This document shows, piece after piece, positions 1-64,000 of a DNA stretch of 64,000 bases; the stretch's first letter is position 1, and each line of letters begins with the position of its first letter. The stretch is from the NCBI GenBank assembly GCA_026707145.1, contig JAPOXK010000023.1, positions 62,001 to 126,000 on the forward strand, read 5' to 3'. Both the position numbers and the translations under genes were made by a program. Under the pieces are notes generated by a model that worked only from the letters and a program-made list of their open reading frames with translations, was not told the origin of the DNA and ran no database searches. The DNA is from Chloroflexota bacterium. Lineage in GTDB: Bacteria; Chloroflexota; Dehalococcoidia; Bin125.

Positions 1-596
1 GGCGTCCACGCTAGGCCGCGCTGGCGACTCGCGTCCCAGCGCCAGGCGGTGGCTAAGTGCGGGCGCAGGCCGATCAAGGCGTCTCCGATGGGGACGTCGC
101 TTCCGCCGGTCCAGGCGACGACGTTGCGCCCCGCTCGCAACTGGAACAAGTGGTCCGCCGGTGCCGCCGCGCGCCGCCAGGTGACCGGACTCGGCCCACC
201 GATCCGGAACCAGTAGCCGACGCCATAGCGAAGCACCTGCAGCCCCTGGGCGTCTTGGGCCGCCGTCCGGGTGGCAGCGCGGCCGTCGACGTGATGAATG
301 GCCTCGACCTGCGGCAATGCATTGAAGACCTCACCGACGGCGCGGTCCTCGTCGATCCAGCCGACCAAGTTCCAACCGGGATACAACGTCGTCGTCACAT
401 CGTCCGCCGCCGAGATCCGGTCACCTGGCATCGCCAGGACAAGGGCGACGGCACACACCACTGCCAGCTTCCAAAGCAGAGGACGTAGGGAATGCAGATC
501 ACGCACACCGCGGGGGGTCGACGACAGTGGCAGCCATGCCGCCCCCAGGAGTACGGCGGCCGCGATCCCCATGACGGAGGCGTTTCCGAAGCGCAT
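1..596 (-). CDS. Secreted GWNLVGW-repeat protein (3' end outside window)
   Basis: This reading frame is open from an ATG at 596 to the left edge, so it is missing from the ORF track. A TGA lies two codons upstream of the ATG. About 198 residues are visible. A hydrophobic stretch at residues 8-25 is followed by a second one near 42-57 that ends before SAADD, which suggests membrane anchoring or export. The exported part holds LYPGWNLVGWIDED, a YWFRIGG segment and then LRAGRNVVAWTGG. This looks like two tandem copies of the Trp/Gly-rich repeat common in exported proteins of Chloroflexota. Function is unknown and the C-terminus is not in the window. Coding is well supported; the repeat assignment comes from pattern recognition. 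Confidence 0.75.
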   Translation of the reverse strand, partial: MRFGNASVMGIAAAVLLGAAWLPLSSTPRGVRDLHSLRPLLWKLAVVCAVALVLAMPGDRISAADDVTTTLYPGWNLVGWIDEDRAVGEVFNALPQVEAIHHVDGRAATRTAAQDAQGLQVLRYGVGYWFRIGGPSPVTWRRAAAPADHLFQLRAGRNVVAWTGGSDVPIGDALIGLRPHLATAWRWDASRQRGLAWT

Positions 597-722
597 CGAT
601 CAGGCATCTCGCTCGGAGCCGTTGTGAGTAATTATAGTCACTGCAATGGAAGAGACCGTGCGCGCTGGATTTCGACCCTCTCCAAATGACGGCTCGTTCG
701 TAGCCAACCAGAAACCCTTCCG

Positions 723-1457
723 TTACCGCGGGTTGGGGGGCTCGAAGAGGCTGCGGGCGATGGCGATGACGGCGTCGATATTACTGCCCAGTAGGCTCCC
801 GTCGTATCCGGCAATTCGATATCGGCTCTGCGTGGCGGCGTCGTAGACCCAGACCGTCACGGGGAAAAGATCAGAGTTGCTCGGCCCGGCCGGGCTGTAC
901 TGGACCAGCGCCGGCCGCCCGGCGATCAGGCGTGTCTCGGCGACGCCCAACGTATCGGCATTACTGCGCGACACCGCCGGTTCGGGCCAGCCTCTTAGTG
1001 TCGCGTGGGCTCCCTCAATGCGGACACCGAGATACCCCTCCGGGACCTGGTACGCCGCGATATACCCATAGGCCACATCTTCCGGATCGCTGGTGGCGTC
1101 TGCGAAGGTCCAACCGGCGGGCAGCACGGGGTCGCGCCAGTAGGGCAGGAGCCGGGCCTCGGCCAGGGTTTCCGCAAAGCGGCTCGTGTTGTAGGCGGGC
1201 GGCTCGTGGAATTCCGGATCCTCGGTCGCTCCCGTCCAGTCCTCCGGCACGATCTGGTAGATACCGTGGCGAATGGGGGTGGTGAGGCTGGACCCGCCCA
1301 AATTGGGCAGATCGCCCCATTCGAACGTGGCGGCGGTGTCGGCAGCGATGGGCCCGGTGCAGCCGACGAAGGCATAGGTCATCCAGGCCACGGCCAGGAG
1401 CCTCTGAGGCACCGTGCCGGTGGAGTCTGCTTTCACCTCGGTCACCTGGTAGCGCAC
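723..1457 (-). CDS. C-terminal part of a frameshifted lipoprotein
   Basis: This 244-residue ORF has no signal peptide of its own. Read upstream in the same frame it continues through a segment containing APGDLFEWRQADDCF. That segment aligns directly with the C-terminal EPGDLFEWRTYRD of the paralogous lipoprotein at 42988-43559. It is therefore very probably the second part of the gene that starts at 2133, separated by a single extra C in a CCC run (minus strand) at 1527-1529. The domain itself (with WTFADATSD and RSLFEPPNP) is not recognised. It would lie on the outer face of the membrane, tethered by the N-terminal lipidated Cys. The break may be a sequencing error or real decay. Confidence 0.65.
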   Translation of the reverse strand: MRYQVTEVKADSTGTVPQRLLAVAWMTYAFVGCTGPIAADTAATFEWGDLPNLGGSSLTTPIRHGIYQIVPEDWTGATEDPEFHEPPAYNTSRFAETLAEARLLPYWRDPVLPAGWTFADATSDPEDVAYGYIAAYQVPEGYLGVRIEGAHATLRGWPEPAVSRSNADTLGVAETRLIAGRPALVQYSPAGPSNSDLFPVTVWVYDAATQSRYRIAGYDGSLLGSNIDAVIAIARSLFEPPNPR

Positions 1458-1491
1458 GAAGCAGTCGTCAGCCTGGCGCCATTCGAAGAGG

Positions 1492-2133
1492 TCACCGGGT
1501 GCGACAGAGTCGTAGCGATCCGTTCCGGGAGATGCCGTGGGCGTCGTGCGTATGGATCAGGAGGGCCGTGGTCGTGCCATCGCGCAGTCCCTCGTAGGTG
1601 GAGACGGCGCTGGCCGGATCGTCTGGGTCGGCGAGGAAAGCGTAGTGGCCGGGCTCGGCCACCGCACCGCTGAGGTCGTAGGTGTCGTAGCGCAAGGGCA
1701 GAGGTGCAGGCTCTGGGGCTGGGGCTTCTTCTGACGCGGTTCCCGTGGGCTCGGCGGGCGGATCGACGGAATCCAACAAGACCCGGTCGCCGGGTAATGG
1801 CGGCGATTCCGGAGCGCCTATCTCAGGTGATGCAGGATCGCCAGCCGGCGAAGATGCGGCCAGCGGATCGGACTTGCTCTGGTCTCCGGGCGCTTCCGGA
1901 AGCGGAGGATCGAGCGGAGCCATTGGCGGTGACGGCGTCTCCGGCGCCGGGGCAGGAGTGGCTGGCGCGGGTGGCTCGATTGGGGCGGTAGGCGGTGTGG
2001 GGGTCTCCGTGGTCGCAGGCGGGGGATCGTCGTCTGGGGAGCCATCGCATGCTACGAGGATGCTCGCCAGCACCAGCACAAAGGCCGCTGTGAACAGGAA
2101 CGCCGGTCGCCGGAGGCCGTGCGGCACCATCAC
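1492..2133 (-). CDS. Lipoprotein, N-terminal part; frame broken near its 3' end
   Basis: The N-terminus is a signal peptide with a lipobox (SILVAC, lipidated Cys29). A Pro/Ala/Glu-rich linker of more than 100 residues follows, then a globular segment YDTYDLSGAVAEPGHYAFLADPDDPAS. The globular segment is closely matched by the lipoprotein at 42988-43559 (YDTYDRSGAVADTGHYAFLADLDD). After GIS the reading frame runs into an unrelated tail, NGSLRLCRTR, and stops. Removing one C at 1527-1529 restores the match to the paralogue and fuses this ORF to 723-1457, giving a protein of about 470 residues. It begins 8 bases after the large lipoprotein gene ends, so the two read as one transcript. Function is unknown. 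Confidence 0.7.
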   Translation of the reverse strand: MMVPHGLRRPAFLFTAAFVLVLASILVACDGSPDDDPPPATTETPTPPTAPIEPPAPATPAPAPETPSPPMAPLDPPLPEAPGDQSKSDPLAASSPAGDPASPEIGAPESPPLPGDRVLLDSVDPPAEPTGTASEEAPAPEPAPLPLRYDTYDLSGAVAEPGHYAFLADPDDPASAVSTYEGLRDGTTTALLIHTHDAHGISRNGSLRLCRTR

Positions 2134-2141
2134 CCCGTCTC

Positions 2142-4319
2142 CTAATCGAGTTCGATAAAGCCGATGATCTGAGGCCAGCGCCCCTCCCCCACGACTGCGC
2201 CGTCCAGCAGGACGCGGCAGGAGCGGGCGGGATTCTCGGGACAGTCGGCGCTGGCGCGGGACGGCTCCGGCGTGGGCGCGGGATGATAGAAGAAGTGGTC
2301 AAAAAATGCGATCTCCCCGTCGAGCGTGGCCGTCACCGCCCCGATCCACGTCTCTCCGTCCAGAAGCGAGAGCAGGATGGTGCTCGAGTCGCGGGTCCAG
2401 GCGTACGGCGTGCCGTCCGAATTGCGTGCCGGATTGAGGACGACCACGGGTCCCCCGGCCCACGGAACCACGCCCGAGGCACGCGCTAGGTCGTCCCGGT
2501 CGACACGTAGGAGCACGTCCCCAGAGGGAAGAGCGAACACAACCAACGCGTCGTAGAGGGCAAGAGCGATCTTCCGTCCGTCGGGGGAGACGCGCCAAGA
2601 TGTGGGCGACGGCCAGTGATCGTCGGACAGGGTTACCAGGTGCCCATCCAGACCGACATAGAACAGCCCTTTCTCCAGCCCAGCGACGATCCCGTCCTGG
2701 GCGGCCTGCACGACATCCAACTCGCGATAGGTGAAGACGGTCCAAGTGCGGCCCGCGCCGGCGTCGTAGGCGAGCACGCGCCGCGTCGCGATCGGCTCCA
2801 CGCCTTCGGCGCCGTCGGCAACCGTCAGGTAGTCCCCTTTGACCGAGTACAGGAAAAGCGGCCCGACCATCCCCTCATGCGGAGGTGGGGCCAAGGGCAC
2901 GGGCTCCCGCGTGACTGCGCTAGGGGTGATCCCCCGCAGCGCGACCCCCGCGAGAGGCTCCACGAGCCCGTGGAACTGGGTCCAGCCCCGGCCAACCCCT
3001 TGCCACACCACCCGCCCCTGGTATTCCACAGCAGCCGAAACTGGGTGCGGGCTCACGTAATAGGGGTCCTCAGTTGCCGAGGTCATGAGGGCGGGCGGCC
3101 GCAGCGCCCGCTCGACATCAAGCGACAGCGATCGGATCTCGCCGGTCGCCGTGTCCAGGATCCTGGGCTCGTCCGACGGGATGCGAAAGGCCTCGTCAAG
3201 CGGGATGCGGAAGGCGACGTACTGCGACCCGCCCAACCAGATCCTGCCTGGAAACGCAGAAGCCTCCATGACCCCATCGGTGTCGGCAATGGTCCACCGC
3301 AGCTCCCCCGTGGCCACATCGATCACGTCCCAGCTTTCCCAAATAACCCAATACTCGCCAATCTCGCGTAGCTCTCCGAACCGCAGGGCATAGCGGAGGT
3401 CGGGGGACAGGGACGACCAGTCCTGCGGCAGAACGCGAATGCTGCCGTCGAGGCCGAGCAGCGCGGTCCGTGGCGCCCCAGATCCGCGACCCGTGATGCT
3501 GAGCGCGGTTCCGTCCGCGTGCCAGTTGCCCACCCGCCACGACCCCTTCAGCGATAGATCGGTGTCCGTGACGCGCACGACTTCCCCACCACTGACGGTA
3601 TCAAGCACGCTGAGAATGGACTCACCGTCGCCGTACAGGACCGCGACGTGCATCCCGTCCGGGGAGACCTCGATCGCCTGGATCTCGGCGTGCTCGAAGA
3701 GCATAGTCTCGCTGTGGCCGTTGAGGGCCACACGGTGGACCTGCCCCATGCTCCAGACAAGCAGGCTTGTGCTGGCCGGCTGCACGGCCGAGCGGCCGAT
3801 GCTGTCTCCGCCGGGGAGCACGTTGCGGTAGTCGAAGGCGGGCCAGTACTTATCCGTACCGACGTCATAGAGGGAAACCCGCCGGATTTCAATCTCTCCA
3901 TCGTCCGATGCCTCTTCCACACCCACGCGCTCCGAAATGATGAGCAGCGGGCCAACCACAGGCACGGCGGGGCTGTTGGGTCCAGCCGTAAGCGGCACGA
4001 TCGGAGGAAGCACGTCCGCCGCGATCGGAGCGGAGGTATCCACAGCAGCGGCAATATCCGGAGTGGCGGCGGATGCGGTTACGTCTGCTTCGGTGACGGG
4101 CGCATCCACTTCGGTGAAGGTAGGTGTGGCATCTACCGGTGGAATAGGTGGCTCGGGTGACTCGATTGCCATGGCAATCTGTGGAGCAGCCTCGCTGGGA
4201 GCGGGCGACGGGTCGTCGCCTGAGGAACCGCCACACGCCGCCAGCCCGCTGGCCAGCAGCAATGCGAGGACGGGCATTAGCAGGCCGCGCCACGATCGCC
4301 GTGCCCGCCGGACCGGCAT
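2142..4319 (-). CDS. Large lipoprotein with duplicated propeller-like body
   Basis: The start is placed at the ATG at 4319 rather than 4406. It is preceded by AGAGGGG and begins a clear lipoprotein signal peptide with the lipobox LAAC (Cys29). After an acidic, Ala/Pro-rich linker to about residue 100 the protein contains two related halves. Each opens with GPL(L/F)-(I/Y)S, then RRV-(S/L)-YD and a W-(P/T)-(A/V)-F-x-YR segment, followed by VSPDG-type blades. The VSPDG turns and short beta-rich repeats suggest a WD40-like or TolB-like beta propeller. It is likely anchored on the outer membrane face. The segment just upstream (GTCCAA-TTAACGCC on the plus strand) is repeated upstream of the lipoprotein at 43559, so the leader is shared between paralogues. 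Binding partner unknown. Confidence 0.8.
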   Translation of the reverse strand: MPVRRARRSWRGLLMPVLALLLASGLAACGGSSGDDPSPAPSEAAPQIAMAIESPEPPIPPVDATPTFTEVDAPVTEADVTASAATPDIAAAVDTSAPIAADVLPPIVPLTAGPNSPAVPVVGPLLIISERVGVEEASDDGEIEIRRVSLYDVGTDKYWPAFDYRNVLPGGDSIGRSAVQPASTSLLVWSMGQVHRVALNGHSETMLFEHAEIQAIEVSPDGMHVAVLYGDGESILSVLDTVSGGEVVRVTDTDLSLKGSWRVGNWHADGTALSITGRGSGAPRTALLGLDGSIRVLPQDWSSLSPDLRYALRFGELREIGEYWVIWESWDVIDVATGELRWTIADTDGVMEASAFPGRIWLGGSQYVAFRIPLDEAFRIPSDEPRILDTATGEIRSLSLDVERALRPPALMTSATEDPYYVSPHPVSAAVEYQGRVVWQGVGRGWTQFHGLVEPLAGVALRGITPSAVTREPVPLAPPPHEGMVGPLFLYSVKGDYLTVADGAEGVEPIATRRVLAYDAGAGRTWTVFTYRELDVVQAAQDGIVAGLEKGLFYVGLDGHLVTLSDDHWPSPTSWRVSPDGRKIALALYDALVVFALPSGDVLLRVDRDDLARASGVVPWAGGPVVVLNPARNSDGTPYAWTRDSSTILLSLLDGETWIGAVTATLDGEIAFFDHFFYHPAPTPEPSRASADCPENPARSCRVLLDGAVVGEGRWPQIIGFIELD

Positions 4320-4497
4320 AGGGCCCCTCTCAGCCTTCTCGTCCAACTTAACGCCACTGCCAGGGGAGTAGTTCCGCGCGGGCCCCACGATCGGGTCGCC
4401 CCGCACGCGCGGGCGTGATTTAGTGGCCCGTCAGTGGACTGTGGACCGGTCCGTCGATCGGGGCATGTTCAGAACCCCTGAAATCCTAGAGAGATTG

Positions 4498-4574
4498 TGG
4501 TCGGGGCGACTGGATTTGAACCAGCGACCTCTTGACCCCCAGTCAAGTGCGCTACCGGACTGCGCCACGCCCCG
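4498..4574 (-). tRNA. tRNA-Pro (anticodon GGG)
   Basis: Read on the minus strand, the sequence folds into a complete cloverleaf. The acceptor stem is CGGGGCG with CGCCCCG, the anticodon stem is CTTGA/TCAAG around loop CTGGGGG (anticodon GGG), and the T arm is CTGG-TTCAAAT-CCAG. A73 is followed by an encoded CCA at 4498-4500. It sits alone between the lipoprotein gene and the gene for a small membrane protein. Confidence 0.95.
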
Positions 4575-4650
4575 ACGGCCGGTTGGAATGATGCTAGCAG
4601 GCGGGCACGCTAGTGCCGCGGCCGCGCCGGGGCGGGCGGGGGCGGCTCGT

Positions 4651-4971
4651 CTATCCGTCGCGGATCACGTTGAACAGAATGATGACGATGAAGATGACGA
4701 GCGGGATGATCCAAGAACGGTTGCGGCGGCGGGCTTTCTCGCTCGATTGCGCATCTGGGATGGGGCCCCCCTCCGGAGTGCCGGCGCGGGGAGGGGCGGC
4801 CATGGAGGGCGGTGGTTGCTCCGCACCGGGCGCGGCTTGGGTGCCTTCGGCCCGGTTCGCATCGCGCGCGATGCGGGCGGCGTCGCGCTCGGCGTCTTTC
4901 CACATGCTCGCGCCGGCGTTCTGAAAGGGGTCCTCGAAGTCGTCTGATTGCTTGTAGGGATCGTCGCTCAT
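4651..4971 (-). CDS. Small C-tail-anchored membrane protein
   Basis: The product has 106 residues with an acidic N-terminus (MSDDPYKQSDDFEDPF), a Pro/Ala-rich middle and a basic patch (EKARRRNRS). One C-terminal transmembrane helix follows (WIIPLVIFIVIILFNVI, about residues 87-103). A good ribosome binding site (AAGGAG) precedes the ATG. It starts 35 bases after mfd on the same strand and is probably cotranscribed. No family is recognised. The topology suggests a cytoplasmic soluble portion held at the inner face of the membrane. Confidence 0.75.
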   Translation of the reverse strand: MSDDPYKQSDDFEDPFQNAGASMWKDAERDAARIARDANRAEGTQAAPGAEQPPPSMAAPPRAGTPEGGPIPDAQSSEKARRRNRSWIIPLVIFIVIILFNVIRDG

Positions 4972-5006
4972 GGGGGCTCCTTGGTTGCAGTGTAGATCGC
5001 GGACGC

Positions 5007-8000
5007 TTATGGATGCGCTGCCGGCGACGGTATCGAGGCGGCCGGCTGCGTGCTTCCGTCCGGGGCGAGCTGCAGCAGGGTGCGGAGCGCGGCCTCCAGG
5101 GCGGGTAGCCAGTCGTCGCCGAGCGCGTGGGGCTGAAACCGGATCAGGGTGCGGCCGACTGCGACGCCGGGCGGCAGCGCGGTCGGCGGCAGCTGTGGCG
5201 GCCGGATGCCCGCGGCCAGGCGCAGGACGAACGCGTTTTCCTCGCGGGCGAGTGACGTGGCGCCGAGGTTGGCGGCGAGGGTGCGGATCCGGATGGCCGC
5301 GATGAGGGTTGCCAGCGGGCGGGGGATGGGGCCGAAGCGGTCGACGAGGGCGGCGGCGAGGTCGTCCGCGGCCGAGAGCTGGGCGACGGCCGCCAGCTCT
5401 TGGTAGACCGCCAGACGCAGGTTGGTGTCCGGGATGTAGCTTTCGGGGATATGGGCGGCGATGGGGAGGTCGAGGGCGACGGCGGGGGGACGTTGTAACG
5501 GTTCGGGCGGGCGCCCTTCCTGCGCGGCCCGCAGCTGCTCGACGGCCTCGGCCAGCAGCTGCGTGTAGAGCTCGAAGCCGACGGCGCCGATGTGCCCGCT
5601 CTGCTCGGCGCCGAGCAGGCTGCCGGCTCCGCGGATCTCGAGGTCGCGCATGGCGATCTGAAAACCGGCGCCGAGTTCGGTGGCTTCGAAGATCGCTTGG
5701 AGCCGCTTTTGGGAGGGCTCGGTGAGGCCGGCGTAGCGGTCGTAGAGGAGATAAGCGTAGGCCTGCGCGGCGCCGCGCCCGACGCGCCCGCGCAGCTGGT
5801 AGAGCTGCGCCAGTCCAAGCCGGTGCGCCTGGTGGATGATGATGGTGTTGACGTTGGGGATGTCCAGGCCGGACTCGATGATGGTGGTGCAGACGAGGAT
5901 GTCGGTCGCGCCGGCGGTGAAATCGAGCATGATGCGTTCGAGGTCGCGCTCCGGCATCTGCCCGTGGGCGACGGCGATGCGGGCCTCTGGGACGAGGTCG
6001 CGCAGCCAGCCGGCGATCGTTTCGATGGAGCGAACGCGGTTGTGCACGAAGTAGAGCTGGCCCCCGCGATCGAGCTCGCGGATGATCGCCTCGCGCACGG
6101 TTTGGTCGTCGGTTTCCATGACGTAGGTGGCGATGGGCAGGCGCTCCTCCGGGGGCGTTTCAATGGTGGAGACGTCGCGGATGCCGGCGAGCGCCATGTG
6201 GAGGGTGCGGGGGATGGGGGTGGCGGAGAGGGTGAGGACGTCGACCTCCCGGCGGAGCTGCTTGAGCCGCTCCTTGTGGGCGACGCCGAAGCGCTGCTCT
6301 TCGTCGATGACGACGAGGCCGAGCGATTTGAACTGGACATCCCGCTGGAGGAGCCGGTGGGTACCGATGAGGATGTCGATGCGGCCGGCGGCCAAGTCCT
6401 GGAGGATGGCACGTTGGGCGGCGGGGGAGCGGAAGCGGGAGAGGACCTCGACGCGTACGGGAAAGGGAGCGAGCCGCGCGCGGAAGGTTTCTTCGTGCTG
6501 CTGCGCGAGGACGGTGGTGGGGACCAGCATCGCCGTCTGCTGCCCGGCGGTGGCGACCCGGAAGGCGGCACGGACGGCGATTTCGGTCTTCCCGTAGCCG
6601 ACGTCGCCGATGATGATGCGGTCCATGGGGCGGGGGCGGGCTTGGTCGGCGCGGACGGCTTGGGCGGCGGCGGCTTGATCGGGCGTTTCAATAAAAGGGA
6701 AAGAGGCCTCCAGCTCCATATGCCAGGGACCGTCGGAGGGGATGGCGACTCCCGGCAGGATCTCGCGCGCGGCGTAAAGTTTGAGGAGGGATTCCGCGAG
6801 TTCGCGGACGGAGGCGCGGACCCGCTGCTTGGCGCGCGCCCATTGCTGGGTGCCGAGGCGGGTCAGGGTGGGGGGCGCGTCGCTGGCGCCGACGTAGCGC
6901 TGGAGACGATGGAGCTGGTCGGTGGGGACGAGGAGGCGGTCGTTGCCGGCGTAGGCGAGTTGCAGATACTCCCGCTGCCGGTCGCCGACCTGCTCTCGCG
7001 TCAGTCCTACGAAGCGACCGATGCCGTGCTCAATATGCACGACGAGGTCGCCCGGTTGCAGGTCTTGGAGGAAGGTGGCGTGCTTGCGGCTCCGCTTGGC
7101 GACCGTACGGCGCTGCTTGGCGAAGCCGAAAATCTCGGCGTCGGTGAGCAGGGTGAGGGGATCTTGGTCGCGCTGGAGGCGCCAGCCCTGGGGTGCGGAG
7201 CCGTGCAGCACCGTGAGAGCGGTGCCGTCGGGAGTGACGCCGGCTGCGAGGTCGTGCTCGGCGAATAGCGAGACGAGGCGGGGTGCCTGCTGGGTGATGA
7301 GCACGGTGCGCGCCCGGGGCGCGCGCGGCCGCCTGAGGTCGTCGATGAGGGTGCGGAGCCGGCCGCCGTAGGCCTCCACCGGCTGGAAAGGGAGGCGGGT
7401 GACCGGGGTGCTGTGCGCGTCGCTGGCGAAGCGAGCGAAGTTGACGCGGGGACGGGTGTCGGCGGGGGTACTGACGGCGGAGAAGGCGACGTGGGGGAGG
7501 GGGAGACGTGCGGGGATCCGCCCGCCCGCCTCGAGATCGTCGCGGACGCGCGTGTCTTCCTGAACGATGTCGTCGAGGAGAGCGCGGGATTCGTCCGGCT
7601 CGTCCCAGATCACGAGCGTTTCCGGCGGCAGATGGTCCCAAAGGAGGCCGCGCGCGATGAAGGGCGTCCAGAAGCCGAGTTGCGAGGGCAGCGAGACCCG
7701 AGTGATCTGCTCCAGGTCGGCGGCGAAGGCGGTAGCGGCTTCGCCGCGGAGACCTTCCAGATCGAGCGAGGAGGCCAGTGCGATGGCGTCCTCGCCTGCT
7801 TCGGCCTCGGTCGCGACGCCGAGCGGGATTTCCCGCAGCGTTGCGATGGAGCGCTGCGTGGTGGGATCGAAGCGGCGCAGGCTTGCGATTTCGTCGCCGA
7901 GGAGTTCGATGCGGAGGGGGGCGTCGTCGGTGGCGGGGAAGACGTCGACGATGCCGCCGCGGCGGGCAAAGACGCCGGGCTCGTCGACCACGGTGGCGGA

Positions 8001-8558
8001 TCGGTAGCCGCCGCCGTCGAGAGCGGAGAGGAAGGGGCCGAGGGGGAGCCGTCCGCCGACCTGAAGCCGGGGGAGGCTGAGGCCGGCGGGCGCGTTGGCG
8101 TCGGCGGTCGCGGCGCGCGTGCGCTGCGCCAAGGCTTGCACGTCCGTGACGACGAGAGGGCGGGCGTCGCGGGGGGCGAGTGCGGCGAGGACGCGCAGGC
8201 GGGCACGGCTGGCGGCGCTTTCCCGCGCGGTGCGCTCGTACGGGAGCGACTCACGGGGCGGGAAGAGCAGAAGCGCGTCGCCCTGACGGGGCGGCAGCCA
8301 AGCGCGGAGCTCTTCCAGGTAGTCTTGCGCGAGGGTGGGTTTGGAGGTGACCAGGAGGATCGGTCCGTCGTATAGGCGCCGCAGGGCAGCGACCACGGCC
8401 GCCTTGGCGCCGTCGGGCAGGCCGAGGGTGTGGGACGCTCGCCGGGTCCGCGTCGGCGTGCAGCCGATCGCCTCGCGCACCGCCGCTTCGATATCGGGGA
8501 GCAAGGCCGATAAGAGGCCTGCGGATTGGATGTGGGCCGAGTCAGGGCTGGCGCTCAC
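5007..8558 (-). CDS. mfd: Transcription-repair coupling factor Mfd
   Basis: Mfd removes RNA polymerase stalled at DNA lesions and recruits UvrA. The product has the family length (about 1180 residues) and domain order. A UvrB-like N-terminal half is followed by the RNA-polymerase-interacting region near residue 510 (GDLVVHIEHGIGRFVGL), the RecG-like translocase with Walker A GDVGYGKTE near 660 and DEEQ near 758, and the C-terminal TRCF domain. The ORF track opens at a TTG at 8579. A GTG at 8558 (VSASPDSAHIQ) has a better upstream purine tract (AGGACGG) and was chosen, but the TTG cannot be excluded. pth lies upstream on the same strand. Confidence 0.97.
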   Translation of the reverse strand: MSASPDSAHIQSAGLLSALLPDIEAAVREAIGCTPTRTRRASHTLGLPDGAKAAVVAALRRLYDGPILLVTSKPTLAQDYLEELRAWLPPRQGDALLLFPPRESLPYERTARESAASRARLRVLAALAPRDARPLVVTDVQALAQRTRAATADANAPAGLSLPRLQVGGRLPLGPFLSALDGGGYRSATVVDEPGVFARRGGIVDVFPATDDAPLRIELLGDEIASLRRFDPTTQRSIATLREIPLGVATEAEAGEDAIALASSLDLEGLRGEAATAFAADLEQITRVSLPSQLGFWTPFIARGLLWDHLPPETLVIWDEPDESRALLDDIVQEDTRVRDDLEAGGRIPARLPLPHVAFSAVSTPADTRPRVNFARFASDAHSTPVTRLPFQPVEAYGGRLRTLIDDLRRPRAPRARTVLITQQAPRLVSLFAEHDLAAGVTPDGTALTVLHGSAPQGWRLQRDQDPLTLLTDAEIFGFAKQRRTVAKRSRKHATFLQDLQPGDLVVHIEHGIGRFVGLTREQVGDRQREYLQLAYAGNDRLLVPTDQLHRLQRYVGASDAPPTLTRLGTQQWARAKQRVRASVRELAESLLKLYAAREILPGVAIPSDGPWHMELEASFPFIETPDQAAAAQAVRADQARPRPMDRIIIGDVGYGKTEIAVRAAFRVATAGQQTAMLVPTTVLAQQHEETFRARLAPFPVRVEVLSRFRSPAAQRAILQDLAAGRIDILIGTHRLLQRDVQFKSLGLVVIDEEQRFGVAHKERLKQLRREVDVLTLSATPIPRTLHMALAGIRDVSTIETPPEERLPIATYVMETDDQTVREAIIRELDRGGQLYFVHNRVRSIETIAGWLRDLVPEARIAVAHGQMPERDLERIMLDFTAGATDILVCTTIIESGLDIPNVNTIIIHQAHRLGLAQLYQLRGRVGRGAAQAYAYLLYDRYAGLTEPSQKRLQAIFEATELGAGFQIAMRDLEIRGAGSLLGAEQSGHIGAVGFELYTQLLAEAVEQLRAAQEGRPPEPLQRPPAVALDLPIAAHIPESYIPDTNLRLAVYQELAAVAQLSAADDLAAALVDRFGPIPRPLATLIAAIRIRTLAANLGATSLAREENAFVLRLAAGIRPPQLPPTALPPGVAVGRTLIRFQPHALGDDWLPALEAALRTLLQLAPDGSTQPAASIPSPAAHP

Positions 8559-8704
8559 TCGTGCTGCCGTCCTCGCCAAGGCTTGGCGGAGACCGGCCGC
8601 ATGACCCTGCCCTCCGCCGTATCGCTTTGATGGGTTGAGTGTAGGCCGCTCGAATGCTGCGGCCTTCCGCGCTCCTGCCGCGTGCGGCGGAGGGGCTCTC
8701 CGGC

Positions 8705-9355
8705 CTAGCCGTCCACGGCGGCGTTGAAGCGGTTCATGGCGGTCTCGACACCATCCCGGAGGATGGCGATGATCGCTTCGGCGGCTTTCGCTTCGGCCTG
8801 CGCGAGCGCGGCGGCTTGGTCCGGGCCGGGGTCGGCGAGGACGTAGTCGCTGACGGCGCCGGGGTCCCAGGACGGCTGACCGTGGACGAGCGGGCGGCCG
8901 ATGCCAATGCGAACGCGGGGAAAATCCAGCGAGCCGACCGCTTGCGCGATCGAGCGCATACCCTTCTGGCCGCCGTCGCCGCCGCCGGGGCGGATCCGGA
9001 CGCGGCCGTTGGGCAAGTCGACTTCGTCGTAGACGAGGATCAGGGCACTGGGATCGGCGCGGTGGCGGGTGAGCAGCGCCTGGACCGCGCGGCCGCTTTC
9101 ATTCATGTAGGTGCGTGGCTTGGCGAGGACGACCGGGCCGTAGGGTGTTTGGCCTTGTCCGCTCCAGGCGAGTTTGGCCTTGTCTTCCAGGGGCAGGCGC
9201 AGGCGCTCCGCCAGGCGCTCAACGACGCGGGCGCCCACATTGTGGCGGTGCCTGGCGTACGGAGCGCCGGGATTGCCGAGACCCACGACGATGCGGGCGC
9301 CGGGCAGCGCCGGAGAGCGGACGCGCAGCAGACGGGCGAGGCGGCGCCTGGGCAT
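8705..9355 (-). CDS. pth: Peptidyl-tRNA hydrolase
   Basis: This enzyme cleaves peptidyl-tRNA released from ribosomes, recycling tRNA in the cytosol. The 216-residue product shows the family signatures VVGLGNPGAPYARHRHNVG (with the catalytic Asn and His), YMNESG, and VYDEVDLPNGRVRIRPGG followed by GGQKGMRSI. A basic N-terminal extension (MPRRRLARLLRVRSPALPG) precedes the usual start of the fold. The true start could be a few codons further in. It lies about 150 bases upstream of mfd in the same direction. Confidence 0.96.
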   Translation of the reverse strand: MPRRRLARLLRVRSPALPGARIVVGLGNPGAPYARHRHNVGARVVERLAERLRLPLEDKAKLAWSGQGQTPYGPVVLAKPRTYMNESGRAVQALLTRHRADPSALILVYDEVDLPNGRVRIRPGGGDGGQKGMRSIAQAVGSLDFPRVRIGIGRPLVHGQPSWDPGAVSDYVLADPGPDQAAALAQAEAKAAEAIIAILRDGVETAMNRFNAAVDG

Positions 9356-9669
9356 AGCGGGAGACTAGGTGAGGGATAGGCTCGCGGCCAGCGGCGCGCC
9401 GCTCTCGCTGCACTGGGCCAAGGCCGGCTGCGTGTGCCTGCCCACCCCGACCAAAACCCCTTGGGCCACGGCGATCCGGAAGCGACGCACGCGGTGGAGA
9501 CGATTGGAGACGACACGGACGCTGGTGCGGCGCATCGACGGGCAGGCGCTGGCGGGTGCAGCGAGACGGCGGGGGTACGGGCTCCCTTACTGAGGGGCAC
9601 TCCCTGGCGAACGGCCGGCGAACGCCGATCCCAGACTCCTGCTGATTCCGGTATGGTGCTGACTCCGGT
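9356..9669. other. Intergenic region between pth and the LRR metalloprotease
   Basis: About 310 bases separate two divergent genes. Several short overlapping ORFs occur on both strands, but none shows conserved motifs, a convincing ribosome binding site or a composition unlike the shadow frames. It probably holds the two divergent promoters. No clear -35/-10 pair was recognised. Confidence 0.4.
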
Positions 9670-12600
9670 ATGGTTCCGCGCTCAGCCCTCCAGGCCAGAT
9701 CTTCCCTGACGCGTATCGCCGTCGTAATCGCCCTCCTCATCGCCCTGGGGGTGGCCGAGTCGCCGGGTGTGCGTGCCCAGTCGGGGGCCGGTGCAGCGAC
9801 CACGACGGCGGTCGAGGTGACCGTCTGGCGGAGTATCTCCGACCCCGCGCAGCTGTACGTCAGCACCCGGCCCGCCGGCGGCCGCTGGCGCACGCTGAAT
9901 ACCCCCCTCGACCTGTCCATGCGCAGCGCCTCGGGCCGCTTCCACCAGAGCAACGCCGTCCGCGTCGCGGTGCCGCTGGGGCGTGGCGTCACGGCCACCG
10001 TGGAGGTGACGGTGTGGCGGTCGGTGGCAGACCCAGCGCTGCTCTACATCAGCACCCGGCCCGCCGGCGGCCGCTGGCGCACGCTGGACACCCCCCTCGA
10101 CCTGTCCATGCGCAGCGCCTCGGGCCGGTTCCACCAGAGCAGCGCCGTCCGCGTCGCGGTACCGGTGCCCGATCTCGTGATCGACCCGCCCACCGTCAGT
10201 GCGAGCCGCCTGATGCCAGGCCAGACTTTCGCGCTCTCCGTCACGGTGCGGAACCGGGGGACCGGCGCCGCGGGCGACGCCACCCTGATCTACTACCGGT
10301 CCGACGACGCGACCATCACGGCCGGCGATACCGAGGTGGGACGGGACCGGGTCGCCGGGCTCGCTGCCTCGTCGGGCGCGAGCGAGAAGTCCCTCCGTAC
10401 GCAGGCGCCCGCCGCGCCGGGCGTCTACTACTACGGTGCCTGTGTGACCGCGGTGGCCGGCGAGGCCGACCCCACCAACAACTGCTCCGTTAACGCCGTC
10501 CGCGTCGAGGTGCAGGCGCCCGATCTCGTGGTCGACCCGCCCACGGTCAGTGCGAGCCACCCCATGGCAGGCCAGGCCTTCGCGCTCTCCATCACGGTGC
10601 GGAACCGGGGGACCGGCACCGCGGGCCCCGCCACGCTGACCTACTACCGCTCCGACGACGCAACTATTACGACCGACGATACCGAGGTGGGACGGGACTG
10701 GGTCGCCGCGCTCGACACAGTGCCGGGCACGAGTGAGGAGTCCACCCGCACGCAAGCGCCCACCACGCCGGGCGCCTACTACTACGGTGCCTGTGTGGCC
10801 GCGGTGACGGGCGAGGCCAATACCACCAACAACTGCTCCGCAGCGGTGGCCGTCCCTGTTGCGGCCTTCAACCTCCAGCAGGTGTCGTGGGTCGCGGATG
10901 GCCTCACGAGCGAGGAGCGAAGGGCGCTGGGCCGCATCCGGTACCTCGCTCAAGTGGACCTGTCGATGTCATCGCAGCGGGTGGCAGGCGCGTCGTGGCT
11001 CGCCGACGGCGTGACCGCAGACGATCTGGGCATCATCAATAACCTAGAGAGCCTGGCTGGCAGCCACGCGGCGATCGCCGCCCAACTGGCGACCGTACCG
11101 GACCGGACCGGCCATCTCATCGGGGACGCTCTTCGCTCCGTGCTATGGATTCTCTCCATTGACCCGGACCGGTCGGAGCACCTGCAGCAGCAAGCGTGGT
11201 TCCGGGACGGGCTGACCGAAGAGGAAGCGGCGCTAATCGTCGTGCTGCGCAGTGCTTCTGACACGGAAGACGTCTTCCAAGACCTGCTGCGCGGCGGACA
11301 GGTGCAGTCGGAAACGATCACCCTGCCACTGGCGGGCGCGGTGGACCTGTACGCGGTCGGCCGGTCGAGTCTTGCCCTGGCGGGACAGCTCGAACGGATG
11401 CGGTTCGCGGCCGCGTCCCTGGAGGCGTTCCTGGAGACGCCCTGGCCCAAGTCGGCCACGATCGCGCTGGTGGAGCTGGAATCGGATTTGGGCTCTGATT
11501 TCGGTGGGTGGAATAGTGGCCATTCCGTGGTGGTGAAGCATCTCTCCAAGGGCGTGACGTACCACGAGTTAGCCCACTTCTATTTCGGTGCTGCTACAGG
11601 CGTCCGGACACCGGTTTGGCTCAGCGAGGGAGCAGCGGAATTCCTGGAGCTCCACACGCTCCGGTTGACCGGAGACATCGGCTCCGTTCGCGCCCTCTAT
11701 GCCGGTGACCGGGTTCGGATAGCCGAGGAGTGCGCTCCTCAAGGCTGGGCCACGGTCCAGGGGTGGAACGAAACCGGGGAGTGGTTTCATATCTGCCCGT
11801 ATTGGCTTGGGCGTCAGTTCTTGGCGGGCATGGAACGCACCCTGGGGCAGGCGGTGGTGGTGGCGGCGCTGCGGGAGCTGTTCGAGACCGGGCGGGGCAC
11901 CGCCAGGACCACGACGGAAGACGAGATCTACCAGGCCTTTCTCACGAACACACCGCCGTCCCAGCGCGAGGCGTTCCGCCTCTGGTACTCGTGCCTCCAC
12001 GGCCGGCCCATCCCCGGGTATACCACCCCCCCACCCCGCCCCCCCGTTGCACCCCAAAGCAGGGACGCGTTGGCCGCCCTCTACCATGCCACCAACGGCC
12101 CAGGCTGGCAGAGCAGTGAGCACTGGCTGAGCGATGCGCCCGTCGACCAATGGCACGGCGTCGGGGTTGACTGTGACGGCTCCGTCATTGCGCTGGACCT
12201 CACTGAAAACCAGCTCAGCGGGCCGATTCCACCGGAGTTGGGCCGCCTCACCAAACTCACTGGGCTGAGCCTCGCTGACAACCAGCTGAGCGAGCCGATC
12301 CCCCCCGCACTGGGCCGGCTCACCCACCTAACAGCGCTGGACCTTTCCAAAAACCAGTTGACCGGGCCCATCCCCCTCGCACTGGGTCGGCTCGCCAACT
12401 TGGAAGACCTTCGGCTCAGTAGCAACCAGTTGACCGGGCCGATCCCCCCCGCCCTGGGCCGGCTCGCCAACTTGGAAGACATTCGGCTCAGTAGCAACCA
12501 GTTGACCGGGCCGATCCCGCCTGACTTGGGCCGCCTCACCAAACTCACTGGGCTGGGCCTCGCTGACAACCAGCTGAGCGGGCCGATCCCGCCCGTCCTG

Positions 12601-13380
12601 GGCGGCCTCGCCAACTTGAGATGGCTGTACGTCGAAAGAAACCTGTTAACCGGCCAGATTCCTGCGGAACTGGGTGGCCTCTCCAAGCTGGATTCACTGG
12701 ACCTCTCTGGAAACCAACTCAGTGGGCCGATCCCCCCCGCCCTGGGCCGGCTCGCCCACCTGACAAACCTGGACCTCTGGGACAATCAGTTAAGCGGGCC
12801 GATCCCGCCCGTCCTGGGCGACCTCGCCAACCTGACAGGGCTGTACCTCTCTGGAAACCAGCTCAGCGGGCCGATCCCCCCTGCCCTGGGCCGGCTCGCC
12901 ACCCTGACTCGGCTGTCCCTCTGGGGCAATCAGCTGAGCGGGCCGATCCCCCCCGCCCTGGGCCGTCTCGCCCACCTGGAATACCTGTACCTCAATGAAA
13001 ACCAGCTCAATGGGCCGATCCCGCCTGCCCTGGGCGGCCTCGCCCACCTGACAGCGCTGTCCCTCTGGGACAATCAGCTGAGCGGGCCGATCCCCCCCGC
13101 CCTGGGCCGGCTCGCCCACCTGACAAACCTGAATCTCGGTAGAAACCGGCTCAGTGGGCCGATCCCCCCCGCCCTGAGCGGCCTCGCCAACCTGACATAC
13201 TTAAATCTCGGTGGAAACCAGCTCAATGGGCCGATCCCCCCCGAACTGGGCCGCCTCGCCCACCTGGAATACCTGTACCTCTTTGGAAATCAGCTGACGG
13301 GCTGCGTGCCCCAAGGCCTGATGGCGGCGGAGGATGACGACATCGATCACCTCGGGCTGGCGATCTGCGAAGACTCCTAA
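9670..13380 (+). CDS. Secreted gluzincin-type metalloprotease with CARDB-like and plant-type LRR domains
   Basis: The 1236-residue product starts with a signal peptide ending near GVRAQS. Residues ~45-170 are two near-identical 63-residue repeats (VEVTVWRS...). Residues ~170-395 are two 117-residue CARDB-like beta domains (VIDPPTVSAS, VRNRGTG). Then comes a region with HELAHFYFG (His632, Glu633, His636) and LSEGAAEFLE (Glu653). This HExxH plus downstream Glu arrangement is typical of gluzincin peptidases (Peptidase_MA-like). After a Pro-rich linker, an LRR cap (LYHATNGPGWQ...W...GV) leads into 16 leucine-rich repeats of 24 residues of the plant type (NQLSGPIPPALGRLAHL). The protein ends GCVPQGLMAAEDDD. 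It is presumably exported and surface-active, and host or polymer interaction is an inference. Confidence 0.9.
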   Translation: MVPRSALQARSSLTRIAVVIALLIALGVAESPGVRAQSGAGAATTTAVEVTVWRSISDPAQLYVSTRPAGGRWRTLNTPLDLSMRSASGRFHQSNAVRVAVPLGRGVTATVEVTVWRSVADPALLYISTRPAGGRWRTLDTPLDLSMRSASGRFHQSSAVRVAVPVPDLVIDPPTVSASRLMPGQTFALSVTVRNRGTGAAGDATLIYYRSDDATITAGDTEVGRDRVAGLAASSGASEKSLRTQAPAAPGVYYYGACVTAVAGEADPTNNCSVNAVRVEVQAPDLVVDPPTVSASHPMAGQAFALSITVRNRGTGTAGPATLTYYRSDDATITTDDTEVGRDWVAALDTVPGTSEESTRTQAPTTPGAYYYGACVAAVTGEANTTNNCSAAVAVPVAAFNLQQVSWVADGLTSEERRALGRIRYLAQVDLSMSSQRVAGASWLADGVTADDLGIINNLESLAGSHAAIAAQLATVPDRTGHLIGDALRSVLWILSIDPDRSEHLQQQAWFRDGLTEEEAALIVVLRSASDTEDVFQDLLRGGQVQSETITLPLAGAVDLYAVGRSSLALAGQLERMRFAAASLEAFLETPWPKSATIALVELESDLGSDFGGWNSGHSVVVKHLSKGVTYHELAHFYFGAATGVRTPVWLSEGAAEFLELHTLRLTGDIGSVRALYAGDRVRIAEECAPQGWATVQGWNETGEWFHICPYWLGRQFLAGMERTLGQAVVVAALRELFETGRGTARTTTEDEIYQAFLTNTPPSQREAFRLWYSCLHGRPIPGYTTPPPRPPVAPQSRDALAALYHATNGPGWQSSEHWLSDAPVDQWHGVGVDCDGSVIALDLTENQLSGPIPPELGRLTKLTGLSLADNQLSEPIPPALGRLTHLTALDLSKNQLTGPIPLALGRLANLEDLRLSSNQLTGPIPPALGRLANLEDIRLSSNQLTGPIPPDLGRLTKLTGLGLADNQLSGPIPPVLGGLANLRWLYVERNLLTGQIPAELGGLSKLDSLDLSGNQLSGPIPPALGRLAHLTNLDLWDNQLSGPIPPVLGDLANLTGLYLSGNQLSGPIPPALGRLATLTRLSLWGNQLSGPIPPALGRLAHLEYLYLNENQLNGPIPPALGGLAHLTALSLWDNQLSGPIPPALGRLAHLTNLNLGRNRLSGPIPPALSGLANLTYLNLGGNQLNGPIPPELGRLAHLEYLYLFGNQLTGCVPQGLMAAEDDDIDHLGLAICEDS
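9814..10168 (+). repeat. Tandem 189-bp coding repeat
   Basis: The segment starting GAGGTGACCGTCTGG recurs 189 bases later (GAGGTGACGGTGTGG). Long stretches are nearly identical at DNA level, for example the tract encoding PAGGRWRTL and the tract encoding RSASGRFHQS. The near identity at synonymous sites points to a recent or gene-conversion-maintained duplication within the metalloprotease gene. Confidence 0.85.
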
Positions 13381-13579
13381 TCGCCGGCAAAGAGGAGGAC
13401 GCAGACCGACTGCAGGCACGTGCTATAGCCGTGCGGAGGCGCCGCACCAGCTCGCCCACACCGAGCATCGCAACGGACGCGACGGACCACTTGTCCGGGG
13501 TGAGTCCCGCCGACTTGAATCTCTTGCGGTCACCGTCTGGGCGGCTGGGTGAGTTGGGCGCGAGGGCGGCGGCGGTGGC

Positions 13580-14773
13580 TTAAACCGTGCTGGGAGTGGC
13601 GGGCGCGCCCGCGCGCAGCGCCGACACGATGCGCGCCAACTCGGTGAAGATGCGGTCGACATCGGCCGGCGTGTTGGTGAGGCCGAAGGAGCAGCGCAAG
13701 CTGCCGGCGGCTTGGTCTTGGTCGATGCCCATGGCGAGCAGGACGTGGCTGGGCTCCCAAGAGGCGGTGGTGCAGGCGCTGCCGCTGGAGGCGTCGATGC
13801 CGGCGCTGTCGAGCGCTTCGAGCAGCGCTTGGCCGTCGATGCCGTCGAAGCGGATGTTGGCGTTGTTCGGGAGGCGATCGCTGGCGGGGCCGTTGCGCAC
13901 GGCGCCGGGGATCTCGTCCAGGGCGCGACGGAGCAGACGATCGCGCAAGGCGGAGGTGTGGCGGACGAAGTCCGCGCGTTCGGTCTCCGCGAGGTCGAGG
14001 GCGGCGCCCAGACCCACGATGCCCGCGACGTTCTCCGTCCCGGCGCGGCGGTTGCGCTCCTGCCCGCCGCCGGTCTGTTGCGGGAGGAAGGGGGTGCCGC
14101 GCCGAAGGTAGAGGAGACCGGCGCCCTTGGGCCCGCCGAACTTATGCGCGGAGAGGCTGAGCAAGTCGACATCCAAGGCCTGGACGTCGAGTGGGAGTTG
14201 GCCGGGCGCCTGGACGGCGTCGGTGTGAAGGGGAATGCGGCGGTCCAAGGCGGCGCCTCGCCGGCGGACGGCTTGGGCGATCTCGGCGATGGGCTGCAGG
14301 GTGCCCACCTCGTTGTTGGCGAGCATGACGTTGACGAGCGCGGTGTCCGGATCCATGGCGCGGACGACGGCGCTGGGGCTGACCATGCCTTCGGCGTCGA
14401 CGGGAACGTGGGCGATCTCGAAGCCGAAGCGCTCCAGATAATCGCAGGTGTGCAAGGCGGCGTGATGCTCAATGGGCGTGGTGACGATGCGGTGCCCCGC
14501 CCCGGCCAGCCGCTGCGCGAAGGCAACGCCCTTGAGAGCGCTGTTGATGGACTCCGAGCCGCCGCTGGTGAAGATCAGCTCGCCGGGCCGGGCGTTGAGC
14601 ACGGCGGCTGCCAGCGCGCGCGCGTCGTCGACGGCGGTCGCGGCGGTGCGTCCGAGCGCGTGGAGGCTGCTGGGGTTCCCGAAGCGCTCGCTGGCAAAGG
14701 GCGCCATGGCCGCAGCCACTTGCGGGCGGACGGCGGTGGTCGCTGCGTGGTCGACGTAGATGCGGTTCCTCAT
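13580..14773 (-). CDS. Cysteine desulfurase (NifS/IscS family), first copy
   Basis: This PLP enzyme converts cysteine to alanine and a protein-bound persulfide for Fe-S or thio-cofactor assembly. The ATG at 14773 (MRNRIYVDHAATTAVRPQV) was chosen over 14932 because the family begins there and GAAGAGGCGAG precedes it. The upstream extension is composition noise. Visible signatures are TSGGSESINSALKG, the PLP lysine in LSAHKFGGPKG, GGGQERNRRAGTENVAG, and the active-site Cys in SGSACTTASWEPSHVL. A second desulfurase lies at 33848-35017. This copy stands apart from Fe-S scaffold genes, so its sulfur acceptor is unknown. Confidence 0.93.
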   Translation of the reverse strand: MRNRIYVDHAATTAVRPQVAAAMAPFASERFGNPSSLHALGRTAATAVDDARALAAAVLNARPGELIFTSGGSESINSALKGVAFAQRLAGAGHRIVTTPIEHHAALHTCDYLERFGFEIAHVPVDAEGMVSPSAVVRAMDPDTALVNVMLANNEVGTLQPIAEIAQAVRRRGAALDRRIPLHTDAVQAPGQLPLDVQALDVDLLSLSAHKFGGPKGAGLLYLRRGTPFLPQQTGGGQERNRRAGTENVAGIVGLGAALDLAETERADFVRHTSALRDRLLRRALDEIPGAVRNGPASDRLPNNANIRFDGIDGQALLEALDSAGIDASSGSACTTASWEPSHVLLAMGIDQDQAAGSLRCSFGLTNTPADVDRIFTELARIVSALRAGAPATPSTV

Positions 14774-14867
14774 TCGGCTCGCCTCTTCGCACGCTCCCAG
14801 TCGCCGGGCGGCTTCGTTTCGGGTCCCCCGTTCGGTGCGCGCGCTGGCGCGCGACGATCGCAGGGAC

Positions 14868-16334
14868 TCAAGACTCGGCTCGCGCCGCCTGGAAGGCGAT
14901 CGCTTTCGCCAAGGCCGTGGCGGCGCGGGCAAAGGTGGGGTAGGTCGCGACGCCGCGCTGTTGGAGGGCGTCGCGCACGTCAGCGGCTTTCGCCTCGACG
15001 TGGCCGGGGTAGATGATCACGGCGAAGGTTTTCGTGCTTGCTCGGTTGAAGGCGGCCACCGTATCCAAGAGCTCTTCGAGCAGCGCAGGGTCCCTGGCCC
15101 AGCGGCCGTGCATGATGTAGGCGGACACCTCAAAGGCAATGGCGTCGATCTTGGGATCCTCGTTGAGGATGTCGAGAACGCGGCGCACGGCGGTCGCGTC
15201 GTAGAGGACGGTGTTGACGAGATCGAGAGGATTCTCGGCCGAGCCGCCGATGACGTTGACGAACTCGCGGAGACGGGCGCTGGAGGCGGCGCTGAAGAGG
15301 GGGATTTCGAAGCCGGCCTTGGCGAAGTCATCGGCGATGACGACCGACTGCCCACCGGTCATGGCGGCCAGGGCGATGCGGCGGCCGGTCGTGGGGCGCG
15401 GACGGCGCAGCGCCTTCACGACGTCGAGCATTTCGTCCAAGCTATCGACCGGGATGGCGCCGGCCTGTTTGACGAGGGCGTTCCAAACACGGCTGTTGGT
15501 CGTGAGGGAGGCCGTATGGGAGAGGGTGGCCCGCTTCCCGACTTCGGTTTGGCCGCCCTTCCATACGACGACGGGCTTGCGCCGTGCGACATCCCGGAGG
15601 ACGCGGGCGAAACGGGGACCGTCGCGGACGCCCTCAATGTACATGCCGATGACCGCGGTGGTGTCGTCGTCGGCGAAATAGTCGAGGTAGTCGGCGGCCT
15701 CCAAGACGGCGCCGTTGCCGAACGAGACGAGCGTGCTGCAGTACAACCCGTGGAGGGCTGCTCCCAGGCTGAAGTTCAGGCCGTGGGTGCCGCTCTGGGA
15801 GATGAAAGCGATGTCGCCGCCGGCCTGGACGGGCTGGTCGGTGCTGAAGCAGACACCCAAGCGGGGAATGTGCAGGCCCATGCAGTTGGGACCGATGAGA
15901 GGGAGACGGGCGTCGCGGGCGAGCTGGATGAGTTCGTGCTCGAGCTGCTTGCCCTGATCATCGCCGTGCTCGCTGAAGCCCGAAGTGAAGAGGGCGATTC
16001 CCCCCGCGCCGACGGCGATGCAGTCGCGGACGATATGGGGAGTAACCGTGCGAGGGGCGGCGCAGACGACGAAGTCGATGGGCTCGGGGATGTCCGCGAG
16101 GGCGGGAAAATTCTTGATGCCGAGCTCTTCGATGCCGGGGATCTCCCGTTCGTCGACCTGGACGGAGTAGAGGGAGCCGGTGAAAGGCTTGAGGCTCTTG
16201 AGCCAGCTGTAGTTTCGGACCTGCTTGTCGCCCACAACGGCGATGCAGCGTGGGTTCAACACGCGCGCCAGGCGCTGCCGCAGTTCGGTCTGGACGGCGT
16301 CGTGCGTTGCGTTGGCTTCGCTGGCGGTTGTCAC
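14868..16334 (-). CDS. Acyl-CoA synthetase (NDP-forming), alpha subunit
   Basis: NDP-forming acyl-CoA synthetases convert acyl-CoA to acid plus NTP, or the reverse. The alpha subunit carries the CoA-binding and succinyl-CoA-ligase-like domains. Visible features are a Rossmann-type CoA domain (VLNPRCIAVVGDKQV), GPNCMGLHIP, ISQSGTHGLNFS, and the phosphohistidine region LSHTASL. The GTG at 16334 overlaps the stop of the beta gene as GTGA and is preferred over the 16382 start in the ORF track. Length is 488 residues. The pair is translationally coupled, beta first. The substrate cannot be read from the sequence. Confidence 0.88.
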   Translation of the reverse strand: MTTASEANATHDAVQTELRQRLARVLNPRCIAVVGDKQVRNYSWLKSLKPFTGSLYSVQVDEREIPGIEELGIKNFPALADIPEPIDFVVCAAPRTVTPHIVRDCIAVGAGGIALFTSGFSEHGDDQGKQLEHELIQLARDARLPLIGPNCMGLHIPRLGVCFSTDQPVQAGGDIAFISQSGTHGLNFSLGAALHGLYCSTLVSFGNGAVLEAADYLDYFADDDTTAVIGMYIEGVRDGPRFARVLRDVARRKPVVVWKGGQTEVGKRATLSHTASLTTNSRVWNALVKQAGAIPVDSLDEMLDVVKALRRPRPTTGRRIALAAMTGGQSVVIADDFAKAGFEIPLFSAASSARLREFVNVIGGSAENPLDLVNTVLYDATAVRRVLDILNEDPKIDAIAFEVSAYIMHGRWARDPALLEELLDTVAAFNRASTKTFAVIIYPGHVEAKAADVRDALQQRGVATYPTFARAATALAKAIAFQAARAES

Positions 16335-17029
16335 TGGGAGTGCTCGTTCTCGATCAGCACGATACGGGCGTCGACCGCGCACGCGCCCTCGGGGCCGGCG
16401 ATGATCGGGTTCAGGTCGAGTTCGGCGATGTCGGGATTGGCGACGGCGAAGCGGGAGACGGCGAGGAGGATCGCCTCGATGGCGGCGAGGTCCGCGGGCG
16501 GGGCGCCGCGGTAGCCCTGGAGCAGAGGGAAGCCTTTGATCTCGTGGATCATCGCGGCGGCATCGGACGGGGTCAGGGGAACGAGGCGGAGCGCGACATC
16601 TTCCAGCACTTCAACCAAGACGCCACCCAGGCCCACCATCACGACGGGTCCGAATTGGGGATCGCGCGCGAGTCCGACCACGAGTTCGACGCCTGGAGCG
16701 GCCATCGGTTGGACGGAGACGCCCTCGAGGGCGGCGAGATGGCTGGTGGCGGCGCGGATCTCGTCATAGGCGGCGCGAACCGCTGCCGCGTCCGGGAGGT
16801 TAAGGACAACGCCGCCGTGGTCGCTTTTGTGGGAGATGGCGGAGGCGACGACTTTGAGTGCGACGGGGAAGCCGAGGGCAGCAGCGAGCGCGGCGGCGTG
16901 ACTCGGGCTCGTGGCAAGCTCGGTAGGAATGGTGGGGAGACCAGCGGCCGCGAGGATCTGTTTCGATTCGACCTCGTTGAGCACGGTGCGGCCCTCCGCC
17001 CGCGCTTGATCCAGAAGGGCCTCACTCAT
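16331..17029 (-). CDS. Acyl-CoA synthetase (NDP-forming), beta (ATP-grasp) subunit
   Basis: This is the ATP-grasp partner of the alpha subunit that follows. The start is placed at the second ATG of ATGATG (MSEALLDQARAEGR), 7 bases after GGAG. The ATG at 17032 is nearly equivalent. Family features are VLNEVESKQILAAAGLP, PVALKVVASAISHKSDHGGV, MVGLGGVLVEVLEDVALRL and LDLNPIIAGPEG near the C-terminus. The 232-residue length matches stand-alone beta subunits. The gene ends in a 4-base overlap with the alpha gene. Confidence 0.88.
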   Translation of the reverse strand: MSEALLDQARAEGRTVLNEVESKQILAAAGLPTIPTELATSPSHAAALAAALGFPVALKVVASAISHKSDHGGVVLNLPDAAAVRAAYDEIRAATSHLAALEGVSVQPMAAPGVELVVGLARDPQFGPVVMVGLGGVLVEVLEDVALRLVPLTPSDAAAMIHEIKGFPLLQGYRGAPPADLAAIEAILLAVSRFAVANPDIAELDLNPIIAGPEGACAVDARIVLIENEHSQ

Positions 17030-17123
17030 CATTTTCTCCGGCAACGCGCTGTGTGGCTGCAATCCAGGGCGAGTTGAGGCTAGCCGAGCGAGCGTGGCGT
17101 GGTCGATTAGGTAGGATCCCAGG

Positions 17124-17151
17124 GAGCGACCGAGACTTTACTAGTTATACT
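17124..17151 (+). promoter_or_regulatory. Candidate promoter for the small HTH gene
   Basis: An AT-rich island with TATACT at 17146-17151 lies 20-26 bases before the two possible ATG starts of the HTH gene. No good -35 element was found, so a short leader or an extended -10 type promoter is inferred. Confidence 0.4.
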
Positions 17152-17170
17152 CTTGCCGGTATTATTACAT

Positions 17171-17416
17171 ATGCAGATGAGCGATAGAGATGGAGCGGTC
17201 GTGGGCGAGGCGCCGTTCGAGAATTACCTGGATCTGGTTGAAGCCGCGCGGGAGTTGTCGGTGCATCCGCAGAGTTTGCGGCGCCTGATCAAGCAGAAAA
17301 AGGTGCCGGCGACCTTGTTCGCGGGGAAGTATTTGATCGAGCGCGACAAGCTCGAGATGTTCAAGGCGAACTATGATCCGCGGCCCGGCCGCAAGCCGCT
17401 GTGGCGGCTGTTGTAA
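17171..17416 (+). CDS. Small helix-turn-helix (excisionase/MerR-like) protein
   Basis: The product has about 81 residues. The ORF track starts at a TTG at 17153, but the ATG at 17171 (MQMSDRDG) or 17177 is more likely and lies just after a TATACT element. The core LDLVEAARELSVHPQSLRRLIKQKKVPATLFAGKYLIE is a typical excisionase/MerR-type winged HTH that binds DNA. The C-terminal tail is basic. It sits alone between convergent pyrE and the divergent acyl-CoA synthetase pair. It could be a transcription regulator, and no phage integrase is nearby to support an excisionase role. Confidence 0.75.
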   Translation: MQMSDRDGAVVGEAPFENYLDLVEAARELSVHPQSLRRLIKQKKVPATLFAGKYLIERDKLEMFKANYDPRPGRKPLWRLL

Positions 17417-17437
17417 ACGCGCCGCTTTCCCGACCCC

Positions 17438-18085
17438 TCAGTACTCGTTGGTGCGCTGGATGTAGGCCATGCAGCGGGCGTACTGCGCCTCGGTGATGCG
17501 GTTGGATGATTCGAGATAGTTGAGCAGCATTTCGAGGGTGAGCAGGGCGTGCAGCTGGATGCCGACGGCCTTTAAGCGCTGCTGGCCCCCGGCTTGGCGG
17601 TCGAGGAGGGCGACGGCGTCGTGAACCATGAGGCCGGCGGAGCGGAGGGTCTCGGCGGTGGCGAGCATGCTGGTGCCGCCGGTGATGAGGTCGTCCACGA
17701 TGAGCGCGGTCTGGCCGGGGAAGTATGATCCCTCGATCTCTTCGTAGCGCTCTGTGCCGGCGCGTGGATGGGGATAGATGAGCGGGAGGTCGGCGACGAG
17801 GGCGTAGGCGGTCGCGATGTGGAGGCCGCCGATAGGAACGCCGGCGACGAGTTCGAAGGGGGCCATGGCGGGGCGCAACATGCCGCTGAGGGTGCGGGTG
17901 TGCTCGCGGATGAGCTGACCGACCGCGCGCAGGGCACGCGGGTTGCTGACGATGCGTCTGACGTTGACCCAGATCGGGGAGTCGGTGGTGGAGCCGACGT
18001 TGAACTTCCCAAACTCGACGGCACCCGAATCCCAAAGGATGCGGGCGAGCCATAGGTTGCCGGGGTCACTGCTACTGGCGTGCAT
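17438..18085 (-). CDS. pyrE: Orotate phosphoribosyltransferase
   Basis: This enzyme forms OMP from orotate and PRPP in de novo pyrimidine synthesis. The 215-residue product has the PRPP-binding signature TALIVDDLITGGTS near residue 130. The N-terminal segment FGKFNVGSTTDSPIWVNVR and LVAGVPIGGLHIATAYALV fit the family. The rest of the pyrimidine pathway is not in this window. The gene ends 21 bases from the convergent HTH gene. Confidence 0.9.
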   Translation of the reverse strand: MHASSSDPGNLWLARILWDSGAVEFGKFNVGSTTDSPIWVNVRRIVSNPRALRAVGQLIREHTRTLSGMLRPAMAPFELVAGVPIGGLHIATAYALVADLPLIYPHPRAGTERYEEIEGSYFPGQTALIVDDLITGGTSMLATAETLRSAGLMVHDAVALLDRQAGGQQRLKAVGIQLHALLTLEMLLNYLESSNRITEAQYARCMAYIQRTNEY

Positions 18086-18167
18086 CCGCTGCCGAAGGGA
18101 CCGTCGACGGAGTCACGAACTCGGTGTTTGGTGCTGGTCGCATCCTAGGCGGAGGCTTAAAACAGCG

Positions 18168-19151
18168 TCAACGCGTGCGCGGCTCTGGAGGCGGGATTTG
18201 GTGGGGCAGGGGTTGGCCCCGGAGACCTGCGAGGAGATTGTCGACTGCCAGATCGGCCATTTTCGTGCGGGTGGCGAGGCTGGCGGAGCCGATGTGCGGG
18301 AGGACGATCACATTGGGCATGGCGAGGAGGGGGTTGTCGGGCTCGATGGGCTCGGTCGTGGTGACGTCCAGGGCTGCGCCGGCGATCCGTCGGTTGCGCA
18401 AGGCTTCGATCAGGGCTGCTTCGTCGACGAGGGGACCGCGAGCGGTGTTGATGAGGATGGCGTGTGCGGGCATGCAGGCGAGAGCGTCTGCGTCTATGAG
18501 GTGGTGAGTTTCCGCTGTGAGGGCGCAGTGCACGCTGACGAAGTCGGATTGTGCGAGGAGCGCGGGTAAGTCCTGGTAGCTGGCCCCGAGGCGCTCTGCC
18601 GCCTGGGGCTTCTGCCGGCGCGACCAGTAGAGCGTGCGCATGCCGAAGCCGGTGGCGCGGGTGGCGAGGGCTTGGCCGATGGCTCCAAAGCCGATGATGC
18701 CGAGGGTGGCGCCGTGGATGTCTGCGCCGGCCAGCGTGGTGGGCGACCAAGTGCGCCACTGTCCGAGACGCACGTAGGAGGCTGCTTCGACGAGGCGCCG
18801 GGCGGCGGCGAGGAGCAGAGCGAAGGCAAGATCGGCGGTGGTCTCGGTGAGGACGCCCGGTGTGTTCCCGACGGGAATCCCGCGCGCGGCGCAGGCGGCG
18901 ACGTCGATATTGTCGACACCGACGGCCATCTGCGAGACGACTTTGAGCTGCGGCCCGGCGTGCTCCAAGAGATCTGCATCGACGCGGTCTGTGATGAGAC
19001 AGAGGAGGCCGGCGGCGTTGGCGGTGCGCTCCAACATGGCGCTGCGCGGTGGCGGGAACTCCTCCGGCCAGAGGTCGACGTGGAGTCCCGGCTCGTGGCG
19101 GAGGCGGTCGAGGCCGCGGCCGGGAAGGTCCCGTGTGACGAAAACTCGCAT
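18168..19151 (-). CDS. D-isomer-specific 2-hydroxyacid dehydrogenase (glyoxylate reductase-like)
   Basis: This NAD(P)-dependent enzyme reduces 2-oxoacids such as glyoxylate or hydroxypyruvate. The start at the ATG at 19151 (MRVFVTRDLPGRGLDRLR) removes 57 non-conserved residues of the ORF track entry and fits the family length (327). Visible signatures are MAVGVDNIDVAACAARGIPVGNTPGVLTE, the Rossmann motif GIIGFGAIGQ, INTARGPLVDE with the substrate Arg, and the catalytic His in LPHIGSAS. It follows the dinB gene by 17 bases and is probably in an operon with acs and dinB. Confidence 0.92.
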   Translation of the reverse strand: MRVFVTRDLPGRGLDRLRHEPGLHVDLWPEEFPPPRSAMLERTANAAGLLCLITDRVDADLLEHAGPQLKVVSQMAVGVDNIDVAACAARGIPVGNTPGVLTETTADLAFALLLAAARRLVEAASYVRLGQWRTWSPTTLAGADIHGATLGIIGFGAIGQALATRATGFGMRTLYWSRRQKPQAAERLGASYQDLPALLAQSDFVSVHCALTAETHHLIDADALACMPAHAILINTARGPLVDEAALIEALRNRRIAGAALDVTTTEPIEPDNPLLAMPNVIVLPHIGSASLATRTKMADLAVDNLLAGLRGQPLPHQIPPPEPRTR

Positions 19152-19168
19152 GGCTGCGGCCAAGCGGA

Positions 19169-19753
19169 CTAGGTGGATGCTTGACGCGCCTTGCGTTTGG
19201 CGATGCGTGCAAGGCGCTGCTCGGGTTCCTTGCCGCTGAGGTAGCGCGGTTCGTAGTCGGACGGGCGGCTCTGGATTTGGGCGGCATGCTGGCGATCGTG
19301 CCGGTACAGGGAGCGGAGCCATTGCATAACGGTGAGTTCGCCGAACTCGTTGTCCTTCGCCGTGCGCTCGAAATCGGAGAGGGAGAGCGTGGCGATGAAA
19401 GCGAGTGCGCGATCCCGCTCCTCCTGCATGGCGGCGACGATTTCCGGGATCGAATGATCGGGCGCGTCCTCAATGGGGATGGCGACTCCCTCGCCGAGGG
19501 CCGTCCGCAGGCCGGTGATGTCGGCGCCGTTTTGTTCGAGCGCGGCGCGCGCGAAGTTCACGTGCATGCGATCGGACTCAAGGAGGTGCGCGAGTTGCTC
19601 TTTGGCCGTCCACTGCTCTTCTCCCACGGCGTTCTGGGGGACGGCATCGGCCAGTTCCTCGGTGAGGCTCTCGACGATCGCGAAAAGCGCGGCGCGCTCC
19701 GTTGCCATTTTTTCAGTCAGAGCGGCGATGTCGGCGTTGGAGTATTGGGGCAT
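19169..19753 (-). CDS. DinB-family protein
   Basis: The 194-residue product belongs to the DinB/YfiT-like four-helix-bundle superfamily, whose members bind a divalent metal with three histidines and often transfer thiols. Candidate ligands are the His in EQLAHLLESDR and the pair in YRHDRQHAAQI. It is placed 8 bases after acs and 17 bases before the hydroxyacid dehydrogenase gene, so the three are likely one transcript. The substrate is unknown. Confidence 0.85.
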   Translation of the reverse strand: MPQYSNADIAALTEKMATERAALFAIVESLTEELADAVPQNAVGEEQWTAKEQLAHLLESDRMHVNFARAALEQNGADITGLRTALGEGVAIPIEDAPDHSIPEIVAAMQEERDRALAFIATLSLSDFERTAKDNEFGELTVMQWLRSLYRHDRQHAAQIQSRPSDYEPRYLSGKEPEQRLARIAKRKARQAST

Positions 19754-19761
19754 GGAAGGAC

Positions 19762-21525
19762 CTAGTCGTCTTCGAGGGTGCTGGTGTCGCCTTCGGGCAG
19801 ACCGAGCTCTCGCGCCTTGAGGAGGCGGCGCATGATCTTACCGCTGCGTGTCTTGGGGAGCGAGGGCAGAAAGTCGATCTCGCGGGGAGCGACGCCGGGG
19901 CCGAGCTTCCGGCGAGCGAAGCCGATGAGCTCGTTGCGCAGGCTGTCACTGGGGGCGTAGCCGTCCTTGAGAGCGACGAAGGCCTTGACGATCTCCATGG
20001 CGATGGGGTCGGGCTTGCCGATCACGCCGGCTTCGGCGACCGCTTCGTGCTCAATGAGGGCGCTCTCGACTTCGAAGGGGCCGACGAGGTGGCCAGCGGT
20101 GTTGATCACGTCATCCGAGCGGCCGACGAACCAAAAATAGCCGTCGGCATCGCGGCGGGCGCGATCGCCGGTGAGGTACCAGCCGTCTTTGAAGCGGCTG
20201 GCGTAGCGTTCTTGGTCTTCCCAGTAGGTGCGGAACATGGAGGGCCAGCCGGGACGGACCGCGAGGTCGCCTTCGACGCCTGGCTCGACGACCGCTTCGT
20301 ACTTTCCGGTGGCCTCGTTGTGTTGGATGATGGCCGGCTCGACGCCGGGCATCGGGCGGCCCATGGACCCGGGGCGGATGTCTTGGGAGGCGTAGTTGGC
20401 GATCATGATCATCCCGGTTTCGGTCTGCCACCAGTTGTCGTGGAAAGGGATGCCGAACGCCTCGTGCCCCCAGAGCACGGCTTCGGGATTGAGGGGCTCG
20501 CCGACGCTGGCCATGAAACGCAGAGCAGAGGTATCGAAGGACTTGACGACGGCGGTGCCGGCTTTCATGAGCATGCGAATGGCGGTGGGGGCGGTGTACC
20601 AAACGGTGACTTGCTGGTCTTGCAGAACGCGATACCAGCCGCGCGCGCCGAAGCCGCCAGCGTAGATGATATTGGTCACGCCGTTGGTCCATGGCGCGAA
20701 CATGCCGTAGGAGGTGCCGGTGACCCAGCCGGGATCGGCAGTGCACCAGTAGAGGTCCTCGGGGTGGAGATCGAGAGCGTATTTCCCCGTGAGGTAGTGC
20801 CCGAGGACGGCGCTGTGCACGTGGGCGGCGCCCTTAGGTTTGCCAGTGGTGCCACTGGTGTAATGCATGACGGACCAGTCCTCGGCGGCGGTCGGTGGGA
20901 TCTCGAACTCTTCCGAGGCGGCGTCGAGGAGGGTGTCGAGGGGCTGGGTGCCGGGGATCTCGGGGACCGTGACTCCATGGTCGGTGAGGAGAACGTGCTC
21001 GAGGTGGGGGAGGTCGGCGCGGATCTGCCCGACTTTCTTGTAGAGGGCGGGAGTGGTGACGAGAACACGGGCGTGGCTGTGCTGGAGGCGATCACGGACG
21101 GGCTCCGGTCCGAAGGCGGAGAAGAGCGGTCCGATGATGCTGAGGTTCTTGAGGGTACCGAAGACGGCTGCATAGAGCTCTGGGGTGCGATCCATGAATA
21201 CGAAGACCCGGTCGGTTTTCTGGATGCCGAGATCGCGGAGGGCGTTGGCGAACCTGTTGGAGAGGCGCTTCATATCCGCGTAGGTATAGTCTTCGACGGC
21301 GCCCGCGGCCGTGACCCAACGCATCGCCACCTTATCGGGAGTGTTGTTGGCATGGCGGTCGATCGCTTCGTGGGCAAGGTTGAGGCCGCCGCCGTTTGGG
21401 AGGCCGTCGAGTTCGGCGCGGACGGCATCCCAGTTGTGTGCGGCGCGACGCGTTTTCCAGTTATCGAGATTGGGAGGGACGGAGAATTGATCGAGCGGTG
21501 GTTTGACGATCGGCTGGTGGTCCAT
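19762..21525 (-). CDS. acs: Acetyl-CoA synthetase (AMP-forming)
   Basis: The enzyme activates acetate (or a similar short acid) to acyl-CoA through an acyl-AMP intermediate. The ORF track extends to 21900, but the first 125 residues are His/Arg-rich noise overlapping the divergent rhodanese gene. The ATG at 21525 (MDHQPIVKPPLDQFSVPPNL) gives the usual 587 residues. Signatures are YTSGTTGKPKGAAHVHSAVLG, WCTADPGWVTG, YLTGDRARRD and the catalytic Lys in LPKTRSGKIMRRLLK. It is first in an apparent operon with dinB and the hydroxyacid dehydrogenase gene. Confidence 0.93.
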   Translation of the reverse strand: MDHQPIVKPPLDQFSVPPNLDNWKTRRAAHNWDAVRAELDGLPNGGGLNLAHEAIDRHANNTPDKVAMRWVTAAGAVEDYTYADMKRLSNRFANALRDLGIQKTDRVFVFMDRTPELYAAVFGTLKNLSIIGPLFSAFGPEPVRDRLQHSHARVLVTTPALYKKVGQIRADLPHLEHVLLTDHGVTVPEIPGTQPLDTLLDAASEEFEIPPTAAEDWSVMHYTSGTTGKPKGAAHVHSAVLGHYLTGKYALDLHPEDLYWCTADPGWVTGTSYGMFAPWTNGVTNIIYAGGFGARGWYRVLQDQQVTVWYTAPTAIRMLMKAGTAVVKSFDTSALRFMASVGEPLNPEAVLWGHEAFGIPFHDNWWQTETGMIMIANYASQDIRPGSMGRPMPGVEPAIIQHNEATGKYEAVVEPGVEGDLAVRPGWPSMFRTYWEDQERYASRFKDGWYLTGDRARRDADGYFWFVGRSDDVINTAGHLVGPFEVESALIEHEAVAEAGVIGKPDPIAMEIVKAFVALKDGYAPSDSLRNELIGFARRKLGPGVAPREIDFLPSLPKTRSGKIMRRLLKARELGLPEGDTSTLEDD

Positions 21526-21717
21526 GGTCGTCCCCGCAGGCGGCGCGTCGCCTAACTGCATTCGCGCGGCGTGGTCGCTACGGCGGCGGGAGGCTAATTG
21601 AGCTGCAGAGAGGCGGTCAACCTGCGCATAGAACAGGCGGTCGCGCTGGTGGCTGGGATACACTGCGAAGAGGCATGGGCGCGAGGGCCGGTGGCCTGGC
21701 TGACGAAGGTGACGATG

Positions 21718-22062
21718 ATGAGTGAACAGCTGGCGGAACCGTTCGAGCGGATCACGGTGCAAGAGGCACGCGAGTTGCAGATCGCGGGCGTGCCGGTGAT
21801 CGACGTGCGTGAGGCGGATGAGTACGCGGAGGGGCATGTGGTCGGCGCTCCGCTGATTCCGCATAAGCACGTGTTCGCGCGCGCGGATGAGGTGGAGCAA
21901 GTGGCGGGCAGCAAAGAGGCGCCGGTGATGTTCATCTGTAAGAAGGGTCAGCGCAGCGCTGTGGCGGCGGAGTTCGCGGCGGCGGCTGGGTTTACCAAGC
22001 TGTACAATATCGAAGGTGGGACGGACGCTTGGATCGAAGCCGGGCTGCCGACGGAGAAGTAG
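21718..22062 (+). CDS. Rhodanese-like sulfurtransferase
   Basis: This single rhodanese domain of about 114 residues transfers sulfane sulfur or senses redox state. The start was chosen at the second ATG of ATGATG (MSEQLAEPFERITVQEARELQ). The ORF track extension to 21598 lacks family similarity. The active-site loop is FICKKGQRS, with the catalytic Cys in the CxxGxR form. The CH2A-like motif VIDVREADEYAEGHV is intact. It is divergent from acs. Confidence 0.9.
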   Translation: MSEQLAEPFERITVQEARELQIAGVPVIDVREADEYAEGHVVGAPLIPHKHVFARADEVEQVAGSKEAPVMFICKKGQRSAVAAEFAAAAGFTKLYNIEGGTDAWIEAGLPTEK

Positions 22063-22418
22063 GCACCTGTATCCGCTGTGAGTGAAAGCGGAGGGTTGTG
22101 CTTTTCGCGGTGCGGTGGCCTATGTGGCTGGGGCCCGATCGGCGGCCGCCCTGTCTGTTGGTCTTGACTGATCTTGAGAGAAGATGGGCTGAATCCACCG
22201 GCGTGCGACGGCCTGACGACGCTCGTTGCCGCGATGGGGGCCACGGACGTCCCCGGCATTGAAGGCAGGGTGGGGATAGCCCGCTATGGTCTATGCCGGA
22301 GCTGTACGACGGCAGCTGCAGGGGGTAGCCGGATGCTTGCGTTTGATGAGGCAGACGGCCGGCAGGCCTTGATTCGAGGATTTTTGCAGATCAGGAGGCT
22401 GGATCCGGTGGTGATCGA
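22063..22418. other. Intergenic region with no recognised gene
   Basis: About 355 bases lie between the rhodanese gene and the DUF4352-like gene. The ORF at 22174-22422 starts with TTG, lacks a ribosome binding site and has low-complexity composition, so it was not accepted. GC-rich potential hairpins exist (for example GGAGCTGTACGACGGCAGCTGC) but match no RNA family I recognise. Confidence 0.4.
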
Positions 22419-23009
22419 GTGAACTGGCAGGTTTTGCGCAGCACGCAGGTGTTCGCGTTGTTCGTTGGTGCGGTGGTGGTGGCGGTAGTGGTGTTCTTGT
22501 TCGCGACGGGTCAATTCGAGTCGGATGATGACGAAGATCCGTTAGCCCTCCCCTCGGAGGGAGCGTCCGAACTCGGCGACGCCATGGGTGGCCGAGCGGA
22601 GTTGGCCGGCGCCGTAGTGGCGCTGGCGGAGGCGTTCCAAGTGGGAGACTTGCGGCTTTTGGTTACCGAGCGCCGCTTTGGCAGTCAGGTGGGGGAGAGC
22701 CGCGATGGCGTGGACGCGCAGGGGCGCTTTGTAGTGATTGCGTTGACGGCGCGCAACACGGGAATGGATCCGATCACAGTGGGCGATCGAGTACAGCTGC
22801 TTGACGAGTTGGGTCGCAATTATTCGCCCCTGCCGGAGGCGAGTGCGACGGCGGCGTTGCGAGACCCCGCGCGGGAGGACGGGCTGACAGTGGAGCTTCA
22901 GCCGGGGCTGACTGTGGATTTCGTGTTGGTGTTCGACGTGCCAGAGGAGGCGAAGGGTCTGCGCCTGCGGGTGCGCGGTGGCTTCGCGGACGTCGATCTT
23001 GACGACTGA
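22419..23009 (+). CDS. Membrane-anchored DUF4352-like protein
   Basis: The 196-residue product starts with GTG. One N-terminal transmembrane helix (FALFVGAVVVAVVVFLFATG, residues ~13-32) is followed by an acidic linker (ESDDDEDP). The external beta domain contains VVIALTARNTGMDPITVGDRVQLLDELGRNYSPL and FVLVFDVPEEAKGLRLRV. This matches the DUF4352 (telokin-like/MPT63-like) fold seen in many anchored or lipoprotein extracellular domains. It overlaps the downstream HAD gene by about 30 bases if the GTG start of that gene is right. Role unknown. Confidence 0.8.
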   Translation: MNWQVLRSTQVFALFVGAVVVAVVVFLFATGQFESDDDEDPLALPSEGASELGDAMGGRAELAGAVVALAEAFQVGDLRLLVTERRFGSQVGESRDGVDAQGRFVVIALTARNTGMDPITVGDRVQLLDELGRNYSPLPEASATAALRDPAREDGLTVELQPGLTVDFVLVFDVPEEAKGLRLRVRGGFADVDLDD

Positions 23010-23694
23010 CGCTGCGTCCGATCCAACATCCGGGCCAATCGTTCTGTGCGATATCGATGGCACGCTGATTCGGGTGGGCGGCGCAGGCGTGCGGGCGCTG
23101 GCGCTGGCGTTTGAGCAGATGTTTGGCGTGCCGGATGCGCTGCGCTCGATCGAGCTGAGCGGCCGATCGGACTCGTGGATCGTGGGGCGAGCATTGGCGC
23201 TGCATGGACTGCCGGACAGCACCGAAACCCGAGCCGCTCTCCTAGATGCGTATACCTCGATTCTCCCGGGGGTCTTGGCGAAAACGGACGGTTGCGTCTT
23301 GCCGGGTGTACGCCAGCTATTGCGTACGTTGGGGGCGCGAGGAGCGGTGTTGGGGTTGGGGACGGGGAACTTCCGGCGATCTGGATTTATCAAGCTGGCG
23401 CATTTCGGCTTGCAGGGCTACTTCGGCGACGGCGGCTTCGGTGAGGACTCGGAGGAGCGAGCGGAGCTGTTGGCGATTGGGGTGTCGCGCTTGCGGCCGC
23501 GTGCGCCGGGCGCTGCCGTGGTAGTGATCGGGGACACGCCACACGATGTTCGAGCTGCCCGCGCGATCGAAGCGCGGGCGGTAGCGGTTGCGACCGGTTT
23601 TGCGACCCGAGAGGAACTGGAGGCAGCAAGGCCGGACGTTACGTTGCCGGACTTGTCGAATCTTGAGGCGGCGGTCGAGGCGCTCGGCGCTTGA
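22978..23694 (+). CDS. HAD-superfamily phosphatase
   Basis: The cytoplasmic phosphatase has motif I DIDGTL (nucleophile Asp), motif II GTGNF, and motif IV GDTPHDVRAARA followed by AVATGFATREEL. Its cap domain places it with phosphoglycolate-phosphatase-like HADs. The substrate is undetermined. The GTG at 22978 overlaps the previous gene. A TTG at 22999 is an alternative that shortens the overlap. Length (238 or 231) is normal for the family. Confidence 0.88.
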   Translation: MASRTSILTTDAASDPTSGPIVLCDIDGTLIRVGGAGVRALALAFEQMFGVPDALRSIELSGRSDSWIVGRALALHGLPDSTETRAALLDAYTSILPGVLAKTDGCVLPGVRQLLRTLGARGAVLGLGTGNFRRSGFIKLAHFGLQGYFGDGGFGEDSEERAELLAIGVSRLRPRAPGAAVVVIGDTPHDVRAARAIEARAVAVATGFATREELEAARPDVTLPDLSNLEAAVEALGA

Positions 23695-23766
23695 AGCAAC
23701 CTGGATTGAGGATTGCCGCAGGAGGTGATGGGGACGGCAGTGGGCTGCGGGTGTCCTTTGCGGCGC

Positions 23767-24579
23767 TCACTGTCTCTCGGCGCTGTCTTCGGTCGCGGAG
23801 TGGAAGGCGTCGATCGCGGCTGCGATATCGTCCGGGCTGTTAGCGCCCGTGACGGTGAGCGCTGTGAGCCAGGTGGCGCGGCGCTGGATCTCGGCGGCAA
23901 ATGCGTGAGGAGCAGCCCCGATCACGGCGGCGGCCCGGCGGCGGGCATCCTCGCTCTCGAGAACGACGTAGGCGTCGTGGCTGCGGTCCCACCAGGCCAG
24001 CGGCACGATGGGCGCGCCCGGTGCGAGGGCGAAGAGCTGTGCTATGCGGCGGCGCCCCGGCTCCGCGGTCATGGTGAGGATGAGGTCACAGCGCGTGAGA
24101 TCGTCCGCGGGAACGCCGCAGCCGTAGTGGAGCTGCCAGAGGCATTCCTCAGCGTGGTTGGCATGCATGGTTCCGGCCAGGGCATAGCCTTCCCGGAGGA
24201 GGGAGAAGGCGCGCTGGACAGGTGGCCCCCAGAGGTAGGTGGAGAGGTGATCGCTGATCTCGTTGATGAGGATGAAGGTGGGTGGATCGTCAGCCTGGCG
24301 GGATGGGAGATCGGCGAAGGATTCGCCGAAGCCTTGGGTGTAATAGGCGATAGTCGAGGGCGGAAGGAGGGAGAGGAGTGCGGTGAGGAGCGTGGTCTTG
24401 CCGGCGCTCCGGGGCCCTGCGGCCACAATGAGAGAGGCGCCGCCTTCAAGCAGGGTCCATAGCAGGGCGGTGAGTTCGGGCGAAAGGGTCTTCGCCTCTA
24501 TGAGGGCGGTGATGGAAAGTGGAGAGGGAGCGCGGCCGGGCGGTCCCCACCAGCCGCTTGCGTCGTTGATGGCGCGCAT
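23767..24579 (-). CDS. Orphan secretion-type (VirB11/PilT-like) ATPase domain protein
   Basis: The 270-residue protein has Walker A GPRSAGKTT near residue 57, a Walker-B-like FILINEISD, and the His-box-like GTMHANHAEECLWQLHYGCG. These match the C-terminal ATPase domain of type II/IV secretion and pilus-retraction ATPases. The N-terminal domain of those proteins is missing, and no pilin, platform or secretin gene is nearby. It follows the Lon-domain gene by 21 bases. It may have been adapted for another function, since the motor role needs partners not present here. Confidence 0.75.
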   Translation of the reverse strand: MRAINDASGWWGPPGRAPSPLSITALIEAKTLSPELTALLWTLLEGGASLIVAAGPRSAGKTTLLTALLSLLPPSTIAYYTQGFGESFADLPSRQADDPPTFILINEISDHLSTYLWGPPVQRAFSLLREGYALAGTMHANHAEECLWQLHYGCGVPADDLTRCDLILTMTAEPGRRRIAQLFALAPGAPIVPLAWWDRSHDAYVVLESEDARRRAAAVIGAAPHAFAAEIQRRATWLTALTVTGANSPDDIAAAIDAFHSATEDSAERQ

Positions 24580-24600
24580 CGCAGGGGAGGCGCGAGTGTG

Positions 24601-25257
24601 CTAGTTGCCCGCGCCGAGGCCGTGCAGCTTGTGGCGACGGTGGAGCAGCAGGCGCTGCGCGAGCGATTGATTCTCCTTCTGCAGCACGCGCAAGAGAAAT
24701 TCGAGGCGCCGGAACGCTGTGGGCTCTCCCAGGACTTCTTGCTTCACCTGCGTGGAGACGTCGAGGCGGGCGGCGATGTAGTCGGCGAGGAAGACGGGAC
24801 GGATGGGATGGGGCACCTCGCGCTGCCAGCTGTCCTGGAGAGCTAGCGCCAGGGCGGAGTATCGCCGGAACTGGGCGGCCACGGCGGGAGAGAGGCCAGC
24901 GACCGGTTCGTCGTTGGCGTCTTGGGGCTCCGGCAGGAACTCCACTTCGGCGCGGAGGTAGGGGTCCGCGCCGAGCGGCTCCAGGACGCGGAAACGCTGG
25001 ACGCCTTGGCAAATGATGTTGTACCGGCCGTCCGGGAGTCCTTCAAGGTGCCGCAGTTGCACGGCACAGCCGATGTCGTGCGTGGTGGCGCTGCCGCCGA
25101 CTTCCTGCCCTTCGCGGATGAGAGCGATGCCGAAGGGGGTGCCGTTGTCTCTGGTTTCCTGGACGAGCTGACGATAGCGCGGCTCGAAGATATGGAGCGC
25201 TTGCCTTTGTCCGGGGAAGACGACTTGGTTGAGCGGGAAGAGCGGTAGTACGGACAT
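24601..25257 (-). CDS. Stand-alone Lon N-terminal (substrate-binding) domain protein
   Basis: The 218-residue product is a Lon SSD/LonN domain without the ATPase or protease domains. LPLFPLNQVVFPGQRQALHIFEPRYRQLV and GTPFGIALI are diagnostic. The C-terminal helical region (EVLGEPTAFRRLEFLLRVLQ) is as in the family. The start was moved to the ATG at 25257 (MSVLPLF), where the domain begins. Stand-alone LonN proteins are common in bacteria and poorly characterised. It is in a likely two-gene operon with the secretion-type ATPase gene. Confidence 0.9.
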   Translation of the reverse strand: MSVLPLFPLNQVVFPGQRQALHIFEPRYRQLVQETRDNGTPFGIALIREGQEVGGSATTHDIGCAVQLRHLEGLPDGRYNIICQGVQRFRVLEPLGADPYLRAEVEFLPEPQDANDEPVAGLSPAVAAQFRRYSALALALQDSWQREVPHPIRPVFLADYIAARLDVSTQVKQEVLGEPTAFRRLEFLLRVLQKENQSLAQRLLLHRRHKLHGLGAGN

Positions 25258-25329
25258 ACGCTCGTACTGTTTAAGCCGGTGCGCCACTGGGGATCGTGCT
25301 GGCTTCTCTCGGGGCGTCCGCAGGGCGGG

Positions 25330-25980
25330 TTAGAGCCACGGCGCGGCGACCACGTAGGCAGCCTGGATTTCGGCCAGGGTGCGGTTCACGTTGCGGCTGA
25401 TGAGGTCCATCTTGGCGAGTTGCTCAATGCGCGGCTCGATGCGCTTGAGGCTGTCACTTGGGAGCAGCAGCTCTAGAAGGGAGCAGGCGCTGGCGAGACT
25501 CACCAACGCGACTTCCTCGGGCGCAGGGATTTCGTTACTCAGCAGCACGTCTATCAGGCGACGGTGCAGGTTGCGCGTGGTCATCGGATCGATCGGCGGA
25601 TAGCGCTCCGATTTGAATACCAGCAACCGGCGGCCTCGCTCCTTGCGGATCAGATTGCGCGCGAGAAGGTCATTGATCAGTTGCTGGCGCAGGGCGGGCG
25701 CGTAGCTGGCAATTTCCGAGATCCAGTACGCCGTTGGCTGATCGGGTGGACCCGCACTGATGTTTTTGAGCACCGTGTCGAGCAGCGGATCGTCGGTTGG
25801 CGCTTGATCGATGACGAAGAGGCGCTGCAAGTCGGTGTCGATGCGGTCTTGGAAGGCAAGGTCGATGAGTGTAGTCCCGGCGATGGCGTAATCGAGCTGC
25901 CTGTCGTTGGGGCGGTGCAGCACGCCGTTCTCGCCGAGCGCGAGGAGGATGATTTGGTCGCTGATCGAGAGGTCAGGCAC
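25330..25980 (-). CDS. GPP34 (GOLPH3/Vps74-like) family protein
   Basis: The product starts with GTG (MPDLSISDQIILLALGENGVL) and shows the GPP34 pattern: an N-terminal helix with LLLAL-x-(D/E), then DYAIAGTTLIDLAFQDRIDTD, LLARNLIRKERGRRLLVFKSERYP, and LLELLLPSDSLKRIEPRIEQL. The eukaryotic members bind phosphatidylinositol-4-phosphate on Golgi membranes. Bacterial members are mostly of unknown role and occur chiefly in high-GC bacteria. Length 216 is normal. Confidence 0.85.
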   Translation of the reverse strand: MPDLSISDQIILLALGENGVLHRPNDRQLDYAIAGTTLIDLAFQDRIDTDLQRLFVIDQAPTDDPLLDTVLKNISAGPPDQPTAYWISEIASYAPALRQQLINDLLARNLIRKERGRRLLVFKSERYPPIDPMTTRNLHRRLIDVLLSNEIPAPEEVALVSLASACSLLELLLPSDSLKRIEPRIEQLAKMDLISRNVNRTLAEIQAAYVVAAPWL

Positions 25981-26212
25981 GGGCGTTCCTTGTCGAGCAG
26001 ACGGTCTTGGATGGTCGCCGCGCGACGGTGCGCGGCGCTCTAGAGTCTAGCGGTATGGGCGCCGCTGCCAAGTATGGCGCGATGGGGCGCCTTGCACGTC
26101 TGTTCCTGACCTCGCTCCATGCTCGATCGCGATCCGGTTCGATCTTGGGTGGAGCGGGATGCTGCACTGCTGTCAGCGAATGGGTGCTCCTCGGATGCGC
26201 GGGGATATGAGG

Positions 26213-27646
26213 CTAGACGCCTGCCATGCGGTTGGCGAGATCGATCACGCGCTTGGCTGTGCCGTTCTCCTGATAGGCGCGGAAGATCTGGAGCTTTTCG
26301 GCTTCCAGGGATCCCTCCGCGTGAATGGCCAGGACCTCCTGGTAGGCGCCATAGTCGGAGGAGGTGAGATCGCGGATGAAGTTCATCATGCGGATACGCT
26401 GCTCGCCGCCGATGCCCTTGCGGCCGGCGAGGTATTTGCTGAGGAAGGGACGGAGCTCCTCGCTGGCCCAGTCTTCATCGCCGGGGCCGGTGACGAGCAG
26501 GCCGCCGGCGAGCTCTTGCACGTGTTGCACGGCTTCGTGGTAGCCGTGAGCGAAGTGACTCTTGGCGAGGTTGACGGTCATCGGGTCCGGGGCGACTTGG
26601 TGGTTGGGTTTGGAGATGCAGCGCTGCGCGGCGAGCTGGGTGAGGCCGCGGACCGTCTCGGCGTAGGAGATCAGCGCGACGAACTTATCGCGGACGTGCC
26701 CGGCTCCCACGATGCCGTTGGCGTCGGCGATGAGGGCGGCGGCACCGTTGAGCGCATCCAGGAGGGGGAGCTTGTAGGAGACGGCCGTGAAGCGGTGGTA
26801 CTCGACGAAGGTGAGAGCGAGCTGGCCGGCGGCTTCACGCTCGCCGTTGAGGAAGATGCGATCGTTGGGGATGAAGACATCGTCGAAGATGGTGATGGTT
26901 TCCATCATTTTGTGACGGGAGGCGACGGGACGCTCGCCGGGCCGGTGGTCGCCGTCGCCGTAGGGACTGGCGATCAGTCGGAGACCGGGCGTGTTGACGG
27001 GGAGCGCGAAGGCGATGGACCAATCCTCCTCGCCTGCACCCATGGCGCGGGTAGGGAGAACGACGATCTCGTGCGCTTGCGTGGAGGCGGAGGTGTGCAC
27101 CTTGGCGCCTCGCACGACAACGCCGTCGTCGCGCCGGTCGATCACGCGCAAATAGAGGTCTGGGTCCGCCTGCTCACTGGGCCGCTTGCGGCGGTCGCCC
27201 TTGACGTCCGTCTGGGCGACGGCGACGGCGAGGTCGTTGTCTCGACAGTATTCATAAAAAGCGCGCACGCGCTCGGCATAGGGTCCGTCCATGAGGGAGG
27301 TGACGGCGAATAGGGCGAAGATCGCGTCGGTGCCGATCTCTTTGATCAAGATAACGAGCGTATCGCCTTCGGTCGTGCCGGCTTCGATGAGCTGCGATCG
27401 CTTGAGCAGATCGTCGGCATCACGGGGGATCTTGTAGAAGCGGCTGAACTCACGGCCGTCCTCGTGGATGACGGCGAGATCACGATAGGCGGGATCCTCA
27501 GCCATGCGGTAATCGATGGCGGCGTGGTCGGTGGCGATGCGCATGACGGGATGGGTGGTGACGTCGTCGACGCGCGCGCCGCGGAACCAGACCTCGCGAC
27601 CGTCCCGCAATGAGGCGACGTACTCTTGGCGCGTCTTGAGGGGCAT
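26213..27646 (-). CDS. HpaB-family flavin-dependent oxygenase (4-hydroxyphenylacetate 3-monooxygenase-like)
   Basis: This is the large component of a two-component FADH2-dependent aromatic hydroxylase. The family also includes 4-hydroxybutyryl-CoA dehydratase. The ATG at 27646 (MPLKTRQEYVASLRDGREV) is preceded by GGAG. Family features are GARVDDVTTHP, VKGDRRKRP, HTSASTQAHEIVVLPTRAM, MMETITIFDDVFIPNDRIFL and AGGLLVTGPGDEDW. The cysteine ligands expected for the Fe-S dehydratase branch are not evident, so the oxygenase branch is favoured. No reductase (HpaC) lies nearby. Confidence 0.88.
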   Translation of the reverse strand: MPLKTRQEYVASLRDGREVWFRGARVDDVTTHPVMRIATDHAAIDYRMAEDPAYRDLAVIHEDGREFSRFYKIPRDADDLLKRSQLIEAGTTEGDTLVILIKEIGTDAIFALFAVTSLMDGPYAERVRAFYEYCRDNDLAVAVAQTDVKGDRRKRPSEQADPDLYLRVIDRRDDGVVVRGAKVHTSASTQAHEIVVLPTRAMGAGEEDWSIAFALPVNTPGLRLIASPYGDGDHRPGERPVASRHKMMETITIFDDVFIPNDRIFLNGEREAAGQLALTFVEYHRFTAVSYKLPLLDALNGAAALIADANGIVGAGHVRDKFVALISYAETVRGLTQLAAQRCISKPNHQVAPDPMTVNLAKSHFAHGYHEAVQHVQELAGGLLVTGPGDEDWASEELRPFLSKYLAGRKGIGGEQRIRMMNFIRDLTSSDYGAYQEVLAIHAEGSLEAEKLQIFRAYQENGTAKRVIDLANRMAGV

Positions 27647-27758
27647 AAGGCACTCCACTCTGCTGGTGAGCCAGGTCGTCTGGCGGAGGCAATCCTACGG
27701 CGGGAACCAGGGGCCGACAATGGAGCGGGTGCCGCTGTGCGGTTCGCGGAGCGGGCGA

Positions 27759-28640
27759 CTACGAGATGACCTTGTTGAGCGGATAGGAGACGAGGCCGCT
27801 CGCGCCGGCGCGCAGGAGCTCCGGGATCATCTCGCGCTCGGTGCGCTCATCGAGGATGACCTCCAGCGCGACCCAGTCCTCATCCGTGAGGGGGCTGATG
27901 GTCGGGGAGTGCTCGCCGAAGGAGCCGATCACCGCCATGACGGCGTCCAGGGAGCGGCGCGGGGCGTTGAGCTTGAGTCCGACCTTGGCGCGCGCCGTGA
28001 TGGCTCCTTGGAGCAGGGTGTCGAGCGCTTCGATTTTTTGGCGCTTGGCGGGGTCGTTCCAAGCGGCATGGTTAGCGATAAGGCGTGTGGTGCTGACGAG
28101 AACCTCGTCCAAGACACGGAGGTTGTTGGCGCGAAGGCTGGAGCCGGTCTCGGTGAGTTCGACGATGGCGTCCAGGAGGCGCGCTTTGACTTCGGTCGCG
28201 CCCCAGCTGAATTCGACGCGAACGTCGATGCCGCGCTGCGCAAAGTATTGACGGGTCACGTTGACGAGCTCGGTTGCGACGATGCCGCCCGCGAGCTGAG
28301 CCGGCGTCTGGACGTTGCTCTCGACAGGGACGGCGAGAACCCAGCGGGCGGGCTGGGAGGTCGCTTTGCTGTACCGGAGCTCGCTGACCTCGTGGACGTC
28401 GGCGGCGCTCTCCTTGATCCAGTCGTGACCGGTGATGGCGCAATCGACGATGCCGTCCGCGGTGTAGGCGGCCAGCTCTTGGGCGCGGAAGAGGACGCAT
28501 TCGAGTGTGGGGTCGTCGATACTGGGGAAATAGGAGCGGGTGCGCACTTCGATCTCGAAGCCCGCGCGCTGGAAGAGGGCGATGGTCGCCTCTTCCAGGG
28601 ATCCCTTGGGCAGGCCAAGCTTGAGGAGAGGTGCGGTCAT
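27759..28640 (-). CDS. hisG: ATP phosphoribosyltransferase
   Basis: This catalyses the first step of histidine synthesis, condensing ATP and PRPP. At 293 residues it is the long form. The catalytic core starts LLKLGLPKGSLEEATIALFQRAGF and includes DCAITGHDWIKESAADVHEV. A C-terminal regulatory-type domain ends LLRAGASGLVSYPLNKVIS. Long-form enzymes are usually feedback-inhibited by histidine. No other his genes are in the window. Confidence 0.93.
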   Translation of the reverse strand: MTAPLLKLGLPKGSLEEATIALFQRAGFEIEVRTRSYFPSIDDPTLECVLFRAQELAAYTADGIVDCAITGHDWIKESAADVHEVSELRYSKATSQPARWVLAVPVESNVQTPAQLAGGIVATELVNVTRQYFAQRGIDVRVEFSWGATEVKARLLDAIVELTETGSSLRANNLRVLDEVLVSTTRLIANHAAWNDPAKRQKIEALDTLLQGAITARAKVGLKLNAPRRSLDAVMAVIGSFGEHSPTISPLTDEDWVALEVILDERTEREMIPELLRAGASGLVSYPLNKVIS

Positions 28641-28859
28641 CGTGCTGCGCGGCTCGGTGATCGGCCGCGTCCTGGAGGGCGGCTACTCGATCGTGTCTTG
28701 CAGGATCGCATAACAGGTTGTGCTGTGCGACCGCGCGTGCGTCACGTCGGCTACGGGCGCACTGTTCGCGCCACTGCGGCCGCTCGACTACTGGGGGGAT
28801 ACACGGCGAATGGGCGCGCCCTAGAAGCGCGCGAGACAAGACGACCCTATCCTAGCCAG

Positions 28860-29966
28860 GTGGGTGATCGGCGCGTCGAACCGGCTCGGGCGCAGCAGTA
28901 CCGCGCGATGATTGCGGAGGAGTTGGAGAGCGCCTGGATTTACGAGCAATTGGCGCGCGCGGCGCGGCATGAAGCGGCGGCGTCGCTGTTGGAGGAGTTA
29001 GCGGAGTCGGAGGTAGCGCACGCCCGGCACTGGGCGGCACTGCTCGGCGACGAGTCGCTGTTGGCGCGGCGGCCGGGTCCGAGTTTGCGCGCGCGGATGC
29101 TGGTGTTGCTGGCACGGGTGGGCGGATTGGGGATCGTCTTACCGCGGCTGCGGACGGAGGAGCTGGCGAATATCCGCTTGTACCAGGGCGATCCGGAAGC
29201 GGCCGCTCTTGTTGATGAGGAGCGCGCGCATCGGGCGGCGCTGCGCACCTTGCTGGACCCGGATCAACTGACGCAAGCGGAACATGGCTTCGCGAGCAGC
29301 AACGCGGCGAGTGTGTTCCGCGCGGCGCTGTTTGGACTCAACGACGGGCTCGTGTCGAACTTGAGCCTGGTGGCCGGGGTCGCCGGCGCATCCCTGGAAG
29401 GAGACGCGGTGTTGATCGCGGGGACGGCGGGCCTGCTGGCGGGGGCGTTTTCCATGGGCGCGGGGGAGTACATCTCGGTGCGGAGCCAGCGAGAGCTGCT
29501 GGAGCATTTGCTGGCCAAGGAACGGATGGAGTTGGAGCTGGATCCGGCGGAAGAGCGCCAAGAGCTGTTGCACATCTACCGCGGCAAAGGGATCAGTGAG
29601 GAGACCGCCACGCGCTTGGTCGACGAATTGATGGCGGATCCAGAGCAGGCGTTGGATGCGCTGGCGCGTGAGGAACTGGGGCTGGACCCGGACGACTTGG
29701 CCTCGCCTTGGTCGGCGGCGGCCGGGTCGTTCTTGGCGTTCGCGCTTGGGGCGATCGTGCCGCTGCTGCCGTTTCTCATCGGGGGTGGCTACTCGGCGTT
29801 GATCGCGGCGGTCGCAGCCGGCGCATTCGCGCTCGCGTTGGTAGGGGGAGTGTCATCGGTGTTGACGGGACGGAGTGCGTTGTTCGCCGGGGCGCGGATG
29901 GTCGTGATCGGCCTGACGGCGACTGGGGTAACGTTTGGGATCGGGTCGGCATTACCGCTGGACTGA
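28860..29966 (+). CDS. Ferritin-like domain fused to VIT1/CCC1 transporter
   Basis: The protein of about 368 residues combines a cytoplasmic ferritin/rubrerythrin-like four-helix domain (AEELESAWIYEQLARAARHEAA and EVAHARHWAALLGDE, with paired Glu/His metal ligands) with a VIT1/CCC1 membrane domain. The membrane domain has ALFGLNDGLVSNLSLVAGVAGAS, AGAFSMGAGEYISVRSQRELLE and three C-terminal helices. Such proteins move Fe(II) or Mn(II) across membranes. The ORF track runs open back to 27516, but coding similarity starts at the GTG at 28860. An internal ATG at 28908 would cut the first ferritin helix. It overlaps convergent nuoG by 15 bases. Confidence 0.88.
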   Translation: MGDRRVEPARAQQYRAMIAEELESAWIYEQLARAARHEAAASLLEELAESEVAHARHWAALLGDESLLARRPGPSLRARMLVLLARVGGLGIVLPRLRTEELANIRLYQGDPEAAALVDEERAHRAALRTLLDPDQLTQAEHGFASSNAASVFRAALFGLNDGLVSNLSLVAGVAGASLEGDAVLIAGTAGLLAGAFSMGAGEYISVRSQRELLEHLLAKERMELELDPAEERQELLHIYRGKGISEETATRLVDELMADPEQALDALAREELGLDPDDLASPWSAAAGSFLAFALGAIVPLLPFLIGGGYSALIAAVAAGAFALALVGGVSSVLTGRSALFAGARMVVIGLTATGVTFGIGSALPLD

Positions 29967-32555
29967 GCCGTCCTCGCCGGGCCGCACCGTGACGCGGGTC
30001 TCAGTGCCGTCAAGGAGTTGGTTCACGCTTCCGCCGGCGACGAGAGCAGCGATGTAGATGGTTCCCTCTGGGACATCCTCCGTCACTTTTGCGGGAAGCG
30101 TGAGCGTCGTGCCGTTGGATCCGATCCGAGCGGCTTGTCCATTGCTGAGACCGAGGTCCGCTGCGTCGCGCGGGTGGACTTCCACAGCTTCGCTCCGGTG
30201 GAGCCGGTCGGCGTCCGGCAGGCGCAGGGCGGCGGCTTCCCGGTCCGTGTAGAGGTCGCGGCCGGTGAGCAGTACGAGGCCCGCATCGACATCGGTGGTC
30301 GCCGTCGGCTGGGCGAGAGGCAGCAGACCTTTAGCGGTCGCGGGTTTACCGGGCAGGCGACGACCGCGAAGTAGTTCGCTGTAAGCCGTGTTCTGGTAAC
30401 CGGCGACGGTGTGGCTGATCTCCGCCATGACGTCTGCGGCTGAGTCGTACTTGAAGGACACAGCGTCCGAGGGACGCTGGGCAGCATTAGCGAGAGCCAT
30501 GCCGAGGGCGGCGAGGTGAGTCCAGGCGGGAGCCGCGTGGCCCTGCCCGGTCAGCGCCTGACGCTGACGCAGCAGCTGGCGGTCGGCGGTGGTGAGGGTG
30601 CCGTCCTTGGCGTAGGGCGAGACATCGGGAAGGAGATGGGTCGCGAGGGCGGTGGTGTCGGTCGGGATGTCGTCGATGACGAGGCAGAGGTCGAGGGCTT
30701 CAAGCGCGGCACGGGTGTGGACGCGGTGGGGAAGGGTGAGTATCGGATTGTCCTTGGCGATGACCAGGGCTTTGAGCGTGCCCGCGCGGGCCGCGTCCAA
30801 CATGCTCGCGATACCGAGACCGGCGTCGCCGGGACGAACACCCATCTCGCGCAAGCCGACGGCGTTGGCGTCGGCGGGTAAGAGGTGCAGGGCTGCGGCG
30901 GCGGCCTTGGCGCCTCTGAGGGCGATGGCAAGGTTGGTGGCGACGGCGGCTTGCGCGGCGGCCTGGGTGGGATTGGAACGCGAGGGCGCACAGATAACCG
31001 CGAGGCTGTTGCCGCGGCCGGCGGCGAGGATGCCTGCTGCTTCAGCGACGTTGGCAGGGACGGTCATGGTTGGGAGATCGGGGGCCATGTCGCCGAGGTC
31101 GGCGCGGATCGCAGCGTCGGCAAGCAGGGCATGCAGCAGGGCCGAAGCGGTGCTCGCCGTGTTTCCGCGTGGAGCGCGGAGGACGACCGCGGCGAAATCA
31201 TCGATCTCCGAGGCGCGCGGGCCGATGCTGACGAGCTTGGCGCTGCGGTTGACGACGGTGTCCTTGATACGCAGCGCGGCGATGTTGTGACTGGATTCGA
31301 GGTCGTCGGCGATGACGAGTAGCGTGTCGGCATGCTCGATGTCGGCGAGGGAAGCGGGAAGGCGTTCGTGGCCGAAGGCTGTGCGGAGGGGTTGGGCCAC
31401 AGCTCCGTCGATGTAGCCGGCGCTCGAGTCGAGGTGAGGGCTGCCGATCAGAGCGGCGAGGCGGCGGAGGAGGTAGTTGTCCTCGTTGGTGGCGACGCCG
31501 GAGCCGAGGAAACCGATCGCCTCGGGGCCGTGCTGTGTGACGATCGCGTGAAGTTTGGCGGCGGCGTCTTCGATCACGGCCTGCGGGTGAGCGTCCGTGG
31601 CAGCGGGGCCGCGGCCGAGCCGTCCTGTCTTGAGACGGTGCTTATCACGGATCTGGTCGTAGCCGAAGCGGCCGCGTACGCAGATCTGGTTCCGGCTAAC
31701 GTCGTTGCCTTGCCCGGGACGAACGATGACGCCCCGGCCGTTGCGCACGCCGAGTTGAATGGTGCAGCCGATGGAGCACTCGGTGCAGGCGGTGCCGACC
31801 CAGCGGTCGGGCCGGGCGATCCACTTATTCGGGGCTTCCATGAGCGTGGCGGTGGGGCAGACGTCGATGCAAGCGCCACAGAAGTCGCAGTTGGACTCGT
31901 CGATGCGGCCTCCAGCTCCGAAAGCGATGCGGGTGGAGAAGCCGCGTCCGGCCAAGGCGATGGCCGTAGTGTGCCGGAGTTCGTCGCAGGCGCGCACGCA
32001 GCGTGAGCAGAGGATGCACATCTGAGGGTCGAATTCGAGGAAGGGATTGTGCGTGTCGGGGGGAGGCTGCTCGTACTGGTAGAACGTCCGGGCCTCGTCG
32101 AGGTAGGGCTCGATGTTGGCACGGCCGATCGCGGCCATATCGGAGGCTGTCTGAAGTTCGCACCGGTAGTTCTTGGAGCAGGTGACGCAGCGGTGCGTGA
32201 TGGTGTTGTCGCGCAGACAGATCTCGCCGGTCTTGCAGTGCTCGGTGCGGTGGCAGGTGAGGCAGCGATCGGAGTGATTGGCGAGGATGATCGCCATGAC
32301 CTCTTGGCGCATGGCGAGAACGGCTGGGGTATCGGTGCGTACGGCCATACCGTCGGCAACGAGGGTGCTGCAGGCGAGAGGGAGGCCACGGGCGCCCTCG
32401 ATCTCAACGACGCAGGTGCGGCAGCCAGCGTGAGGAGGGAGACCGTCGATATAGCAGAGATTGGAGATGTAGAAGCCGTGTTCCTTGATCACTTCGACGA
32501 GCGGGCGCCCTTCCTCCACGTCAAAGGGCTGGTTGTTGATGGTGATGCGGGCCAC
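29952..32555 (-). CDS. nuoG: NADH-quinone oxidoreductase subunit G-like iron-sulfur protein
   Basis: The 867-residue product starts at a GTG (VARITINNQPFDVEEGRPL) 13 bases after nuoI. The ORF track extension to 32969 is the nuoI shadow. Order: N-terminal [2Fe-2S] domain (CYIDGLPPHAGCRTC), a Cys/His cluster (CLTCHRTEHC), two ferredoxin-type clusters (CILCSRCVRAC, CDFCGACIDVC), a further 4Fe-4S (CTECSIGCTIQ), and a molybdopterin-oxidoreductase-like body with its C-terminal domain. It would pass electrons from NADH or another donor to NuoI/NuoB. nuoE and nuoF are absent from the neighbourhood, so the electron input is open. A formate-dehydrogenase-like role is a weaker alternative. Confidence 0.88.
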   Translation of the reverse strand: MARITINNQPFDVEEGRPLVEVIKEHGFYISNLCYIDGLPPHAGCRTCVVEIEGARGLPLACSTLVADGMAVRTDTPAVLAMRQEVMAIILANHSDRCLTCHRTEHCKTGEICLRDNTITHRCVTCSKNYRCELQTASDMAAIGRANIEPYLDEARTFYQYEQPPPDTHNPFLEFDPQMCILCSRCVRACDELRHTTAIALAGRGFSTRIAFGAGGRIDESNCDFCGACIDVCPTATLMEAPNKWIARPDRWVGTACTECSIGCTIQLGVRNGRGVIVRPGQGNDVSRNQICVRGRFGYDQIRDKHRLKTGRLGRGPAATDAHPQAVIEDAAAKLHAIVTQHGPEAIGFLGSGVATNEDNYLLRRLAALIGSPHLDSSAGYIDGAVAQPLRTAFGHERLPASLADIEHADTLLVIADDLESSHNIAALRIKDTVVNRSAKLVSIGPRASEIDDFAAVVLRAPRGNTASTASALLHALLADAAIRADLGDMAPDLPTMTVPANVAEAAGILAAGRGNSLAVICAPSRSNPTQAAAQAAVATNLAIALRGAKAAAAALHLLPADANAVGLREMGVRPGDAGLGIASMLDAARAGTLKALVIAKDNPILTLPHRVHTRAALEALDLCLVIDDIPTDTTALATHLLPDVSPYAKDGTLTTADRQLLRQRQALTGQGHAAPAWTHLAALGMALANAAQRPSDAVSFKYDSAADVMAEISHTVAGYQNTAYSELLRGRRLPGKPATAKGLLPLAQPTATTDVDAGLVLLTGRDLYTDREAAALRLPDADRLHRSEAVEVHPRDAADLGLSNGQAARIGSNGTTLTLPAKVTEDVPEGTIYIAALVAGGSVNQLLDGTETRVTVRPGEDGSVQR

Positions 32556-32568
32556 GGGCGTGCTCGGC

Positions 32569-33051
32569 TTAATGGTGCTGCCGCTGGTCGGCAGGGTGGA
32601 TCGTCTGGGGCACGGCGGGTTGGCCGTTGGGGTAGAGCCAGTCGTTCTTTTGCAGGTAGTCGTTGGCGAGTTCGATGAGCTTGGGCTTGTCGCGGTAGAG
32701 CTGGTTGGGGTCGGTGACGACATCGTTATAGGGGCCGCCGACTTGGATCGCTTCGTAGGGACAGGCCTCGACGCAAAGGGCGCAGTACATGCAGAGGCGG
32801 AAGTCGATCTCGTAGCGCTCAACGAGGAATGAGCCATCCTCGCGCGGCTGGGTTTGCACGAGGATGCAGCCGTCCGGACAGGCCTGAGCGCAGGTGCTGC
32901 AGCCGGTGCAGCGCTCGACGAACCAGACGAGGTTGGTGCGTGCGCGCTTGGGGATCGGACGCGTTTCATCGGGGAACTGGACGGTGACGGGTGGGCGGAC
33001 CAAGTGCTTGACCGTGGTGAGCATGCCTTTGGCGACGCCGAGGCCGTACAT
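32569..33051 (-). CDS. nuoI: NADH-quinone oxidoreductase subunit I
   Basis: This 160-residue ferredoxin-like subunit has two 4Fe-4S binding motifs, CTGCSTCAQACPDGC and CMYCALCVEACPYEA. It carries electrons between the NuoG side and NuoB in the peripheral arm of complex I. Its ATG overlaps the stop of nuoB in TGATG, indicating translational coupling. Confidence 0.92.
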   Translation of the reverse strand: MYGLGVAKGMLTTVKHLVRPPVTVQFPDETRPIPKRARTNLVWFVERCTGCSTCAQACPDGCILVQTQPREDGSFLVERYEIDFRLCMYCALCVEACPYEAIQVGGPYNDVVTDPNQLYRDKPKLIELANDYLQKNDWLYPNGQPAVPQTIHPADQRQHH

Positions 33052-33743
33052 CAGGAGTTGCCGCCGAGGAGGATGTCGTGGGGTAGGGCGCCGGTTTCAG
33101 GGTCGCGAGGGAGGCCGTCCTTGCTGAGGTAGGGTGGGAAGAGCGACTCGAGCTCACGGCGGATGGGGTCGTCGGGGGGGAGCATCGCGGAGAAGTCGCC
33201 GCTGGGCTCGGGACGCTGTCGCTTTCCGGTGAGCCCTTCTTGTTTCATGACGTCCTGCAGCAGCATGAGCCCGGAGAGGAGCGATTCAGGACGGGGCGGG
33301 CAACCGGGGACGTAGACATCGACGGGGACGACGTTGTTTACGCCGGGCAGCACGCTGTAGCCGTGCGCGAAGGGCCCGCCGATATTGCTGCACGATCCCA
33401 TGGAGATCACATACTTGGGCTCCGCCATCTGGAGGTAGATGCGGCGGACCGGGACGGCCATCTTCCAGGTGACAGTGCCCGCGACGATCATGAGGTCAGC
33501 CTGGCGCGGGGAGGCTCGGAAGACTTCGGCGCCGAAGCGCGCGATATCGTAGCGGGAGGTGGCGGTGGCGATCATCTCGATCGCGCAGCAGGCGAGCCCG
33601 AACATCACCGGCCAAAGCGAGGAGCGGCGAGCCCAAGTGAGGACGGCGTCCACACGGGTGAGGAGCAGCTGCTGGCTAAGGTCGGTCTCAATGGAGTCGG
33701 CGCTCGCGTCAAGCACCGGGATGCGGTCGGGATCGTGCGGCAT
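33051..33743 (-). CDS. nuoB: NADH-quinone oxidoreductase subunit B
   Basis: This subunit carries the terminal N2 4Fe-4S cluster that passes electrons to quinone. Motifs are [34 protein letters not shown] and [18 protein letters not shown]. The start at 33743 ([14 protein letters not shown]) has GGCGG upstream and is preferred over 33818. It is first in the nuoB-nuoI-nuoG set. The membrane subunits and nuoC/D are not in the window. Confidence 0.92.
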
Positions 33744-33847
33744 CTTCCGCCTTTCGCTTTCTGGCCGCGCGCGGCACGGGCTGAGCTTGGAGAACTCCTG
33801 CCGGTGCGCTTGGGCCAATCATATCTGCTCGTGGCGTCTGGGGCGCG

Positions 33848-35017
33848 TTATGCGACGGGGGAAAGGGAGCGGAGGCGGTCGATCACTTGGGGGAGTTCCG
33901 CCGCGACTCTGTCAACGTGGGAGTCATCGTTCTCGGCGCCGAAGCTGAGGCGGACGGCGGCGTGGGCGAGGTCGCTGTCGACGCCCATCGCGGTGAGGAC
34001 GTGGCTGGGTTCGGTGGAGCCGGTGCTACAGGCCGAGCCGCTGCTGGCAGCGATGCCGGCCATATCGAGCTGGAGGAGGATGCTCTCGCCTTCCACTCCA
34101 CTGAAGCAGAGGCTGAGGTTGTTGGGGAGGCGGCGGTCGAAATCCACCGGGCCGTTCAGGTGCAGGCCGTCGATGCGCTCGCGCAGATCGAGCCAAAGGT
34201 TGTCGCGGAGCCGGCGGACGTGGTCGCTGTGCTGTTCGCGCTCCCGGATGGCGAGCTCCAGCGCTGTGGCGAAGGCGACTGCGCCGGCGACGTTCTCTGT
34301 GCCCGCGCGCCGCTCGCGCTCTTGACTGCCGCCGAGGATCTGAGGCTCCAGCTCCGTGCGCCGGCGAACGTAGAGGAGGCCGATGCCTTTGGGGCCGTAG
34401 ATCTTGTGGGCAGTGAGCGAGATGAGATCGACGCCGAGGATGTCGGGGCGGATATCGAGAACGCCGGCAGCCTGCACGGCATCGGTGTGGACGAGGGTGT
34501 GGGGGTTGCGTTCCTTGACGGCGCGGGCGATCTCGGCGATGGGTTGCAGGGTGCCGACCTCGTTGTTGGCCGCCATGATGGTGACGAGGGCCGTATCTTC
34601 GCGGAGGGCGGCTTGGACGGCCGCTGGCTCGACGAAGCCTTCGCTGTCGACCGGGATCAACGTCACGTCGCAGCCCGCACGCTTGATGGCCTCCAGCGTG
34701 TGCAGGACGGCGTGATGTTCGATCGGAGTGCTGATGACGTGCCGACCGAGCTCTGAACGGGAGGCGAGCGCGCCGCGGAGGGCGAGATTGTCGGATTCGG
34801 TGCCGCCGGACGTGAAGATAATTTCGGCAGGCAGGCATTCCAGCAGACCGGCGACCTGCTCGCGGGCTTCGTCGAGGCCGCGCCGGGCCCGCTGGGCCTC
34901 CATGTAGATGCCGGAAGGATTGCCCCACGCGTTCTGGTAGTAGGGGATCATGGCGGCGAGCACGCGGGGATCGACGGGGGTGGTGGCGGCGTGGTCCAGG
35001 TAGATCCGGTCGGGCAT
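33848..35017 (-). CDS. Cysteine desulfurase IscS/NifS-type, second copy
   Basis: The 389-residue PLP enzyme supplies sulfur for Fe-S clusters. Signatures are YLDHAATTPVDPRVLAAM, TSGGTESDNLALRG, the PLP lysine in LTAHKIYGPKG, GGSQERERRAGTENVAGA, and the active-site loop SSGSACSTGSTEPSHVL, which is the IscS-like long loop. AGGAGAG precedes the ATG. It lies next to the divergent IscA/ErpA-type carrier gene and the nuoB/I/G cluster, a context that fits Fe-S cluster assembly. Confidence 0.94.
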   Translation of the reverse strand: MPDRIYLDHAATTPVDPRVLAAMIPYYQNAWGNPSGIYMEAQRARRGLDEAREQVAGLLECLPAEIIFTSGGTESDNLALRGALASRSELGRHVISTPIEHHAVLHTLEAIKRAGCDVTLIPVDSEGFVEPAAVQAALREDTALVTIMAANNEVGTLQPIAEIARAVKERNPHTLVHTDAVQAAGVLDIRPDILGVDLISLTAHKIYGPKGIGLLYVRRRTELEPQILGGSQERERRAGTENVAGAVAFATALELAIREREQHSDHVRRLRDNLWLDLRERIDGLHLNGPVDFDRRLPNNLSLCFSGVEGESILLQLDMAGIAASSGSACSTGSTEPSHVLTAMGVDSDLAHAAVRLSFGAENDDSHVDRVAAELPQVIDRLRSLSPVA

Positions 35018-35186
35018 GGTACGCTCTCCTGCGGAAGCGCCCGCTGGTTCCAGGCTATAGACGCTCTTTCATGGGGGTCAATATGATGCATGGGGATCGG
35101 CAACGCTGAGAATTTCCCTCTTGAGGGAGAGGCCTGCCGGACTGCAGCTAGAGTCGCCGGTGCGACGATCTTGCGGAGAAGAGTTC

Positions 35187-35570
35187 ATGACGACAGTTGT
35201 GCCAGAGATCCTTACGGTGACCGACCTCGCGGCCGAGAAGGCGGGGGCCATGCTCAAAGAGAAGGGCTACGAGGACGGATACCTGCGCGTGTTCGTGGTG
35301 GGCGGCGGCTGCAGCGGCTACCAGTATGGGATGGCGCTGGCGACGGAGAAGGAAGAGGACGATACCGAGATCGTCAAGGGCAATGTGCGCTTCCTCGTGG
35401 ACCCCGAAAGCGCGCCGCTGATCGGGGGGTCGCAGGTGGATTACATCGACGACGTGATGAAGCAGGGTTTCAGCATCTCCAATCCCAACGCGGCGCGATC
35501 CTGCGCCTGTGGAACGTCATTCGACACGGCGGAGGCGTCGGGGGCGAGCCAGGCACGGTCCTGCTGCTAA
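35187..35570 (+). CDS. HesB/IscA-family iron-sulfur carrier (ErpA-like)
   Basis: The protein has about 127 residues from the ATG at 35187 (MTTVVPEILTVTDLAAEKAG), preceded by GGAGAAGAG. The ORF track start at 35121 is too early. The three family cysteines are in GGGCSGYQYG and the C-terminal SCACGTSF. An unusual tail follows (ASGASQARSCC) with two more Cys. A-type carriers move 2Fe-2S or 4Fe-4S clusters from the scaffold to targets. A strong terminator follows. Confidence 0.92.
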   Translation: MTTVVPEILTVTDLAAEKAGAMLKEKGYEDGYLRVFVVGGGCSGYQYGMALATEKEEDDTEIVKGNVRFLVDPESAPLIGGSQVDYIDDVMKQGFSISNPNAARSCACGTSFDTAEASGASQARSCC

Positions 35571-35591
35571 GCGCACTCGCGTTGTAAGCTG

Positions 35592-35624
35592 AACGGCCCG
35601 CCGTCGGCGGGCCGTTTTCTTTTG
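35592..35624 (+). terminator. Rho-independent terminator after the IscA/ErpA-like gene
   Basis: A near-perfect GC-rich stem (AACGGCCCGCC paired with GGCGGGCCGTT around a 3-base loop) runs into TTTTCTTTT. It begins about 20 bases after the stop codon. Confidence 0.93.
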
Positions 35625-35682
35625 AGACGTCCTTTCTGGTTGTCGCGCTTCGAATGGAAGCGACCGAGCCGCTAGGCTGCCA

Positions 35683-36609
35683 GTGGAGCGATATGCAGGC
35701 GTGACGGCAAGCGAGCAGGGCCCCGTGGACTATCGCCTCCGGCGCAAGCTGGATGCCGGAGAGTGGATTCTGTCCGTGGAACTGGATCCGCCCCACGGGC
35801 TCTCAGCCGAAGATGGGGTCGCCGCCGCCGAAGCCTTGCGCGAGGCCGGCGTGGATTGCGTCGACGTGGGCGACAGTCCGATGGCGTCGGTGCGGATGAG
35901 CCCGCTGGCGTTTGCGGCGGAGGTACAGCGCCGGACGCGCGTGGAGGCGATCGTCCACTTCGCCGCGCGCGACCGGAACTTGATGGCGCTCCAGTCGGAC
36001 CTGTTGGGAGGGCATATGCAGGGGATTCGCTCGGTGATCGCGCTGTCGGGCGATCCGCCGGCGCTGGGCCGCTATGCCAACGCGACCGGCGTCTGGGACG
36101 TGAAGGCGGAAGGCTTGATCGAACTGATCGCCACGCTCAACAGTGGCGTTGATTCGGCGGGTCACGCGCTGGGCGGCGAGGCGGCGTTCACGATCGCGGC
36201 GGCCGCGAATCCCGGAGCCTCCGATCTGGACACGGAGCTTGCGCGGCTGGGCGAGAAGGCCCGACGCGGAGCTGATGTGTTCTTCACGCAGCCGTCGTAC
36301 GAGTTGGAGGTGGTCGAGCGGTTCTTGGAGCGGGCGGAGGCGATAGGACGGCCGGTGATTTTGGGGGTGATGCCCTTGGTGAGCGGTCGCAACGCGCGCT
36401 ACATGGCGGAGAACGTCCCCGGTGTTACGGTGCCGCCGACGGTGGTAGAGGCCATGGAGCGTGCCGGCGATGGCGCGGCGGAGCTCGGTCTGGAGATGGC
36501 GTACGAGTTCGTGCAGGCCGTGCGGGGCTGGAGCGCGGGTGTGTATGTGATCCCGCTGCTGGGCAGGATCGCGGGCGTGGTGGAGCTCGTACGCCAGGTC
36601 CGTCAGTAG
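35683..36609 (+). CDS. Methylenetetrahydrofolate reductase-like protein
   Basis: The 308-residue TIM-barrel flavoprotein resembles MetF and the C-terminal half of homocysteine methyltransferase/MTHFR fusions. The segments LSVELDPPHGLSAEDG, GIRSVIALSGDPPALGRYANATGVWDV, AADVFFTQPSYELEVVERF-type (here GADVFFTQPSYEL) and VILGVMPLVSGRNARYMAENVPGV are as in that family. It would reduce methylene-THF to methyl-THF for methionine synthesis. The start is uncertain: GTG at 35683 or GTG at 35701. No metE/metH is nearby. Confidence 0.88.
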   Translation: MERYAGVTASEQGPVDYRLRRKLDAGEWILSVELDPPHGLSAEDGVAAAEALREAGVDCVDVGDSPMASVRMSPLAFAAEVQRRTRVEAIVHFAARDRNLMALQSDLLGGHMQGIRSVIALSGDPPALGRYANATGVWDVKAEGLIELIATLNSGVDSAGHALGGEAAFTIAAAANPGASDLDTELARLGEKARRGADVFFTQPSYELEVVERFLERAEAIGRPVILGVMPLVSGRNARYMAENVPGVTVPPTVVEAMERAGDGAAELGLEMAYEFVQAVRGWSAGVYVIPLLGRIAGVVELVRQVRQ

Positions 36610-36851
36610 TCTCGGGAAGGAGCCGTCCCCAGGCCGCGCAGCGCGTCGTGCTGATCCGGCGTGCTCTCGGATGGAAGGAAGGGTGCGGGCGGGCCGAGGT
36701 ATGCTCGGACGCGAGCGAGGCGCTTCATGGCCCGCCCGCGGACGCGATGGCGGCGTGTCGCTCTTGTTGTGAACGGCCGATGCGGTGATGCAGGGGCCGG
36801 GCCACGCTGTGTGGCGCGTCGCGTTCGGTGCGGCGAGGAAGGAGCGCTTCA

Positions 36852-37058
36852 GTGCTGACGGAGATCTGGGAATCCGATCCGTTTTCGGAGAGGAAAGAGT
36901 CGCTGATCGACACGCTGGATACCGATTACTTTTGGTCGAAGGGAGATACCTTCGTGGTGACCAGAGGCGGGGGGCGCCGCCGCTTTCGAGTGCTGTCCGC
37001 CCAGGTGGAGTTCGGTGATGAGGGACTCAGACGAGAAGTGCTGGCGCTCAAGATTTAG
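36852..37058 (+). CDS. Small conserved-looking protein of unknown function
   Basis: The product has 68 residues starting at a GTG (VLTEIWESDPFSERKES). An AAGGAG lies 8 bases upstream, which decides this start over 36828. Composition is acidic at the N-terminus and beta-rich and basic later (DTFVVTRGGGRRRFRVLSAQVEF). No family is recognised. It sits just upstream of the uracil-DNA glycosylase operon in the same direction. The 240 bases before it contain no accepted gene. Confidence 0.6.
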   Translation: MLTEIWESDPFSERKESLIDTLDTDYFWSKGDTFVVTRGGGRRRFRVLSAQVEFGDEGLRREVLALKI

Positions 37059-37093
37059 CGCGATTCGGCGGCTGATGCGCGAGCGGGGTGCAC

Positions 37094-37714
37094 ATGACGC
37101 TGTCCCAGACACTCGTATCGCTGAGCGATGAGGCGCGCCGCTGCCGCCGCTGTCCTGGCATGCGGGCGGGATCGAGTGTGCTGGGGCAGGCGAACGGACC
37201 GGTGTCGGCGGCGGTCATGTTCGTGGCGGAAGCGCCGGGCTATCTGGGCGCGGTGCGCAGCGGCGTGCCTCTGCGGGGCGACCGCAGCGGCGATAATTTC
37301 GAGCGGTACTGTGGGTTGGCCGGCATCGATCGCGCGGCGGTGTTCGTGACCAATGCGGTCTTGTGCCACCCACCCGGCCCGCGGGGTGCTAACCGGACGC
37401 CCCGCAAGGAGGAGGTGGCGGCCTGCTCGCGATTCCTGCGCCGGCAGATCGTGCTTGTCGATCCGTCGTTGGTGGTGGCGCTTGGGCGGGTGGCCTTGGA
37501 TGCGCTGGGCAGGATTGAGTCGCACGGGCTGCGGTTCGGCGTGGATACCGGACGGATTGAACCTTGGGGGGATCGGCATATCGTGTCGCTCTATCACCCG
37601 TCGGGACAGACGATGGGTCGGCGCTCGCGTGCGCAGCAGGATGCCGACTACGGCGCGGTGGCTGCTTGGCTGGCGCAGCGCTGCGGGCCGGCGCTCGAAC
37701 CGCAGAGCATGTGA
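37094..37714 (+). CDS. Uracil-DNA glycosylase family 4/5-like protein
   Basis: The protein of about 206 residues excises uracil or related lesions from DNA. Motif 1 is FVAEAPGYLGA with the downstream PLRGDRSGDNF, the C-terminal motif is LYHPSGQTMG, and RCRRCPGM with CHPPGPRGANRTP and CSRFL supplies cysteines suited to a 4Fe-4S cluster as in family 4 enzymes. The Glu in the first motif (AEAPG) matches family 4. The ATG at 37094 is preferred over GTG 37088. The next gene follows after 3 bases. Confidence 0.87.
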   Translation: MTLSQTLVSLSDEARRCRRCPGMRAGSSVLGQANGPVSAAVMFVAEAPGYLGAVRSGVPLRGDRSGDNFERYCGLAGIDRAAVFVTNAVLCHPPGPRGANRTPRKEEVAACSRFLRRQIVLVDPSLVVALGRVALDALGRIESHGLRFGVDTGRIEPWGDRHIVSLYHPSGQTMGRRSRAQQDADYGAVAAWLAQRCGPALEPQSM

Positions 37715-37717
37715 GCT

Positions 37718-38542
37718 GTGGAATCCGACGCCCTGCCGTACGTGCTGTTCCTGGTGCTGGCCGAGCTCGCCCTGGGCGCGAGCATGGTGATGCTGGCCGT
37801 GGACCTGCGGGGCAATGCGACCGTAGGGTTCGTGCGGGCGACGGCGCTGATGGTGCCGCCGGTGATGGGGCTGGCGCTGTGGCTGGCGCTGGAGCTGGAT
37901 GGGGTTTCGGTGAACGGCTACCGGCTGGATACCGGCCCGCGTGATGCGATCGCCGTGCTGCTGGCGGTCGCCACGGGGTTGAGCGCGCTGTACCCTGCGC
38001 TGCTCTATGGGAAGCGCCCGCGCGCGGGCCGGGTGGCGGCGGGTTTCTTGGCGGCGCTGGCGCTGGTGGTGCTGGTGCTGCTCGCCGTGATGCTGCGCCT
38101 GCCGGCGTGGAACTTCGGACTGGTGTTCGCGAGCCTGTTGGCGGGCACGCTGACCTTGGGACTGGCCGCGATCGGCTTGAGTCTGGGCCACTGGTATTTG
38201 GTGACGCCGCGCCTGCCCGCCAAGCCGCTGAACGAGGTGACCTTCCTGCTGCTCGTGCTGCTGGCGGTGCAGGTGCTGCTGCTGGTGCTGGCGGTGGTGG
38301 CGCCGGTCGACGAGCGGCCGGCGGGAGGCCGGGACGTGGCGATCGAGGCGAACCGGGCGTTCTGGCTGCGCGTGGGCGTGGGCCTCGCCTTCACGCTGGT
38401 CCTGGGATGGATGGCGTGGTCGTCGTCGCGGATACGCTCCATGATGTCGGCGACGGGGCTGCTGTACCTGGTGACGGGGGCGGTCCTGGCGGGCGAGCTG
38501 CTCGCGCGGGCGTTGCTCTTCGATAGCGGCCGCGCCGTCTGA
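37718..38542 (+). CDS. Polytopic membrane protein of unknown function
   Basis: The 274-residue product has about seven or eight predicted hydrophobic helices (for example YVLFLVLAELALGASMVMLAV, AVLLAVATGLSALYPALLYG, LLVLLAVQVLLLVLAVVAP). Polar conserved-looking features include GHWYLVTPRLPAKPLNE between helices. The start is GTG, 3 bases after the glycosylase gene. It resembles uncharacterised membrane proteins of Chloroflexota. No transporter signature is seen. It is cotranscribed with the glycosylase and HD genes. Confidence 0.75.
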   Translation: MESDALPYVLFLVLAELALGASMVMLAVDLRGNATVGFVRATALMVPPVMGLALWLALELDGVSVNGYRLDTGPRDAIAVLLAVATGLSALYPALLYGKRPRAGRVAAGFLAALALVVLVLLAVMLRLPAWNFGLVFASLLAGTLTLGLAAIGLSLGHWYLVTPRLPAKPLNEVTFLLLVLLAVQVLLLVLAVVAPVDERPAGGRDVAIEANRAFWLRVGVGLAFTLVLGWMAWSSSRIRSMMSATGLLYLVTGAVLAGELLARALLFDSGRAV

Positions 38543-38561
38543 ATCGGCTGGAGGGAGATCG

Positions 38562-39146
38562 ATGGACAATCCGACGCGTGCCGAGGCCTGGGCGCTGCTT
38601 TGCGAGTTCACGCAGTCCGACTCGCTGCGGAAGCACGCGCTCTGCGTGGCGGGAGTGATGCGGGCGTTCGCACGGAAGGCGGGAGCGGACGAGGAGCAGT
38701 GGGAGATCGCAGGCATGCTGCACGACTTCGATTACGAGCAGCATCCCGACGTGAATGAGCACGCGCGCGTTGGCGCGGGGATCATGCGGGAGCGGGGCTG
38801 GCCGGAGGTCCTGGCGCGGGCGGTGGAATCCCATAATCCAGCGACGGGGGTTTCGCGCGATTCGGCGCTGGAGAGGACGCTGTACGGCGTCGACGAGCTA
38901 TCCGGCTTTATCGTGGCGGTGGCGCTGGTGCGGCCGTCGAAGTCGATTCACGATGTCAAGGTGAAGTCGGTGCGGAAGAAGCTGAAGGAGCCGGCCTTCG
39001 CGCGCGCGGTGAATCGGGACGACATCATCAACGGTGCGGAAGAGCTAGGCGTCGAGCTGAACGATCATATCGGAGAGGTGATCGAGGCGATGCGGGGCAT
39101 CGCGGAGGAGATCGGGCTGGCGGGCGAGCCTGCGGGGGCGAGCTAA
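38562..39146 (+). CDS. HD-domain phosphohydrolase
   Basis: The 194-residue HDIG-type protein has the metal-binding pattern KHALCVAGVMR, MLHDFDYEQHPD and HARVGAGIM, then ESHNPATGVS and a conserved Asp (GVDELSGFIVAVALVRPSKS). This subgroup of small HD hydrolases is common and its substrates are unknown. GGAGGGAG upstream supports the ATG. It is last in the operon that begins with the uracil-DNA glycosylase gene. Confidence 0.88.
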   Translation: MDNPTRAEAWALLCEFTQSDSLRKHALCVAGVMRAFARKAGADEEQWEIAGMLHDFDYEQHPDVNEHARVGAGIMRERGWPEVLARAVESHNPATGVSRDSALERTLYGVDELSGFIVAVALVRPSKSIHDVKVKSVRKKLKEPAFARAVNRDDIINGAEELGVELNDHIGEVIEAMRGIAEEIGLAGEPAGAS

Positions 39147-39217
39147 CGCTACCCGTCGTTCCGATCCGGGGTAGGACGTGTCGTGGTGCTCGCGTCGAGG
39201 CGTCCGTCGAGCCGTGC

Positions 39218-40270
39218 CTAGTGGCGCCTCTCGTCCACGACATCCTGGGCGCCGGCGTCAAAGATGAGGCCGGGCGGGAGCGGCGGCTCTTGGCCCGGAG
39301 TACGGTGCGGCGGCGGGGGCTTGCGCCGGGGCTCGGTCGCGGCGGCCGGCGCCTTTTTCTTCGCGGGCTTGCCGGGCCGGCCGGCTTGCTTGGCGTGGGT
39401 CCGGGGCTTGCGCTCGCTGATGGGGGGCAGATCGGCGGGCGCTTTCCATTCCGGGCGGGCGTGGTCCAGGAGCTTCTCGACGCCCTCGATCCCCTCGGCG
39501 ATGCGGGGGCCGTACCACGTGAGCCAGCGTCCGTCGCAGAGGTAGATCCGGTTGTCCTGGACGGCGCGGAGGTCGCTGAGGACGCGCAGCTCGTCGCGGT
39601 GGCGCGGACGAAAGCGGTAGGGCTCGTCTGGGAGCAGGATGACTTCGGGGTCGGCGGCCTTGATCTCGGCGAGGGTCACCTGGGGATAGCGCGCGCCGCC
39701 GGGGTGGCTCTCGAATACGTTCTCCCCGCCCGCTAACCGGATCAGGTCGCCGGCGTAGGTGGCGCCGGCGACGGCCATGTAGGGGTTGCGCCAGATGGGG
39801 CAGAAGACGCGGACGCGGCGGCGGGTTTGGTTCAGCGTTTCCTGCCGCTCGTTCGCCTCGTTCATCTCTTGCACGATTCTGGGGCTGGCCGGAGTGCCGA
39901 CCAGCGCGCCGATCGTCTGGAACTCGTCGATCGCTTCGCGCACGGTGCGGGGATAGCCGACGAAGACGGTGAGGCCGGCGTCGATCAGGGCCTGGACGTC
40001 TTGCCGGCGATTCTCCTCGACGTTGGCGAGGACGAGGTCGGGCTTGAGCGCGGCGATGGCGTCGATGTCCGGGTCCTTGGTGCCCCCGACTTTGCGCAAG
40101 GCTGCGGTGAGGTCCGCGGGTTCGGCGCAGAACTTCGTGCAGGCGACGAGCTTGTTTCCCTGCCCGAGCGTGGCGACGGCTTCCGTGACGCTGGGGACGA
40201 GAGAGACAACCCGCGCGGGGGCACGCTCCAGCGTGACGGTGCGGCCCAAGGCGTCGGTAGCGGAGGGCAT
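39218..40270 (-). CDS. Cobalamin/Fe-siderophore-type periplasmic-binding-fold protein (BtuF-like)
   Basis: The start is placed at the ATG at 40270 (MPSATDALGRTVTLERAPARVVSLVPSVTEAV). The 40360 extension is non-conserved. The helical-backbone metal-receptor fold is evident (ARVVSLVPSVTEAVATLGQGNKLVACTKFC, DAIAALKPDLVLANVEENRRQDV, TYAGDLIRLAGGENVFE). No signal peptide or lipobox is present, so it may act in the cytoplasm. An unusual basic Pro/Lys/Arg-rich tail of about 70 residues follows the domain (KPAKKKAPAAATEPRRKPPPP). No permease gene is adjacent. Confidence 0.83.
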   Translation of the reverse strand: MPSATDALGRTVTLERAPARVVSLVPSVTEAVATLGQGNKLVACTKFCAEPADLTAALRKVGGTKDPDIDAIAALKPDLVLANVEENRRQDVQALIDAGLTVFVGYPRTVREAIDEFQTIGALVGTPASPRIVQEMNEANERQETLNQTRRRVRVFCPIWRNPYMAVAGATYAGDLIRLAGGENVFESHPGGARYPQVTLAEIKAADPEVILLPDEPYRFRPRHRDELRVLSDLRAVQDNRIYLCDGRWLTWYGPRIAEGIEGVEKLLDHARPEWKAPADLPPISERKPRTHAKQAGRPGKPAKKKAPAAATEPRRKPPPPHRTPGQEPPLPPGLIFDAGAQDVVDERRH

Positions 40271-40427
40271 GAACCCGTGGAGAACCTCGTAAACACTGCA
40301 GGACGGCGGCGAGTATAGCACCCGTCCGGGGGCCGTTTTGCCTGCAACCGGGACGCGCACCCGATCCGTCCGGCCCGCGCATACAACCGAATACGCTGGT
40401 GGATCGTAGGAGTACGCAAAGGCGGAA

Positions 40428-41117
40428 GTGCCCTCGGGTATCCTCCCCAGTGTGGAACGTGCCGAGCGAAGCGATGAAGCATTGATGGATGCGATCGGCG
40501 CACAGGACGTGCGAGCTTTCGAGGCGCTCTACGACCGGTACGCCCGGTTGGTCTACTCCACCGCCTACGGCGTCTTGGAGGACGCGCAAAGCGCCGAAGA
40601 CGTGGTGCAGGAGGTATTCACGCGGCTGTGGAAAGCGCCGCAGCGCTACGTGCCCGCGCGCGGCAAGTTCTTCAGCTGGCTGCTGAGCGTGACGCGCAAC
40701 CTGGCGATCGATGAGTACCGCGCGCGGCGGCGGCGCATGCGCAACGAGCGGCAGATCGTCGACCACGCGGCGAGTGCGTTCATAGCGGACGAGTCTTCGC
40801 CTGGGGCGTTTCATGTGGTGGAGATGCGCGATCAACGTGCGTTGGTGCGAGAGGCGCTCGCAACGCTGCCGCCGGAGCAGCGCACGGCGATTGCGCTGGC
40901 CTATTACAAGGGCATGGCGCAGTCGGAGATCGCGGCGGCGCTGGACACGCCGTTGGGCACGGTGAAGACCCGCATCCGCTTGGGGATGCAGAAGCTGCGG
41001 ACGCAGCTGGACGAGCAGGTGGGGACGCGGGAGGGAGATGCGCCGCTGCGGGGCGAGGCGGCGGCGTCAACGGCGATCGATCGAGGGAGAGTGGGCGAAG
41101 CGGAGGAACCGGCGTGA
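40428..41117 (+). CDS. ECF-type RNA polymerase sigma factor
   Basis: The 229-residue product has region 2 (FEALYDRYARLVYSTAYGVLEDAQSAEDVVQEVFTRLWK) and region 4 with an HTH (LPPEQRTAIALAYYKGMAQSEIAAALDTPLGTVKTRI). An acidic C-terminal tail of ~30 residues follows. The GTG at 40428 has AAGGCGG a few bases upstream. Its stop overlaps the start of the anti-sigma gene as GTGA, so the two are translationally coupled and likely autoregulated. Confidence 0.94.
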   Translation: MPSGILPSVERAERSDEALMDAIGAQDVRAFEALYDRYARLVYSTAYGVLEDAQSAEDVVQEVFTRLWKAPQRYVPARGKFFSWLLSVTRNLAIDEYRARRRRMRNERQIVDHAASAFIADESSPGAFHVVEMRDQRALVREALATLPPEQRTAIALAYYKGMAQSEIAAALDTPLGTVKTRIRLGMQKLRTQLDEQVGTREGDAPLRGEAAASTAIDRGRVGEAEEPA

Positions 41118-41998
41118 GGGGCGACGCCGCCGCGCGCGGACGGCGGCACGCGGCCGCCGCGGAGCTGCTGGCGGAGTACGCGCTCGCCGCTCTCGATCCG
41201 GAGGAGCACGCCCTGGTCGAGCGGCATCTCGATGACGACTGCGAGGATTGTGGCCGCACGCTGGCCGCGTTCCAAAGGGTCGCCGGCGCGCTGGCGCTGG
41301 CGACGCCGCTGGTGACGCCGGCTGCGCGGCTCAAGCAGCGCGTTCTCGCGCAGGCGGTCCGGGTGGAGACGGCGGAGGGGCAGCGGGGCGGCCTTTTGAC
41401 GGGCGCCGTCAGTGCGACCTGGCTCAGCGCCTTCCGGCGTCCCGGCGGGGTGGCGGCGATGGCGGCATCGGTTGGGGTGGCGGCCTTGGTCGGGCTGGCG
41501 ACCTGGAATGCCGTGCTGCACGATCGCGTCGGTGAGCTGGAGGGTGAGAGCAGCGTGCTGGCGGTGCCCGTCCAAGAGCTCGCATTGGAGGAGGGGCGCA
41601 CGCTTATCGCCGAAGGAACGCCAGAGCCGGGCTTCGCCACGCAGGAGGCGCTGTTCTCGCTCTCCGAGCCGGACACCGAGATCATGTCGTTACGCCGCAC
41701 CGAGATGGCGCCGACGGCCCAGGCGCGCATGATCTGGGAGCCGCAGAAGCGGGTCTACACCCTGGTCGCGCACGGATTGCCGCCGACGGTGCAGGATACG
41801 GTCTATATCGTGTGGGTGGAGACGGCGGACGGGGGCAGGCGGGTCGGGCATTTCTACGTGGACCAGTCGGGGCGCGGCTTCGTCCGCCGTTACTTGGAGG
41901 GGCATTGGGACGAAGCGACGGGCTTCATCGTGACGCTGGAGCCCGGCATGCACGTGGGCCAACGCACGGCCGATCCGGTGCTGCTGCTCGATTATTAG
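41114..41998 (+). CDS. Membrane-anchored anti-sigma factor (RskA-type)
   Basis: The 294-residue product has an N-terminal zinc-binding anti-sigma motif (LAEYALAALDPEEHALVERHLDDDCEDC, the HxxxC..C form). A single transmembrane helix lies at about 118-135 (MAASVGVAALVGLATWNAV), followed by an extracytoplasmic RskA-type domain ending GMHVGQRTADPVLLLDY. It would hold the ECF factor inactive until an envelope signal triggers proteolysis. GGAGG precedes the GTG start, which overlaps the sigma gene by 4 bases. Confidence 0.9.
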   Translation: MRGDAAARGRRHAAAAELLAEYALAALDPEEHALVERHLDDDCEDCGRTLAAFQRVAGALALATPLVTPAARLKQRVLAQAVRVETAEGQRGGLLTGAVSATWLSAFRRPGGVAAMAASVGVAALVGLATWNAVLHDRVGELEGESSVLAVPVQELALEEGRTLIAEGTPEPGFATQEALFSLSEPDTEIMSLRRTEMAPTAQARMIWEPQKRVYTLVAHGLPPTVQDTVYIVWVETADGGRRVGHFYVDQSGRGFVRRYLEGHWDEATGFIVTLEPGMHVGQRTADPVLLLDY

Positions 41999-42078
41999 AT
42001 CTTTTCTAGTTCTCTTCGCTCGCCGGATCGCCGCAAGCTGCTAGGCTACGCTACTCCCGAGTGGCCGCTGGAGGATCC

Positions 42079-42933
42079 ATGGCACCTGCATCCGAAGCCG
42101 TGCTTGAGAAAACGGCCTCGCGGGCGGACGCCGCTGCGATCGCGGTGGAGCAGCTGACGACGGGGTACGCGGGTCATCATCCGGCGATCGAGGGGGTCGA
42201 GTTCGCCATTCCGGCCGGGGAGCTCGTGGGGCTGATCGGCCCCAACGGCGCGGGCAAGAGCACGCTGATCAAGACGTTGCTGGGGTTGATCGAGCCTTGG
42301 CGGGGTCGCGTGCGGGTGTTGGGGGAGGAGCCGGCCGAGGCGCGGCGGCACGTGGGCTACATGCCGCAAGCGGAGCAGGTGGATTGGAACTTTCCGGCGA
42401 CGGTCGGCGACGTGGTCGCCATGGGCGCCTACCGGCCCTGGTTCGGGCGGCGGCAGCCGCGGCGCCGCGTGTCACGGGCGACCATCACGGCGGCGATGGA
42501 TCGCGTGGGAGTGCGCGCGTTGGAGAAGCGGCAGATCGCGGAGCTCAGCGGCGGCCAGCAGCGGCGCGTGCTGCTCGCGCGGGCCCTGGTGAAGGATCCG
42601 GCGATCTTCATCTTGGACGAGCCGGCTGCCGGGCTCGATGCGGGCGTGGAAGAGGACATGCTGGATCTCTTCGATGAGCTCGTGGCGGAAGGGAAGACGC
42701 TGATCGTGGCGACGCACGACATTGCCTGCGTCTACCGGCGCTACGACCGGGCGTTGTTGCTCGACCAGCGCTTGGTGGCGCAAGGGGCGCCGCAGGAGGT
42801 CCTGACGGAAGAGACGCTGACGGGGGCCTTCGGCCGCCATGTGATGGTGTTCGAGGTAGGGCGGCAGACGTACGCGACGGAGCCGCACGCGCACCCGCAC
42901 GGGCGTCATCCAGCGGAGTTCGAGGGCCACTAG
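42079..42933 (+). CDS. ABC transporter ATP-binding protein (Mn/Zn-type)
   Basis: This ATPase energises metal import and resembles MntB/ZnuC-type subunits. Walker A is GPNGAGKST, Q-loop region MPQAEQVDWNFP, signature LSGGQQRR, Walker B IFILDEPAAGLD, and H-loop THDI. The VDWNFPATVGDVV motif is typical of the metal-chelate branch. The C-terminal tail is His-rich (HAHPHGRHP) and may bind metal. No membrane or solute-binding partner is adjacent. The ATG at 42079 has GGAGG before it and is preferred over 42061. Confidence 0.9.
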   Translation: MAPASEAVLEKTASRADAAAIAVEQLTTGYAGHHPAIEGVEFAIPAGELVGLIGPNGAGKSTLIKTLLGLIEPWRGRVRVLGEEPAEARRHVGYMPQAEQVDWNFPATVGDVVAMGAYRPWFGRRQPRRRVSRATITAAMDRVGVRALEKRQIAELSGGQQRRVLLARALVKDPAIFILDEPAAGLDAGVEEDMLDLFDELVAEGKTLIVATHDIACVYRRYDRALLLDQRLVAQGAPQEVLTEETLTGAFGRHVMVFEVGRQTYATEPHAHPHGRHPAEFEGH

Positions 42934-42987
42934 CCGCCGCCGATCTTCGCTGAGTGTCCCGGCGAGAAGTACGCTGCTCGCGGGCGT

Positions 42988-43559
42988 CTAGTCGCGATAC
43001 GTGCGCCACTCGAAGAGGTCGCCGGGTTCGACTGCAGCGTAGAGATCCGCATGGGAAATGCCGCGGGTATCAGCCGTGTGGATCAGGAGAACCGTGGCCG
43101 TGCCGTTGCGCAGCCCCTCGTAGGTGGTCACAACGCTGGCCGGATCGTCCAGATCGGCGAGGAAGGCGTAGTGGCCCGTATCCGCCACCGCACCACTGCG
43201 GTCGTAGGTGTCGTAGGGGAGGGGCGCGATCGCGGCTACCGGGACCGTGACTTCCGGTGGCGGAGTGGCTGGTTCCGGTGTGGGCGGTTCCGCTGGTGCG
43301 GCTGCCTGTTCTGGGGTAGCTGTCGGGATAGGCGAAGCCTCGTCCGTTGACGGGGATGCGTCCGGTGCGGGCGTGGCCGGTGCTGGCGGCTCGACGGGTA
43401 CGGTGGTCTCTGGAGCGGGCTCAGTGGGCGCGGACGGTGGGTCTTCGTCCGATGACTACCGCACGCCGCCAGGCTGCTCGCCAGCGCCAGCGCCAGCGCC
43501 AGGGCGAGGCCGGCGGCGAGCAGAAGTGCTGCAAAACGCCGCGCACAGAGGACCGGCAT
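42988..43559 (-). pseudogene. Frameshifted lipoprotein, paralogue of 723-2133
   Basis: A signal peptide with lipobox (SSLAAC) starts at the ATG at 43559. Immediately after ACG the frame is lost. A one-base correction between about 43448 and 43460 restores SSDEDPPSAP and a Pro/Ala-rich linker that runs into YDTYDRSGAVADTGHYAFLADLDDPAS and ends EPGDLFEWRTYRD. This is closely similar to the lipoprotein at 1492-2133. The upstream leader (GTCCAAGTTAACGCC) also matches that of the lipoprotein gene at 4319. Both paralogues carry a one-base shift in different places, so sequencing error, decay or phase variation are all possible. Confidence 0.7.
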
Positions 43560-43685
43560 GGTGCTCTCTCCGACCGTCTTGTCCAAGTTAACGCCGCCGG
43601 CAACGGTCTGGTTCTGCCGGCACCGCACTGCCGCTCGCGCGCGGCGCCCTCTCCGAGCCGGGCCGGAGCGGCGCGTTTCATCAAC

Positions 43686-44102
43686 TCAGTCCGGCCACTC
43701 CCCTTCGACGATGTGCTGGCGGCCGGCGAAGCCGTCGCTGATCTCGTGCCACCAGTGAATGGTCGGTTCGCCGCGGCGCCAGCAGAGATAGACGCGGCGG
43801 CCCTCGCGCAGGGCGAGGAAGTCCAGCAACCCTTGCTCCGGGTCTTTGAGTTCGGCGCCGAGTGCGTGCAGGGCCTGGAGCGCACGCCGGAGGTCCGCGC
43901 CGAGCTCCGCGGTCTCCCGCTCTTGCTCGCGCGTGTCCGCATGGGCGGAGCCGCCGTTGGAGGCGGCGGAGCGCTGGATCGTCTCCATGATGGTCTGGAG
44001 CGTCTGTAGGCGGCGCTGCTTGGTCACGAACTCTTCGATGATCGGCGCGACCTGCGGGATCAGGCCCCGCGCTTCCGCCAGCGTGAAGATCCGTTCAGAC
44101 AT
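43686..44102 (-). CDS. DUF2203-family protein
   Basis: The 138-residue protein matches DUF2203. Its N-terminal half is a helical FTLAEARGLIPQVAPIIEEF region. Its C-terminal half has GAELKDPEQGLLDFLALREGRRVYLCWRRGEPTIHWWHEISDGFAGRQ. The Glu/Trp/His residues of the last segment are characteristic. The family is of unknown function and widespread in Chloroflexota, Actinobacteria and Firmicutes. It lies 18 bases after the ClC gene and is probably cotranscribed. Confidence 0.9.
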   Translation of the reverse strand: MSERIFTLAEARGLIPQVAPIIEEFVTKQRRLQTLQTIMETIQRSAASNGGSAHADTREQERETAELGADLRRALQALHALGAELKDPEQGLLDFLALREGRRVYLCWRRGEPTIHWWHEISDGFAGRQHIVEGEWPD

Positions 44103-44120
44103 GCGGGCACTCCAGGGCGC

Positions 44121-46184
44121 TTAGGCGATGGGGTCGGGATCGACGGCCGGATCGCGCTCGGCGACGTGCACGATGGGAGCGAGAGCGCGCCGAACGGCGG
44201 ATTCGACGGCAGGTTCGGCGAGCACCGTGAGGAGGTCGTTGGCCTCGATCTCCACGTCGCCGCGGGGGATGACGACGGCGTCGTCGCGGTGGATGGTGGT
44301 TACGACGGCCTCCTTGGGCAGCGAGATCTCCCTGAGACGCCGGCCGACCAACTCGGAGTCCGGCTCGACGGCGACCTCGATGAGGACCGCCCCGGCGAGG
44401 CGCTGTACGGGGCTGGTGGGGCGCTGGGGGGGAGCTTGACCGGCGGGGCGGCGCGAGAGCGCACGGATGACGTCCTGGTGATTGATGATACCGAGCAGCC
44501 GCCGGCGGTCCCAGCGTGCCACCACGGGGAGGTGACGTACGCCATGCTCCGCGAACAGCGAGACGACGGTGCGCAGGCTGTCGTCCGGATAGGTGCGGAG
44601 AGGGCTGCTGACGGCGAGGTCGCGAGCGGTGAGCTCGGCGGCGGTGCGGTCGAGCGCGGCGGTGAAGTCGGTGGTGGTGAGAATGCCGCGGAAATGCCCC
44701 TCGGGGTCGGTGACGGCGATGATGCTGGAGTCGGTTTCGCTGAAGACGCGGGCGAGATCTTCGAGCGTGGCGTCGTTGGCGGCTAGGGGGATGTCAGTGC
44801 GCATCGCTTCGGCGACGGTCCCTTGGTCCATTTCGAAGCCGCCCGGCTCTTCGCGCAGCTGGATGCCGGTCCGGCTGAGTTTGATCGAGTAGATCGTATC
44901 GCGGGTGATGATCTGGGCGAGGGCGGTGGCGATGGCGACGCCGGTCATGAGAGGCAGGATGAGGGAGTAGTCCCTGGTGAGCTCGAAGACGATGAAGAGG
45001 GAGGTGATGGGTGCGCGGGCGGCGGCGGCGAAGACCGCCGCCATGCCGACGATGGCGTAGGCGCCCGAGGGCGCGACGGAATCGGGGAAGAGGCTGGCAT
45101 AGCCTTCTCCGAGAAGGCCGCCGAGCATCGCCCCGAGGAAGAGGGAGGGAGCGAAGACGCCGCCCGAGGCGCCGCCGCCCAAGGTCAGCGAGGTGGCGAC
45201 GACCTTGAGCACGAGGAGCAAGGCAAGGGTGCCGGTGGCGATGCCGCCGACCGTGGCCGCTTCGATCGCGCCGAAGCCGGTGCCGAAGAGTTCGTCGTGC
45301 CAGAGGCCGAGGGCGCCGACGCCCAAGAGGGCGAGGGTGAGCTTGAGGTAGGGCGAGCTGGGGAGCCACTCGATCAGGCTCTCGAAGCCGTAGAGGGTAC
45401 GCACGAAGAGGATGCCTGTGACGGCGGCGGCGACACCGAGGATGGCGTAGAGCCCGATCTCAATGGTGGACTCCAGCTCGAGTTCGCGGGGGAGGAGGAT
45501 GCCGGGCCGGTCGCCGAAGAAGGCGATCGCGATCATGTTCGCGACGACGGCGCTGACGACCACGAGCGTGAAGTTGCGAACGTTGAAGCGGCGCAGGATC
45601 ACCTCCAGCGCGAAAAAGACGCCGGCGATCGGCGCGTTGAAGGTGGCGGCGATCCCGCCGGCGGCGCCGCCCGCGACCATGAGCGTCACCATCTCGGGCG
45701 GCTGGCGCATCACTTGCCCGATCGAGGAGGCGAGGGCGGCGCCGATCTGGACGATCGGGCCCTCGCGCCCGACGGATCCGCCGGCGCCGATCGTGAGCGC
45801 GGAGGCGAGTGTCTTGACGGCGGCCACGCGGGGGCGGATGCGCCCGCCCTCGGTCTCGACGGCGCGCATGACCTCGGGAACTCCGTGGCCCTTGGCCTCG
45901 CTGGCGAAGCGGAAAACCAGGATGCCGACCGGGAGGGCGACCACGGCGGGGATCAGGAACAGAGTCCAGTGCCCTAGGGCGTTCTCCAGCGCGCCGGCCA
46001 AGTCGCCGAGGAGGAGATCGTTGAAGCCTTCGAGAGCTTCGGTGAACGCGACCGCTCCCAAGCCGGCCGCGACACCGACGGCGAGCGCGAGCGCGAAGGG
46101 GGTGAAGTCCGCCGGCACCCGCATGCGGTAGAGGGTGCGGAGGGGCGCTTGGACGCGGGAGGCCGTCGCGTCCGCGAGAGTCAT
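44121..46184 (-). CDS. ClC-type chloride channel/transporter with CBS and TrkA-C domains
   Basis: The 687-residue membrane protein has the ClC core. The anion-selectivity motifs are GHGVPEV, GSVGREGPIVQ (with the gating Glu) and GGGASGGVFAPSLFLGAMLGG. After the core are two CBS domains (~450-590: EAMRTDIPLAANDATLEDLARVFSE and AVSSPLRTYPDDSLRTVVSLFAEHGVRHLPVV). A TrkA-C-like domain follows at the end (EVAVEPDSELVGRRLREISLPKEAVVTTI). In VFFALEVIL the position of the internal proton Glu of E. coli ClC appears to be Val by eye alignment, which would favour channel behaviour. Confidence 0.92.
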   Translation of the reverse strand: MTLADATASRVQAPLRTLYRMRVPADFTPFALALAVGVAAGLGAVAFTEALEGFNDLLLGDLAGALENALGHWTLFLIPAVVALPVGILVFRFASEAKGHGVPEVMRAVETEGGRIRPRVAAVKTLASALTIGAGGSVGREGPIVQIGAALASSIGQVMRQPPEMVTLMVAGGAAGGIAATFNAPIAGVFFALEVILRRFNVRNFTLVVVSAVVANMIAIAFFGDRPGILLPRELELESTIEIGLYAILGVAAAVTGILFVRTLYGFESLIEWLPSSPYLKLTLALLGVGALGLWHDELFGTGFGAIEAATVGGIATGTLALLLVLKVVATSLTLGGGASGGVFAPSLFLGAMLGGLLGEGYASLFPDSVAPSGAYAIVGMAAVFAAAARAPITSLFIVFELTRDYSLILPLMTGVAIATALAQIITRDTIYSIKLSRTGIQLREEPGGFEMDQGTVAEAMRTDIPLAANDATLEDLARVFSETDSSIIAVTDPEGHFRGILTTTDFTAALDRTAAELTARDLAVSSPLRTYPDDSLRTVVSLFAEHGVRHLPVVARWDRRRLLGIINHQDVIRALSRRPAGQAPPQRPTSPVQRLAGAVLIEVAVEPDSELVGRRLREISLPKEAVVTTIHRDDAVVIPRGDVEIEANDLLTVLAEPAVESAVRRALAPIVHVAERDPAVDPDPIA

Positions 46185-46286
46185 GGGTTAGGCACGCGCA
46201 GCCGGCGCGGACGCGGGGGGCGCTGGTGGGGAGGGGTCGACGCGATTCACCTGCGATCGGTTCCGTGGACCGATTGGAAGCACACC

Positions 46287-47891
46287 TTAGAAGGGGCAGA
46301 GCTCTTCTGTGCCTGGGGCGGTAGCGGCACTGTAGCCGAACTGACTCCAGAAGGTACGGAACTGATCGGCGAGGGGGGCAAGCTCGTTGTTGAGGGTGGC
46401 GCAGCCGGCGCTGACATCGTTGCTGCCGGCGTAGCCGCTGAGGAAGGCGTTGGCGAGGCGGGCGTGCAGCCCTTCTTCGGTTGCGCCGAGCTGCGCTGCG
46501 GAGATGGCGGCGGCCGTATCGCCCTGGAGCGCAAGCACGATGGCCCGGCGCAAGTGGGAGAAGGCGGTGAGTTCGGCTCGCTCGTTGGGGATCTCGCCGG
46601 TCTGGAGGGCGGCGTTGCCGACCGCTTCCTCGTAGGCGGCCAGGGCGTCCTGGTAAGCGCCGGCGGCGAAGGCTTCGTTGCCGGGCACGATCGTGCAAAT
46701 GAGGGAGTCGCTGGAGCTGCTGTCCCCTTCGATGAGCTGGAGGGTGCCGGAGTGGGCGCTGTAGAGGAGGCCGCCCGTGCCGCAGGCCGGTCCGGCGTTC
46801 GGGGAGCCGGTGGCATCGCTGGCGATGGTGATATCCGCAACGCCGTCGCCGGTGCGGTCGCTAAAGTCGAATAGGGCAGCGCCGGCGATCTCGATCAAAC
46901 CCGCTGCGAGGTCCACATACGTCTGCGTGTCGCTATCCCAGCTAAGGACGTGCAGGATGGTGACGCATCCCGAGGCGCTGCAGTCAACTTCTTGGAAGGT
47001 GATGTCGGGCCACACGTCGCCGTTGATATCGCGTGTGTGCAGGACGGCGACATCGAAGGCTGGGCCGGTCGCGGAGAGTTGGTAGGCGACACGGAAGCTC
47101 GTGCCATCATCGCCAGAGGGCTCGAAGATGACAAGGTCGCTGCTGATCTGTGAGAAGTCAGAAGGGGTGGGATCCGTGAAGATAATGGCGGCGCTGCTGT
47201 ACCCGTCCAGGTTGGTGTCGACGAGATTGCAGCGGTCGCCTCCGAAGACGGGTGGCATGCCCCACTCGTTGAAGAGCGGGATGATGCAGTCGCCGACGCT
47301 TTGGCGCGCGTCGATCCAGGCAAGAGCGCTGTCGGCGAAGGTGGTGAAACCCGCGGGCCGGTCCGGCACGGCGGTGTCGTCCGTAACGGTTTCGAGGCCG
47401 GAGTCGGCCGCTTGGGGCGGGATAATCAGCTCTTGGCCGATGTCGATTCTGTCCGGATTCGTGAGGTTGTTGGCTTCGACGATGGCGTTGACGGTGACGC
47501 CAAATTGCACCGCGATCAATCCGATCGTGTCGCCCGGCTGCACGATGTAGATGATGTCTCCCTCGCGGGGCTCGATCTGACGCGAAGCGTCCGGGACGTT
47601 GGCAGGACTGCCTGCTTCCAAGATGATGGCAGGATCTTCGGGGGCGACAGGGCGGTCTTCCAGGCGATCTTCAAAGGGAGTGTCGGCAGGCTCGCCGGGG
47701 ACCGCGTCCGTGGGAGGGGGTTGGACGCCCGCGGTGGGGTCAACGTCGTCGAAGTTCGGGGTGCGGTCCTCGCCCGAGCCGGGCGCTACGTTTTCCGTGC
47801 TGAACAGGTCGTCTCCACCGCCGCACGCCACCAGGGCCACACACAGAAGAGAGATGCCCAGGAGGGCGATCGGTCGGCGCTTCCGCATCAT
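46287..47891 (-). CDS. Lipoprotein with LysM domain and VCBS/FG-GAP-like repeats
   Basis: The 534-residue product has a signal peptide and lipobox (VALVAC, Cys ~23), then an acidic Pro-rich linker and a LysM domain (YIVQPGDTIGLIAVQFGVTVNAIVEANNLTNPDRIDIGQELIIP) that should bind peptidoglycan. The following region has three Asp-rich calcium-type loops (DTNLDGYSSAAII, DINGDVWPDITF, DRTGDGVADITIAS) as in FG-GAP/VCBS repeats. The C-terminus is a helical, TPR-like segment (NEAFAAGAYQDALAAYEEAV). It is likely anchored outside the membrane and attached to the wall. Function unknown. Confidence 0.85.
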   Translation of the reverse strand: MMRKRRPIALLGISLLCVALVACGGGDDLFSTENVAPGSGEDRTPNFDDVDPTAGVQPPPTDAVPGEPADTPFEDRLEDRPVAPEDPAIILEAGSPANVPDASRQIEPREGDIIYIVQPGDTIGLIAVQFGVTVNAIVEANNLTNPDRIDIGQELIIPPQAADSGLETVTDDTAVPDRPAGFTTFADSALAWIDARQSVGDCIIPLFNEWGMPPVFGGDRCNLVDTNLDGYSSAAIIFTDPTPSDFSQISSDLVIFEPSGDDGTSFRVAYQLSATGPAFDVAVLHTRDINGDVWPDITFQEVDCSASGCVTILHVLSWDSDTQTYVDLAAGLIEIAGAALFDFSDRTGDGVADITIASDATGSPNAGPACGTGGLLYSAHSGTLQLIEGDSSSSDSLICTIVPGNEAFAAGAYQDALAAYEEAVGNAALQTGEIPNERAELTAFSHLRRAIVLALQGDTAAAISAAQLGATEEGLHARLANAFLSGYAGSNDVSAGCATLNNELAPLADQFRTFWSQFGYSAATAPGTEELCPF

Positions 47892-48020
47892 ATTCTCTGC
47901 TTGTCCCCGACCCTATTCGGTACTGTAGCGCGACACGTTGGCTGGCGCTCGTGCGGCCGGCCGCGGCGCTTTGCTTTCACTAGGTTCCAACGTTCGGCGA
48001 CGGCAGTTGGTTCCCCGGCC

Positions 48021-48476
48021 TTAGCGGCCACTGGATCCGAAACCGCTGCTGCCCCGGTCGGTCGTGGTCAGTTCGTCCACTTCGAGAACCTCGGTTCGCA
48101 ACACGGGGGCGACGACCAGCTGTGCGATGCGGTCGCCGTGACGGATGGGGAAGGAACGGCCGGGGTCACCACGGAAGGCCATGTCGACCAGCACTTCGCC
48201 GCGGTAGTCGCTGTCGATGGTGCCGAAGGCGACGACGACTCCTTGGCGAGACAGCCCCGATCGCGGTCGGACCTGCACCTCGTAGCCTGGCGGGGGCTCG
48301 ACGGCGATGCCCGTGCCGATGAGCTGGGGCATGGCCGTGAGATTGAGGGTCTCTCCGGCCCCGCCGAGGTCGGCGTAGAGGTCCAGGCCGGAGCTGCCCG
48401 GGGTTGCGCGCACGGGAAGGCGAGCGCTGGCGCGCAGGCGCTGGACTTTGAGGGTTGGAATGTCCGCATTACACAT
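48021..48476 (-). CDS. dut: dUTP diphosphatase
   Basis: This enzyme hydrolyses dUTP to dUMP, keeping uracil out of DNA. The trimeric-type motifs are all present: GSSGLDLYAD, RPRSGLSRQGV, GTIDSDYRGEVLV, GDRIAQLVV and the C-terminal RGSSGFGSSGR arm. Start 48476 (MCNADIPTLKVQRL) was chosen over 48488. The leader is very short relative to the TATAAA element upstream. Confidence 0.94.
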   Translation of the reverse strand: MCNADIPTLKVQRLRASARLPVRATPGSSGLDLYADLGGAGETLNLTAMPQLIGTGIAVEPPPGYEVQVRPRSGLSRQGVVVAFGTIDSDYRGEVLVDMAFRGDPGRSFPIRHGDRIAQLVVAPVLRTEVLEVDELTTTDRGSSGFGSSGR

Positions 48477-48492
48477 GCAGAAAAGCACTTAT

Positions 48493-48535
48493 TTTATAGG
48501 TAGAATGACAAATCTACGTTCCGTCATTATCACTT
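48493..48535 (-). promoter_or_regulatory. AT-rich promoter/operator region upstream of dut
   Basis: The minus strand has TATAAA at 48493-48498, about 17 bases before the chosen dut start. Upstream lies an inverted repeat, AATGAC paired with GTCATT, separated by about 12 bases, and then the short palindrome CACTTAGTG. The AT content stands out from the GC-rich surroundings. Promoter and operator roles are inferred. Confidence 0.45.
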
Positions 48536-48660
48536 AGTGTATTCCGCACGATGGGACACTCCCAGGGCGCATCCGACGGGTAGGCGACCGCAACGCGCGG
48601 GTACACTCCACCACGCTCCAACAGTGCCTGTTCGGTCGGGAGAATCGGTCCACCTTCGGA

Positions 48661-49224
48661 TCAAGTGAGCGCGTTCCGGACCACGCCATCGTTGAGGAGC
48701 GCTGCTAGCTCGGAGAACGGTCCTTCATCGGTTCCTTCCTCCGGCACGTCCCAGAAGACGGTGCGGAGGCTCCCGTCGCCGATATGGTCCAGCAGCAACG
48801 CCAGCACCCGGGCGCGGCGCTCGGGAGCGATCTCGAAGTAGTCACAGAGACTCCGCAGCGGGATCCCGAGCCGCGAGCGGCCGTTCACGCGCACCTTCAC
48901 CCCCTTGAGGTTGCCGTGCTTGACATGCCAGGAGATGCTCTGCGGCGTCATGTCGAAGAGGCGCGCCGCCTGATCGCGGGAGAGGATCACGTCATCCATC
49001 GGGTAGTAAATGGCCGGGGTGGGGGAGATGCTTGCGTCCGCCAGCGAGAACCCCACCTGTTGGCGCTCATCCAGGTCCGGTGCCATGTCGACCGAGACCA
49101 AGGCGTTCGCGAGCGATTCCCAGGAAACGTCGTACGTCCGCGCGAGCTTCCACAGCTGCTCGCCCATTTGCTGCAGCATCTTCTGGTCCGGATCGATCCT
49201 CATCTTCGGGTCGGGATCGGCCAT
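48661..49224 (-). CDS. HTH DNA-binding protein at the edge of the accessory region
   Basis: The 187-residue product starts at the ATG at 49224 (MADPDPKMRIDPDQ), preceded by GCGAGGACG. The TTG start at 49278 in the track is less likely. An excisionase-like HTH is visible in VILSRDQAARLFDMTPQSISWHVKHGNLKGVKVRVNGRSRLGIPLRSL. The C-terminal part is acidic. A transposon has inserted 78 bases upstream of the start, so its original promoter or upstream partner has been moved 2.4 kb away. A TATAAT on the minus strand in the transposon terminal repeat may now drive it. Confidence 0.75.
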   Translation of the reverse strand: MADPDPKMRIDPDQKMLQQMGEQLWKLARTYDVSWESLANALVSVDMAPDLDERQQVGFSLADASISPTPAIYYPMDDVILSRDQAARLFDMTPQSISWHVKHGNLKGVKVRVNGRSRLGIPLRSLCDYFEIAPERRARVLALLLDHIGDGSLRTVFWDVPEEGTDEGPFSELAALLNDGVVRNALT

Positions 49225-49301
49225 CGTCCTCGCTTTGCCTGCCCTGGCTCGCCGACCATCACACGATGGAACAAGCAATAGCGTACCGCAGCGCCGCTGG
49301 C

Positions 49302-49309
49302 AACGAGGC
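49302..49309. repeat. Target-site duplication, left copy
   Basis: The octamer AACGAGGC directly abuts the left terminal inverted repeat. It is identical to the octamer at 51749-51756. Eight base pairs is the duplication length known for IS1595-type transposases. Confidence 0.9.
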
Positions 49310-49332
49310 GGGGATTATATAGCTGAGTACCC
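49310..49332 (+). repeat. Left terminal inverted repeat of the transposon
   Basis: The left end begins GGGGATTATATAG and finishes TGAGTACCC, with one differing base between the two blocks compared with the right end. The minus strand of this repeat carries TATAAT and may serve as an outward -10 element towards the HTH gene at 49224. Confidence 0.92.
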
Positions 49333-49356
49333 GGGCCGATAGAACGGCAGTTGGCG

Positions 49357-49385
49357 TTGCCAGTCTTGCGAACGCTGCGTAAGGT
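49357..49385 (+). promoter_or_regulatory. Candidate promoter for the 31-residue ORF
   Basis: TTGCCA at 49357-49362 and TAAGGT at 49380-49385 are separated by 17 bases. They lie 22 bases upstream of the ATG of the small cargo ORF. Confidence 0.5.
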
Positions 49386-49407
49386 GGAGAAGAGGGAGGA
49401 CGTGATC

Positions 49408-49503
49408 ATGCCGCGAAAGCCAACGGACCTCCGCATTCCCACGACCCCCGAGAAGCTGGTACAGGCGATACTCAAGCCACCGAAGAAGAAGCCCGCGCGA
49501 TAG
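49408..49503 (+). CDS. 31-residue basic protein, transposon cargo
   Basis: The ORF is too short for the track. It encodes a Pro/Lys-rich peptide starting MPRKPTDLRIPTTPEKL and ending PPKKKPAR. A strong ribosome binding site (GAGGGAGGA) lies 8 bases before the ATG, and a plausible promoter is upstream. A stable hairpin follows, shared with the convergent cargo gene. Small basic ORFs beside larger cargo genes are known in IS1595-type transposons. Any function, such as nucleic-acid binding or partnership with the 283-residue protein, is inference. Confidence 0.6.
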   Translation: MPRKPTDLRIPTTPEKLVQAILKPPKKKPAR

Positions 49504-49568
49504 CCCGGCAGCGTGTCGCATAGGGGGCTGAGCCCTCGCACTTGCAGGTGGTAAAATTGAAAGCGCAC

Positions 49569-49600
49569 GTGAGAAACGGCCCCGAAGGGCCGCTTCTCAC
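49569..49600. terminator. Hairpin between convergent cargo genes
   Basis: A 14-bp stem with one mismatch (GTGAGAAACGGCCC against GGGCCGCTTCTCAC) has the loop CGAA on the plus strand. On the minus strand the loop is TTCG closed by C-G, a very stable tetraloop. No strong T-run follows, but its position between the ends of two convergent genes suggests a bidirectional terminator. Confidence 0.65.
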
Positions 49601-49751
49601 GCCTATTTGGTGGCGTAGGCGCACAGGGAATTGGATTAGAGCCTCAACCCCTGGTGCCCACGCCGTACGAGGCACCTGCTGCATCGCAGCATTGCCCTTC
49701 TAGGAGCGGGCGGGGCACGGACCTCTAGATCGCCCGGCCCCGTCGCTCCAA

Positions 49752-50603
49752 TCACTGACCGTTAGCTCCGGCCAGTCCTGAACCAGCCGTCTTGGCTGAA
49801 TCCGGCCCGTTGGTGCTGCCAGGTGGCAGCATTTTCCGCTCTTCATACGCTTTCAGTTTGTCCACCAAATCGAGAACAAATTTCCTGTCGGGCTCCGACA
49901 GCGTGAAGAGATCAACAGTGACGGACATTGAGACCGTGCCACCGCTATCGAGCGTGATGCTCTTCTCCATTGCTGGTCCGGGTCCATTGCCGCCATCGCC
50001 GTTACCGCTGGATTCTTTTTCAACGGACTTATCGGCTACGGCTGTCGGCACACCACTGAACAGTGCCGCCGGGGTCACAAGGCGATCCTTTCCCTCTGAG
50101 AAATACCCAGCCTGCTCAGCGGCACGAGCCATGACCTGGCGTGCTTTCTTGCACTGCTTGGGCGCGACTCCTAGCTCCAGCATGACCCGTTCAAGGCCAA
50201 CGTCGGGCGGCAACAGTCGCCCCTTGAACTTTTCGAACACCTGGTCGAAGAGAGGAATATTTCGAAAGGCCTCGGCGCGGGCCTTATCACGAGTCTTGGG
50301 GTCCACCATTCGATGCCCGAGGTCCGCCAGCTCAACGCGATCGTCGTTAAGGTTGACGATGCCGAAATCACGAGACGCGTAGAGCTTCGTGCGGAAAGCC
50401 CCGCTCCCGACGCTGTCGTGGCCCATCCACATCGCCAGAGAGGCCGTATCGCCGCTTCCGCCTCGTCCGTGTAGCACCTCGGCCAGATTCTGAGCATCGT
50501 CGATATCGTTATAGGGGAACACGATCGTCGAGCGAATGCGAGAGCCTTCTGCCTCCTTCGATTTCTCGGTTTCAACCGGTTTCACTGGCGCTGCTTCTAC
50601 CAT
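49752..50603 (-). CDS. Transposon cargo protein of unknown function (283 residues)
   Basis: The ATG is preceded by GGAGG. An acidic N-terminal tail leads into two winged-helix-like segments: IRSTIVFPYNDIDDAQNLAEVLHGRGG with LAMWMGHDSVGSGAFRTKLYASRDFGIVNLNDDRVELADLGHRMVDP, and a second near PPDVGLERVMLELGVAPKQCKKARQVMARAAEQAGYF. A Gly/Asn-rich linker precedes a C-terminal beta/helix segment (VSMSVTVDLFTLSEPDRKFVLDLVDKLKAYEERK). The pattern suggests a DNA-binding or regulatory protein. I do not recognise the family. It is carried inside the transposon, so it travels with it. Confidence 0.8.
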   Translation of the reverse strand: MVEAAPVKPVETEKSKEAEGSRIRSTIVFPYNDIDDAQNLAEVLHGRGGSGDTASLAMWMGHDSVGSGAFRTKLYASRDFGIVNLNDDRVELADLGHRMVDPKTRDKARAEAFRNIPLFDQVFEKFKGRLLPPDVGLERVMLELGVAPKQCKKARQVMARAAEQAGYFSEGKDRLVTPAALFSGVPTAVADKSVEKESSGNGDGGNGPGPAMEKSITLDSGGTVSMSVTVDLFTLSEPDRKFVLDLVDKLKAYEERKMLPPGSTNGPDSAKTAGSGLAGANGQ

Positions 50604-50675
50604 GTGGTTCCTCCAGACTGCTCGGCATTAGGCACACCCAGATCCAAGCACGACTGCAGGCAACGCGTCAAGCCT

Positions 50676-50697
50676 ATAATGCCGGAAGAGGCATTAT
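50676..50697. other. Inverted repeat between cargo and transposase genes
   Basis: The perfect 8-bp stem ATAATGCC / GGCATTAT encloses the loop GGAAGA. It lies downstream of the transposase stop and upstream of the cargo gene start on the minus strand. A TTGACG on the minus strand at about 50665-50670 could be a -35 for the cargo gene. The hairpin may be a terminator or an operator. Confidence 0.5.
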
Positions 50698-50735
50698 CGG
50701 ATACAGAAGGCATTAATGGTAACTGGGTGGCGCAG

Positions 50736-51674
50736 CTAGGAAATCAGCTCCCGATATTGGAGCCGCTTCCCTACGAGACCGCGGGCAACGGAGCGCATCT
50801 GTTCAGCAGTATCGAGCGAGCGCTGATTGTGCCGTCCGGCGAACTCTGACACGTACCGACTCAGGTGCTTCTCGCTCATCTGGTGGAAGGCTCCGGAGTA
50901 GCCCCGCTTGAGCATGGACCAGAACGACTCGATCCCGTTCGTGTGGGTCTGCTCGATCGCGTACGTCCCGACGCTGTGCTGCACGTACTTGTGCCGGAAC
51001 TCACCGTCCAGCGGGAAGTAGGCTCCGTGCCCATCGGAGTAGACCTGAGCGCCGGGGGCTGCGTGCTTGCGAACGAAGTTCCGCAGTACGGGAGCCTTTG
51101 CCTGCCCAATGACCTCAGCTCGGACTTTCCCTGTGGCGCGATCCTTCGCGCCGACGATAGCGATCCTGTCTGACGTTCCGACCCGGCCAGCGCGGCGCTG
51201 GTACTCGTGCTTGTTCTTCTCTTTGCCACCAATGAACGCCTCATCCACTTCCACGGGGCCGCGTATCGGCTCATCGCCGTGGTCTCCCCATGCTTCCCGA
51301 ATCCGGTGCGCCAGATGCCACGCGGACTTCTGCGTAATGTTGAGATCGCGGTGCAGCTTCAAGCTGGAGACGCCCTTGAGGGACGTGGTGACGAGATAGA
51401 TCGCGATGGCCCAGGTGCGGTAGCCGAGCTTGGAATCGGCCATCGCCGTCCCTGTGCGGACGCTGAAGCGCTTGCGGCAGTCGCGGCAGCGGTAGGGCAT
51501 CGTGGGATGGGATGCGCCCGTCTGCACATTGCCTGAATCGCAGTGCGGGCAGATCGCGCCATCGGGCCAGCGGGAGTCATGGAACCAGCGCTCAGCCGTC
51601 TGGTCGTCAGGGAATATCTCGAACAGCTCCGTAAGGCTGATCCCGTTGCGTGTGCTCTTCCCTGGTCCCGACAT
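50736..51674 (-). CDS. IS1595-type transposase
   Basis: The 312-residue product has the family layout. An N-terminal zinc ribbon (CPHCDSGNVQTG...YRCRDCRKRFS) is followed by an HTH-like region (MADSKLGYRTWAIAIYLVTTSLKGVSSLKL) and the catalytic domain with EVDEAFIGGKEKNKH (first Asp), VYSDGHGAY (second Asp) and HTNGIESFWSMLKRGY (third acidic site). GGAGGG sits a few bases before the ATG. No frameshift or stop interrupts it, so it should be functional. It lies at the right end of the transposon and reads inwards. Confidence 0.95.
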   Translation of the reverse strand: MSGPGKSTRNGISLTELFEIFPDDQTAERWFHDSRWPDGAICPHCDSGNVQTGASHPTMPYRCRDCRKRFSVRTGTAMADSKLGYRTWAIAIYLVTTSLKGVSSLKLHRDLNITQKSAWHLAHRIREAWGDHGDEPIRGPVEVDEAFIGGKEKNKHEYQRRAGRVGTSDRIAIVGAKDRATGKVRAEVIGQAKAPVLRNFVRKHAAPGAQVYSDGHGAYFPLDGEFRHKYVQHSVGTYAIEQTHTNGIESFWSMLKRGYSGAFHQMSEKHLSRYVSEFAGRHNQRSLDTAEQMRSVARGLVGKRLQYRELIS

Positions 51675-51696
51675 GATAACCCTCCGTAGTGATACA

Positions 51697-51725
51697 AGAG
51701 TACCCTAGACGGGAGGGAAAGTCAA
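51697..51725 (-). promoter_or_regulatory. Transposase promoter abutting the right TIR
   Basis: On the minus strand TTGACT (51720-51725) and TACTCT (51697-51702) are separated by exactly 17 bases. The -35 touches the inner end of the TIR. The -10 region contains GAGTACCCT (51698-51706), the inverse of AGGGTACTC at 51725-51733. Transposase bound to the TIR could therefore repress its own promoter. Confidence 0.7.
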
Positions 51726-51748
51726 GGGTACTCATCTATATAATCCCC
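51726..51748 (-). repeat. Right terminal inverted repeat of the transposon
   Basis: Read on the minus strand it begins GGGGATTATATAG and finishes TGAGTACCC, matching the left end with one mismatch out of 23. Confidence 0.92.
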
Positions 51749-51756
51749 AACGAGGC
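51749..51756. repeat. Target-site duplication, right copy
   Basis: AACGAGGC follows the right terminal repeat without a gap and is identical to 49302-49309. Confidence 0.9.
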
Positions 51757-51861
51757 CGGGTCGGCCCTATGCAAGAATCGCCTCCGGCGCCCGCAGCATC
51801 AGGCGGACGGCGGTGCGGGGTCGGATTGGAAAGGGGGGGATTCGACCTGCTGGCCGCGCCG

Positions 51862-52101
51862 TCACCGCCGCCGCCGCGTGGGGGGCAATCCCCGCCGTTC
51901 CCGCTCGTCCGCGCACCAGCGCTTGACCGATTCGTAGGAGACGCCCACCTGCAGGGCGATCGCGTCCAGCGTCGGCGGCGGCCAGCCCGAGTCAAAGCGC
52001 AGCCGGATCACTCCCTGCCGGACATGGTCCGGGTAGGCCTGGCCCAAGAGCAAGCCGCGCCGCCGCGCCGACTGTTCCTAGTCCGTTCGCCATCGCGCCA
52101 T
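51862..52101 (-). pseudogene. Small HTH protein interrupted by an in-frame TAG
   Basis: From an ATG at 52101 (MARWRTD), preceded by AGGAAG, the frame meets TAG at 52078-52080. It then stays open for 72 codons to 51862. The open part contains RLRFDSGWPPPTLDAIALQVGVSYESVKRWCADERERR. This shares the pattern RLRFD..PP...I....G....(T/S)V(R/K)RWC..ER.RR with the HTH of the larger protein at 52138-53586, which ends 36 bases upstream. It could be a broken gene, a gene starting at an internal TTG (52053) or GTG, or a case of stop readthrough. As a 63-residue product from TTG it would still contain the whole HTH. Confidence 0.55.
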
Positions 52102-52137
52102 GGTGCACTTCCTGCATCCCCACCCCGGGTCCCGCTG

Positions 52138-53586
52138 CTACTCCTCCTGTCGCTGCTGCAGGTAGTCCAGGACGCAGCAGATCGCGGTGAGGGCGGGGCC
52201 CTCCGGGCGCTCGGATCGAGAGGCCACCCGGAGTTCCTCCCGAGACGCGGGGCAGCCTGCCTGGGCGATCGTGAACTTCCCGCCAACAAGCGTCTCCCTG
52301 AGCCACCGCCCTGGATCGGGGCCAAGAGTGTGCTGAACGACCGGGATCTCGTGGATCTTCGCATCACGCAGCCGCGACTGCAGTTCCCCGTGGATCTGCC
52401 ATTGCTTGGGATAGGCAAAGGGGCCGTGCAGGAGGGCGTCGACCGGCGCGGCCCGGTGGAATGCGCCGATGCGTGCGGCGGCCTCGTTGGTTGCGCGGAT
52501 GCCGTCCGTGACCGTCTCGGCGAACTGATGGACCTGCCCGTCCTGCCCCACGCCGACCACGACCGCGGTGATCGTGAAAGGGGCGCTATAGACCAGGCCG
52601 ACGTAGCGCTGCGCGGCTTCCGGCCAGGAGAACGGGGGCTGCGCGACGGCCAGGGTCGCATCATCGTAGGCGGGGTAGGAGGCCCGCTCCTGCTCCTCCT
52701 GCAGCTTCGTCAGGCGCTCCAGCGCGTAGCCGAGGGCGGTGAGGGCGGGCCCCGCCCCGCGGTCGCGGCCGGTGGCGGCGTGCCGAAGCTCCTGCCGGGC
52801 GGGGCCAGCGTCGGAGTCCGCGGCGATCGTGAACTGCCCCGCCTCGAGTATCTCCGTGAGACGCTCCCGGAAATCCCCGCTGCGGGGGCCCGGCGCGAAT
52901 GGAAACGGGAGGTCGTGCAGCAGCCGCTCCAGCGTCTCGTGCGTTTGCTGCCGGCGATGGGGTTCGGGATGGTCGGGGCTGTGCAGGAGCGCATCGAGCG
53001 GCCCCCAATCGTGGAGGGCGCGGATGCTCTTGGCGAGGCTGGAGGGGGGTTCGGACGTGCTCGAGTGCCGCGTGGCGAACAGGTGGACGTGCCCGTCCGC
53101 CCCGGCGCCGATCATGACCAGGGTGGTGCCGCCGTCGGCGCGGTAGACCAGGCCCGCCACGCGGAAATCCGCCTCCTGCCAGGAAAAGGGATTCTCGGCC
53201 AGGGCCATGGTCGCGTCGTCGTAGGCGGCGTAGCGAGGGCCGCGCGACGCAGCTGGCGGAAGGGCCGACGTGTCCCGATCCAGCGCCGCATCCCATCCTG
53301 GAACACCGGCTGCCGCCGAGTCCGTCTCGCGGTCCTGCCGCTGCCGGCGTTCGGCCCGCCGCTTCCGCTCTTCCTTGCACCACCTGCGCACCGTGCTCTC
53401 GCCAATCCCGAGCAGGCTGCCAATCTGCGGGTAGCTCAGGGGCGGCGTCATGTCCAGGTCGAAGCGCAGCCGGGTCGCCAGCGGCCTCGTTGCCGGGTCG
53501 CGCGCCGACCGCTGCCGCACCCGCTCGAAGCAGTCGAACAGGTCACCGCCCCATGGAACCCTGGACTCGTGGCCTGGCCGCTCCAT
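52138..53586 (-). CDS. HTH protein with two copies of an unrecognised ~180-residue domain
   Basis: The start is placed at the ATG at 53586 (MERPGHESRVPWGGDLF), with GGAG upstream. The 53754 extension is low-complexity. Residues ~40-80 form an HTH (LRFDLDMTPPLSYPQIGSLLGIGESTVRRWCKEERKRR). After a linker, residues 119-303 and 304-482 are two copies of one domain. Both begin Y-x-AYDDAT-(M/L)-A-(L/V)-A and share PFSW-x-EA, GLVY, G-x-DG-x-VH-x-FA, DALLH and G-x-FTIA. No known family was recognised. It may bind DNA through the HTH and a ligand or partner through the duplicated domain. It lies beside a palindrome-rich region that could hold its binding sites. Confidence 0.78.
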   Translation of the reverse strand: MERPGHESRVPWGGDLFDCFERVRQRSARDPATRPLATRLRFDLDMTPPLSYPQIGSLLGIGESTVRRWCKEERKRRAERRQRQDRETDSAAAGVPGWDAALDRDTSALPPAASRGPRYAAYDDATMALAENPFSWQEADFRVAGLVYRADGGTTLVMIGAGADGHVHLFATRHSSTSEPPSSLAKSIRALHDWGPLDALLHSPDHPEPHRRQQTHETLERLLHDLPFPFAPGPRSGDFRERLTEILEAGQFTIAADSDAGPARQELRHAATGRDRGAGPALTALGYALERLTKLQEEQERASYPAYDDATLAVAQPPFSWPEAAQRYVGLVYSAPFTITAVVVGVGQDGQVHQFAETVTDGIRATNEAAARIGAFHRAAPVDALLHGPFAYPKQWQIHGELQSRLRDAKIHEIPVVQHTLGPDPGRWLRETLVGGKFTIAQAGCPASREELRVASRSERPEGPALTAICCVLDYLQQRQEE

Positions 53587-53640
53587 CAGCCGGCTCCGCG
53601 CGGCGCCTGCGTATCGTCGATGCGCCGCCGCCTCAAGCCG

Positions 53641-53720
53641 CCACCCACCACCGCCCCTGCATAAGGTCCAGGGAGAGAGGGGGGGAAGGGAAACGAATCC
53701 ATAAGGGACAGGGAGCCAGA
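53641..53720 (+). repeat. Dispersed repeat, copy A
   Basis: The pattern is ACCACCGCCCCTGCATAAGG, then a purine-rich GGGGGGGAAGGGAAA tract and AATCCATAAGGGACAGGG. Related copies lie at 54231-54300, 54548-54600 (inverted) and 54605-54680. A GGGTGGCTGGCG box follows about 70 bases downstream. Confidence 0.6.
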
Positions 53721-54034
53721 AAACCCTCCGCTTCGGACTTTCGCATCTCGTCATGCCTCCGCTTCAGTTAGCGCCCCGCTCGGCCCGCCGGGTGGCTGGC
53801 GAACCCTCCGGTGGGGGACCCCGGCGGGCCTCGCGCGGGGGAAGAGACTTTGCTTCGGACCCTTTCATGCTACTCCGAGCGCATATCCCGCCCGGAAGGC
53901 ACCCCATGTCATGGGCTTCGCCCTCCGCGAAACATCGGCCGAACCTTCGCCGAAATCCCTTCAAGCAACCAGTCAAGCTCGACCAGCCAGCCCGCACCAC
54001 GACCACTCCGACCGCCACACCGCTGCTCCATAGC

Positions 54035-54133
54035 CATGTCCATGTCCACGTCCGTCCATCCTTCTCTGACGTTACACACTGTGCACATTGTGTATTTAGG
54101 AGAAAAGCACGGTCCAGCATGGACATGGACATG
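54035..54133. repeat. Concentric ~99-bp palindrome, first copy
   Basis: The outer arms CATGTCCATGTCCA (54035-54048) and TGGACATGGACATG (54120-54133) are a perfect 14-bp inverted repeat. The inner 20-bp near-palindrome ACACACTGTGCACATTGTGT (54074-54093) has the same centre within one base. Intermediate bases are partly symmetric too. The core is AT-rich compared with the flanks. Confidence 0.8.
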
Positions 54134-54230
54134 CCGCCCCGTTCTCCCTTCCTGGCCCTCCCCTATCTGGAGCCCCACCCGCGACTCCCTCGGCGAATTC
54201 GACCCCGGTCTCGGCATGCCCTCACTCTAG

Positions 54231-54300
54231 CCAGCCCCCACCACCCCTGTAAGGAAGACACACAGACAGATATGGGAATCCAGAGAGGGAAGGGAACGGT
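54231..54300 (+). repeat. Dispersed repeat, copy B
   Basis: CCCCCACCACCCCTGTAAGG is followed by AAGACACACAGACAGA and the GAGAGGGAAGGGAA tract. The ACACACAGACAG part reappears inverted in copy C. Confidence 0.6.
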
Positions 54301-54547
54301 CCCGCACCAGAATTCCACCCCTTGTAGAAACTCGTCTCGTTGATCGTCCACATCTCGAGGCCCCCGGTCGCCGCGCCGGGGTGGCTGGCGACGATCCCGG
54401 TGCCGCGGGGCCCCGGCGCGGCTCCTTTTGGGGCCGGAGGAAACGGACGGCGGCGTTTGGCCACTTTTCCTAGGGTCCATCTCTGGAGGAGCAATTGCGA
54501 AGGGTGCATCCAAAGCACAGCCAGGGGAGCAACAATCCGCGGCTGCT

Positions 54548-54600
54548 GTTCCCTTATGGAGTCCCTTTCCCCTGTCTGTGTGTCCTCCCTTATGCGGCCC
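54548..54600 (-). repeat. Dispersed repeat, copy C (inverted)
   Basis: The minus strand reads GCATAAGGGAGGACACACAG, then an AGGGGAAAGGGACT tract and CCATAAGGGA. It faces copy D head to head across about 15 bases. Confidence 0.6.
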
Positions 54601-54604
54601 GACC

Positions 54605-54680
54605 GCACGCGCCAACCCCCGCCGCCCCGGTAAGGGATGGGGGGGGAACTGGGAAAGAGATCCATAAGGGATTGGGTCAC
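54605..54680 (+). repeat. Dispersed repeat, copy D
   Basis: CCCCCGCCGCCCCGGTAAGG is followed by a GGGGGGAACTGGGAAAG tract and ATCCATAAGGGATTGGG. With copy C it forms a divergent pair. Confidence 0.6.
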
Positions 54681-54860
54681 CCAGATCTGGTGATCCCCCA
54701 ATTGCCATTTTCGTCGAGCTATCCGTCCTCATCTCTATGCCCCCGATCGCCCCGCCCGGGTGGCTGGCGCGGGCCCCCGGGGCGTGGAGCAGGGCCGGGC
54801 GGGCCGATCGCAGGGGAAGGGACACGGGGCGGAGGCATTTCGGCATGTCTCCAGAGAAGC

Positions 54861-54889
54861 CCGATCCCTGTTTCCTAGGAAACGATCGG
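54861..54889. repeat. Nested palindrome
   Basis: The perfect 14-bp palindrome GTTTCCTAGGAAAC (54870-54883) is flanked by CCGATC on the left and GATCGG on the right, giving a second, outer inverted repeat. No gene overlaps it. Confidence 0.7.
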
Positions 54890-55050
54890 CCCAAACCATA
54901 CGGCGAAGATACGGCGAAATGCGCTTGAGTCCTCCCTGTTCCTGGTCTTGTTCCCCCCTCTCTCCCTTACTGGGATCCTAGGGACTGGCTCTTCAACCCC
55001 CCAGCCATCGGCCCGAGTCAGCCAGCATGGGTACGCCCCCGCTCCCGCGC

Positions 55051-55149
55051 CGTGCCCATGGTGCCCACCATGGCCATGCTTTCCCTATTAAGATCACAAG
55101 GTGTACACATCCTGTACTTAATAGGAAGACCATGGGCAGGATGGGCACG
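55051..55149. repeat. Concentric ~99-bp palindrome, second copy
   Basis: The outer arms are CGTGCCCAT (55051-55059) and ATGGGCACG (55141-55149). The middle arms CCTATTAAG (55084-55092) and CTTAATAGG (55117-55125) and the core GTGTACAC (55101-55108) share exactly the same centre (55104.5). Length and plan match the palindrome at 54035-54133, about 1.02 kb away, although the sequences differ. Confidence 0.8.
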
Positions 55150-55642
55150 CGGCCCCGGTTCCGGCCGCGGCCGCACGCCGCATGGATCGCGGCGGCCGCC
55201 GCGCCGGGGGAGGGGAGGCGCCGGCTCCCGATGCGCCGGAAGGCCGGAGGACCGGCTATCCGTCGCCCTGGTCGCCCGCGCCGCAAGGGAGGGCGAAGGC
55301 CTCGCGCTATGCGCGAGCTATTTCCTGGCCCCCGGGCCTCGCGCGGGGCATCCCCGCGCTGCCATCGTATTCCTGGACGCAACGCCCACGCCCCCAGGCC
55401 CATTCTTGGACCGGGGGCAGGCGCGGGTCTGGCCAGGCTGCGCGCCGGGCGAGGAAAGCGAGCCGGGGGTGACGTCCGCGCCTGCCCCCTGCTCTGCCAG
55501 GGTACTCCAGAGGGGCGCCGCAACCGCCCGGGCGAGAGCCGGCGCCTCGATCCCGCGCGCCGCGTACCGCCAACAGCCACTGCCGGCTCGGTTGCGGCGC
55601 CGGCGCCGCGCGTGAACACGACGCGCGCTCGGGCTCCGATCA

Positions 55643-55658
55643 CGTAACAACGTTTACG
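55643..55658. repeat. Short near-palindrome
   Basis: CGTAACAACGTTTACG is close to self-complementary (outer CGTAA/TTACG perfect). It is one of few AT-containing spots in this GC-rich stretch. Confidence 0.45.
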
Positions 55659-55717
55659 CTGGGGGTCTCCGGACAGATCCTGCAGCGGCGCGGGCGGTTT
55701 ACACGCGCAGCTGCCGG

Positions 55718-55733
55718 CGCCGCGATCGCGGCG
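55718..55733. repeat. Perfect 16-bp GC palindrome
   Basis: CGCCGCGATCGCGGCG is fully self-complementary and is flanked by further GCCGGCG blocks that extend potential pairing. GGTGTACACA follows about 20 bases later, echoing the core of the second concentric palindrome. Confidence 0.6.
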
Positions 55734-56228
55734 AGCTCGCCGGCGCCGGCGGTGTACACAGGCCCCATTTCCAAGATCGCCGCGGCGGCCCAGGGAGGCC
55801 GCGCGAACGTGATGGTTCCACCCGCGGGCAACCGCCGCGAACCCGAAACGTGGTCCCGCCCAGGGAGTCGGCTACCTCTGGGGAGGCTAGCCGACGGCCA
55901 GGTCAAGGGTGCCGGCGCGCGCTGGTCTGGGTGTGGGGACGCCCCCGGGGTGCGCGCGCCGGCATCCGCAAGCGGACTGGCTCGGCAAGCTCGCCAGCCC
56001 TGGACCTGGCCGGGACCACGCCTGCCTGCCTGCTCGCCCGAAGCTAGGCGACCCCGTCAAGGGTCTGCGGCGGCGCCGGGCATCCTGGAGAAGCAACACC
56101 CAGGCAGCGCCGCCTTGACTAAAGCTGCCCGCCGCGGCGGCGGGCAGCCCTTCGACGGGGCCGCCGCAAGTGCACAGCGAGCAGGCAGGCCAGACGAGCG
56201 TGCCAGCGAGCGAGGAAGGGAATTGGAC

Positions 56229-56507
56229 ATGTTGAATCTGCTGGATCGGTTCGATCACGGAACGCGGGCACGAGGCACCTGCGAGTACGCACTCACCAAC
56301 CGCGGCGTCGAGCACGTCGAGGGCTGTCTCGGCTGCGACGAGCGCTGGTGGAACGACCACGACCTATCAAGCATCCGCGGCGGCTTCGAGCTCAACGATC
56401 TGGACCAGCCGACGATGACGCTGAGCCCGGTCCCGACGGCACCCGGCAACATCATCGGCGTCGACTCGCGTCTCGAGCTGCACATCGACGACATCGAGTG
56501 GGTCTAG
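56229..56507 (+). CDS. Small acidic protein with CxxC, first gene of the ssb operon
   Basis: The 92-residue product starts at the ATG at 56229 (MLNLLDRFDHGTRARGTC), about 10 bases after AAGGGA. The ORF track reads through from 55752, but upstream of this ATG the composition is low-complexity. The core CEYALTNRGVEHVEGCLGCDERWW has a CxxC. The C-terminus RLELHIDDIEW is echoed in the next protein (RLGLTIDDIPW). No family is recognised. It opens a plus-strand series of small genes leading to ssb. Confidence 0.68.
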   Translation: MLNLLDRFDHGTRARGTCEYALTNRGVEHVEGCLGCDERWWNDHDLSSIRGGFELNDLDQPTMTLSPVPTAPGNIIGVDSRLELHIDDIEWV

Positions 56508-56520
56508 AAAGGAGCCCGTG

Positions 56521-56706
56521 ATGACCGACGACACCGACGCGCAGCGCACCACCGACCGGCGGGAGCATCCCCCGATGGGCTTCGACCAACCGCAGGAGCT
56601 CAGCCTCCTGCAGATCCGCACGCGCCCGATCCTCGTCCACGAGAGCGAGCCCCTCGACGACGAAGGCCGGCTCGGCCTGACCATCGACGACATCCCCTGG
56701 GAGTAG
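56521..56706 (+). CDS. Small acidic protein ending in IDDIPW
   Basis: The 61-residue protein has an ATG 6 bases after GGAG. It is highly charged and ends RLGLTIDDIPWE, sharing the terminal RL-x-L-x-IDDI-x-W motif with the preceding gene product. The shared tail suggests a docking or interaction peptide, loosely comparable in form to the acidic tip of SSB proteins. This is inference. Function unknown. Confidence 0.65.
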   Translation: MTDDTDAQRTTDRREHPPMGFDQPQELSLLQIRTRPILVHESEPLDDEGRLGLTIDDIPWE

Positions 56707-56719
56707 GAAGGAGCGCCCC

Positions 56720-56914
56720 ATGACCCTGCCCGACCAGCAACCCCTGACCCCCTGCGCCTGCGGAAGCCACAACGGCCCGCACGCCTGGGATTGCAGCGAG
56801 CCGGCCACCGGCCCCTGCGGCCACTGCCACAACTGCGGCTACTGCGACGGCACGAGCTCCGACCTCTGCCGCATCGCCGTCCGCACCTGGCGAGAGGAGG
56901 AACCGATCAGCTAA
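56720..56914 (+). CDS. Small Cys/His-rich (zinc-ribbon-like) protein
   Basis: The 64-residue product follows AAGGAG by 6-7 bases. It contains CACGSHNGPH, a central CGHCHNCGYC and a later CRIA. The spacing of cysteines supports one or two structural zinc sites. It lies between the two acidic small genes and ssb. No family is recognised. Cys-rich small proteins are common on plasmids and phages. Confidence 0.65.
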   Translation: MTLPDQQPLTPCACGSHNGPHAWDCSEPATGPCGHCHNCGYCDGTSSDLCRIAVRTWREEEPIS

Positions 56915-56976
56915 GCACCGGAACAACCGCATACGGCCGCATCCATCCACACCGCACAACCGTGAAGGAGATCCCC

Positions 56977-57345
56977 ATGCCCGCCAGCCTCAACAAGGTC
57001 CTGATCATCGGCAATCTCGGCGCCGACCCGGAGATGAGCTACACCGCCAACGGCACCGCCCGCACGCGGCTCAGCGTCGCCGTCAACCGCAGCTACACCA
57101 CCGGTGAGGGCGAGCGCCGCGAGGAGACCGAGTGGTTCCACGTGGTCGCCTGGAACAAGCTGGGCGAGACCGTCGCCCAGTACCTCAGCAAGGGCCGCCG
57201 CGTCTACATCGAGGGCCGGCTGCAAACCCGCCAGTACGACGACAAGGACGGCCAGCGGTGGTACTTCACGGAAGTGATCGCCCGCGACGTCCAGTTCCTC
57301 GACAACGGCCAGCAGGCCGCGCCCGCCGGAGAGGAAGCCGCCTGA
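56977..57345 (+). CDS. ssb: Single-stranded DNA-binding protein
   Basis: The 122-residue OB-fold protein starts at the ATG at 56977 (MPASLNKVLIIGNLGADPEMSYTANGTARTRLSVAVN), after AAGGAG. It has ETEWFHVVAWNKLGETVAQYLSKGRRVYIEGRLQTRQYDD. The C-terminus (GQQAAPAGEEAA) is short and lacks the usual acidic DDDIPF tip of chromosomal SSBs, as seen in many plasmid or phage-encoded copies. It is in the middle of an accessory operon, which suggests a role in replication or establishment of the element. Confidence 0.93.
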   Translation: MPASLNKVLIIGNLGADPEMSYTANGTARTRLSVAVNRSYTTGEGERREETEWFHVVAWNKLGETVAQYLSKGRRVYIEGRLQTRQYDDKDGQRWYFTEVIARDVQFLDNGQQAAPAGEEAA

Positions 57346-57385
57346 GCCCCACCCGTTCGATCCCGACCCGTTAGAAGACAAGCCA

Positions 57386-57417
57386 GCGCCCCCGTGCACA
57401 GCAACTGCCGGGGGCGC
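57386..57417 (+). terminator. Hairpin between ssb and the large multidomain gene
   Basis: GCGCCCCCG and CGGGGGCGC pair perfectly around a 14-base loop. The following CACTGCATTTAAGG has no strong T-run, so it may attenuate rather than terminate. AAGGAG for the next gene follows directly. Confidence 0.5.
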
Positions 57418-57440
57418 CACTGCATTTAAGGAGTTCCTAA

Positions 57441-60200
57441 ATGCCTACGCAGACTACCCACTCCCAGCGCCCGCGCCAACCCGGCGCCCGCACCCACCAG
57501 ATCCTCGTCATCGGCGACGACGGCACCTACCGCCGCATCGACGCCCCGGACCAGCCCCTCACTCTCGAGGTGATGCAGGGCCTCGTCGACGGGCTCATCG
57601 AGCGCGTCAGCACCGCCGGCTTCGACGTCTGGCTCAACGAGGCAGGGCTCTTGCGCGAGAGCTTCGGGCTCAACATCGCCGCCAGCTGGCTGCTCCACGA
57701 GCACGGCGCCTCCGGCCACGAGATCTACGGGCCGGCCTTCCTCGCCCGCGTCGAGGGGGAGGAGAGCCACCCGCTACCGGTCGCCCAGGTCCAGCAGCTG
57801 GTCGACGTCATCGAGACGCTCGGCTGGGAGAACCAGCACGAGGTCATCCCGATCGCGGGCGGGAGCGGGGAGGAGGTCGAGGAGCCTCCTTCCCGCTTCT
57901 TCCAGTGCTGGCCCATGGCCGCCTACTTCGCCGACCTGGCCGAGGAGAGCTGGGACCAGACGAACGGGAACTACAACGTCGACGAGGACCTCTTCGAGGC
58001 CTGCTGCGTCGGCGCCCACCTGGCCTACTTCCTCGGCACCAAGCTGCACGACCGCGGCGCGCGCAGCGAGCACCACGACTTCATCGACGGCATCCGCGCC
58101 TTCGCCGACAAGCTCGGCATCGAGCACTGGCAACTGAACCACGTGCTCTACGCCGGCGGCGCCCAGTCCGATCCGTTCGGCAGCAAGCAATGGCACGTCC
58201 CGCCGGCCGTCGTCTTCGCCAACCTCCTCTCCATCGAGAAGGTCCCCGACTTCGAGACGGCCGAGGCCATGCACCTGGACGCGCTCGTCGCCTACGCGAA
58301 GACCCTCCTGCAGTACGACGGCGAGATCTTCGTCGACCCCGAGTACCCGACGGAGCTCTCCATGTTCCGCTGCCGAGGCCCCTGGACCGGCGTCTGCGAG
58401 GTCTGCGAGGACCAGCGACTCGCCAGCACCGACGTCGCCTTCTACGACAGCCGCGAGTGGCTCGATCACCTGGTCAACGACCCCGTTCCCATGCGCACGC
58501 CGATTGCCGGTGGCAGCATCGAGGCCAGCTGCATCGGCCGCGCCCGCTGCATCGTGCAGAAGGACCACGAGCACTGCTGGGCCCACGAGCCCGCCTGCCA
58601 CGCCGCCTTCTGCCACTGCCAGGACAGCACCCCGACGACCGAGCAGGCCTACGCGGAGCAGCTGCGCGAGGAGACGCGGCCACCCGCCCGGCCCATCGCC
58701 GGCGGGAGCGACGTTGGCACCACCACCGCGGTCGACGTCCGCTGCGACCAGTGCACCAGCACCTGGCAGATCGAGGCCGGCGACGCCCTCACCTGCCCCA
58801 TCTGCGGGACCGCCGAGCACAGCGTCATGCGCCTCGGCCCCCTGGCCAGCGAGGCGCTGCGCATCGCCGGCGAAGAGGCCCGGCTGCTGTTCTACAAGCG
58901 GACGGTCGGCGGGCCGCCGATCGAGGGAGGGAGCGGCGCGGAGGAGCCGCTCCCCCTCGTCTTTCCCACCGACAGCAGCGACGAGACGCCGACCAAGCAC
59001 CAGTTCAGCGTCGAGACCGTCGAGCGCATCGACGCCGAGCGCCGCTGGTTCGTCATCGCCTCCAGCGAGGCCGAGATCCGCGCCGAGGAGGGCGACGCGG
59101 AGTGGGAGGAAGTCGTGAAAGAGCACGGCGAGGACCTGATCGAGCAGACCATCCTCGAGATCACCCACTTCGACGATTGCGAGGCCTGCGAGGAGCTCCC
59201 ACTCATCGCCGGCGGCGCCACCGCCGCGCCCAAGCTCCTCTGGGAGACCCACGGCCGCGGCGGGCTGCGCGAGTACACGAGCGGCAACTACGCCATCTTC
59301 CACCCCTACCCCGAGGAGCTGGAGAAGCACGGCCGCGGCCCTCTGCGCCTCTCCCGCCGGTGGCGCGTCGTCTTCGAGGACCGGCACTACACCAAGGAGC
59401 ACGGCTGGGTCGGGCCCAGCACCAAGCTCGGCACCTTCGACACGCTCAGCGAGGCGAAGGCCTGCGCCCAGCGCCACGCCGACGAGCGGGCCACCGGCCA
59501 GATGGAGCTCAAGCCCATCGCCGGGGGCAGCGGCGAGGAACCACCCCCGCGGCTCACCACGCGGGAGCGGAAGGAGCGCCGCCTCTACCGCCGCGAGGAC
59601 TGGGCCGACAGCCGTCGGCGCAAGCTCGATAGCGCCCGCCAGGAGTACGACCAGCGCCTGCAGGAGCTGCCGCCCATGGGCGAGCCCATCCACGTCGGCC
59701 ATCACTCCGAGCGCCGGCACCGCAACGCTATCAAGCGCCTCGACCGCGCCTTCGACAAGATCGGCGAGCACTCGCAGATGCTGGAGCGCCACGAGAGCAA
59801 GGCCGCCGGCATCCGGCACCAGCTGGACGTCTCCATCTACGACGATGACGACGACGCCATCGAGCAGCTGCAGCTCCGCATCGCCGAGCTCGAAGCCCAG
59901 CGCGACCGCATGAAGGCCATCAACGCCTGGTTCGCCAAGCACGGCGGCATCCCCAAGCGCCGGGTGCCGCGGGGATCGAGCCGCGAGCTCTTCGAGCGGG
60001 CCGCCGACGCTATCAAGCGGGCCCACGCCGAGCTGCACTTCACCGACAAGGAAGGCCAGGACCTGGTCCGCGCCCTCGAGTTCAACGACGTGGTCGGCTA
60101 CCCGCCTTACGCCCTCTCCAATCTCGGCGGCAACATCCGCCGCCAGGTCAAGCGGCTGGAGCGCCTGCGGAAGGAGGCTGGCGATGCCTCGAAGCCTTAG
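57441..60200 (+). CDS. PIAGGS-punctuated multidomain (polyvalent-type) protein
   Basis: The 919-residue protein has modules separated by six copies of a PIAGGS motif at residues 137 (PIAGGS), 354 (PIAGGS), 418 (PIAGGS), 493 (PIEGGS), 588 (LIAGGA) and 692 (PIAGGS). Modules: 1-136, DUF3846-like (HQILVIGDDGTYRRID ... GPAFLARVEGEE); 143-353, unrecognised helical domain; 360-417, Cys/His-rich (CWAHEPACHAAFCHC); 424-492, zinc ribbon (CDQC...CPIC); 499-587 and 594-691, small unrecognised alpha/beta domains; 698-919, DUF3560-like (GEPIHVGHHSERRHRNAI) with coiled coil. The codons for the motif differ between copies. DUF3846 and DUF3560 are typical of plasmids and phages, usually as separate proteins. 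Cleavage at the motif into separate proteins is a hypothesis. Confidence 0.85.
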   Translation: MPTQTTHSQRPRQPGARTHQILVIGDDGTYRRIDAPDQPLTLEVMQGLVDGLIERVSTAGFDVWLNEAGLLRESFGLNIAASWLLHEHGASGHEIYGPAFLARVEGEESHPLPVAQVQQLVDVIETLGWENQHEVIPIAGGSGEEVEEPPSRFFQCWPMAAYFADLAEESWDQTNGNYNVDEDLFEACCVGAHLAYFLGTKLHDRGARSEHHDFIDGIRAFADKLGIEHWQLNHVLYAGGAQSDPFGSKQWHVPPAVVFANLLSIEKVPDFETAEAMHLDALVAYAKTLLQYDGEIFVDPEYPTELSMFRCRGPWTGVCEVCEDQRLASTDVAFYDSREWLDHLVNDPVPMRTPIAGGSIEASCIGRARCIVQKDHEHCWAHEPACHAAFCHCQDSTPTTEQAYAEQLREETRPPARPIAGGSDVGTTTAVDVRCDQCTSTWQIEAGDALTCPICGTAEHSVMRLGPLASEALRIAGEEARLLFYKRTVGGPPIEGGSGAEEPLPLVFPTDSSDETPTKHQFSVETVERIDAERRWFVIASSEAEIRAEEGDAEWEEVVKEHGEDLIEQTILEITHFDDCEACEELPLIAGGATAAPKLLWETHGRGGLREYTSGNYAIFHPYPEELEKHGRGPLRLSRRWRVVFEDRHYTKEHGWVGPSTKLGTFDTLSEAKACAQRHADERATGQMELKPIAGGSGEEPPPRLTTRERKERRLYRREDWADSRRRKLDSARQEYDQRLQELPPMGEPIHVGHHSERRHRNAIKRLDRAFDKIGEHSQMLERHESKAAGIRHQLDVSIYDDDDDAIEQLQLRIAELEAQRDRMKAINAWFAKHGGIPKRRVPRGSSRELFERAADAIKRAHAELHFTDKEGQDLVRALEFNDVVGYPPYALSNLGGNIRRQVKRLERLRKEAGDASKP

Positions 60201-60414
60201 CGATCAGCAGCACAGCCGCGTCCGCGCCCGCCTCAAGATGACCGAGCGAGCGCTCGCTGCCCACAAGCTCTTCGCTGCGGCCACCTTGCTGCGCGAGGTC
60301 CTCGGCGACGTGGAGCAGCCCGAGGGCCCATGCCCGGTCTGCACCGGCGACCGCTGCGACCTGGTCCTCTGCCGCGCCCGGCTCGCCCAGCACGAGCGCG
60401 CCCCCACCATCTAG
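60184..60414 (+). CDS. Small Cys-containing helical protein
   Basis: The 76-residue product starts at an ATG inside the end of the large gene (17-base overlap), 5 bases after AAGGAGG. Its first half is basic and helical (SRVRARLKMTERALAAHKLFAAATLLREVLGD). The second half has CPVCTGDRCDLVLC, a possible metal site. The overlap indicates translational coupling with the PIAGGS protein. Confidence 0.7.
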   Translation: MPRSLSDQQHSRVRARLKMTERALAAHKLFAAATLLREVLGDVEQPEGPCPVCTGDRCDLVLCRARLAQHERAPTI

Positions 60415-60427
60415 AAAGGAGCGTCCT

Positions 60428-60658
60428 ATGCCTGACTCCAACGTCCTGCGCCCCTGCCCCGGCACGCACGAGCACGACTGCGGCGCCGAGCTCGCCGGGA
60501 CCCCCAAGCACCGCAAGCGCTGCCTCGAATGCAGCAACGACTACGCCAACGAACGGCGCCGCGCGCGCCGCGCCGGCATCCCCTTCGACATCCCAAAGGA
60601 GCAGCTCGAGCTGCCCATCACCGTCGGCGAGCAAGGAGAGCAAGCGAGGTTCTCATGA
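60428..60658 (+). CDS. Small Cys-rich basic protein
   Basis: The 76-residue product follows AAAGGAG by 6 bases. CPGTHEHDCGAEL...KHRKRCLECSNDYANERRRARRAG resembles a short zinc-finger or ribosome-hibernation/transposon-associated style Cys-rich segment, but no family is certain. It is cotranscribed with the preceding genes. Confidence 0.68.
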   Translation: MPDSNVLRPCPGTHEHDCGAELAGTPKHRKRCLECSNDYANERRRARRAGIPFDIPKEQLELPITVGEQGEQARFS

Positions 60659-60726
60659 ACACGCCACGCCACCACCACCAGGGAAGGAGTCGGGCGCCAC
60701 CGGATGGGGGTTCTTCTTCTCCGTAA
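60655..60726 (+). CDS. Possible 23-residue ORF coupled by ATGA overlap
   Basis: The ATG overlaps the stop of the previous gene as ATGA. The peptide is MNTPRHHHQGRSRAPPDG and ends SSSP. Only a weak GCGAGG lies upstream. It may be a short coupled product or chance. Confidence 0.3.
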   Translation: MNTPRHHHQGRSRAPPDGGSSSP

Positions 60727-60873
60727 AGAGGAGCCCGCCCCTCACCATACAGATCCGACTTAAAACCGTTGGCCTTGAGAACTAGACAGGGCGTTGCTCG
60801 TGGGAGCCGCCGACCGCCGGCCGCCCAACGCCGACACAAGCCCGTACACGTCGCCTGTGGTTAGACTCCGATA

Positions 60874-60888
60874 GCGACTCCGAGTCGC
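60874..60888. other. Hairpin immediately after the helicase stop
   Basis: GCGACT and AGTCGC pair around CCG. The hairpin touches the stop codon of the minus-strand helicase gene. It could be part of a terminator, but no T-run follows. Confidence 0.4.
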
Positions 60889-63800
60889 CTACTCCGCCAA
60901 GCCGTCCGAGCAGACGATGCGGATCAGTTCCGGCTCCGACGGCCGCGCCGCAACGGAAGCGTCGGGAACGTTGAGGCGGTAGCGCTCGCGCAGGGCTTCA
61001 AGGCGGATCCGCAGCACTCGCCCCTCAAGCCGCAGGTGTCGGATCTCGTCTAGGGCATTCTCCGCAGCCGTAGGCAATTCGCCAATGAAGATCCGGCGAA
61101 GCGTCTCGATCCGCCGCGTCTCTTCCGAATCGTCGGCTGTGGCCCGGCTGGCAAGGGCCAGTTGCCGGGACACATAGCGCCGCGATCGCGTGTTGCGCGG
61201 CCGGCGGGTCCTGCCCAGTCGCTGCCCGAACTCCGTCTTGAAGGCCTCGGCGGCCGCCATGACCCGCTCGTTCGTGTCGTCGGGCAGCGCCTCGCCCGGC
61301 GTCTCTGGGCTGCACTGGGCCGCCGCTACGAACTGGACAGGGCTGATGGAGCGGGGTGCACGACCCGACCCCACGGCGTAGCAGCCGTGAATCTCCCCGG
61401 CGCCGAGGAGCACCAGCGTCTCGCCGGGCCGGGGATCATCGAAGGCCGCCGGAGGAGCGGCGGCTAGGTTGGCCGGTGAGAGAAGCGGTGCCTGCACTCC
61501 ATCAATGGGAAGCACGTTCTGCGCGTAGCTGTCGTTGTCAGCATCCTCCCGCGGTTGCTGCACCGGTTGCACCAGGAGTGCCGACCGGATGCCGTCCGGC
61601 AGGGAGCTGATAGTCCCCCACAGTGCCGGGTCGTCCTCCCGGATGCGCTGCAGCAGGGCCACCGCCCGCTGGTGCGCCGCCACCTCGTCGAGGCCATCGT
61701 CGCTCTCCGGCAGCCGCCGCTTATCGTAAATGCGATACATGGCACCAGCGTTGAGGCGCTCGGATTCCGACAGGAGCTTGTTGTCGAGGCCGATTAGATC
61801 ATGGAACGCCTGGATGCGCCGGTGTAGCCGCCCCGTCAGCTCGAGGCCGGCGTCGACCTCCAAGTCGGGCCACATGTTGTGCAGGTCGATCACGGCGTGC
61901 TCGGTGCCGATGCGGTCGACGCGGCCGAACCGCTGGATGAGGTGCACGGGGTTCCAGTGCAGGTCGTAGTTCAAGACGCGTGCGCAGTCCTGCAGATTCT
62001 GGCCCTCCGACACAAGGTCCGTGGCCAGCAGGAGGCGGATTTCCGGTCCCGGAAGCTCGCGCCCCGCAGGCGGGTTGGAACGCGGCGAGAACCGGGTGAC
62101 GAGCCCCTCCACTTCACCGCGATTGCTTCCGCTCAAACGCGCGATCGCTGGATCGCGGCCACCGGGATTCAGTTGCTCGTACAGGTAATCGACGGTCGTC
62201 TCGGCCTCGGAGAAGATGAGCACCTTGCCCGCCCGCACGTCGGGCCGATCGAGGAATGCCCGGAGAGCCCGCAGCTTATCGTCGTCCTCGGGCGCGATCG
62301 CCCGCACCCGTGCCGCGAGCCCGGCCAAGACGGCGTGATCCGCGTCGAGATCGGTGATCAAGCGCTCCGTATCGAAGTGGGCAACTGGATGCGCGGTACG
62401 GGAATCATCCCCGCGTGCCTGTTCTTCCTGTTGCAGAATCTCCAGCAGTTCGTCGGCATCGAACCGCTCTCCGGCGAGCACACGGCTTGCCGTCGCACCG
62501 ACGGGGACGTAGCCGGCTTCAAGGCCCTCGCGAAAGTGGCGATTGCTTCGGCTCAAGGCTTCAAGGGTGGAGAGGAAGGCGGCAGCGCTCGACTCGAAGC
62601 GCTTCAGCAGCAGCATCTTCATCAGGCCGGCGAGCTGCGTCCTGGTCCGCAGCAGCCCGCGGTACTCCGGCCGCGGCTTGAATTCCTCGTGCAGGTAGTC
62701 GGAGGCTCGATAGCGCGTGGCTTTGTGCGCCTTCAGCGCGTCCGTGATTTCCTTGAAGGTTCCCGCCCGGGCATAGACGCGGTCGAGCCGGTAGTCGACG
62801 TTCTCCAGGACCGGGGTCGGGAACTGCACCGGCCGGCCCCCGACGATCGCGCTATCGCCATAGAGGTCACGAATGTCGCGCCGGCGCCGCCGAATGAATA
62901 GAGGAGACAGCACCTGCGTGATGTCGGCGCGGGGCACGGTCGGTTCTGCGGGTGGCAGTGGCGGCGTGGGTGTGGAGCGCTCTCGGCTCCAGTCCACGTA
63001 CTCAGCCTCATAGTTCGCTTTCGCCATCCGGTGGTCGAGCCACCGCTGCGCGTTGCGAAAGTACTCCCGCAGGTCGAGCGGCTCGATGGCCAGGCCGTGA
63101 TCGGTGTCATCCAAGAACAGCCTGAGCTGGCGGTAAATGTCCAGCGGGCCGAGGTTCTGGGGCGTGGCGCTGAGCAGCACCACCTTGTGGTCGCCGGCCT
63201 CAAGGTACTCCTGCAGGCCCGCGTAGCGCTGGTTGCGATTGCGGAAGTTATGGGCTTCGTCGACCAGCACCGGCCCCCGGTCCGGGTATTCCCGACTGAG
63301 AACGATGCCGCGCTCGGGCGGCGCGGCGTCAACGTAGCGGCCAAGCTCCTCGTCGAACTCGGCCTCTCCGGACGGGACGATCATGCTGTGCGAGATCACC
63401 GAAGCGCCGAGTTGGAAACGTTCGTTGAACGACTCCCACATCGGCTTCAATCCGGCGGGACAGAGGATGAGCGGGCGGCCGTCGTGCGGGTAACTGAACT
63501 GGAGCTGGCGAAGCAACTCGGCGCCGATGAAGGTCTTGCCCAACCCTACGACGTCGCCGATGTAGCAGCCGCCGTGGATGTCGATCATTGCCAGGCCGCG
63601 GCGCACGGCGTCCAGCTGAAAGTTGGCCAACTCCTCATCCCGCGGCGGTAGCGGCAGTTCAGTCGCCCCGGCGCCCCCGTGGTAGAGCTCGTAGAGGGCC
63701 TTGAGGTACACGTGGTAGGGCGGCGTCTTCGCCAGCGCCCAGGAGCGGTCGAGTTCCAACTGCAGCGCCTCGCTGACGTCCTCCGCATCCTCCCAGAGGG

Positions 63801-64000
63801 CGTCGAACCATTCGCGCAGGGTGGCCATCTCCGCATCGCCGGTGACGCGCACGTTGAGCTCGGTGTTGCCGCTGAACCCGGCCAGCGTGAGGTTCGAGGA
63901 GCCGACGACCGCCGCGCCGGGCTCGGCGTGGTCGTGGTACCAGCAAAGGTAGGCCTTGGCGTGCAGCGGGCTGCGCCGGTAGGCCCGGATTTCCGCCTGG
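60889..64000 (-). CDS. PLD-nuclease/SNF2-type helicase fusion (5' end outside window)
   Basis: The ORF track starts at 63852, but the frame is open to the right edge. The extra part contains SPLHAKAYLCWY and AAVVGSSNLTLAGFSGNTELNV, the C-terminal HxK half of a phospholipase-D-like nuclease domain. Then follow a SNF2/superfamily-2 helicase with Walker A GDVVGLGKTF, DEAH-box VDEAHNFRNR, LLSATPQN, and the second RecA domain (LIFSEAETTVDYLYEQL, ATDLVSEGQNLQDC, QRFGRVDRIG). The C-terminal ~250 residues are unrecognised. Such PLD-helicase fusions occur in defence and mobile-element contexts. It is convergent to the ssb operon. The start and any upstream partner genes are outside the window. Confidence 0.9.
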   Translation of the reverse strand, partial: QAEIRAYRRSPLHAKAYLCWYHDHAEPGAAVVGSSNLTLAGFSGNTELNVRVTGDAEMATLREWFDALWEDAEDVSEALQLELDRSWALAKTPPYHVYLKALYELYHGGAGATELPLPPRDEELANFQLDAVRRGLAMIDIHGGCYIGDVVGLGKTFIGAELLRQLQFSYPHDGRPLILCPAGLKPMWESFNERFQLGASVISHSMIVPSGEAEFDEELGRYVDAAPPERGIVLSREYPDRGPVLVDEAHNFRNRNQRYAGLQEYLEAGDHKVVLLSATPQNLGPLDIYRQLRLFLDDTDHGLAIEPLDLREYFRNAQRWLDHRMAKANYEAEYVDWSRERSTPTPPLPPAEPTVPRADITQVLSPLFIRRRRRDIRDLYGDSAIVGGRPVQFPTPVLENVDYRLDRVYARAGTFKEITDALKAHKATRYRASDYLHEEFKPRPEYRGLLRTRTQLAGLMKMLLLKRFESSAAAFLSTLEALSRSNRHFREGLEAGYVPVGATASRVLAGERFDADELLEILQQEEQARGDDSRTAHPVAHFDTERLITDLDADHAVLAGLAARVRAIAPEDDDKLRALRAFLDRPDVRAGKVLIFSEAETTVDYLYEQLNPGGRDPAIARLSGSNRGEVEGLVTRFSPRSNPPAGRELPGPEIRLLLATDLVSEGQNLQDCARVLNYDLHWNPVHLIQRFGRVDRIGTEHAVIDLHNMWPDLEVDAGLELTGRLHRRIQAFHDLIGLDNKLLSESERLNAGAMYRIYDKRRLPESDDGLDEVAAHQRAVALLQRIREDDPALWGTISSLPDGIRSALLVQPVQQPREDADNDSYAQNVLPIDGVQAPLLSPANLAAAPPAAFDDPRPGETLVLLGAGEIHGCYAVGSGRAPRSISPVQFVAAAQCSPETPGEALPDDTNERVMAAAEAFKTEFGQRLGRTRRPRNTRSRRYVSRQLALASRATADDSEETRRIETLRRIFIGELPTAAENALDEIRHLRLEGRVLRIRLEALRERYRLNVPDASVAARPSEPELIRIVCSDGLAE

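Follow-up and report, generated by a model that had tools for sequence, protein, structure and literature searches.

The window, a 64,000-nucleotide stretch of Chloroflexota DNA, contains an element that is in all likelihood an autonomous IS1595-family transposon with passenger genes (a "tIS"), with a 31-residue micro-gene in its backbone and with exchangeable cargo. On its own, the element is a good but ordinary tIS. Its interest is raised by the hallmark micro-gene and by the cross-phylum clade with restriction-modification (R-M) cargo to which it belongs.

Ends, transposase and copies of the element

The element proper occupies positions 49310-51748 of the window (2,439 bp). Inverted-repeat analysis of this sequence recovered the 23-bp terminal inverted repeats (TIRs) that the initial annotation had described as differing by one mismatch (22 of 23 positions complementary, with 2,393 bp in between), and the perfect duplication placed outside them is present on both sides (Table 1). 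The annotated span of 49302-51756 holds at every boundary, given that it takes in both duplications, and all three of the ORFs described inside it, encoding the transposase, a 283-residue protein and a 31-residue protein, lie where they were reported. With its TIRs, 8-bp duplication and intact 312-aa transposase, the element is complete, as had been claimed. TIRs of the same type with 8-bp duplications bound 51 transposase-bearing loci, nearly all of which came from an independent transposase-based scan; the ends are therefore beyond what chance would produce.

Table 1. Features of the element and its flanking duplications, in window coordinates
Feature	Position	Strand	Sequence or description	Basis
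Target-site duplication, left copy	49302..49309		AACGAGGC, 8 bp, perfect match to right copy	
Left TIR	49310..49332	+	GGGGATTATATAGCTGAGTACCC, 23 bp	
31-aa backbone micro-gene	49408..49503	+	MPRKPTDLRIPTTPEKLVQAILKPPKKKPAR	ORF, homologues in related elements, purifying selection
Strong hairpin after micro-gene	49568..49601	+	CGTGAGAAACGGCCC/GGGCCGCTTCTCACG, weak T run	
283-aa cargo gene	49752..50603	-	DNA-binding protein by prediction: tandem winged helices, then a C-terminal beta-hairpin/helix	ORF, comparison, AlphaFold
IS1595 transposase	50736..51674	-	312 aa, intact	Domain models and translation
Inverted internal copy of inner TIR half	51698..51705	-	GAGTACCC	
Right TIR	51726..51748	-	23 bp	
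Target-site duplication, right copy	51749..51756		AACGAGGC	

The assignment to the IS1595 type is borne out by the domain models. The transposase matches the DDE_Tnp_IS1595 domain (PF12762, E 9.7e-37, 126.8 bits against a cut-off of 27; NF033547, 179.2 bits against a cut-off of 75) and an N-terminal zinc ribbon (PF12760, 31.4 bits against a cut-off of 25.4) formed by C42, C45, C63 and C66. Residues D144, D214, E249 and K256, which we take to be the putative catalytic residues, are invariant in transposase alignment A1. The IS1595 family comprises the groups ISPna2, ISH4, IS1016, IS1595, ISSod11, ISNwi1 and ISNha5. Its transposases have PF12762 and PF12760 domains, and its insertions generate 8-bp duplications (PMC8101967). 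The window element shares both domains and the duplication length, and its TIRs begin with GG as expected of the family. Unlike the family at large, whose members usually contain a single transposase gene, it combines a conserved micro-gene with variable cargo. Judging from the family, the transposase would bind both 23-bp ends, mobilise all of the DNA between them and generate the 8-bp duplication.

Near the transposase start lies an inverted internal copy of the inner half of the TIR, which matches at 11 of 13 positions in the window. It overlaps the possible -10 box of a putative transposase promoter (TTGACT-17-TACTCT, 51725-51697) that we recognised by eye and that our promoter/terminator scan did not flag. 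The match exceeds that of shuffled sequences in about one-third of elements. A third TIR-like site over the transposase's own promoter would allow self-repression.

The 2.42-Mb assembly contains one intact copy of the element, along with decayed relatives. Contig C7 holds a relic made up of a left-end-like stretch plus the opening codons of the micro-gene; C21, at the contig edge, holds a TIR-like end, a micro-gene and a C-terminal fragment of a transposase with 59% identity (L031); C19 holds a TIR-like end and a micro-gene (L066); and C25, C6 and C20 carry further transposase fragments. A search for the left-end DNA in 100 relatives returned only the C7 relic of the same genome, the flanking 187-aa protein had no homologue in 60 relatives, and all plasmid matches to the transposase in the collection that we searched were below 60% identity. 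A 205-aa ORF (48661-49278, minus strand), for which 60 relatives gave no homologue, has its likely start about 80 bp from the insertion, so that the element sits upstream of it, and the insertion may have changed its promoter.

The initial annotation had also called the element recent. This claim has indirect support only, from the perfect duplication and the intact ORF; no near-identical copy was found. It is unlikely that the copy is instead ancient or no longer active, a lone survivor with a duplication left perfect by luck. The single intact copy in the genome would fit that history, as would the finding that the closest transposases found are only about 60% identical, but the ORFs are intact, the TIRs match at 22 of 23 positions and the duplication at 8 of 8.

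Related elements and their hosts

Using an alignment of the window, L067 and L068 transposases as the query, we scanned a single genome from each GTDB species and obtained 80 loci with transposases 46-62% identical. An element was considered bounded when it had matching TIRs and a duplication agreeing at 7 or more of 8 positions. Among the loci examined, 51 elements were bounded, including those of the window, L067 and L068; removal of repeats (L088 is identical to L067, and L106 to L103) left 49 non-redundant elements. The first 39 bounded elements gave the TIR consensus GGGAATTATATACGATAGTGCC, and most of their transposases begin 70-150 bp inside one TIR.

In a tree of 85 transposases, the window and related elements form one clade (50 rows, support 100/98). 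IS1595 transposases from viral contigs fall outside it, with the exception of L214. The clade spans many phyla, including archaea (L139, Nitrososphaerota), and members of different phyla are interleaved; L117 (Actinomycetota), for example, groups with L126 (Chloroflexota). Elements from a gemmatimonadote (L084) and a gammaproteobacterium (L085) are 93-95% identical in their aligned parts and have different duplications, a cross-phylum pair that could also reflect a binning error.

The record titles suggest that hosts of the clade are mostly sponge symbionts. Most titles, among them Palauibacter rhopaloidicola and Synechococcus spongiarum, look as if they belong to sponge-symbiont MAG sets, a likeness that we judged from the wording of the titles.

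The 31-residue micro-gene

The micro-gene adjoins the TIR that is farther from the transposase. It is preceded by the Shine-Dalgarno-like GAGGGAGGA; alternative in-frame starts are possible upstream (GTG at 49402, TTG at 49351), and the open frame runs to within 17 bp of the end of the element. Using a small-ORF profile, we detected a homologue in 36 of the 49 non-redundant bounded elements, with the window copy (L001) matching at E 9.5e-9. Because the elements in which the gene was counted also served to refine the profile, the controls (a single match in 372 kb of flanks and none in reversed sequence) weigh more than the E-values. The frame mostly ends 30-60 bp short of the distal TIR. None of the 38 bounded IS1595 elements of the viral set carries the gene, although a profile trained on its own clade may overlook highly divergent versions elsewhere; L214, an unbounded relative among the viral-set loci, does carry it. 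In the reverse direction, we searched Chloroflexota genomes with the micro-gene profile and fetched 15 further loci: nine have an IS1595 transposase, four have TIR-like ends only, and two have neither.

Codon comparison indicates that the micro-gene is under purifying selection. Its pN/pS is 0.69 (0.62-0.78) over 29 codon columns, and the copies of one close pair (L093/L094) differ by five silent and no replacement changes. The core of the protein is approximately I-x-x-TPE-x-[LVI]-[AM]-[KR]-A-[LVIF]-L. In about one-third of elements, an RGRP motif within a basic stretch is present, often ahead of the core; the window protein lacks this motif. No Pfam or NCBIfam model covers the window protein or five of its homologues. 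The orientation of the gene is not fixed: gene and transposase converge in the window, L068 and L092-L094 and are mostly codirectional elsewhere. Nor is the gene strictly required, since 13 of the 49 elements lack it or gave no detectable copy. Collectively, these comparisons identify the micro-gene as a conserved backbone, or hallmark, gene of one IS1595 clade that encodes a small basic protein.

It is very improbable that the 31-residue ORF is no gene at all and that a conserved DNA or RNA end signal merely happens to be open. The near-constant distance between stop codon and TIR in many elements is what such a signal would produce. However, the ORF can point either way with respect to the transposase, close pairs vary mostly silently with pN/pS below 1, protein-profile matches are strong while element DNA aligns mostly over the transposase, and an RBS-like sequence stands ahead of the window ORF.

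What the protein does is a more evenly balanced matter. There is about an even chance that it is an accessory of the element, binding either the ends or the transposase, as opposed to cargo. Such a role, the weakest step of the mechanism that we propose, is suggested by the position of the gene, which stays beside the TIR as the cargo changes; by its survival in a cassette that has no transposase; and by the AT-hook-like RGRP motif of many homologues, which would suit the AT-rich core of the TIR. Alternatively, though with somewhat lower probability, the protein may be selfish or host-oriented cargo, such as a maintenance or defence peptide. Its absence from the 13 elements would fit this explanation, as would copies with no detectable TIR or transposase (L080, L199 and L210) and the R-M cargo of the clade, which shows that these elements transport defence and addiction genes. 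Against it stands the constant place next to the TIR, kept while other cargo is exchanged.

Two of the homologues that lack a detectable TIR and transposase (L080:3883-4065 and L199:4242-4553) have RGRP or related motifs and could be either relics or stand-alone genes. In L066, two short ORFs (63 and 87 aa; 4551-4981) straight after the micro-gene resemble a toxin-antitoxin pair. The hairpin that follows the micro-gene in the window is a possible terminator; its z-score is only -1.8, and the terminator scan did not flag it.

Cargo and parallels with known systems

A tIS carries a passenger gene between the TIRs of a single insertion sequence. Here, the 283-aa gene lies inside the TIRs and is missing from all related elements examined. 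According to the initial annotation, the cargo travels with the transposase; this applies to the 31-aa gene, found repeatedly across the clade, but not to the 283-aa gene, which no other element examined carries. The two are thus not a unit that is always found together. Matches to the 283-aa protein, most of them partial, occur in 10 of 400 Chloroflexota genomes, a count that takes in the genome of the window itself, and no IS1595 transposase was detected at the fetched loci. A peptide-pattern scan yielded no confirmed match in genome contigs and none in plasmids, and the protein has no Pfam, NCBIfam or PADLOC match.

The 283-aa protein was modeled by AlphaFold with two confident domains (residues 34-92 and 105-175, pLDDT mostly >90), a disordered linker, and a beta-hairpin and helix of lower confidence (212-257). 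From the predicted secondary structure, both domains appear winged-helix-like. Foldseek matches in the PDB were weak (O-methyltransferases, MarR-type regulators, FokI and BrxA, all with E >0.01), and we read them as reflecting a generic winged-helix fold. BrxA of BREX systems was rejected as an identity for the protein (7zge, E 0.24, TMt 0.49, not significant). The C-terminal module is shared with the DUF5343-like proteins of L024 and L028; the 283-aa protein itself was not assigned to DUF5343, having no PF17278 match, and these two relatives score 25.3 and 24.3 bits, below the cut-off of 27. The N-terminal part is related to a CAP12-TIR sensor-like protein: in L027 (3858-4970), its homologue carries a fused CAP12/Pycsar TIR effector domain, and an Eco57I-type enzyme adjoins the gene. 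This fusion is a candidate defence protein with a DNA-binding sensor. Another homologue (L022) lies near a Type ISP enzyme.

We conclude that the 283-aa gene is probably exchangeable cargo, predicted to encode a DNA-binding regulator or defence-related sensor. There is a small chance that its product is instead a regulator of transposition or a target selector of the element, given that the gene follows the transposase on the same strand after a 132-bp gap and that its predicted fold is DNA-binding. However, no related element has the gene, and its Chloroflexota homologues occur away from IS1595 transposases, including in the TIR-effector fusion and beside restriction enzymes.

Relatives often carry a DNA methylase as cargo, in some cases together with a restriction enzyme. 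Among 51 cargo proteins, the DNA methylase family PF01555 accounts for 13, and there are further matches to restriction-enzyme families (BglII, two proteins; Eco47II; SmaI; Mrr), HNH domains, SocA/Panacea and GIY-YIG. Given these matches, some elements look like complete R-M units. One of them (L103), whose cargo comprises an MT-A70 methylase and a BglII-type enzyme, is identical over 2,578 bp to L106, which lies at another site on the same Roseovarius chromosome with a different duplication; on this sequence evidence, the pair shows mobility and recent duplication in a relative. That chromosome (OX638333.1) has at least six copies of the R-M-bearing element (L103, L106, L107, L108, L145 and L162): two have different duplications, and four share the left flank CAATCGAA with no right TIR seen, as if amplified inside a larger repeat. 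In L140 and L142, the micro-genes are near-identical and the cargo is different; the 89% identity of the transposase modules is confined to those modules. As read from these sequences, related backbones can carry different cargo. The position of the cargo is not fixed either, since L093 (4552-7118) and L094 (4538-7119) have about 1.4 kb upstream of the transposase. A small cargo protein of similar look (e.g., MTPEEHLRDVADLLREYAEVRKEIACLATRL / MMTDEARDAAVGSLIQDYDDVCRKIACLKRK) recurs in L031 (5758-6135 and 5588-5830), L110 and L140.

One relative (L201:3764-5549) has perfect TIRs, the duplication TTTGAAAT, the micro-gene and no transposase; its cargo consists of methylase/HNH pieces from an apparently frameshifted methylase-HNH gene. 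Mobile insertion cassettes are likewise bounded by TIRs and have no transposase. L201 resembles them in its TIRs, duplication, cargo and missing transposase and differs in retaining the micro-gene. Passenger genes are known from the IS1595-family elements tISCpe8 and MTnSag1/tISSag10 (PMC5704250). These mobilizable elements, like ours, combine an IS1595 transposase with passenger genes between TIRs; the cargo of tISCpe8 is lincomycin resistance, whereas here it is a predicted DNA-binding protein, with R-M systems in relatives. Mobile R-M units, in which insertion sequences move R-M genes, have also been described (PMC3031569). Those are composite or co-integrate arrangements with flanking insertion sequences, whereas the relatives described here hold R-M genes and transposase within a single TIR-bounded unit. 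We found no description of the micro-gene or of the cross-phylum R-M clade in the openly readable papers that we searched, so the micro-gene is a candidate novelty.

Sponge metagenomes are reportedly enriched in R-M systems, and a high prevalence of transposases has also been cited (PMC5099237). We tentatively propose, as a possibility that we rate below probable, that the clade marked by the micro-protein, and mobilised with its help, shuttles R-M and other defence-type genes among the phyla of sponge microbiomes, perhaps even across the divide between bacteria and archaea. If true, the clade would be a physical carrier of the R-M systems and transposases that are reported as enriched there. 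It offers a concrete candidate vehicle, with defined ends, duplications and cargo, for the spread of R-M systems among unrelated symbionts, and a small-protein family outside current Pfam and NCBIfam models that, by its predicted role, may be an accessory of transposition.
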